Assembly (NCBI GenBank): GCA_016211185.1
Contig: JACQST010000059.1
Location: 1-33,993, forward strand
Direction: 5' to 3'
DNA: 33,993 nt
DNA from: Candidatus Woesearchaeota archaeon
GTDB lineage: Archaea; Nanobdellota; Nanobdellia; Woesearchaeales; UBA10216
The notes under the pieces were generated by a model, which worked only from the letters and a program-made list of their open reading frames with translations, did not search any database and was not told the DNA's origin. The translations under genes were made by a program, and so were the position numbers. Numbering within the stretch: the stretch's first letter is position 1; each line of letters begins with the position of its first letter. Shown one piece after another: positions 1 to 33,993 of the stretch.

Positions 1-4
1 CCAG

Positions 5-36
5 TCAATGCAGGAACAACTCCTGCATTGATTTTT
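5..36 (+). terminator. Stem-loop followed by T-tract (terminator-like) for an upstream + strand gene outside the window
   Basis: Perfect 10-bp stem TCAATGCAGG (5-14) / CCTGCATTGA (22-31), 7-nt loop, followed by TTTTT (32-36). Confidence 0.55.
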
Positions 37-112
37 CTAAACACTTTCAAGTGAAGAATCATCCAATCGGAGATACTGATGCAGGATTCATAGAGACCGG
101 ATGCTTGCCGTC

Positions 113-1186
113 TCATGCCAGGAACTCGCTGACAGTCCTCTGCATGGCCTTTCTGGGCTTCAGGCTGGAGACCCTGACTCCTATCTGCCTTATTTTTCTT
201 TGCCCAAGGAACTGCTGAAGAAGGCTTTTAGCGGTTTCCGTTATCGCCTCCGGGCCTTTGCTTTGTGCCTTGAGGGTTTTTTCCCTTGTATGCGTCTCGA
301 AATTGGAATACCTTACCCTTACCCCTGCTGTCTTGAATGTAAGACCTTCGCTTTCCAGGGATTCTGATATGTCTTCTGCCATCTCCTCTATCTTTTTATG
401 GAGCTGCGCAATATCTGCAGTGTCTTTCTCAAATGTTGTGTTGCGGTTTATTGACTTTATTTCGTGGCTTTCCTCGACTTCCTCCCAGTCTTTTCCCTGT
501 GCTGCGTCGTGGATGTATGCTCCGTATTTGCCGAATTCGCTTATCAGGACCTCCCTTGCCTGTGCTGCGAGTTCGCCTGCGGTTCTTATTCCGAGCTTCT
601 GGAGCCTTTCGTTTGTTTTTGGCCCTATCCCCGGTATCTTTATGGCTGGCAGGTTTTGGAGGAATTCTTTTGCTTCGTGAGGGGATACTTTGGTTATGCC
701 TCCGGGCTTTTTGGTGTCTGAAGCGATTTTGGCAATTAGCTTGTTTGGCCCTATGCCTATGCTGCAGCTCAGGTTCTCCTCTGTGTTTATCTCTTTCTGT
801 ATGTCTTCAGCAATCTTGTGGGCATGCTCGTAGTCTTTTGCGCTGCTGCTTATGTCGAGGTATGCCTCGTCTATGCTTGCCTGTTCGAATCTTTCACAGT
901 AAGCTCTTAGCCTGCCCATTACCTGTTCAGAGGCTTCGATGTAAAGGGTCATGTTTACTGGCAGGTATGTTGCCTGCGGGCATAGCCTGTACGCTATGGA
1001 GATGGGCATTGCAGACTTAACTCCGAATTTGCGGGCCTCGTAGCTCGCTGTGCTTACAACACCCCTTCCGAGACCCTGTTTAGGCTCTGCTCCCACTACG
1101 ACTGGCTTTCCTCTCAGCTCGGGGTTGTTTCTTGCCTCTACCGAAGTGAAGAAGCTGTCCATATCAACATGAAGGATTATTTTCAT
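113..1186 (-). CDS. dinB: DNA polymerase IV (Y-family translesion polymerase)
   Basis: MKIILHVDMDSFFTSVEARNNPELRGKPVVVG, the palm motif SIDEAYLD and the HhH region IKIPGIGPKTNERL. The start is placed at the internal Met (1186) because a TATA box TTTATAAA lies at 1210-1217, about 23 nt upstream. Confidence 0.95.
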   Translation of the reverse strand: MKIILHVDMDSFFTSVEARNNPELRGKPVVVGAEPKQGLGRGVVSTASYEARKFGVKSAMPISIAYRLCPQATYLPVNMTLYIEASEQVMGRLRAYCERFEQASIDEAYLDISSSAKDYEHAHKIAEDIQKEINTEENLSCSIGIGPNKLIAKIASDTKKPGGITKVSPHEAKEFLQNLPAIKIPGIGPKTNERLQKLGIRTAGELAAQAREVLISEFGKYGAYIHDAAQGKDWEEVEESHEIKSINRNTTFEKDTADIAQLHKKIEEMAEDISESLESEGLTFKTAGVRVRYSNFETHTREKTLKAQSKGPEAITETAKSLLQQFLGQRKIRQIGVRVSSLKPRKAMQRTVSEFLA

Positions 1187-1221
1187 GCGCCTTCTGATGT
1201 GCACGCAGGTTTATAAATGAT

Positions 1222-1404
1222 TTGAAGGCAGGTGTCCAGTGGGCAGTGCCTTTAGTTGAGTGCGGCATTGACGGCATCTCGCTGAACCCTGACGCCATTA
1301 TCAAAGAAGTAAACAAAAAGCATGGTTCAAATTTAAGCCCAAGGCTTAGAGCCGCACCGGGCCATTTAGCTGAGCGAAAGGCAAACTGTTTAGAAAGAGC
1401 TTAA
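1222..1404 (+). pseudogene. Probable C-terminal remnant of phosphoenolpyruvate synthase (PpsA)
   Basis: QWAVPLVECGIDGISLNPDAIIKEVNKK resembles the conserved C-terminal LVE.GIDSIS(L/V)NPDxV motif of PEP synthase. The rest of the protein is absent and the downstream residues look unrelated. Confidence 0.5.
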
Positions 1405-1417
1405 AATGGCTGTCTGA

Positions 1418-2134
1418 CTACAACTCAAGCCTTCTCTGCTTGCTGTCGAACTTCTCGAGGTATTTTGGCGGGCTTATCCTCCTGAACTCATATCCGAGCT
1501 TCTGAAGCATCTCCTCTGCTGATGGAGTGAGCCTTGGCGCGGCTATTATTCCCCTGATGCGGCTGAGCCCCTTGTCGTGCTTTACCTTGTCCGCATATCT
1601 CTTTAGCTGGTCAACTGCCTTCGGGTCTGCAGCATAGCGCTTGCATTCAACCACCACAAGCGTTCTGTTCTGGTCGTACCCGAACACGTCTATGAACCCG
1701 AACTTCGTGTGCTCCTCTGTGCTCAGCGGCCTGAACCCTTTCTCTATCAAGTCTGGGTCGTTGTATATCATCTGGGACATCTCCCGTTCAGAGCCGGTTA
1801 TCTGAAGCTTCTGCCCGTCTGACAGCTCGTGCGCCCTGAAAAAGTGTATCCTGTTCAGCGCTATGTTCATGTATTCCTTTTCATTCCTGCAGCTTAACAA
1901 GGTCCTGTTGGCTTCGGTTGTTATATCGTATCTTGTGCCTTCCTTCATGTAGTTTACCGGTGTGCTTCCATGGGGCTGGTGCACCAACAGCGTTTTGTCT
2001 GCCTTTATCATTATGATGCGGTCACCATCTGGCAGGAAACTCTCTGCTCTTCCGCTGTAGGATATGTTGCAGTTCGCCGCTATCATCACTGTTTTTCCGT
2101 TCTGCAACGCATTTGACAACTCTGCAGGGTTCAT
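1418..2134 (-). CDS. nucS: Endonuclease NucS/EndoMS (mismatch-specific endonuclease)
   Basis: RecB-like nuclease motif GFIDVFGYDQNRTLVVVECKRYAADPKAVDQLKRY and IRGIIAAPRLTPSAEEMLQKLGYEFRRI, typical of NucS. Confidence 0.93.
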   Translation of the reverse strand: MNPAELSNALQNGKTVMIAANCNISYSGRAESFLPDGDRIIMIKADKTLLVHQPHGSTPVNYMKEGTRYDITTEANRTLLSCRNEKEYMNIALNRIHFFRAHELSDGQKLQITGSEREMSQMIYNDPDLIEKGFRPLSTEEHTKFGFIDVFGYDQNRTLVVVECKRYAADPKAVDQLKRYADKVKHDKGLSRIRGIIAAPRLTPSAEEMLQKLGYEFRRISPPKYLEKFDSKQRRLEL

Positions 2135-2276
2135 AGCCTTTCTTCCTTTTTGGTTAGTATTTATGTTTTTGCCACTCTCCAGCGCACTTGTAAATTCTAA
2201 ATTTGCACAAATCAGCCCGAATAGGATAACTTAATAGTGACGAAAACTTTAAATACGTGTGCTTTTTCCTGAAACT

Positions 2277-2795
2277 ATGCAATCTTACCTTGGGGATAAA
2301 AGCTATTCTGAGTTGCATTATGCAAGAATGCCTCGGTTTGATGAGCAGGCTGACCCGTATGAAATGGCAGCCAGACGTTATCTTGAACTTGCCGAGTATT
2401 CTGCCGAAGGCCTTATACTCCTTAGGAATCCCGGGCTGAGGAGTGCTTATAACCCTGATATGCAGTATCGTCGTGGCTTGGGCGGCGCGCTGGCATATTT
2501 GGAAGGCTTCAGGGAGTTCTCCGAATTAACAGGGGCTTCAGTTCCTGTTGATAGAGTTTCTTCAACTGCCCAGAGGGTTTACGGCATTGCCTTGGAAAAC
2601 CTGTTTTTCCCTCTTGTTGAGAGGTGGGGTAACTCTTCTTGGGTGCATAGGACGCGAAGGCTCGCAAATGACATAAAGGGAGCTGTCGGCACAGAACTTC
2701 AGTTACAGTTAACACCGACGGGAGCTGAGCTTGAGAAAATAATCTCGTTTGCTGTTGCAAGAGGCGTGCCTGTGTATAATATGCAGGATGTTTAG
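2277..2795 (+). CDS. Hypothetical protein
   Basis: Open ORF of about 172 aa. TATA-like TTTAAATA at 2248-2255 favours the ATG at 2277 over 2259. No family recognised. Confidence 0.7.
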   Translation: MQSYLGDKSYSELHYARMPRFDEQADPYEMAARRYLELAEYSAEGLILLRNPGLRSAYNPDMQYRRGLGGALAYLEGFREFSELTGASVPVDRVSSTAQRVYGIALENLFFPLVERWGNSSWVHRTRRLANDIKGAVGTELQLQLTPTGAELEKIISFAVARGVPVYNMQDV

Positions 2796-2824
2796 TGGCT
2801 GCTTTTTTTGCGGTTACTTTGCTT

Positions 2825-3472
2825 TTATCTCATGGGCACAAACACGAACTCGCCAAGTTCCTGCTTCTGCAGCTTACCTTTCTTCTTTGTGGCTTTGGTT
2901 AGTGTCTGGCTGTAGGTTCCGCCTATTGGAGCAACTATTATGCCGTTTTCCTTGAGTTGCTCTATCAGAGCGTTCGGTATTTCTCTTGCTGCGGCAGAGA
3001 CAACTATCCTGTCGTATGGCGATGCCTCTTTGTAGCCCTTGCTTCCGTCCTTGCATATGACTCTGCAGTTTTTTATGGCTGCCTTTGCGAGGCTTGCGGC
3101 TGCTGTTTGTGCAAGTTCCGGTATGATTTCGGTTGAATATATTTTTCCAGGGCTTATTGCCTTTGCTATTATCGCGGCCTGGTATCCAGAGCCTGCCCCG
3201 ACTTCAAGGGCATTCATGCCTTTTTTCAGCTCAAGTGCCTGAGTTATTATCATTACTGTTGTTGGCTGGGAGATTGTCTGTCCTGCCGAGATTGGGAGTG
3301 CGTTGTCGTGATACGCCTGTTCCCTGTATTGCTCAGGCACGAATATCTCTCTAGGAACCGAGCTGAATGCCTTTAGTGCAGTATTGTCTGTTATGAGGCC
3401 TGTAGTTTTCCATCTGTCAAGAAGTAGCTTCCTTTCTTGTTTCAGCCTTTCGGCCTGATTATCCCGTACCAT
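2825..3472 (-). CDS. pcm: Protein-L-isoaspartate O-methyltransferase
   Basis: AISAGQTISQPTTVMIITQALELKKGMNALEVGAGSGYQAAIIAKA is the characteristic PIMT motif block. Confidence 0.95.
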   Translation of the reverse strand: MVRDNQAERLKQERKLLLDRWKTTGLITDNTALKAFSSVPREIFVPEQYREQAYHDNALPISAGQTISQPTTVMIITQALELKKGMNALEVGAGSGYQAAIIAKAISPGKIYSTEIIPELAQTAAASLAKAAIKNCRVICKDGSKGYKEASPYDRIVVSAAAREIPNALIEQLKENGIIVAPIGGTYSQTLTKATKKKGKLQKQELGEFVFVPMR

Positions 3473-4098
3473 TGGTATATTGCCTTTTCAGCTGCCCGGA
3501 TAAGGTCTTCGCCTCTGCCTTTTACTGTTGCGCAGTTTCCCCTCAGCTCTATGCCTGGCTTGTCGTCTGTTTTTATGTATATAACTGAAAGATTGCTGTT
3601 TGATTCCCTGCACGTTATTATTGGCCGTTCGCTGCATGCCTCTGTTGTGTTTGAGGTGCAGGCAGCTACCGGCGCAACATCAAATGTGTTCACAAGGCTA
3701 AGGCTGAGCTCTGTTGCTGAAAGCGCAGTGTATTCCAGCCCGCTCTCTGCAGGGTCGAATGTTATGTATGTCTGTTCTGTCGCGAACCATTCATCATCTC
3801 CTGACACAGTTATGTTTTCCACTTGCAGGGGGTTGTAGTGCAGCCTCAAGTTGTATAGCTGCCTGTCTTTTTCCCATTGCGTGTTCCACAGCCCTGCATA
3901 GTTCTCAAACTTGAAGCCGTTATAGGTTACTGTTTCCGGCCCTGGCTGTGGGGCAAGCAGCCTGAAGCTCAGCACAACTATTGTCAGGATTATTACTGCT
4001 GCGGCAAGCATTAGGAAATGCTTTGTGCTGCTGTCCTTCTCCTCTTCATGTGCTTGGCTCTGCTCCTGCGTGTTTTTTTTATCCTGCTCTGTTTCCAT
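3442..4098 (-). CDS. Single-TM extracytoplasmic protein, paralogous to the next gene
   Basis: N-terminal charged region then TM (HFLMLAAAVIILTIVVLSFRLL), then YNGFKFENYAG, PIITC and GNCATV motifs shared with ORF 4079-4711. Confidence 0.75.
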   Translation of the reverse strand: METEQDKKNTQEQSQAHEEEKDSSTKHFLMLAAAVIILTIVVLSFRLLAPQPGPETVTYNGFKFENYAGLWNTQWEKDRQLYNLRLHYNPLQVENITVSGDDEWFATEQTYITFDPAESGLEYTALSATELSLSLVNTFDVAPVAACTSNTTEACSERPIITCRESNSNLSVIYIKTDDKPGIELRGNCATVKGRGEDLIRAAEKAIYQWYGIIRPKG

Positions 4099-4711
4099 CA
4101 GTCACTCCAAGCAGCCTGTAGAGGACTGCATCCCTTGCCCTTACAAAATCGTCCTGGCTTTCAGCCTGTATTACTATGCAGCCGCCTTTTTCGTAGATTG
4201 CCGAATCTCCTTCCTGCATCAGTATGACTGGCACAAAGCTGGTTGCGTTTTCGCAGGTTATTACAGGAAGCCCTGTCGAGTTCTGCAGGAAGCCTTGTAC
4301 TGAGAATATTCCCTTGTGCTCAAGCAGCGCCTTGCTTATGTCAAACTGGACTGATGCGATTGTTCCGGAATGGTTGCTGTAGTAGTCTGACGTCATGTAT
4401 GCCATTCTTGTGTCCTTGAGCCTGTCTGTTGCGGTTTGGTTAAGCAGCTCTTTTATCTCGTCAGGGAAGTATGTGAACGGAACGTATTTCCCGTCTATCC
4501 TTGTTACAAGGCTTCCATCCAGTTGCCTTTCGAACCTGTGGCCATTGTAGCTTATTGCTGATGTGCTGCCGCCGTAGTTCACGAACACAAACCCTATGAC
4601 ACTTGTTACTGTGATGAACCCCACTACCAAGGCAAGCAGCACTTTCTTTGCGTCAGCCATTAATTTTGAAGAAGGAGTCCTCTTTTTAATAGTTTTGCTG
4701 GCTTGCTGCAC
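4079..4711 (-). CDS. Single-TM extracytoplasmic protein, paralogous to the previous gene
   Basis: TM VLLALVVGFITVTSVIGFVFV, then YNGHRFERQLDG, PVITC and GGCIVI motifs. Overlaps the start of ORF 3442-4098. Confidence 0.75.
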   Translation of the reverse strand: MQQASKTIKKRTPSSKLMADAKKVLLALVVGFITVTSVIGFVFVNYGGSTSAISYNGHRFERQLDGSLVTRIDGKYVPFTYFPDEIKELLNQTATDRLKDTRMAYMTSDYYSNHSGTIASVQFDISKALLEHKGIFSVQGFLQNSTGLPVITCENATSFVPVILMQEGDSAIYEKGGCIVIQAESQDDFVRARDAVLYRLLGVTDGNRAG

Positions 4712-4739
4712 ATCGCTTCATAATTGGCAGGCAGGAATA

Positions 4740-4747
4740 TTTATATA
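4740..4747 (+). promoter_or_regulatory. TATA box for the ABC transporter operon
   Basis: TTTATATA ending 23 nt before the ATG at 4771, the same spacing as upstream of S7. Confidence 0.6.
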
Positions 4748-4770
4748 AGCAGACAGTCCTTCGCAGACTG

Positions 4771-5463
4771 ATGGGTGCGCATGGATCTCTTGTAAAGCTT
4801 GAGGATGTCTGGAAGACTTACCTGCTTGGTGACGTGCGGGTTGATGCGCTTCGCGGGCTTAGCCTTGAGGTGAGGAGGGGAGAGTTTGTTGCTGTCCAGG
4901 GTCCGAGCGGAAGTGGCAAGTCCACTGCCATGAACCTTATCGGTTGCCTTGATTATCCGAGCAGAGGCAAGGTTTACCTCGATGGCCATGACATTGCGCG
5001 GCTGTCAGAGAGTGAGCTTGCGCAGGTGAGGGGCAGAAAAATTGGGCTGGTTTTCCAGCAGTTTAATCTTATACCCAGCCTTTCCGCACTGGAGAACGTT
5101 ATGCTTCCCATGATTTTCCAGGGAACTGTCCGTGATAAGAGGTTTAAGCGGGCTGAGATGCTGCTCAGGATGGTCGGGCTTGGTGACAGGTCCAGCCACA
5201 AGCCCAAGGAGCTTTCCGGGGGACAGCAGCAGCGTGTCGCCATTGCGAGGTCATTGGCAAACGACCCTGAGCTGATACTTGCCGATGAGCCTACAGGCAG
5301 CCTTGATTCTGCAACAGGGATTCAGATAATGGATTTGCTAATAGAGCTGAGAGGGAAGGAAAGCAAGACTGTTGTTCTTGTAACCCACGAGGACAGGCTC
5401 GCTGGCATGGCTGACAGGGTTGTCTACATGGTGGACGGGAGGAACGTGAGGAAAAATGCTTAA
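4771..5463 (+). CDS. ABC transporter ATP-binding protein, LolD/MacB type
   Basis: Walker A GPSGSGKST, signature LSGGQQQRVAIARSL, Walker B LILADEPTGSLD. Confidence 0.95.
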   Translation: MGAHGSLVKLEDVWKTYLLGDVRVDALRGLSLEVRRGEFVAVQGPSGSGKSTAMNLIGCLDYPSRGKVYLDGHDIARLSESELAQVRGRKIGLVFQQFNLIPSLSALENVMLPMIFQGTVRDKRFKRAEMLLRMVGLGDRSSHKPKELSGGQQQRVAIARSLANDPELILADEPTGSLDSATGIQIMDLLIELRGKESKTVVLVTHEDRLAGMADRVVYMVDGRNVRKNA

Positions 5464-6673
5464 GACTTCTCTCTTGCTGATTTTTTTGCTGGTTATGGTT
5501 ACAGTGCCTGCGCATTCGGAGATTCCGCAGGCCTCTGACATCAAAGTTACCCTTATTAACCAAGAGCCTGTTCCAGCTGAGCCTGGTGAGCACGTCATAT
5601 TGAGGTTCAGGATAGAGAATTTGGGCAGTGACCCTGCCAATGACGTGCGGTTCTCGCTTGTGCCCAACTTCCCTATCAGTATTCCAGAGTCTGAATCTGC
5701 TGAAAGGAACATCGGGACATTGGCCGGGCGCCAGAAGGACCGTGTTGGAGCTGTAGTGAGCTATGATGTTGTTGTTGACCCTGCTGCCGGCGAAGGCAAG
5801 GCTGATGTTTTTGTGAGATACTCTTATGGCTCGGTTGATGCCCGCACAGGCCCCTTTAACGTCAGCATCAGGGCAAGACAGGCTTCTGTGATAATAAGCT
5901 CTGCAGTGATGAGTCCTCCCGAGGTCCTTCCTGGCGGCTCTTCAAACCTGACGCTCATGCTTGTTAACACAGGCAAGAGCCTGCTTAAGTCTGTCCATGT
6001 CAAGCTTGAGCTCTCAGGCTCTGATTTGCCTTTTGCCCCGTTAGGCGCTGCGCAGGAGAAGTCAGTCGGGCAGCTTCTTCCTGAAGAGCCTTTTGCCATG
6101 CAGTTCGGCCTGATTGCGCTTCCAGAGGCTTCTGCCGGGGTTTATAAGATTCCCGTCAAGCTTAGCTATTCAGACCAGGTCGGCAAGAACTTCACACGGG
6201 ATGACATCATTTCCATGGCTATCGGTGGCGAGCCTTCAGTTATGCTTCTGGTTGGTGACGGGGTTGTTTTGAAGGAGTCTGAAACTGGCGACCTGAATGT
6301 CCAAATCGTCAATAACGGCCTTGTTGACCTGAAGCTTGCCACGATTGAGCTTGAGAAGTCGCCTGATTATGAGGTTTTGTCTCCGGCCCGGGTCTACATA
6401 GGCGACATTGATTCTGACGACTTCGACACAACCACATTCAAGGTTTACTTCAGGAAAAACGGGGTGATAAGAGTTCCGTTCACTGTCTCGTACAGGGACT
6501 CGAATAACGTTGAGCACGTTGGCAGGTTTGTTCTTGAACCAAGGGTTTTCAGCAGCAGCGAGGCGTCTGACTACGGATTTGAAGGCAGAGGATATTCCGG
6601 AATTATTGTGGCGGTGATTATTGTTATCTCTGGCCTCTTCATCTACAGCAGGTTCTTCAAGAAGCGACAATGA
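5456..6673 (+). CDS. Secreted/membrane-anchored COG1361-like (CARDB/NEW-domain) protein
   Basis: N-terminal signal (LLLIFLLVMVTVPAHS), repeated Ig-like segments with PGEHVILRFRIENLGSDPANDV and LPGGSSNLTLMLVNTGKSLLKSV, and a C-terminal TM (GIIVAVIIVISGLFIYSRFFKKR). Overlaps both neighbouring CDSs by a few nt. Confidence 0.8.
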   Translation: MLKTSLLLIFLLVMVTVPAHSEIPQASDIKVTLINQEPVPAEPGEHVILRFRIENLGSDPANDVRFSLVPNFPISIPESESAERNIGTLAGRQKDRVGAVVSYDVVVDPAAGEGKADVFVRYSYGSVDARTGPFNVSIRARQASVIISSAVMSPPEVLPGGSSNLTLMLVNTGKSLLKSVHVKLELSGSDLPFAPLGAAQEKSVGQLLPEEPFAMQFGLIALPEASAGVYKIPVKLSYSDQVGKNFTRDDIISMAIGGEPSVMLLVGDGVVLKESETGDLNVQIVNNGLVDLKLATIELEKSPDYEVLSPARVYIGDIDSDDFDTTTFKVYFRKNGVIRVPFTVSYRDSNNVEHVGRFVLEPRVFSSSEASDYGFEGRGYSGIIVAVIIVISGLFIYSRFFKKRQ

Positions 6674-7893
6674 TGCAGGACTATTTTTGGCTGGCTCTGA
6701 AGGGCATAAGGAACAGGCAGCTCAGGAGCTGGCTCACCATGATAGGCATCTTTATAGGGGTTGCTTCTGTTGTTGCGCTTATCAGCCTGGGACAAGGCCT
6801 TCAGGATGCCATCAACAGGGAGTTTGCCTCGTTTGGCGTTGACAAGCTCATCATCCAGGGAAAGAGCGCTGGCTTTGGCGCACCAGGAACCTTTTCAGCA
6901 GGCAAAGTGACTGAGCACGACATTGATGTTTTGGAGAGAGTTTCCGGCTCTGAAGTTGTTGCAGGAAGGCTGATTAAGACTGCGACGATAGGGTTCGGTG
7001 ATGAGCAGCAGGCCAGGGCTGTTCTAAGCATGCCGTCTGACAACAAGAAAGCTGAGCTGATAACTGAGGCTAACAACTACAAGATTCTGGATGGCCGCAT
7101 GCTGAAGGGCAGCGACAAGGACAAGGTCGTGGTCGGGTATTACTATGCATATGGCAGCAAGCTTTTCGCAAAGCCAGTCCTCACAGGGAACAAGGTAATC
7201 ATCAACGGCAGGAAGTTTGAGGTTGTGGGGGTTCTTGACAGGCTCGGAGACCCTTTCAGGGACCGAGCTGTTTTGATGAATCAGGATGTCATGGATGAGT
7301 TCTTTGAGACAGAAGGTGAGCTAAGCCTCCTTGTGGTTCAGGTGAAGGAAGGGCAGGACATGAACAGGGCTGCTGACGACATTGAGAGAGCCATGAGGAA
7401 GGACAGAAACCTTGATGAGGGCAAAGAGGACTTTGAAATCCAAACCCCACAGCAGCTCCTGCAATCTGTTACTGTCATAATAAATATTGTCCAGGCAGTT
7501 GTTATAGGAATAGCTGCCATAAGCATACTTGTAGGGAGCATCGGTATAATGAACACGATGTATACCGCTGTGATTGAGCGCACAAAGGAGATAGGCATAA
7601 TGAAGGCTACTGGCGCAAGGAACGAGCACATACTGCTCCTCTTCCTAACAGAATCAGGTCTTCTTGGAATGGCTGGCGGAGGGATTGGAGTGCTTATCGG
7701 CGTCAGCATAGGCAAGCTTGTTGAGTTCTCCGCATCCCAGTCCCTTGGCTCTGACCTCCTGCAGGCTTCTTTCCCATGGTACCTTATTGTTGGCGCCCTC
7801 CTTTTTTCCCTGGTTGTGGGCGCAATATCAGGAGTCCTGCCTGCCATGCAGGCCTCACGGCTGAAGCCTGCTGATGCGCTGAGGTATGAATAG
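6670..7893 (+). CDS. MacB/FtsX-like ABC transporter permease
   Basis: N-terminal LKGIRNRQLRSWLTMIGIFIGVASVVALISLGQG and C-terminal GSIGIMNTMYTAVIERTKEIGIMKATGARNEHILLLFLTES are typical of MacB permeases. Confidence 0.93.
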   Translation: MMQDYFWLALKGIRNRQLRSWLTMIGIFIGVASVVALISLGQGLQDAINREFASFGVDKLIIQGKSAGFGAPGTFSAGKVTEHDIDVLERVSGSEVVAGRLIKTATIGFGDEQQARAVLSMPSDNKKAELITEANNYKILDGRMLKGSDKDKVVVGYYYAYGSKLFAKPVLTGNKVIINGRKFEVVGVLDRLGDPFRDRAVLMNQDVMDEFFETEGELSLLVVQVKEGQDMNRAADDIERAMRKDRNLDEGKEDFEIQTPQQLLQSVTVIINIVQAVVIGIAAISILVGSIGIMNTMYTAVIERTKEIGIMKATGARNEHILLLFLTESGLLGMAGGGIGVLIGVSIGKLVEFSASQSLGSDLLQASFPWYLIVGALLFSLVVGAISGVLPAMQASRLKPADALRYE

Positions 7894-7907
7894 GAAAAGT
7901 TATTACG

Positions 7908-7979
7908 ATGCTTGCATCTGAAAAAGTTCTCGAAAGGGAGTGGGACAACAAGGCAGATGAGAGGTGGAATGATGTATGA
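7908..7979 (+). pseudogene. C-terminal remnant of a MazE-like antitoxin
   Basis: MLASEKVLEREWDNKADERWNDV* resembles the C-terminal tail of short antitoxins paired with MazF. It overlaps the mazF-like start in the usual operon arrangement. Confidence 0.5.
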
Positions 7980-8067
7980 GCAGAGAGACATCGTCCTTGT
8001 TCCATTCCCTTATTCTGACCTTACAGGTGCCAAGCAGAGGCCTGCCCTGATAGTTTCGAATGAATAA
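7972..8067 (+). pseudogene. Truncated MazF/PemK-family toxin
   Basis: MYEQRDIVLVPFPYSDLTGAKQRPALIVSNE** matches the N-terminal block of MazF/PemK toxins and then terminates at TAATAA. No downstream MazF sequence follows. Confidence 0.7.
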
Positions 8068-8228
8068 TAAGCTACTTGCAGCATATCGCGCAGGGTTCTG
8101 AACCGATCCTATTGGTGAACATACCAAAGCACTAGTATCTTTAACGTATGGCCTTGAACCGTATACAGTGGTATAACCGGTAACAGCTGCTTGAAATCCA
8201 AGTGCTGTATTGCATGTATTGAGCATGA

Positions 8229-8296
8229 TCAGAATTCCACTCAATAAGTTAGAGGTAGCTCACTATCACCACTCATAGAAGATGGTGGAATTCTGA
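8229..8296. repeat. 12-bp perfect inverted repeat, 44-nt spacer
   Basis: TCAGAATTCCAC (8229-8240) and GTGGAATTCTGA (8285-8296). Confidence 0.7.
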
Positions 8297-8310
8297 ATTC
8301 AAAGGCAACT

Positions 8311-8318
8311 TTTATATA
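8311..8318 (+). promoter_or_regulatory. TATA box of the S7 gene
   Basis: TTTATATA ending 23 nt before the ATG at 8342. Confidence 0.6.
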
Positions 8319-8341
8319 TAGCCTGTTTTTCCTTCTCCCCC

Positions 8342-8938
8342 ATGAATTTGATCTCTTTCGGCAAGTGGCCTGTTGATGACGTAAAGGTCAAGGACAGCGG
8401 GCTGGTTGACTACGTTACTATAAAGAACGTATACGTTCCAAGAACAGGAGCCCGCTACAGCAGGCAGAAGTTCCACAAGTCAAAAGTGTTCATAGTTGAG
8501 CGCCTAATAAACAAGCTCATGGTGCCTGGGCACAGGGGGAAAAAGCACAGGATAACCTCATACACCGTAACAGGGAAATCAAGCCAGGCCTACGATGCGG
8601 TTGAAAAAGCATTCACGCTCATAGAGGAACGCACAAAGACAAACCCTGTAAAGGTCTTTGTTGAGGCGCTTGAAAACGCAGCCCCAAGGGAGGAAATCAT
8701 ATCTATAGAGTATGGAGGCGCGCGATACCCCAAGGCGGTTGACTGCTCACCCCAGAGAAGAATAGACCAGGCACTCAAATACATGGTTCAGGGAGCATAC
8801 CACAGAAGGTTCAACACAAAGAAAGGCATAGTCCAGTCCCTCGCGGACGAAATAATAGCAGCACACCAGAGAAGCCCTGCCTCAAACGCAATAGCGAAGA
8901 AGCTCGAGATAGAAAGGCAGGCTGATGCAAGCAGGTAA
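8342..8938 (+). CDS. rps7: 30S ribosomal protein S7
   Basis: VKVFVEALENAAPREEIISIEYGGARYPKAVDCSPQRRIDQALKYMVQGAYHRRFNTKKGIVQSLADEIIAA. Confidence 0.96.
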   Translation: MNLISFGKWPVDDVKVKDSGLVDYVTIKNVYVPRTGARYSRQKFHKSKVFIVERLINKLMVPGHRGKKHRITSYTVTGKSSQAYDAVEKAFTLIEERTKTNPVKVFVEALENAAPREEIISIEYGGARYPKAVDCSPQRRIDQALKYMVQGAYHRRFNTKKGIVQSLADEIIAAHQRSPASNAIAKKLEIERQADASR

Positions 8939-8959
8939 TCTGCCGGAACAAAAAACTTC

Positions 8960-9607
8960 TTACAAGGGGTTAATCCCGGATTTAGCTGCTGCTACAAGCG
9001 CATCATATGCCTGCACTGCCGATGCTGCGGCGTGTTCATTATTCCACGAGACGCCTGCCAACGGGTGCTGCCCTGTCCTCTGCTCAAGCCTAACCAGGAA
9101 ACCGATATTGCGCTCTGCAAACTCTGCAAACCTCCCTGCTGTCTTCGTAGGGTCATCAGTTGCTATTGCCAACTCATAAACAACTGACATGTATCCAGTC
9201 ACTGCTTCAGGTGACAGATCTCCTCTAGCCATCTCGTGCAGGTCTGTAGTTGACTTTGCAAAAAGCCTCCGCAGATTAGGGTTTTTCATTTTCATATAAC
9301 CGATTCTCAGGCCAGGCCTATCGCTGTACTCATACAAAAACTCGAAAAATGAATAATCTCCGACTGTAGCCCTTGACCTCAAGTATGCTGTAAAGCGAGC
9401 CATCTCTTCCCTTTCCCAACCCGAAGTCACTATGTATTCAGCAACCCGCCCAGCCATTTCCTCTGCATCCTGAGGCCTGACAGGCTGCATCCTTTCAGAA
9501 TCAGCAAATCCGCCAAGAGCTTCAAGAATGTCTCTTTTTGCTTTTATGACTCTACGCTCTCTTATTATTGCATCTCTCCTAATTATGTCTTCAAGGTCAT
9601 CAGCCAT
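8960..9607 (-). CDS. Hypothetical protein
   Basis: 215-aa ORF with charged N-terminus and normal composition. No family recognised. Confidence 0.65.
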   Translation of the reverse strand: MADDLEDIIRRDAIIRERRVIKAKRDILEALGGFADSERMQPVRPQDAEEMAGRVAEYIVTSGWEREEMARFTAYLRSRATVGDYSFFEFLYEYSDRPGLRIGYMKMKNPNLRRLFAKSTTDLHEMARGDLSPEAVTGYMSVVYELAIATDDPTKTAGRFAEFAERNIGFLVRLEQRTGQHPLAGVSWNNEHAAASAVQAYDALVAAAKSGINPL

Positions 9608-9665
9608 ACCGGAACAGCAGAAAGCAGCCCTTTTTAATTTTTCCTATATGCATGTTTATACACGC

Positions 9666-11588
9666 TCAAATCACAACTATGCCCTTGAGCTTGAACCCGT
9701 AAATAAAGATGCGGTCCCACAGAAAACTCTTCTTCCTTGTAACCCTCACAGAAAAACCAGCCTGCCTGAAAACCTGCTCAATCCTGGCGTCATCAGCAAG
9801 CCACTCAAGCGAGGGAAGAAGATGGAAGAAGTCAGAGTACTCCACAAAACAAATCCTGGCATCAGGAGACAAAACCCTGTACATGTCCTTCAGGATGCGC
9901 TGCATGTCATGCATGTATCCAAGCATGCCAACAGACACAACAACATCAGCCCTGTGCACATCAGGGTGGAGCCTGTAGAACTGCTCAGGGTCATGGATAA
10001 GCCTTGCCTCGCCATACACCCTGCCTTCAGTCTCCCATCTCTCCTTCTCAATCCGCTTCATGGTTATCTTCAGGTCATTCTTGGAGAAATGAGTCGCATA
10101 CACCGCGCCGTCAGGCCCCACAGCCCTCAACAGCGAAGTAGTTAATGTCCCGACGCCACAGCCAAACTCAATGACTGTCTTCCCATAAAGGTCACCGAGA
10201 AAGCTCATTATCTCCTTCCTAAGCCCCTTAGGGTAGCTGAACCTCTCTGTAAAGAAGCTGAGATAGGAAAAAAGGTCATTAATCTCTGTAATCATCTGAG
10301 GGTCATAATATATCTCAATCAGGAAATACAGGGGAATCCCCATGAGGATTAAGGAAATGCTCAGCTTCAGCAAAGTAGGGCCGTTCTGCGTTGTAAGAGT
10401 GCCGATAATTATTGCGGCCAGCAGGGCAACAGCCACCAGCACAGGACCAATTTTTCCGAAAGGAACCCTGTAGAGCCGCTCAACATGAGGGTCCTTGAGC
10501 CTCAGAATCGGAACAGTCAGGATAATAGGGATATACATGATAATGGCAAGAGGAATCAGGATGCTGAGCAGCACCTCATACTGGCCAAAGCCAAGCAGCA
10601 GAATAAGCATAGTTATCGCAGCCTGAAACATTATGGCCTTATAAGGAGTCTTGAACTTGGGGTGTATCTCGCTCAGCCTGCCAAACTGGAGCTTGTCCCG
10701 AGCCAAGGCAAGGGTCAACCGGGGTATAGTCACTATGCCTGAAGCAGCCGAGCCAAGAAGTGTGATAAAAATGCCCGCAATGATGATGCCCTCGCCAGCA
10801 GAGCCAAACAACACTTGGGCAAGAGCCTTGGTAGGCGAACTCATTGAAGCAAGAGCCTCATACCCGAACACCCCCAGGCTGACAAAAATGATTCCCGCGC
10901 CAAGCAGAGCAATAACAACAGTCCCGTTTACAATAGCCCGCGGAATAGTCCTCCTCGGGTCTTTTGTCTCCTCAGCCAGATAAGTCGCGGCCTCCCACCC
11001 AAAATAAGCCTCCATAAGGAAAAACATGCTCGTAAAAACAGTTGCAAAACCATGCGTGGCGAGTGGCACAAAATTCGCAGCAGCCACATTAAAGGAGCCC
11101 TTGCCAATCAGCGCCGCAAGCACAGCAACCATAACCACGGCAAAACATATCATTATGAAAGAAGTAGCCTCTATCCCGACGTAAGCTATAAGGTTCAGCA
11201 TAACTATGAGGATAAGGCTGAGAAGAAACTTCGTCGTGGTTAAAGAGTCAGGAATCAGGAGATTAATCGCGGCGACAATCATGACGACCACAGAAAGGTT
11301 GCCGACCAGCCACGCAGTCCACCCTATCATAAAAGACATGAACCGGCCATACGCCTGCTTGCTATACTCATACACGCCCCCGCTCTTGGGAAACATGCTC
11401 ACAAGCTCGCTAAAGCACATAGCTATGTAAATGGAAATCAGGGAAAGAATCACCCACGCAACCATTGAAAGGTTCCCGGAATACCTTGCGCCTATGCTAG
11501 GCCCGAAAAATATCGCTGTCCCTATAATGGAGCCTATGGACAGGCAAAGAATAGTCCAGTACCCAAAACCCCTCTTCAGCTCATACAT
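9666..11588 (-). CDS. APC-family amino acid permease fused to a C-terminal class I SAM methyltransferase
   Basis: N-terminal GYWTILCLSIGSIIGTAIFFGPSIGA (APC TM1) and multiple TM helices. The same ORF continues into YGKTVIEFGCGVGTLTTSLLRAVGPDGAVYATHFSKNDLKI (motif I) and a Rossmann-type MTase tail. Confidence 0.88.
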   Translation of the reverse strand: MYELKRGFGYWTILCLSIGSIIGTAIFFGPSIGARYSGNLSMVAWVILSLISIYIAMCFSELVSMFPKSGGVYEYSKQAYGRFMSFMIGWTAWLVGNLSVVVMIVAAINLLIPDSLTTTKFLLSLILIVMLNLIAYVGIEATSFIMICFAVVMVAVLAALIGKGSFNVAAANFVPLATHGFATVFTSMFFLMEAYFGWEAATYLAEETKDPRRTIPRAIVNGTVVIALLGAGIIFVSLGVFGYEALASMSSPTKALAQVLFGSAGEGIIIAGIFITLLGSAASGIVTIPRLTLALARDKLQFGRLSEIHPKFKTPYKAIMFQAAITMLILLLGFGQYEVLLSILIPLAIIMYIPIILTVPILRLKDPHVERLYRVPFGKIGPVLVAVALLAAIIIGTLTTQNGPTLLKLSISLILMGIPLYFLIEIYYDPQMITEINDLFSYLSFFTERFSYPKGLRKEIMSFLGDLYGKTVIEFGCGVGTLTTSLLRAVGPDGAVYATHFSKNDLKITMKRIEKERWETEGRVYGEARLIHDPEQFYRLHPDVHRADVVVSVGMLGYMHDMQRILKDMYRVLSPDARICFVEYSDFFHLLPSLEWLADDARIEQVFRQAGFSVRVTRKKSFLWDRIFIYGFKLKGIVVI

Positions 11589-11656
11589 CTTGCAAGCTGA
11601 ACATTAAAACGGCAATATTTAAAGCCTCCGCTCACTCGCATCTGCCTAAAAGTTTT

Positions 11657-12361
11657 ATGTCCGCAAAACAAGCCCCGCAGATGAACCGATACATCCAGAC
11701 CTACCACTTGCTCCGCAGAAGATACGGAAAGCAGAGCTGGTGGCCCACAACAACAGATAACAGGCCTTTCGAAGTAATGGTCGGTGCCATACTTACCCAG
11801 AACACCTCCTGGCGCAACGTCGAGAAAGCCATAGGAAGCCTTGCAGCCCAAGGGCTAATCGACCCTCAAAGGATGGCATCTGCCCAAAAGGAAAAGCTTG
11901 CCGAAGCAATAAGGCCATCAGGCTACTACAACCAGAAGGCAGAACGGCTTCAACTCCTGGCCAGGCACGTGATTCAGAACAGAGGAGCAAAAGCCATGAA
12001 GAAGAAACCCCTCTCTCAGTTAAGAGAAGAGCTCCTCTCAATCAAAGGCATAGGGCATGAAACAGCCGACTCAATACTGTTGTACGCCCTAAACAAGCCA
12101 GCATTTGTCATCGACACCTATACAAGGCGAATATTCACAAGGCTCGGGCTCTGCAGGCCAGAATCAGGCTACCATGAGCTGCAGGAACTAATCACCAGAC
12201 ACCTTCCAGTCAGCACACAGCTCTACAGCGAATACCATGCCCTCATAGTCCAGCTTGGCAAGGAACACTGCAGGAAAAAACCTGAATGCAAAGGATGCCC
12301 GCTCCAAACGAACTGCCAATTCGGAAAAAAAGATTTAAATAGTCAGCTTCGGCCTTGCTGA
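11657..12361 (+). CDS. Endonuclease III-related HhH-GPD DNA glycosylase (MagIII/MJ1434-like)
   Basis: FEVMVGAILTQNTSWRNVEKAI, HhH IKGIGHETADSILLYALNKPAFVIDTYTRRIF, C-terminal four-Cys Fe-S motif CRKKPECKGCPLQTNC. Confidence 0.88.
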   Translation: MSAKQAPQMNRYIQTYHLLRRRYGKQSWWPTTTDNRPFEVMVGAILTQNTSWRNVEKAIGSLAAQGLIDPQRMASAQKEKLAEAIRPSGYYNQKAERLQLLARHVIQNRGAKAMKKKPLSQLREELLSIKGIGHETADSILLYALNKPAFVIDTYTRRIFTRLGLCRPESGYHELQELITRHLPVSTQLYSEYHALIVQLGKEHCRKKPECKGCPLQTNCQFGKKDLNSQLRPC

Positions 12362-12371
12362 CCTGAAAAAG

Positions 12372-13019
12372 ATGGTTGCGCTCATGGACTCAGGCTGGAT
12401 AATAGTTGTAGTTGTTCTCGCAATCCTCGTATCCTTCTTCCTCGCCCACAAGCTGTTCCAGGAAGCATTTGAATTCATGGGAATAGCAGTCTCCATAATA
12501 GGCATAGCTCTTGTCGTGTCAATAGTAGTGGTGGCCTTTGACGCGGTCAGCTTCAAAAGGTCATTCCCCGGCTCCGAGAGCCTACTCATAGTCATGGATG
12601 AAAAAACCCCTGCCGCAGCAATACTCCTCAAAAAAAACGTGCCTGAACCAATAGAGCAGGAAAAGCTTGCACCGCTTGCCACAAGCATAAACGCAAAAGA
12701 CTACAAGACAGCCCGCGGCACAAACTACAAACTAATAATAATAAAGAAAGCCGCAATAGATGACTTAAGCCAGAAGACAGCAGGCAACTCAACAAAATCA
12801 CCGCCTGAAGAGCAAGCCTTCATCGCCAGCTCGCTCTCAGGACTGGCAGCAGAGCCATCACTGTTCATAGCCGAATACAGGAAAGGCAACATAATCGTCT
12901 ATCCTGAAACCCCCATGTTCAAGGCCATAAAATACCTGCCTGGATTCGGAAACTACGCAAAGGACTCAATCGGAGGCTTAAAAGGCCTCCTTGGAAGAGA
13001 AAATGAGACACAGCCTTAA
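12372..13019 (+). CDS. Membrane protein of unknown function
   Basis: Two N-terminal TM helices followed by a soluble domain. Overlaps the start of the giant surface protein. Confidence 0.7.
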   Translation: MVALMDSGWIIVVVVLAILVSFFLAHKLFQEAFEFMGIAVSIIGIALVVSIVVVAFDAVSFKRSFPGSESLLIVMDEKTPAAAILLKKNVPEPIEQEKLAPLATSINAKDYKTARGTNYKLIIIKKAAIDDLSQKTAGNSTKSPPEEQAFIASSLSGLAAEPSLFIAEYRKGNIIVYPETPMFKAIKYLPGFGNYAKDSIGGLKGLLGRENETQP

Positions 13020-16000
13020 GACATGCCAATGGCTACTATGCATGCTCGCGATAGCAGCGCTTGCCAAGGCAGACACCCAGGCATACAGCGGGAGCATATA
13101 TTCAGGCAACACAATAACAGTCGACAAACAAGTAATGATAATATACCTCAGCAGCTCCCAAAACGGGATAGTGGCGGACTACAGCGGCAAGCTCCTCAGC
13201 GTAGCAAACAACAGTTGCGAATCAACAGACTACTTCAAGCTCTGCCTGGACAACATAGAGATGGACTATGTCACAAGAAAAAAGAAGATAGCCATAAGGG
13301 CATTCTCAACAGTGCCTGAAATCACCATAACAAGAACCGCCTCAAAAACAGACCTTATAGTAGGCGAAGAAGCCATCATGACAGTCAAGATTTCAAACAC
13401 AGGAGGCATCGCAAGGAGAACAGTATTTTCAGACGAATTTCCAGAAACGTTCGAGGTATACGATGTTGAAGACGCAGAGCTAAAAGGCAACACAGTATAC
13501 TGGTCAGGCGAAATAGCTCGCTCAGGCTCAAAGGAGCTGAGCTTCAAACTCAGGCCAAAGGACGCCTATAAGGGAGGCCTTAAGGCAAAACTGGACTACT
13601 TTGACGGCTACTCAATGCAGAGCGCGCAATCCAGCGAGATATCCCTTGAGGCAACACACTTCTTCAAGCTTGAAGCCCGCCTTGGAAAAACAGAGGCATA
13701 CGTAGGCCAGCTAAACAACCTGACAGTCAACATATCCAACAGGGGCAACAGCACAGTAAACGCAACACTCGAATTCACATTCGATGAAGGCACAGAACTC
13801 ATGACCCTCCCGGGAAACCTAATCAGGACAGCTAAAAACAGCTACAGGTGGAACGGCGAGCTAAGAAAAAGAAACCTCTCAAACAACAGGATATTCTCAA
13901 AAGCCCTGTTCTTCGAATTCAAGACAAACAGGATAGGCGCAATAGACACAACAATCACAGCACAATACACAGACCTCTCCACATACGAGAAAGTCCGGCT
14001 GCCAGACGAGCGGAAAACAATCAGCGTAACAGACAAGGGACTAATGGCAAGGTCAAGCCTGTCTGACAAAATAATCGAGCCCGGCCAGAGACACACCCTG
14101 AAAGTCTGGGTGCAGAACCTAAACCCGTACTCAGATATAAGGGACGTCAGGGTATATGTGCAAACAGGGCTTGCATACCTTCCATACCTCGAATACGGCA
14201 GCTTCAAGGCAGGAGAGCAGAAACAGGTGATACAGAAAGACATATTCGCGCCAGAAGCCAACACCACAACAGGATACGCACTTAACCTGAACGTAACCTA
14301 CAAGCTGGCAGGGGAAAGCTTCTCCTACACATTCAAGGACACAGTATCAGTAGTGCCGCCAAAAGACCTCACAATAACACAGAACCCCTCAAAGAGCACA
14401 GTAGAGTCAGGCGAAACATTCCAGTTCACAGTGCTCCTCCAAAACAACAGGGCAACAGGACTTGGCAACATCAAGGCATACGACACCCCGCCACCCGAAT
14501 TCTCAGTATCAGGGCCAGCCACAGCCATCATAAGCCTCAGCCCCGGAGCAACAGCGACCGCATACACATACAGCATAACCGCACCCAGGGTAAACGCAAA
14601 AAAAGAGTTCACAATAAAAACCAGCGCTCAATACAGTGACCAATACAACGACGAGGTATTCGCAAAGTTCAACACATACAACTACTCAAAGGAACAGGCC
14701 ATAACAGTAAACCCGCCGGACTTCCCTGTGGCAGCCACCGCAGCGATGAAGGAATCAGATGTATACATGGGCGGCGCATACGACGTCAATTACGTCATAA
14801 GGAACGGCCACAGCAGCCTCACAATGACAGAGCCAGCCCTATACTTCCCCCTGCAGCCAGAATTTGACACCATAGAATCAACCAACCATTCGCTCCCAAG
14901 CATAGACCCAGGCGAAACAGTCTACATAAGCTCAATGCACAAAGTCAGGCCAAAGCTCAACAGCTCACAAAAGATAAAAGGCGCATACCTCACATTCAAG
15001 GACAAATACGGCACATTATACGGGTACAACCTCTCAGACGTACCCGTAACGGTCAAAAACAGCTTTCTGTCAGGGCCCGCAATAATCCTTAACAAGACCG
15101 CTCCCGAGCAGGCAAACGACACAGACCAGGTCCAGATAAGAATAAGGGTACTAAACACAGGAGACAGCACAGCATTGGTCGACGTAGCTGATGGCCAGCA
15201 GGCATTCAGCACAGTGGTGAAGCCAGGCACAGAAGCAGTCCACCAATACAGCACAATACTCACAGAGGAAGGCACACAGAGCCTGCCAGCAGCAACAGCA
15301 AACTACACCTATGAAGGCAGAAACCTGCACACAGCCTCAGAAACAGCAACAGTAAAAATCACAAAAAAACCCCTTGTCCAAGTGGAACTCACAGCCCCGG
15401 AAAAAGCCAACACAGCAGACGGCTTTGACGTCAAGCTAAAGATAAAAAGCACAGTGACAGAGCCATTACAGGTAACTGTAACAGACAGGGCCAGAGAATG
15501 GCACATTGACAACTTCACAGGCCAAAAAGAGCTCACATACCACACCCAACTGCCCACAGGGCAGCATACGCTCGGGCCGGCAACAGCCACATACAATCAC
15601 AGAAACCACACATACAGCACAGAAACAGGCACAGCAACCATAACAGTCACAGAAAAAGAACTCGTAACCATAGCAAAAACCGCATCAAAGACAACAATCA
15701 GGCCAAAACAGGAAATACAGGTTACACTAAGCCTAAAAAACCAGCAGGAAGAGCCTGTAACGGGAACAGTCACAGACAGCGACAAAAACTGGGAAATCGA
15801 TCTGGCACCGAACGAAGCCCGCAACATAACCTACAAAACCAAGCCAGACCAGCCAGCACTAAAGCCAGCAACAATAACAGTAACTTACAAAAACGCAACA
15901 TACACCTTCAGCTCAGAAGAGGTACAGATGAACATAACAGGCAGGAAACTAAAGGACAACGCAACAAACACCACCGCAGCTCCTGAAGCAGAAGCCGCAC

Positions 16001-16074
16001 AGGATGACGGGATTTTCAAAAAGATTATAAATGCAGTCATCAAAGTCCTAACCTGGCAACGCAAGCCGGAATGA
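13003..16074 (+). CDS. Large secreted surface protein with tandem Ig-like/CARDB/DUF11-like repeats (S-layer-like)
   Basis: Signal peptide MRHSLKTCQWLLCMLAIAALAKA. Repeated modules such as SKTDLIVGEEAIMTVKISNTGG, NPSKSTVESGETFQFTVLLQN and SKTTIRPKQEIQVTLSLKNQ. Thr-rich. Confidence 0.8.
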   Translation: MRHSLKTCQWLLCMLAIAALAKADTQAYSGSIYSGNTITVDKQVMIIYLSSSQNGIVADYSGKLLSVANNSCESTDYFKLCLDNIEMDYVTRKKKIAIRAFSTVPEITITRTASKTDLIVGEEAIMTVKISNTGGIARRTVFSDEFPETFEVYDVEDAELKGNTVYWSGEIARSGSKELSFKLRPKDAYKGGLKAKLDYFDGYSMQSAQSSEISLEATHFFKLEARLGKTEAYVGQLNNLTVNISNRGNSTVNATLEFTFDEGTELMTLPGNLIRTAKNSYRWNGELRKRNLSNNRIFSKALFFEFKTNRIGAIDTTITAQYTDLSTYEKVRLPDERKTISVTDKGLMARSSLSDKIIEPGQRHTLKVWVQNLNPYSDIRDVRVYVQTGLAYLPYLEYGSFKAGEQKQVIQKDIFAPEANTTTGYALNLNVTYKLAGESFSYTFKDTVSVVPPKDLTITQNPSKSTVESGETFQFTVLLQNNRATGLGNIKAYDTPPPEFSVSGPATAIISLSPGATATAYTYSITAPRVNAKKEFTIKTSAQYSDQYNDEVFAKFNTYNYSKEQAITVNPPDFPVAATAAMKESDVYMGGAYDVNYVIRNGHSSLTMTEPALYFPLQPEFDTIESTNHSLPSIDPGETVYISSMHKVRPKLNSSQKIKGAYLTFKDKYGTLYGYNLSDVPVTVKNSFLSGPAIILNKTAPEQANDTDQVQIRIRVLNTGDSTALVDVADGQQAFSTVVKPGTEAVHQYSTILTEEGTQSLPAATANYTYEGRNLHTASETATVKITKKPLVQVELTAPEKANTADGFDVKLKIKSTVTEPLQVTVTDRAREWHIDNFTGQKELTYHTQLPTGQHTLGPATATYNHRNHTYSTETGTATITVTEKELVTIAKTASKTTIRPKQEIQVTLSLKNQQEEPVTGTVTDSDKNWEIDLAPNEARNITYKTKPDQPALKPATITVTYKNATYTFSSEEVQMNITGRKLKDNATNTTAAPEAEAAQDDGIFKKIINAVIKVLTWQRKPE

Positions 16075-16083
16075 GGTGACAAA

Positions 16084-16440
16084 ATGGGCTTCTTTGACAA
16101 AGTCATGTTCTGGAAAAAAAAGGACGACCTGGCACTTGACGGCAACCTTGCAACAGGAATGGACACCCAAAACCCGTTCCCTGCACAAAACCAGTTCCAG
16201 CCAGCACAGCAGCAGCCATTCCAGCAGCAGGGCTTCTACGGCCAAGGGATGCAGCAGGTGCAGCCCCCACAGATGGATGCCTTCCAAAGCTCAAGCGCAT
16301 ACGCAGCAAGCAGACAGCTTGAAGTGGTATCAGCAAAGCTTGACGCGCTCAAGGCAGCCATGGACTCGATGAGCCAGCGCCTCTCAAACATAGAAAGGGC
16401 ATTCCAAGACGATTTCTACAGGAAACGGGGAGGATGGTAA
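16084..16440 (+). CDS. Small Q-rich linker/coiled-coil protein
   Basis: NQFQPAQQQPFQQQGFYGQGMQQVQPPQM, then C-terminal helix QLEVVSAKLDALKAAMDSMSQRLSNIERAF. Confidence 0.65.
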   Translation: MGFFDKVMFWKKKDDLALDGNLATGMDTQNPFPAQNQFQPAQQQPFQQQGFYGQGMQQVQPPQMDAFQSSSAYAASRQLEVVSAKLDALKAAMDSMSQRLSNIERAFQDDFYRKRGGW

Positions 16441-16877
16441 AAACAAGAAAACCAGAACCAGACCTGCTGCTCACAACAATAGCTGTGCTTGCTTTTGACA
16501 GGCTCACGAAGCACTACGCACAAAACCTAACCGAGCCAATAAGCATAACACCACTGCTAAGCATAAGCCTCGTAAGAAACACAGGAGCAGCATTCGGAAT
16601 ACTCCCCGGAACATCACTCATACTGGCTGCAATAGGCACAGCAGTAATAGCAGCAATCCTACTCAGCTACAGAAAGCTGTCTGCGACCCGGAAAACCCGT
16701 ATAGCAACAGGACTCATACTGGCAGGCACAACAGGAAACCTCATCGACAGGCTCCTCCTTGGATACGTAATAGACTTCATAGACCCAAGCTTCTGGCCCG
16801 CATTCAATGTTGCGGATGCTGCACTGACTGTTGGAGCTGCAATCCTCCTAATCCACATCTACACAAAAAAGAACTAG
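16434..16877 (+). CDS. lspA: Lipoprotein signal peptidase (signal peptidase II)
   Basis: DRLTKHYA, VRNTGAAFGIL, GTTGNLIDRLLLGYVIDFIDPSFWPAFNVADAAL. Conserved LspA boxes including the two catalytic Asp positions. Confidence 0.92.
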   Translation: MVKTRKPEPDLLLTTIAVLAFDRLTKHYAQNLTEPISITPLLSISLVRNTGAAFGILPGTSLILAAIGTAVIAAILLSYRKLSATRKTRIATGLILAGTTGNLIDRLLLGYVIDFIDPSFWPAFNVADAALTVGAAILLIHIYTKKN

Positions 16878-17221
16878 AACGACTCAAACTCCTCAGCTTC
16901 CTTCAAATGGCCATTCTGCTTCAGCCACTGCACCTGAGCCTTGGAATACTTGAAGACGATATCGCCCTTCTCATTCCCTGAAAGCTCCCAAGGCTCAACA
17001 AGAACCGTATCACCCTCCCTAATCCAAAGCCTCCTCTTCAGCCTCCCAGGAACCCTGCAAATCCTCGGCTTGCCATCAAGACACCTCACCCTCATCCTGG
17101 TGCCGCCAAGCCTCTGCTCAACAATACCAAGAGCCTGCGCCCCCCTCGGCAACCTCGTCTTCCTGATTTCCTGCTGAAGCTCCTCCCTCTGCTCCTCAAT
17201 CTGCTTCTTAAGACCCATCAA
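16874..17221 (-). CDS. Translation initiation factor aIF1A
   Basis: LGIVEQRLGGTRMRVRCLDGKPRICRVPGRLKRRLWIREGDTVLVEPWEL. Confidence 0.95.
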   Translation of the reverse strand: MMGLKKQIEEQREELQQEIRKTRLPRGAQALGIVEQRLGGTRMRVRCLDGKPRICRVPGRLKRRLWIREGDTVLVEPWELSGNEKGDIVFKYSKAQVQWLKQNGHLKEAEEFESF

Positions 17222-17328
17222 GCCAATGACCGCCCAGCCCTATTTAAAGTTTTGTAATCTTAAAAACCCTAAAAAGCAAAGTTTAAATACCTGAAATTTA
17301 GAAGCAGAAAAAAAAGGAGCGTGCATGA

Positions 17329-17679
17329 ATGCTTTCTGCCTTGGTCGGGCTGTTTAGGAGAATCACCTTCTTTGAGAAGGCAATACTTGTCGTGGGCCTG
17401 TTCACCATAATAATCGGGTTCTACTTCATACAGAAAGTCTTCAATGTTGACCAGCGCCTAAGCTGGCTTATGCTAATAGCCATATTCAGCTGGCTATCAC
17501 TCCTCATACTGATAATACTGTCCAGCCTCAACGCAGAAGTAAGGGAAGACCTCTCCTCGGTAATAAGGGAAAACGCAGAGGAAACAAGACTTCTAAAGGA
17601 AATAACCTACGAAATGCTCAGCGAGCTAAAGTTGCTAAGGCAAAGCATGAAGGGCACAGGAAGCAAAAAGAAGCCCTGA
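17329..17679 (+). CDS. Small membrane protein, two TM helices plus coiled-coil tail
   Basis: KAILVVGLFTIIIGFYFIQKVF and LSWLMLIAIFSWLSLLILIIL, then an acidic helical tail. Confidence 0.65.
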   Translation: MLSALVGLFRRITFFEKAILVVGLFTIIIGFYFIQKVFNVDQRLSWLMLIAIFSWLSLLILIILSSLNAEVREDLSSVIRENAEETRLLKEITYEMLSELKLLRQSMKGTGSKKKP

Positions 17680-17680
17680 A

Positions 17681-18223
17681 CTACACATAATCCCTAATCC
17701 TGCCCTTATACTCCTCATAAAGCAGCCACAAAACCAGCAGCACAGCATCCAGAACAGCAAGAAGCATGAACCTGTAAGGCAGGTCTGAGCCCAATACTGA
17801 TGAGGGAACTGCCAGGCTGACAAGGTCAAGCCCAAAATCCTCTGAGTTGAACGGGTAAAAAGGCATAACCGTGCCGTTAATTGTCCCGTCAAGAAAAACA
17901 TGAGACAGCGTGCCAAACGCAAAAAGCAGAGCATACACATGCATGGACTTAGTCCTGAGCACCTTCAGGAAAAGAAAGAAAAACATAACTCCAATAACTG
18001 GCAAAACCAGAGAATGCGTAACGGTGCGGTGAATGCTCGTTATTGGGACAGAGCCAAAATGCGAAGCAACTATGAAGACAGGAATGTCCAAGTCAGGAAG
18101 AAGGCCTGAAATCCCGGCAAAAAGAGCCATCCGCCTGGAGATTTTCCTGCCACGCCTCCCGAAATTCCTGTACATATCCGCCAAAAGAAGCGGGAAAAGT
18201 ATATGCGCTACCGCGAAAGGCAT
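17681..18223 (-). CDS. YdjM/DUF457-like membrane-bound metal-dependent hydrolase
   Basis: AVAHILFPLL, GISGLLPDLDIPVF, HRTVTHSLVLPV and GTLSHVFLDG: His/Asp motifs within a multi-TM protein. Confidence 0.75.
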   Translation of the reverse strand: MPFAVAHILFPLLLADMYRNFGRRGRKISRRMALFAGISGLLPDLDIPVFIVASHFGSVPITSIHRTVTHSLVLPVIGVMFFFLFLKVLRTKSMHVYALLFAFGTLSHVFLDGTINGTVMPFYPFNSEDFGLDLVSLAVPSSVLGSDLPYRFMLLAVLDAVLLVLWLLYEEYKGRIRDYV

Positions 18224-18261
18224 CTTAGCTCCTCTTTTTCACAAACAAACAGCCTTAAAAA

Positions 18262-18984
18262 TCAGGCAACTTGCGTATATAAAGGATAAGGGTGCTTCGT
18301 TGCAGCCCTCTGCTCCGGGCCAAGGTTCCTCATTAGCTCCTCTATGTTAATTACAGGCCTGCTGAACTTGTCGTAGTCCTCCATCATCCTTGGGCAAGCA
18401 GTGTTGACATAACACTCAATGAACGGAAAGTTCTGAAGCTCAGTGAAATCAACAGTGTCAGAAACCAGATAGTAGTAGTTCTTGTCAGGGTAAATGCGCT
18501 TCAGAGCCTGCCCTGCCTTCAAGTGCAGCTGGCCAGGCTTGGTAGAGACCAGTATCCCTATCTCTGTTGAGTGCAGAAACTTGGCGTATGCGGCCTTTAT
18601 CTTTCTTTGCTCCTCCTCAGCCTCATATGGGTCAAGCCTGTAGAAGTGCCTGTTGACAGGGTCAAAGACAAAAAGCTCCTTCCCCGACGCCAAAGTGCCC
18701 CTCGGGTGAAACCTCCCGGTCCCGATGAAGAGAACCGCTTCGATATCCGAATCAGTGTTAGCTGGAAAGTCGCAGCCATACATCTGGCCGGCATGCTTTG
18801 AGTGGAAGCCCTTAATTATAGTTACCCTCTTACCGGCGGCCTCAAGCTGCGTCCTCACATCCTCCAGCCTGTGAAGGTGCTGGATATTAGTAACGAGCCC
18901 AATACTCATGGGAAGCTGCGCAACATGAGCAGCCTCAAGAAGAATCTCAGCATCAACCTTTGCCTCAATAAAGAACGTTTTCAT
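18262..18984 (-). CDS. Diphthamide synthase subunit Dph2-like protein, short form
   Basis: IGLVTNIQHLHRLEDVRTQLEAAG, GQMYGCDF, FIGTGRFHPRGTLASG, TKPGQ and YVNTACPRM are Dph2 motifs. Only 240 aa. Confidence 0.85.
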   Translation of the reverse strand: MKTFFIEAKVDAEILLEAAHVAQLPMSIGLVTNIQHLHRLEDVRTQLEAAGKRVTIIKGFHSKHAGQMYGCDFPANTDSDIEAVLFIGTGRFHPRGTLASGKELFVFDPVNRHFYRLDPYEAEEEQRKIKAAYAKFLHSTEIGILVSTKPGQLHLKAGQALKRIYPDKNYYYLVSDTVDFTELQNFPFIECYVNTACPRMMEDYDKFSRPVINIEELMRNLGPEQRAATKHPYPLYTQVA

Positions 18985-19362
18985 CTACTGAAGGAGGACC
19001 GCGTTTATTGCGCCCTCCTGTCCCGGCCTGTTAGTAACCCTTGCCTTCCCAAGGTCAGTATCAATAACAGAGCCCTTCGTGATTATGTTCCTCCTGATAA
19101 AATGCTTGCTCGCAGGGTTGCCAACAACAGCCTTGATATTAGCCTTGACATACTTCCCTGACCTGGCATCATAAACATTAGCAGTGCCAGCAGCCATAAC
19201 CCTCAACTTAACCCCGCCACCCCTGATTCTTGTCCTCTTAATCTGGCCTTCACCAACACGCGAAAAAGTCGGCTCACTGCCGATCTCGCTCAGCCTCTTG
19301 TCACGCAGCTTCTTATACCTGCCACCAGAAGGACTCCTTCTCGATTTAGCCTGAGTAATCAT
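18985..19362 (-). CDS. rps8e: 30S ribosomal protein S8e
   Basis: SRRSPSGGRYKKLRDKRLSEIGSEP and VVGNPASKHFIRRNIITKGSVIDTDLGKARVTNRPGQEGAINAVL. The start at 19362 fits a TATA-like element near 19384-19393. Confidence 0.93.
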   Translation of the reverse strand: MITQAKSRRSPSGGRYKKLRDKRLSEIGSEPTFSRVGEGQIKRTRIRGGGVKLRVMAAGTANVYDARSGKYVKANIKAVVGNPASKHFIRRNIITKGSVIDTDLGKARVTNRPGQEGAINAVLLQ

Positions 19363-19484
19363 ATACAGGAAAGGCATTCATAAGTTATTTATAATATTTG
19401 CGGTGCCACAAATAGGGCGCATTTCACAAACTTTATATATCAATCAATTTCTTCGCACATTATCGATTTTTGAGGGGTTTTTGA

Positions 19485-19709
19485 ATGGAACTGGAGAGAC
19501 CTTTGGATGCGCTCAACGATGCGCGCAACAAAAGAGTATTAGTGGAGCTGAAGAACGGAAGGCAGTACGCGGGCAAGCTGAAAGCATTTGACATACACGT
19601 AAACATAGTGCTTCAGGACGCTGAGGAACGCGCTGAAGGAGAGACAAAGAGAAAGCTTGGCGTAACCTTCATAAGGGGAGACACAATCATACTGATAACG
19701 CCGGAGTAA
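19485..19709 (+). CDS. Sm-like archaeal protein (LSm)
   Basis: ERPLDALNDARNKRVLVELKNGRQYAGKLKAFDIHVNIVLQDAEE, then VTFIRGDTIILITPE (Sm1 and Sm2 motifs). Confidence 0.95.
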   Translation: MELERPLDALNDARNKRVLVELKNGRQYAGKLKAFDIHVNIVLQDAEERAEGETKRKLGVTFIRGDTIILITPE

Positions 19710-19716
19710 TGGTGAA

Positions 19717-19881
19717 ATGGTAAAGGGAACTCATTCTATGGGCAAGAAGTCCGGCAAGAAAAACACCATCTACTGCAGGCGCTGCGGAAGCAAATCATAC
19801 AACCTAAACAGGAACAAGTGCAGCAGCTGCGGATACGGAAAATCAGCCAGACTAAGAGGATACAACTGGCAGAAGGGCTGA
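19717..19881 (+). CDS. rpl37e: 50S ribosomal protein L37e (not in the supplied ORF track)
   Basis: Manual translation: MVKGTHSMGKKSGKKNTIYCRRCGSKSYNLNRNKCSSCGYGKSARLRGYNWQKG*. Zinc ribbon CxxC...CxxC. Confidence 0.93.
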   Translation: MVKGTHSMGKKSGKKNTIYCRRCGSKSYNLNRNKCSSCGYGKSARLRGYNWQKG

Positions 19882-20218
19882 TAGATGAATCGGGACTGTA
19901 TTTTTCAAGGACTCGGGCAAGAAGACCTCGCCAGAGTTGCAGGACAGACAATCCCCAGATACTCAAGAAGTATACAGCAGGGTGCTGATGCCTTAACCAA
20001 TCTTATACTGATGGACGAGTCCCCAGCCCATCATTCAGCAGATTTCTTCGATACAGCCAAGAACATGCAAATGTGCGAAAAGTTCGAGAATTTGCCGACA
20101 CAAGAATAAGCCAAAAACTGGCGTTACTTATATTGATTCGGCAATCGGAACTAAAACCAAATCAAGAATTCAGGCAGACAAGAAAACTCCTTGAACAAGA
20201 AACAAATGGCGAAATTCG

Positions 20219-20668
20219 CTATCCATACCTCTCGCCCTCAACATTAGCCTCCCTGAGAAGCTCCAGAGTCTCCTCATCCATAGAATAACTCTTGTTATAG
20301 TAAACCTTCCTTATGCCTGCGTTGATGATTGACTTTGCGCAGTAACGGCACGGACAGTGGCTCGTGAAGATTGCGGCGTCCTTTGTCGCTATTCCTTGGT
20401 ATGCTGCCTGAACAATGGCGTTCTCCTCGGCATGGACACACATGCACTCATGCAGCCCCTCGCCGCTCTTAACACTTGATGCACAGCGCTCACAGCCGCC
20501 CTCATTGCAGTTTTTCACTCCGCGAGCAGTGCCATTATAGCCTGTCGAGATAATCATATTGTCCTTAACGACGACTGCTCCAACCTGCCTCCTGACGCAA
20601 GAGCTTTTCTTGGCAATGAGCCTGGAAACCTCAATAAAATACTGCGTCCAACTGATTTTTTCCTGCAT
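20219..20668 (-). CDS. dCMP deaminase / ComEB-like cytidine deaminase family
   Basis: CVHAEENAIVQAA and SHCPCRYCAKSIINAGIRKVYY zinc-binding motifs, plus VRRQVGAVVVKDNMIISTGYNGT. Confidence 0.93.
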   Translation of the reverse strand: MQEKISWTQYFIEVSRLIAKKSSCVRRQVGAVVVKDNMIISTGYNGTARGVKNCNEGGCERCASSVKSGEGLHECMCVHAEENAIVQAAYQGIATKDAAIFTSHCPCRYCAKSIINAGIRKVYYNKSYSMDEETLELLREANVEGERYG

Positions 20669-20674
20669 AAAAGC

Positions 20675-21229
20675 TCACCTCCACACAACCCTCAGCACGC
20701 GAGCCATCTGCTGAGCACGCGCCCTGAACTCATCAATGGTGCCCTCGTTAACAATGGCGTAGTCAGCCATAGCTATCGGGGAAGCTTTGTCAATGTTCTC
20801 AATCTCCGCTATGTCCCTTGACCTCGCCTGCTCCTCAGAAAGGCGACGCTCACCCCTGAAAGCAAGACGCCTATATCTGGTGGCAGGCGACGCATAAATG
20901 GCAAGAAGCACAAGACCTGGAAATTTAGGCTTCAGATAGGTGTATTCCTGCCAGCTATACAAGCCGTCAATAACCACGTCAGAACTACTTAAGGTATCCC
21001 TTATCTTGGGCTCGTTCAGCTTGGCATAAGCATCCATGCCGTGCTCAACACGCAACGTTTCCCTCACAACAGACTCGTTCTCCTCATTGATATCAAGCCC
21101 TCTCCTCTCAAGCTCGTCCATAGTAACAGCGCCGAAACGTATCTTCCTGTATCCTTCCTTCTCAAAAACCTCTGTCGCGGTGCTCTTCCCTGCGCCAGGC
21201 ATCCCCACAATCGCGATAAGCCCATGCAT
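20675..21229 (-). CDS. UPF0200-type predicted nucleotide kinase (dephospho-CoA kinase-like)
   Basis: P-loop IAIVGMPGAGKSTATEVF, then VTMDELERRGLDINEENESVVRETLR and DVVIDGLYSWQEY. The start at MHGLIAI (21229) is more plausible than the longer ORF. Confidence 0.82.
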   Translation of the reverse strand: MHGLIAIVGMPGAGKSTATEVFEKEGYRKIRFGAVTMDELERRGLDINEENESVVRETLRVEHGMDAYAKLNEPKIRDTLSSSDVVIDGLYSWQEYTYLKPKFPGLVLLAIYASPATRYRRLAFRGERRLSEEQARSRDIAEIENIDKASPIAMADYAIVNEGTIDEFRARAQQMARVLRVVWR

Positions 21230-21295
21230 AACGCGAAGTTGTCCACGAAGATTTAAAAAGGTTTTTGGAAAGTTGGAAATACAGAAGAGCAAAAA

Positions 21296-21562
21296 TTATC
21301 TGCCCAAAAGCCTATACGGGAGTTCACAGCCTATAACACCTGCAAGTCCATAAAGAACGCCAAGAGGAACTGCATTAATGCCCAGCTCGGGATTAGCGGT
21401 AACCACGACAGCTGAACCCGCGCAACCCGCAACAATCGGATAAGCATATTGCCTGGCCAATCTCATGGATGCCAGTGCCAAGCCGCTACCAACTCCTATT
21501 GCAGCACCAACACCCAAACCAATCGGATTGATGTTGCTCACCAAGTCCTGAATTCCGTCCAT
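21296..21562 (-). CDS. Small glycine-rich membrane protein
   Basis: Two hydrophobic stretches with G-rich packing. TATA-like TTTATATA on the - strand at about 21586-21593. Confidence 0.55.
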   Translation of the reverse strand: MDGIQDLVSNINPIGLGVGAAIGVGSGLALASMRLARQYAYPIVAGCAGSAVVVTANPELGINAVPLGVLYGLAGVIGCELPYRLLGR

Positions 21563-21639
21563 GCGTTACCTACAAGAAGACCTAATATATAAATGTTTCG
21601 TTACTAAGCAGTAGCAATAACGCTAAAAAAATCCGTTAC

Positions 21640-21662
21640 GCTAAAAACGCAGCGTTTTTGGC
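21640..21662. repeat. Hairpin-forming inverted repeat
   Basis: GCTAAAAACGC-A-GCGTTTTTGGC. The inner 8 bp (AAAAACGC/GCGTTTTT) are perfect. Confidence 0.6.
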
Positions 21663-21698
21663 TCTTAAGGGGAAAACTTAGGGTGTGGTACCCACAGA

Positions 21699-21724
21699 GC
21701 AGGGTAACTAGCCTGCAATTTTTT
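21699..21724 (+). terminator. Terminator-like hairpin plus T6, on the + strand between two - strand genes
   Basis: GCAGG (21699-21703), 8-nt loop, CCTGC (21712-21716), AA, then TTTTTT (21719-21724). Confidence 0.4.
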
Positions 21725-21732
21725 CTTCCTTG

Positions 21733-23157
21733 TTAGTATGTGGTGTTTATCTGGTCCTGCTCATACTTCAAGCCTTTTTTCAGGGCAAGCTCTGCCCTCA
21801 TCAGCTCCTGGCCGATGTAGATGGCATGGCTGATGTCGCTGGCCTTCTGCTCCAGCACAATCCACCTTGAAGCCTCCTGAGAACTCGCTGCTAAGAACTC
21901 CTCAAGCCTCTGGCCATCAGGCGAAAGATGAGTTACCTTTATCCTGCCGCCCTCAACTGATATGTGAATGTTTCCCCTCGGGTCAAGGTTTCCAGTGCTC
22001 CTTGGAAGCTCAAAAGAAATGTTCTTATCCAAAGGATACTCCCGAAGGACTTCCTGCGCCTGCCTGAAATGCCTCTCATAAACATGCGCACTGGCAGAAA
22101 TCATGATGGTTTCGCCGAGCTCTTTTCCTGTCTCTGCGCATAACTGCTTCTGAAGCTTCCTTAAAGCATAAGCGTTCTTAGGCCACGCACCATAGATGTC
22201 GTTGCTCCTCAAATAAGCAATCAGGTAAAGCTTATCGCCCTGAATTATCGCCTGCACAAGGTTAAGGCACGGCGGGTTAATGCTGTCCATATCCAAGTTG
22301 ACGTCCCAAGTGACAGCAACAGCCCTCCTGGTATGGGGATGCTCATTAAGCTTCCGGGCAATTTTACTAATCTGGTCAACCCCCTTATGAGACCTTAGCC
22401 TCTGGCCATAAGTATATGTGATTTCAGGAACCTTCTGGTCAGTAAGAACCTGTGGATAATACTCCTCAAGCTCCTCCTCCGGAAAAGCAAAATAGGGCTT
22501 CCATTGGGGCTTGTCAGGGTCCTCATGAGTAATTATGGTTGAAAGGCAGATAATCTCCTTTTGCTTCTCCTCGTGCTGAGACTCCTTGAGAGCTCCGAAC
22601 TTCATAATCGTGCTTAGAGCCTGAAGCCATGCCTCGCCAATTGTCCTTGCCCGAATCTTGAAAACAGGGTCAGTGGGGAAATTCATCGGAACCTCAACCC
22701 TCGCCTCAGGAAATGACTCAGGGCTCCCGTAGCCCGTCTTTAAAGGCAGCCCTGCAATAACCTGCTTCAAGACGCTGTAGTCTGTAACGTTCCTGGCGTC
22801 AATGACATCGACATTCTTCCTGAAGCTCTCAACAGCATCCAAAGGAATCTCATTATCCACCCGCGCACCACTCACTCCCCTTACCGAACGTTCATCATCC
22901 ACCCCTTTTTCCTTTAGGCTGATAAGTGCCTGTCCGCTCTGGCTCCTGTCCTGGCCGCACACAACTATGTAACGGATGTTCTTGTTGAAAAGGCAGTACC
23001 TGAGAACAGTGTTAAGCCCGGCATCCTTTGAATAAAGCTGGCCGATAACCGCATAGCTGTCTCTGTCCAGATGCCTCTCAACAATCTCAAGCGGAGTCCA
23101 CAAAGTGCAGACTGCAACATTACTCTTCTCGTTACCAAGCTTCACAGACTGTTTCAT
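21733..23157 (-). CDS. thyA: Thymidylate synthase (ThyA) flanked by MtrA/DUF4346-like N- and C-terminal segments
   Basis: TS core ITYTYGQRLR...RRAVAVTWDVNLD...NPPCLNLVQAIIQGDKLYLIAYLRSNDIYGAWPKN. N-terminal NVAVCTLWTPLEIVE...AVIGQLYSKDAGLNTVLRYCLFNKNIRYIVVCGQDRSQSGQALISL. C-terminal DISHAIYIGQELMRAELALKKGLKYEQD. Confidence 0.88.
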   Translation of the reverse strand: MKQSVKLGNEKSNVAVCTLWTPLEIVERHLDRDSYAVIGQLYSKDAGLNTVLRYCLFNKNIRYIVVCGQDRSQSGQALISLKEKGVDDERSVRGVSGARVDNEIPLDAVESFRKNVDVIDARNVTDYSVLKQVIAGLPLKTGYGSPESFPEARVEVPMNFPTDPVFKIRARTIGEAWLQALSTIMKFGALKESQHEEKQKEIICLSTIITHEDPDKPQWKPYFAFPEEELEEYYPQVLTDQKVPEITYTYGQRLRSHKGVDQISKIARKLNEHPHTRRAVAVTWDVNLDMDSINPPCLNLVQAIIQGDKLYLIAYLRSNDIYGAWPKNAYALRKLQKQLCAETGKELGETIMISASAHVYERHFRQAQEVLREYPLDKNISFELPRSTGNLDPRGNIHISVEGGRIKVTHLSPDGQRLEEFLAASSQEASRWIVLEQKASDISHAIYIGQELMRAELALKKGLKYEQDQINTTY

Positions 23158-23197
23158 GCGGACAAGTTCCTTTTACTTCTATAAAATTGTTGCTACA

Positions 23198-24334
23198 TTA
23201 CGCATAGAATCTTTTGCCATTCCTGTAATCCCTTGCAAGCTCCCTTAACTTTTCAGGTTCAGCATGTATGCCCTTCTTTTTCAGCAGCCCTGAAACTCGG
23301 CCGGATGACAGGAACTGGAGGAACTGGGTGGTGTTTTTAGGCTTAACTGTGATGTGGCACCTCTCAAAGTCAATCATTACAGGCTTGCCGCTCTTAATGA
23401 CTATTATGTGCTTCAAGGGATGATGCATCTCCTCCTTGCCCACGCCCATCCTGTCCATCAGCAGACACTGCCTCAAAACTTCCTTCACAACCTTTACAGC
23501 AGCTTCAGCACTGCACGCTTGAAGGAAATCACATATGTATTGCCCCTCCACAAAGCGGTATGCAAAGAAGCCATTGCCTGCAAAAACCAGCTCAGGACCG
23601 ATGCCCTTCCTGTTAAGGCGCCGAAGCCAAGCGGCCTCGTTAGAAACCCTGCCTTTGGCCTTTGAGTCAGGCCTCTCGGCCTTAACAGCAACCTTCCTTT
23701 TCCTGTAAACTGCAGTGTACACAACTCCCCTCTTGCCCCTGGCGAAAAGGCGGACTGCACTAGCGCCTTTTTTCTCCAACTCCACCAGAAGGGGTTTCTT
23801 GGCTATCAAGTAGCAGTAAAGCGTCTCAAAAAAGAACCTCTTCTGCCCTATTACGCTGAAGTCATAGCAGTTGTCCTTGATTATTCTCTCCACCGCATGG
23901 TTCGTTGTAAGGCTGCTCGCTACAAGAATAATCCTCCCGTCGGGCTTCAGGAAATTACTGCTTGCCCTGATAAAGCGCTCAACCGTCTCATAGCCCTTCC
24001 TGCCCCCGTATATCGCCCTATCCTCAATCCCTTTATCCTGAGGAAGATACGGCGGGTTGAAAATGATTGTATCAAACTGCCCCCTGATGCCCTCAAAAAG
24101 GTCTGCCCTGCGAAACTTTATCCTGATACCCTCACTTGCAGCATTTGTCCTTGCCGCATGAAGCGCAGCATCGCTGATGTCTGTCGCTGTCGCTGATTTC
24201 ACGCCCTCTTTCTTCGCTGCAGCTATTGCAAGGATACCTGTTCCTGTGCCCACCTCAAGGACGTCCCCTACTGCATGCTCCTTCACAGCTTCAAGAAGAA
24301 GATAGCTGTCCTCAGCAGGGTTGTAGACTGCCAT
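23198..24334 (-). CDS. Mtq2/HemK-like methyltransferase fused to a C-terminal COG2112-like protein kinase domain
   Basis: N-terminal VLEVGTGTGILAIAAA and FNPPYLPQ (NPPY motif). C-terminal RLFARGKRGVVYTAVYRKRKVAVKAER, MDRMGVGKEEMHHPLKHIIV and KPVMIDFERC (kinase-like). Confidence 0.87.
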   Translation of the reverse strand: MAVYNPAEDSYLLLEAVKEHAVGDVLEVGTGTGILAIAAAKKEGVKSATATDISDAALHAARTNAASEGIRIKFRRADLFEGIRGQFDTIIFNPPYLPQDKGIEDRAIYGGRKGYETVERFIRASSNFLKPDGRIILVASSLTTNHAVERIIKDNCYDFSVIGQKRFFFETLYCYLIAKKPLLVELEKKGASAVRLFARGKRGVVYTAVYRKRKVAVKAERPDSKAKGRVSNEAAWLRRLNRKGIGPELVFAGNGFFAYRFVEGQYICDFLQACSAEAAVKVVKEVLRQCLLMDRMGVGKEEMHHPLKHIIVIKSGKPVMIDFERCHITVKPKNTTQFLQFLSSGRVSGLLKKKGIHAEPEKLRELARDYRNGKRFYA

Positions 24335-24408
24335 TATAGGCAAGCCTGTTGAGCTTGTTAATAAGCTATTTGTATTATGAAACTTGAAGTTATCAAAACT
24401 TTAAATTT

Positions 24409-25041
24409 CTATCCCTCTGCCTTGTATAGCCTTTCGAAAATCTCCTTCCTGATAAAAGTTGTTTTGCTGAGGCGCTTCATTTTCTCTTCAAGATCAATAA
24501 TAATCCACTTGTTCTTCCTCTTCTGCCTTATTGCCTCCTCAACAATTCCAGCCCAATCAATATTTTTCTCTGCCCTTACAATTGTTTCCATGTCCTCGTA
24601 ATCCTTTTCCCGGTCAGTGACTGATTTCAGCATCATCAAGAGCTCCACTGGAGCTGTAAAAACAGTCAGTTCATTCTTACCGATGTAATCGTGCCTTTGC
24701 GTGAACCTGCCGAATTCCACCTGAAAGCCAAAAACGTCCTTAACGAAAAGGTCGAACCGATCCTCTCCTCTGGAATAAATCAGGGGCTTGTTTCCAGTTT
24801 TTCCCCTTTTCCCCTCAAAAACAGTTCTTATTGATTTCTCCGAATATCCCAGTTTCTCTATAGCACGAATGAAGGTCGCCCTATCCTTCCTGTTCATGAA
24901 TACCATATCTATGTCCTTTGTTGAATTCTTGTATCCCCTGAACATCATGGCAGTGCCTCCTATTGCAAGGCACTCCACATCCTCACCCAAATAGTCAGCT
25001 ATCAACCTGAACAAGTCCTCCTGATCCTGCGTGCTTATCAA
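24409..25041 (-). CDS. Nucleotidyltransferase-fold protein (DUF6036/AbiEii-like)
   Basis: CLAIGGTAMMFRGYKNSTKDIDMVFM: GG...S/T..DxD-type NTase motif. Confidence 0.78.
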   Translation of the reverse strand: MISTQDQEDLFRLIADYLGEDVECLAIGGTAMMFRGYKNSTKDIDMVFMNRKDRATFIRAIEKLGYSEKSIRTVFEGKRGKTGNKPLIYSRGEDRFDLFVKDVFGFQVEFGRFTQRHDYIGKNELTVFTAPVELLMMLKSVTDREKDYEDMETIVRAEKNIDWAGIVEEAIRQKRKNKWIIIDLEEKMKRLSKTTFIRKEIFERLYKAEG

Positions 25042-25520
25042 TTCAAGTACCTCTCAGGCATTCGCCGAACCCTCATATATCCCCTGGCTTGCTTGTACAG
25101 GGCAACAATGCTATCTTCAACGCCCTGCTTTTTCGCCAAGTCAAACAGACGTTTCCAATCGCGTACATGCCTGAACAAGTAAGATGTTGCCTGCAACGTC
25201 CTTGAATCCCCTATCCTCACCCCGTCAATTATGGCGTGCTCTATTGTGTAGTTGCCGCTCACATAATGCTCAAATCCCGGCCGCAGCTTTTCAGGGCTAT
25301 ACCTGTTTACTATGTCGTAGAAACCATTGGTTTTTCTCTTTGGAAGCTCGTGAATAGCGTATATTCTTTTCTGCTTCCCCCCACCGCTAACTTCTACAAG
25401 CCCCTTCTTCTTGAGCTTTGAAAGAAGGTTGATTGCAGACTGCCTGCTCAACCCGCGCTCACTTGCAAACCGCTCCACCGTATATTTTCCTTCCTTAATC
25501 TCCATATTCACATTATGCAT
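25038..25520 (-). CDS. Winged-helix DNA-binding protein, operon partner of the NTase
   Basis: VERFASERGLSRQSAINLLSKLKKKGLVEVSGGGKQKRIYAIHE (HTH plus wing). Its 3' end overlaps the NTase start by 4 nt. Confidence 0.75.
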   Translation of the reverse strand: MHNVNMEIKEGKYTVERFASERGLSRQSAINLLSKLKKKGLVEVSGGGKQKRIYAIHELPKRKTNGFYDIVNRYSPEKLRPGFEHYVSGNYTIEHAIIDGVRIGDSRTLQATSYLFRHVRDWKRLFDLAKKQGVEDSIVALYKQARGYMRVRRMPERYLN

Positions 25521-25629
25521 ATTAAGTGATATTTAAAGTTTTCTTTTTTATTGTTATCCGTCTTCTTATGCCTTTTCATAAACATCAAAGAACCCAAAAT
25601 ATAGATAACTGCGTAGCTCTTCAAAGCCC

Positions 25630-28077
25630 CTACCTCGCCCTGAATCCCCGCATAAGCAAGGTATTGGCAACCACGCTGACAGAGCTGAACGCCATGGCAG
25701 CGCCAGCAATTATGGGGTTTAGCAGGAAGCCCGTGAACGGGTAAAGAAGGCCGGCAGCAATAGGTATGCCTGCTGTGTTGTAGAAGAAAGCCCAGAACAG
25801 GTTCTGTTTTATTTTTCGGACAGTGTAGCTGCTTATGTCCATGGCCGTAACAACCTTCTTCAGGTCTCCCTTGACAAGCACAATGTCCCCTGCCTCTATT
25901 GCTATGTCTGTGCCTGTGCCCATTGCTATCCCTATGTCTGCTGCTGCAAGCGCAGGGGCGTCGTTAATGCCGTCGCCAACCATCGCCACGCTCATTCCTT
26001 GGGCTTTGAGCTTGTTCACTTCCTTTTCCTTGTCTTCCGGCAACACCTCTGCAAGCACCTTTTGTATGCCTGCCTGCTTTGCGATGGCCTCAGCAGTCCT
26101 TATGTTGTCGCCAGTAATCATTATCACTTCCTTTCCCATCCTCTGCAGCTCAGCTATTGCCTCAATTGAGCCTTCCTTCAAGGTGTCTGCAACAGCCACC
26201 AAGCCAGCTACCTTGCTGCCATGTGCAAGAATCATAACCGTCTTCCCCTGTCCCTCGAGCAGGCCTATCTTTTCCTCAGCATCCTTCAGGGAAATCTTGC
26301 TGTCAGCCATCAGCTTCCGGTTTCCAAAAAGAATCTTCCTTGCCTTGTATGCAGCCTCTATTCCTTTGCCTGTTATTGACTTAAAGGCTGATGGCTCCGC
26401 AATCTCAAGATTTTCCTTCTTTGCCTCGCTGATTATTGCCTCTGCCAAAGGATGCTCTGAACGCTTCTCAGCTATTGCCGCAAGCTTTAGAACATCTTTT
26501 TGTTGCAAAGCAAAACCAACAACATCAGTCACTTCAGGCTTTCCCTTGGTTATTGTACCGGTCTTGTCAAGGACTATTGTGTCTGCTTCGCGCGCCTTCT
26601 GAAGGGCAGCTGCTGTCCTGAACAAAATTCCCTGCTGAGCGCCAAGCCCAGTCCCCACGATTATTGCTGTAGGCGTTGCCAGCCCCATGGCGCACGGGCA
26701 GGCTATTATGAGGACTGAAATAAAGATCATTAACGAGAACGCAAACCCTGCTCCGGAAAAAAGCCACGCGCCTGCAGCTATAAACGCAATTACAATCACA
26801 GCAGGAACAAAATAAGCTGAAACTGAATCAGCCAGCTTCTGGATTGGCGCCTTGCTGCTCTGAGCCTGCTCCACAAGCCGTATTATCTGGGCAAGCATCG
26901 TGTCCTTCCCAACTTTTGTTGCATTAAACCTGAAGCTGCCTGTCCTGTTTATCGTTCCCCCGATAACAACGCTTCCCTTAAACTTCTCAACAGGAATGCT
27001 CTCACCAGTAACCATTGACTCGTCAACAGCAGAGCTTCCACTAATCACACGGCCATCCACAGGTATCTTCTGGCCAGGCTTAACTATAACTGAATCGCCA
27101 ACAGCCACTTCATCAATAGGCACATCCACCTCCTTACCACTTCTCACTACCGTGGCAGTCTTTGCCTGAAGCCCAATCAGCTTCTTAATTGCCTCAGATG
27201 TTTTGCCCTTCGCAACCGCCTCAAGAAGCTTGCCCAAGAGGATGAACATCAGAAGGAGGCCTGCTATCTCATAATAAAGGTCATGCATCCCGAAGCCTGC
27301 GCCTTGCATCATCAGGATAGTTATTGCTATGCTGTAAACATATGCAGCCCCAGTACCTATTGCTACAAGGGTATCCATGTTGGCAGTCCTTCCGAAAACT
27401 GCAGCCCTGAAACCCTTGACATAAAACTCCCTGCTCACCCATATGATGGGCGTTGTAAGGGCCAGTTGCATTATTGCATATGCCTCGTCGCCAATCTCAG
27501 GAAGCGGAAGCCTGAGCAGGCCTGACATCGCGAGATACGCCAGCGGAATGCTGCACACAAGTGAAATGAGAAACTTAGTCTTTAGCTGACTTATCTCGCG
27601 CTCCCTCTCCAGCTTTTCCCTATCCGTAGCTTCCTCCGCATAGTCTTGAGGCGTGTATCCTGCATTGGTTATCGCAGCCTTTATTGCCTTAAGACTAGTG
27701 ACTGAAGGGTCATAACTCACAGAAACAATCTTTGAAGCGTAGCTTGCCTCAGAAACCTTGACACCCCTAACCTTCATGAGCGCTGAATGCACAATCATTG
27801 CACAGTGCTCTGATGCCATGTCATTCACTGTGAGCTTTACTGTTGTGCCTTCAGAGCCCTGCATTGAGGCGGTGTATCCTACTTTCCTCACGGCGGTGAC
27901 TATGGCCTGTTCAGAGGTGCTTTTCCCGTCAAACTCAACAAGCGCCTTGCCGCTTGCGAAGTTCACATTCGCGCTTTTAACGCCTTTCTCTTTCTTCAGG
28001 GCTTTCTCTATGGTAACTGCGCAGCTTGCGCAATCCATCCCTTTTATGCTCAATACTGCTTTTTCCATTTTCTCCAT
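25630..28077 (-). CDS. copA: Copper-translocating P-type ATPase
   Basis: [22 protein letters not shown] motif [57 protein letters not shown]. Start taken at [10 protein letters not shown]. Confidence 0.95.
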
Positions 28078-28087
28078 ACATGCTTCA

Positions 28088-28369
28088 TCATAGCCTGTTG
28101 TAAACAGCTGCGAATAGGCTGCCCATGCCATAACCCAACGAAGCCACCACAACGATTCCGGTGGCAAATGACTGGAGGCTTATATTTACAGCCCATATTT
28201 CCGATACATCAATCCCGTGCATAAGCGAGTTCGAAATGAACACCATTGCCCATGTGGGAAGGACTACAACCGCAATCAGGCAAACAAGCGACAAAGCCAT
28301 AAGGCTTATGGCGAGGCTCAGCCCTGCCCTGTGCGGCTCTAACCGGTTTACATTGACATGCCCCTTCAT
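28088..28369 (-). CDS. Small two-TM protein (DUF5676-like) upstream of copA
   Basis: [24 protein letters not shown] and [28 protein letters not shown]. Immediately upstream of copA on the same strand. Confidence 0.7.
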
Positions 28370-28382
28370 TTAAAACCACCTC

Positions 28383-28404
28383 ATATATCTAAATCGTGAT
28401 ATAT
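28383..28404. promoter_or_regulatory. Candidate operator in the divergent copA/PadR-TRASH intergenic region
   Basis: Inverted repeat ATATATC (28383-28389) / GATATAT (28398-28404). TATA-like TTTAAATA lies nearby at 28413-28420 for the + strand regulator. Confidence 0.5.
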
Positions 28405-28441
28405 CCGAAATATTTAAATATTTTGATTAGATGCTGGACTC

Positions 28442-28849
28442 ATGGCGGTAAGGATAAACAGCATGGTAAAGCTATACACGCTGCTGCTCCTCGCTGAAGA
28501 CTCAAGGCACGGCTACGAGCTGATGAAGCTGCTCTCAGAGCGGCTGGACAGAAGGATAAGTGCAAGCCAGGTCTACCCTTTCCTGTCCCTGCTCTCAAGG
28601 CACGGCATAGTCTCGGCAGGCCCCGCAGGCAACCGCGAGAAGAAATCATACACTCTCACCAAGCAAGGAAGCGTCCTTGTGCGGAACCTCCTCGGCAGAT
28701 TCGGGGAATTAGCCTACCGGGCTATAGTGCCAAACCTAACCACATGCGCACATTGCGGATGCAAGGTATACGGAGCACACACCCAGAAAATAAAGGGCAA
28801 AGAGCTTGCCTTCTGCTGCAAATACTGCGCACAGTCATACACAAGGTAA
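28442..28849 (+). CDS. PadR-like winged-helix regulator with C-terminal TRASH metal-binding domain
   Basis: LLLLAEDSRHGYELMKLLSERLDRRISASQVYPFLSLLSRHGIV (PadR), then CAHCGCKVYGAHTQKIKGKELAFCCKYCAQSY (TRASH CxxC...CCxxC). Confidence 0.85.
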   Translation: MAVRINSMVKLYTLLLLAEDSRHGYELMKLLSERLDRRISASQVYPFLSLLSRHGIVSAGPAGNREKKSYTLTKQGSVLVRNLLGRFGELAYRAIVPNLTTCAHCGCKVYGAHTQKIKGKELAFCCKYCAQSYTR

Positions 28850-28904
28850 ATGGGCACAACACAGATGGATGCAAAAAGCCTTATAGAAAAAAGCCACAGT
28901 TAAC

Positions 28905-28912
28905 TTTATAAA
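28905..28912 (+). promoter_or_regulatory. TATA box of the L1-L10-L12 operon
   Basis: TTTATAAA about 60 nt upstream of the L1 ATG (28973). Confidence 0.5.
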
Positions 28913-28972
28913 TCACCTTCTTATCCCGTTTCATTATCCCGCAGCTTGACTGCCTCGGCAGGAGGGAAACAA

Positions 28973-29620
28973 ATGGACAAGAAGTCATTTCTGGAAGCAC
29001 TGCAGAAGGTCAAAGGATACAAGAGGAACTTCTCACAGAGCTACGAGCTTGTCATAAACCTGAAGGACATAGACTTGAAGAAAACAGACAACCAGATAGA
29101 CCTGTTTATCCAGCTTCCGAACGGCCGCGGGAAGAAAATCTCTGTCTGCGCGTTTGTCGACCCGCAGCTGCTTGACGAGGCAAAAGCTGCCTGCGACGAA
29201 GTAATACTGCAGGACAACTTCTCGGAATACGGCAAGAACAAGAAGGCTGCAAAGAAGCTTGCAAGAAAGCACGACTTCTTCATAGCACAATCAAACATCA
29301 TGCCACAAGTAGCAACATTCTTCGGAAGAGCACTTGGCCCGAAAGGAAAGATGCCGAACCCGAAGGCAGGCTGCATAGTCCCCCAAAAGACAAACCTTAG
29401 GCAGCTCAGGGAAAACCTTCAGAGAACAGTTAGGGTAAGCGCAAAGACAGCCCCAATACTGCAATGCATAGTCGGGATTGAAGGCATGGATGTCGAAAAG
29501 GTTGCGGAAAACGCGGTTCATGTTTACGAGCAGGTCATACACAAGCTTCCAAACGAGGAGCAAAACGTAAAATCATTACTGGTGAAACTGACAATGAGCC
29601 CACCGGTAGCTGTGAAGTGA
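28973..29620 (+). CDS. rpl1: 50S ribosomal protein L1
   Basis: FIQLPNGRGKKISVCAFVD, FIAQSNIMPQVATFFGRALGPKGKMPNPKAGCIVP. Confidence 0.95.
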   Translation: MDKKSFLEALQKVKGYKRNFSQSYELVINLKDIDLKKTDNQIDLFIQLPNGRGKKISVCAFVDPQLLDEAKAACDEVILQDNFSEYGKNKKAAKKLARKHDFFIAQSNIMPQVATFFGRALGPKGKMPNPKAGCIVPQKTNLRQLRENLQRTVRVSAKTAPILQCIVGIEGMDVEKVAENAVHVYEQVIHKLPNEEQNVKSLLVKLTMSPPVAVK

Positions 29621-30480
29621 CTTCAATGTACAAGCCCAAGGTTGCAAAGAAGAAGCTAGCGACTGTACAGCAAATACTCACGCTTGCAAAGACCCACCCA
29701 ATAGTGGGCATCATAAACGTCCAGAACATCCCGGCACCTCAACTGCAAAGGATGAGGCTGCAACTAAGGGATAACGTAACGATACTGATGGCAAAGAAGA
29801 GCCTCACATATCTGGCACTTGACTCTCTTGAGCATGAAAAGAAAGGAGTATCAGGCCTCAAGGCAAAGCTGTCGGGCATGCCTGCACTCGTGTTCACCGC
29901 ACAAAACCCTTTCAGGCTTGCATCAGTCCTGAGGAAAAGCAGGTCATCAGCGCCAGCAAAGGCAGGACAGGCAGCGCCAAAGGACATATGGGTTCCGGCA
30001 GGGCAGACACAGTTCACACCCGGCCCAATAATAAGCGAGCTGGCATCAGTCGGAATCAAGACAGGAGTTGAAGGAGGAAAGCTCGCTATAAAGCAAGACG
30101 TGCTGGTGGTGAAGGAAGGCGAGAAGATAAACCAGAAGCTCGCGGGAGTCCTCATGAAGCTCGGCATACAGCCAATCGAGATAGGGCTGGACATGCTCGC
30201 AATCTATGAGGCAGGAGTCATTTATGGAAAAGACGTCCTTGACGTACCAGAAACAAAGCACATTGACGACTTGAAGCGCGCCGCAGCAGAAGCAGAAAGC
30301 CTCGCAATACACATAGCCTACCCGACACGGGACAACATAAAGAAACTGCTGGCAAAAGCCCACATAAGCGCAAAGGGCCTCGCAATATCAAAGCAGCTAA
30401 TCTCAGACGCTCTGCTCCAGAAGCTCGTGACAGATGCAGAAAGAGAAGCGCTCGCAATAAGAAAGCTGATACAAAAATAG
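29617..30480 (+). CDS. rplP0: 50S ribosomal protein L10 (P0)
   Basis: TVQQILTLAKTHPIVGIINVQNIPAPQLQRMRLQLRDNVTILMAKKSL and FTPGPIISELASVGIKTGVEGGKLAIKQD. Start is GTG at 29617 or ATG at 29626. Confidence 0.95.
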   Translation: MTSMYKPKVAKKKLATVQQILTLAKTHPIVGIINVQNIPAPQLQRMRLQLRDNVTILMAKKSLTYLALDSLEHEKKGVSGLKAKLSGMPALVFTAQNPFRLASVLRKSRSSAPAKAGQAAPKDIWVPAGQTQFTPGPIISELASVGIKTGVEGGKLAIKQDVLVVKEGEKINQKLAGVLMKLGIQPIEIGLDMLAIYEAGVIYGKDVLDVPETKHIDDLKRAAAEAESLAIHIAYPTRDNIKKLLAKAHISAKGLAISKQLISDALLQKLVTDAEREALAIRKLIQK

Positions 30481-30524
30481 GCAAAAAATAAAAACCTGAA
30501 CAATACTCAATGGAGGGATGCATG

Positions 30525-30827
30525 ATGGAATATGTGTATGCTGCAATGCTCCTGCACAAGGCAGGGCACAAGGTTGAGGACGCCACATTAAGCAAGGTCT
30601 TGCAGGCCGCAGGCATAAGCCCTGAGCCAGCAAGAGTAAAGGCCCTCGTGTCCGCACTTGAAGGCGTTGACATAGACGCTGCAGTCAAGGAAGCATCAAT
30701 TGCACAGGTTGCTCCAGCTTCAGCAGCTCCGCAGGCACCAGTTGCCAAGAAGGAGGAAAAGAAGGCTGAAGAGGAAAAGAAGAGCACTGAGCAGGCTGCC
30801 GCAGGACTCGGAGCACTATTCGGATAA
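30525..30827 (+). CDS. rpl12: 50S ribosomal protein L12 (P1)
   Basis: MEYVYAAMLLHKAGHKVEDATLSKVLQAAGISPEPARVKALVSALEGVDIDAAVKEA and acidic tail. Confidence 0.95.
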   Translation: MEYVYAAMLLHKAGHKVEDATLSKVLQAAGISPEPARVKALVSALEGVDIDAAVKEASIAQVAPASAAPQAPVAKKEEKKAEEEKKSTEQAAAGLGALFG

Positions 30828-30838
30828 GCAATGTCATA

Positions 30839-31732
30839 ATGCCAGAATTACCTGAGCTACTGTCAAGAATAAAGGCAGGCCAGACAAGAGCCTCACAACT
30901 AAAGGCAGAACTCAAGGCAATAATCCGGGAAAAAAAGGAGTGGCTGCATAAAGCACGGGAATTCAAGGCACAAGTTGATGCATGTATAGCGGCCATCAGG
31001 TCCCATAAGGAAAAGCGAGACCAGCTAACTGCTTCTGTCAAAACAAAGAAGGAACAGCTCGCAGCAACAAGAACATCCTCAACAGAGCTAAAGACAAAAG
31101 TCTCAAGCCTGGCCGCAGAAAGGGACTCGCTCACAGGACTCAAGAAAACACTCAGGCCAGACGCGCTGAAGAGCGAGATACAAAAAATTGAATTCAAGAT
31201 AGAGACAGAGGCAGTCAGCTTCCAGGAAGAACAGCGCCTGATGAAGGTAATAAAGGAAAAAAAGAAAGCACTAGCTGAAATAACAGGGCTGCAGCCAATA
31301 ATAACAGAGTTCGAGACCGCACGAGGAGAACTATCCACAACAAGGGACAGGATAAGGGAACTCAGGCTTGAAGTTGTTTCCGAGGCAATGCGCAGCCAGT
31401 CATTCCACGAGCAGATGCTCGCAAAAGTAAAAGAGCTTGAAGTCCTCAAATCACTGAGGGAAGAAGCGCACACACAACTAAACATGCTCCGCGAAAGGTT
31501 CGAAGCCAAGACACAGGAACTCGAACAGGAACTTGCCGCATTATCTGAACTAAGGACGCAAGCCGACGCAGCAAGAGCAGAACGGGAAAAACAGAGAACA
31601 GAAAAAGAAGCAAAGCTCGCAGAGGAAAGGGCACGCATGGCAGCTGAAAAGGAAAAAGAACTAAAACAGAAAATCCTCCAGGGAAAAAAGCTCACAACAC
31701 AAGACCTTTTGATGCTGCAGATGGAAGGGTAA
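30839..31732 (+). CDS. Coiled-coil protein (COG1340-like)
   Basis: Almost continuous charged heptad-like sequence over 297 aa. Starts 11 nt after L12. Confidence 0.7.
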   Translation: MPELPELLSRIKAGQTRASQLKAELKAIIREKKEWLHKAREFKAQVDACIAAIRSHKEKRDQLTASVKTKKEQLAATRTSSTELKTKVSSLAAERDSLTGLKKTLRPDALKSEIQKIEFKIETEAVSFQEEQRLMKVIKEKKKALAEITGLQPIITEFETARGELSTTRDRIRELRLEVVSEAMRSQSFHEQMLAKVKELEVLKSLREEAHTQLNMLRERFEAKTQELEQELAALSELRTQADAARAEREKQRTEKEAKLAEERARMAAEKEKELKQKILQGKKLTTQDLLMLQMEG

Positions 31733-31811
31733 AAAACGAAAAACAGCAACCTTTTTATATAAGTAGTCTTTTTTTAGTAGTAAACTTATTAAAGCAACGG
31801 AGTGTTGATAA

Positions 31812-32603
31812 ATGGCAAAACTACCCAATCAAAGAGTCTTTCTAAGAGTCTTTCTGGATGAACTCGTAACAGGAGGCAACGCAGAGCTTGTCTCAGTCTC
31901 AGACCTCACAGAGCCTAACGCGACAGACCCTGAAGGAGTGCCGTGGAGAAAGCATGTAATGAAGGAATATGAAGTGCAAAAACATGCTATTAGAAGCGGC
32001 ACCCTTGCTCCAGGCAAAGAACTTCTTCCACAATATGCCATAGAGGTACTAAAAGACCCGACCGAAGAAAACTACACAGTAATGACATTAATATTTCCAT
32101 CGAATCATTCACACAGGTTCCAGGCTGTAGGAATGATAAGGCCTGATGTAGTAAGGCTCGGGGATGGAACACCTTACATTAAGCTGTGGTATGGGCCGAT
32201 TGTCAGAGAATCATTCAGAGGCACAAGCGTGCTAAGGTCAGGAAGAAATCTTACAGACATATTGATGACCGAAGCAATTGGAAGAATGAAACCTACGGCA
32301 GGCGAAGACCCAATGATATTTGTAGACAGCGACAACTCGCTCCATCCAGATCAATATTTAAGATACGGATTCACGCCCATGATAAGCGGGCTGCATGTCC
32401 CTGATTTAAGGGCAGAAGGGGCTGCAAAAGACGAGCCGTTCAGCACAGTAAGCCTTTATGTCAGGATGCCAAAAGGAAGAAAGCTTCCTCCGTCAAGAGC
32501 ATGGGAGATGGTCAAGGATTACCTCGTGAAAGGGTACGAAGCGCCTGAGAAAGGAACAATAACCCACCTTGCAGCAGATAGGCTCGCAAGGCAACTACTT
32601 TAA
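31812..32603 (+). CDS. Hypothetical protein, possibly GNAT-like
   Basis: 263-aa ORF. The segment MIRPDVVRLGDGTPYIKLWYGPIVRESFRGTSVLRSGRNLTDILMTEAIGRMK...DQYLRYGFTPM is weakly reminiscent of acyltransferase folds. Confidence 0.6.
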   Translation: MAKLPNQRVFLRVFLDELVTGGNAELVSVSDLTEPNATDPEGVPWRKHVMKEYEVQKHAIRSGTLAPGKELLPQYAIEVLKDPTEENYTVMTLIFPSNHSHRFQAVGMIRPDVVRLGDGTPYIKLWYGPIVRESFRGTSVLRSGRNLTDILMTEAIGRMKPTAGEDPMIFVDSDNSLHPDQYLRYGFTPMISGLHVPDLRAEGAAKDEPFSTVSLYVRMPKGRKLPPSRAWEMVKDYLVKGYEAPEKGTITHLAADRLARQLL

Positions 32604-32626
32604 GCAACCTGCTTCTTTTCTTATTT

Positions 32627-32848
32627 TCAAAAGTGCTCAAACACATAAGTCCATAGAAAGTTCTCCACAATAACAAACACGCCAAGGTAAAGAAGAAAGC
32701 CGGGCATCAGCGTGAAAGGAAGAAAAGCCGAGATGTCAACCACGCGCAATATCCCGAAGATTTGCTGAAGAAGGAACACGCATATCATGAACGTCAATGC
32801 ATTGGAGCCAATCGCAGCAGCCTTCCAGAAGGCAGACTCATGCTCTGC
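32627..32848 (-). pseudogene. Small membrane protein ORF with a missing or frameshifted start
   Basis: Manual translation: AEHESAFWKAAAIGSNALTFMICVFLLQQIFGILRVVDISAFLPFTLMPGFLLYLGVFVIVENFLWTYVFEHF*. No in-frame N-terminal ATG. An ATG at 32839-32841 lies in another frame. Confidence 0.5.
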
Positions 32849-32883
32849 TCAGTATGAATATTTAAAGATTTTTGGTTGAACCC

Positions 32884-33264
32884 CTACTTATTCAGGCTAC
32901 GCTCAATCCCATAATAAAACTGTATCTCGTAGTGATAGGAGCCTCCACGTGCTACTGAGCGCCTCACCATCTCATCAGAAGAAACATAATCCCTGCCGTA
33001 GCTTCCGTTAACACGCTCCACAGGAACGCCATACAACGGAAACCTGTATCCATTCCTATGCCGGACAACAATGTCAGGAACACCATCAGAGTTCAAATCA
33101 GGCTTCGAACCAGATTCAAGACCATAAACATTGGAAGGACTCCTCTCAAAATCACGCCTGAAATCCCTCACAACAGTAGCAATACCGCAAGTGCTTCCGA
33201 ACAGCGCAAGGCCTATTATGACACCCAGCGTAACGTCCTCAAGAGACCTTTTGCCATTTGGCAT
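32884..33264 (-). CDS. Single-TM protein with a DxNxDG calcium-loop-like motif
   Basis: VTLGVIIGLALFGSTCGIATVV TM, then SKPDLNSDGVPDIVVRHRNGYRFPLYG. Confidence 0.6.
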   Translation of the reverse strand: MPNGKRSLEDVTLGVIIGLALFGSTCGIATVVRDFRRDFERSPSNVYGLESGSKPDLNSDGVPDIVVRHRNGYRFPLYGVPVERVNGSYGRDYVSSDEMVRRSVARGGSYHYEIQFYYGIERSLNK

Positions 33265-33452
33265 AATGCAGGGCACCACGCACTTTTTTATAAAGGTTGC
33301 CTCAAAAAACCCCTTAAAAAACCTGAAAAGAATAGCTTTATAAATGAAGCCCTAATCTCTCCTGTGAGCTGATGACGGCAGACGCCTGAAGTAATGTGCT
33401 TCTGCCCGTTTGATGTTGCTGATAGGTTATTGTTATTCAGGAGGACTTGAAA

Positions 33453-33788
33453 ATGGTTTCGAAGGAAGTTTCTGAACAGGCGCTCCAGGCAGTCGAAGTG
33501 GCAAAGGCTACAGGAAAGCTGAGGAAAGGCACAAACGAGGTAACCAAGGCCATAGAAAGAGGGCAGGCAAAGCTCGTTGTGGTCGCAACAGACGTAAGCC
33601 CAAAGGAAATAGTAATGCACCTTCCCCTGCTTGCAAAGGAGAAGGGCGTCCCTTGCGCAGAGGTATCAAGCAAGGAGGAACTCGGAGCTGCCGCAGGACT
33701 CGGGCTGCCGACAAGCAGCGTGGCCATAGTGCAGGAAGGCAACGCAAAGGACCTTATAAAGGAGATAGTCAGGGAACTCGGAGCTTGA
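33453..33788 (+). CDS. rpl7ae: 50S ribosomal protein L7Ae
   Basis: [62 protein letters not shown]. Confidence 0.95.
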
Positions 33789-33792
33789 AAAA

Positions 33793-33993
33793 ATGGCTGC
33801 AAAGAAGATGGTGAAAAAAGAGAAAGCTCCCGAGGATGCTGTCCTGAAAAAGCCGCAGGAGAAGCCGCAGCCTGCACAGGAAGAAAAAAAGGGAGGCCAG
33901 GTCTTTTTCTCACCAGCAGTGCCCGGAAGGGTTGTAGAGCTCGTGGGCAGGGCAGGCGTAAGGGGAGACGCGATACAGGTAAGGGTGAAGGTC
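33793..33993 (+). CDS. rps28e: 30S ribosomal protein S28e, 3' end beyond the window, with N-terminal extension
   Basis: Manual translation: MAAKKMVKKEKAPEDAVLKKPQEKPQPAQEEKKGGQVFFSPAVPGRVVELVGRAGVRGDAIQVRVKV. The core PGRVVELVGRAGVRGDAIQVRVKV matches S28e. Confidence 0.88.
   Translation, partial: MAAKKMVKKEKAPEDAVLKKPQEKPQPAQEEKKGGQVFFSPAVPGRVVELVGRAGVRGDAIQVRVKV

Follow-up and report, generated by a model that had tools for sequence, protein, structure and literature searches.

Can an amino acid permease and a methyltransferase be a single protein, and what might such a protein do? The question is raised by a stretch of 33,993 nucleotides from a Candidatus Woesearchaeota archaeon (the whole of this stretch is called here the window), in which one reading frame appeared to join the two. 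To our knowledge, a permease of the amino acid type that shares one chain with a SAM-binding methyltransferase (MTase) has not been described as a conserved family, and our literature searches, made in open-licence full texts, returned nothing relevant on a permease-methyltransferase fusion. The protein encoded in the window consists of an SLC7-like APC core and a C-terminal class I MTase domain, and an acidic residue replaces the aromatic thin gate of the transporter. One molecule may thus tie uptake to methylation (or to the sensing of a methyl donor), and its hosts are small-genome (DPANN-like) archaea, which probably rely on their environment for many metabolites.

The fusion gene and its spread

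The gene and its parts were located in the window as follows.

9666..11588, minus strand: complete APC permease-class I methyltransferase fusion gene, 640 aa, ATG start
10380..11567, minus strand: APC permease half, residues 8-403, about 12 TM helices (Pfam, profile and fold matches, hydropathy)
10224..10301, minus strand: junction or linker, residues ~430-455 (gap between Pfam matches; AF2 confidence falls beyond residue ~430)
9669..10223, minus strand: class I SAM-methyltransferase half, residues ~456-640 (Pfam Methyltransf_12/23, Ubie)

The initial annotation had described one unbroken ORF with both domains, and this is borne out by the ORF itself and by Pfam matches on its two halves. The coordinates given there were exact, but no strand was named, and the ORF lies on the minus strand; the plus-strand reading of the same frame at 9666-11588 contains several stops. 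The permease half matches PF13520 (AA_permease_2) over residues 8-403 (E=8.5e-49, 167 bits with a cut-off of 27), and it is the sole PF13520 permease found in this genome (1.0 Mb, 91% complete, 84 contigs). Among the MTase models the best match is Methyltransf_12 (residues 473-578, E=4.7e-12); Methyltransf_23, Ubie_methyltran and others also pass their cut-offs, and the models span residues ~456-591. Hydropathy gives 12 TM segments in the permease half, in line with the approximately 12 hydrophobic segments counted earlier, and the linker agrees with the junction that had been placed at about 10200-10320. The AF2 model is confident for the permease half and for no other part: confidence drops after residue ~430, and the MTase half modelled without homologues has a pLDDT of 38.7.

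The full-protein query, searched against 59 genomes, found matches in 44 of them, most of which cover the whole chain with no stop in between. When 378 genomes of the class and 279 of the phylum were scanned with a profile, complete fusions turned up in over 30 families of the window's order and, outside the order but within the class, in families f68, f70, f77, f80 and f82. The 89 full-length fusions taken from fetched loci make up our alignment set, and where a pairwise comparison with the window's protein was made, identity is 30-64%. As two orthologues (L071 and L072, 62-65% identity) have the same junction, an assembly error at this place is very unlikely. Moreover, because the stop-free architecture recurs in dozens of other genomes, the fusion is neither a chance event nor a missed stop or frameshift, and the possibility raised earlier that homologues are always two genes fails, as they are almost always fused. 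We thus reject the reading that an assembly or frameshift artefact merged two adjacent genes: the assembly is indeed fragmented (84 contigs), but with an identical stop-free junction in dozens of other genomes this explanation is practically out of the question.

A profile built solely from the fused MTases of the order detected those from outside the order at 9e-39 to 7e-54 and the most divergent one (L108) at 6.5e-28, and it detected other methyltransferases in the same loci at 1.4e-9 at best. The fused MTases are one family, and as these scores argue against separate fusion origins, the simplest reading of the sequences is one ancient fusion inherited mainly vertically. Trees of the two halves have no conflicting split at a support of at least 0.99, and 12 conflicting split pairs at a support of at least 0.95, several of which involve neighbouring f45 paralogues; in f45, an exchange of the MTase between paralogue copies is possible.

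The permease half and its altered gate

The permease half resembles the SLC7-type transporters BasC, LAT1, GkApcT and AdiC (profile E to 1.7e-51, Foldseek E 1.8e-20), and a profile match over the 12-TM core places it in the APC superfamily. The NCBIfam transporter models, TIGR00909 included, score below their curated cut-offs (207 bits at best, with 557 needed), and as these best matches fall so far short, no known transporter subfamily is indicated. In BasC, F199 is the external thin gate, a position in TM6a that is bulky and usually aromatic in LATs and CATs, and the TM5 Lys (BasC K154) is conserved in every LAT and CAT (PMC8399266). Mutation of K154 nearly abolishes transport by BasC, and the TM7 Tyr (BasC Y236) is fully conserved in LATs (PMC6472337). 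All three of these SLC7 hallmarks, the TM5 Lys, the aromatic TM6a gate and the TM7 Tyr, are absent from the window's protein, whose residues 193, 153 and 230 were placed on BasC F199, K154 and Y236 by HMMER alignment.

11517..11522, minus strand: TM1 unwound substrate-binding segment, G23-T24 of G(T/S)G; G in 86/89 and T/S in 89/89 fusions
11130..11132, minus strand: M153, TM5 Lys position of LATs/CATs (BasC K154); Lys in 0/89 fusions
11010..11012, minus strand: E193, TM6 thin-gate position (BasC F199 / AdiC W202); acidic in 87/89 fusions
10899..10901, minus strand: G230, TM7 Tyr position (BasC Y236); small residues in fusions

For comparison we used 73 stand-alone APCs; the same class contributed 44 and other genomes 29. 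The thin-gate position, E or D in 87 of the 89 fusions, is never acidic in the stand-alone proteins (0/73), where it is Phe in 67. At the position equivalent to K154, the fusions never have Lys and mostly have Thr (Met in the window), and most of the stand-alone APCs have Glu or Lys; at the Y236 equivalent, 71 of the 73 have Tyr, and the fusions have small residues (Gly230 in the window). The sole apparent stand-alone protein with a gate Glu (L118|11) actually has an MTase-like tail broken by masked sequence, and therefore the gate change and the fusion go together. This substitution accompanying the fusion provides a precise, testable link between the two halves.

Taken as a whole, the permease half shares fold and sequence with SLC7/LAT-CAT-like APCs (BasC, GkApcT, AdiC, LAT1; TC 2.A.3), and it has the TM1 G(T/S)G and TM6 GW(E/D) elements in common with them. 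Unlike these transporters, the fusions have an acidic thin gate, have lost both the TM5 Lys and the TM7 Tyr, and bear an obligate C-terminal MTase domain. Since the fusions retain E199, W198 and the G(T/S)G motif of TM1, they probably still bind a substrate, though in a changed manner, and the extra gate acid together with the absent TM5 Lys suggests a cationic substrate. It needs to be mentioned that the class's stand-alone APCs (e.g. L149:8793-10190) differ from LATs and CATs, too, at the TM5 Na2-like position, where Glu replaces Lys in 33 of 44.

The methyltransferase half and its SAM site

Three features of the MTase half were placed in the window as follows.

10140..10175, minus strand: SAM motif I, VIEFGCGVGTLT, residues 472-483; intact in 69/89 fusions
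10089..10091, minus strand: H500, usual ribose-binding acid position; D/E in 53/89 relatives, His in 14/15 of the window's own family
9990..9992, minus strand: D533, acidic residue following beta3, part of the family motif HD..h..RvHP; Asp in 58/89 and Glu in 11/89 fusions

Motif I of the window's protein reads EFGCGVG at residues 474-480, in agreement with D/E-x-G-x-G-x-G, and we scored the motif as intact when an acid was found at 474 together with G476 and G480. Out of the 69 fusions with an intact motif, 45 also keep the ribose-binding acid, and D533 is invariant in a 20-row MTase alignment. In the window's protein the acid at the end of beta2, which binds the SAM ribose, is absent and His500 takes its place; throughout the window's own family this acid is replaced, by His in 14 of the 15 aligned members. 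Conservation in this family is 0.92 for motif I, 0.71 for the whole MTase half and 0.67 for the permease. As none of the other measured stretches is as well conserved as motif I, even though the ribose acid has been replaced, ligand binding by the MTase half is probably under selection there.

In the other 20 of the 89 fusions motif I is broken and the MTase domain is still kept. The motif has become NSPMG in a clade with a voltage-sensor-like domain and ILNIGASSGELAK in family f80, and in L116 the motif I segment is missing altogether but the domain keeps its C-terminal part. As far as the sequences tell, an MTase domain can outlive its SAM site, and these 20 cases point to a regulatory or structural role of the domain, at least in the proteins concerned.

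Class I SAM methyltransferases (Methyltransf_12/23, UbiE-like enzymes, phosphoethanolamine N-MTs and KsgA-like proteins) have motif I and the Rossmann-type succession of motifs in common with the fused domain. In contrast to them, the fused MTase is membrane-tethered, its HD..H..RvHP loop is family-specific and its similarity to solved enzymes is low, the solved relatives being PMT, AS3MT and KsgA-like proteins with weak, generic PDB matches. A stand-alone MTase of the fusion family was also found: in genome G373, a 195-aa protein with motif I intact (L112:9039-9626, plus strand), convergent with rpS7, seems to have lost its permease half.

What the two halves may do together

The reading which we tentatively place first is that of a two-module membrane protein performing SAM-dependent methylation of a cationic solute handled by the permease. 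Because both termini should be cytosolic by homology with BasC and AdiC, the MTase half would sit at the inner mouth of the pore, and its conserved motif I suggests that it would bind SAM. Pore and MTase would then share one solute. The likeliest candidate is an amine or amino acid with a positive charge, which the two acids E193 and E199 would favour; it would enter, be methylated on leaving the inner gate, and in this way be trapped or turned to use. Several clades of paralogues would have lost the SAM site later, and the domain would have stayed on in a structural or regulatory capacity.

On one hand, coupled methylation is favoured by the preservation of the fusion across more than 30 families, by the acidic gate with its accompanying loss of Lys and Tyr, by motif I, which is intact in most fusions and strongly conserved within the family of the window's protein, and by the stand-alone MTase of G373, which is what one would expect of a domain with an activity of its own. 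Bacterial-type SAM synthetase is also commoner in fusion-bearing relatives (36/38) than in others (14/21; p=0.007, and p=0.12 outside the window's own family). On the other hand, it is weakened by the His at the ribose position, by the persistence of the domain where motif I is broken and by the generic PDB matches, and the MTase of G373 suggests that the substrate need not come via the permease. The initial annotation had suggested that an amine or amino acid could be modified in step with its import; this idea is one of two near-equal candidates and is helped by the gate Glu, but the 20 broken SAM motifs point to a regulatory or structural role, at least in those proteins.

Gene context, which points to no pathway, likewise counts against coupled methylation. 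The recurrent neighbours are the rpS7/EF-2 region, convergent with the fusion (rpS7 in 25 loci), a divergent and close Dph2-like gene in 21 related loci and a probable valyl-tRNA synthetase, the last in a single family outside the order. Upstream of the window's fusion gene is an HhH-GPD glycosylase gene, and just downstream on the same strand is a 215-aa ORF. The gene content (NucS, an archaeal-type L10 and a diphthamide-synthesis protein), taken with the size of the genome, suggests a DPANN archaeon. No pathway partner naming the substrate was found among the neighbours in the window and related loci; we read these housekeeping genes as inherited gene order and reject an operon or pathway explanation.

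Nearly as likely, and left near-equal to coupled methylation by the sequence data, is that the C-terminal domain is a SAM/SAH-sensing regulatory module which opens or closes the permease and methylates no solute. Such a role would be consistent with the survival of the domain in several clades that have lost the SAM motif, even in L116 without the segment bearing it, and with the window's own family, which keeps motif I while the ribose acid is replaced. However, a broken site loses SAM sensing too, and degeneration therefore does not favour a sensor over an enzyme in those clades; the persistence of an intact stand-alone MTase in G373 also counts against a sensor.

The voltage-sensor-like domain of one clade speaks for sensing as well, since it indicates that the family gathers channel-type control modules. 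In 11 paralogues, ~150 extra N-terminal residues contain an S4-like Arg repeat, RALRGVRIIARIVKFARFARYGRLLRLLRF. One of them is the following:

L090:8119-10452, plus strand: VSD-like-APC-MTase paralogue with an S1-S4-like N-terminus

The others are in L092, L093, L095, L097, L099, L101, L065, L066, L137 and L143. The extension matches Ion_trans weakly and over the S1-S4 part only (best 5e-5; 23 bits with a gathering threshold of 25), and its best solved match is KvAP (E=5e-4). In this clade, whose SAM motif is broken, conservation is 0.84 for the permease, 0.58 for the MTase half and 0.61 for motif I, the reverse of the window's own family. A free-standing homologue of the domain lies beside other fusion genes in 9 loci (hhalign probability 99%). 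The window's protein has no voltage-sensor domain, as its ORF begins at the permease without an N-terminal extension.

A further argument for sensing is the architecture of SLC9C1, a Na+/H+ exchanger whose solute carrier part is combined with a voltage sensor and with a domain that binds cyclic nucleotides (PMC6052114, PMC10620091). It likewise unites a secondary transporter with a cytosolic nucleotide-type domain; the resemblance is one of outline, as transporter fold and domain order differ, a cyclic-nucleotide-binding domain stands where the fusions have an MTase fold, and among the fusions a voltage-sensor-like domain is seen in one paralogue clade only. This clade is a possible prokaryotic parallel to SLC9C1, and we consider it rather unlikely, though worth naming, that the fusions are a prokaryotic family of secondary transporters gated by intracellular SAM/SAH and, in this clade, by membrane voltage as well, an SLC9C1-like tripartite design of independent origin on an APC core. 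Two other arrangements were observed: L090:6195-13632 holds three fusion copies (626, 777 and 709 aa) within 7.5 kb, with a stand-alone VSD-like gene on the opposite strand between them, and L058:9266-11827 (plus strand) encodes a fusion with a ~220-aa C-terminal extension matching DUF3108, 853 aa in total.

The remaining readings are less likely than coupled methylation or sensing. The MTase might act on another inner-face target, such as a lipid headgroup or a membrane protein, with the permease being mainly an anchor or an independent transporter. The stand-alone MTase of G373 and a weak, generic likeness to phosphoethanolamine N-methyltransferases fit this idea; however, the gate-Glu permease occurs only with an MTase tail and its gate and TM1 are strongly conserved, so that the permease should be more than an anchor. 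Lipid genes are missing from the context, and the lipid or headgroup modification suggested in the initial annotation found no specific support. We thus regard another target as improbable.

A transceptor is about equally doubtful. It might be suggested by the loss of the residues equivalent to K154 and Y236, on which the LAT transport cycle depends. Ssy1, a yeast amino acid receptor evolved from transporters (PMC12958826), likewise has a core of the amino-acid-transporter type, which in the fusions may serve signalling and not transport; the comparison is an analogy only. Conservation of the TM1 and TM6 substrate elements in the fusions argues against a receptor role. AdiC-type antiporters probably lack the TM5 Lys too, which also counts against it, and Ssy1, unlike the fusions, is not known to have an MTase domain.

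Finally, the permease could be a carrier of SAM (or SAM/SAH), with the MTase fold serving it as a docking or receiving domain. Being a cationic amino acid, SAM is compatible with the gate Glu, and genome G028, a single contig rated 100% complete, has the fusion and neither type of SAM synthetase. Yet bacterial-type SAM synthetase (MetK) is present in 50 of the 59 genomes searched, including the window's own, and most synthetase-less genomes are also without the fusion, making a SAM carrier very unlikely. The archaeal-type enzyme was found in only one of the 59 genomes (G029) and is absent from that of the window. As the window's organism can make SAM by means of the bacterial-type synthetase, SAM import is not a general explanation, and we reject SAM auxotrophy as a general cause of the fusion.

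Three other genes of the window deserve mention. A short Dph2-like diphthamide-synthesis protein of 240 aa (18262-18984, minus strand) matches its profile over positions 67-295 only. At 16434-16877 (plus strand), this apparently archaeal genome encodes a signal peptidase II (Peptidase_A8, E=4.5e-34), and relatives of this gene lie near the fusion in 10 loci. A single ORF at 21733-23157 (minus strand) combines MtrA-like, thymidylate-synthase and PterinBD-DUF4346 domains.
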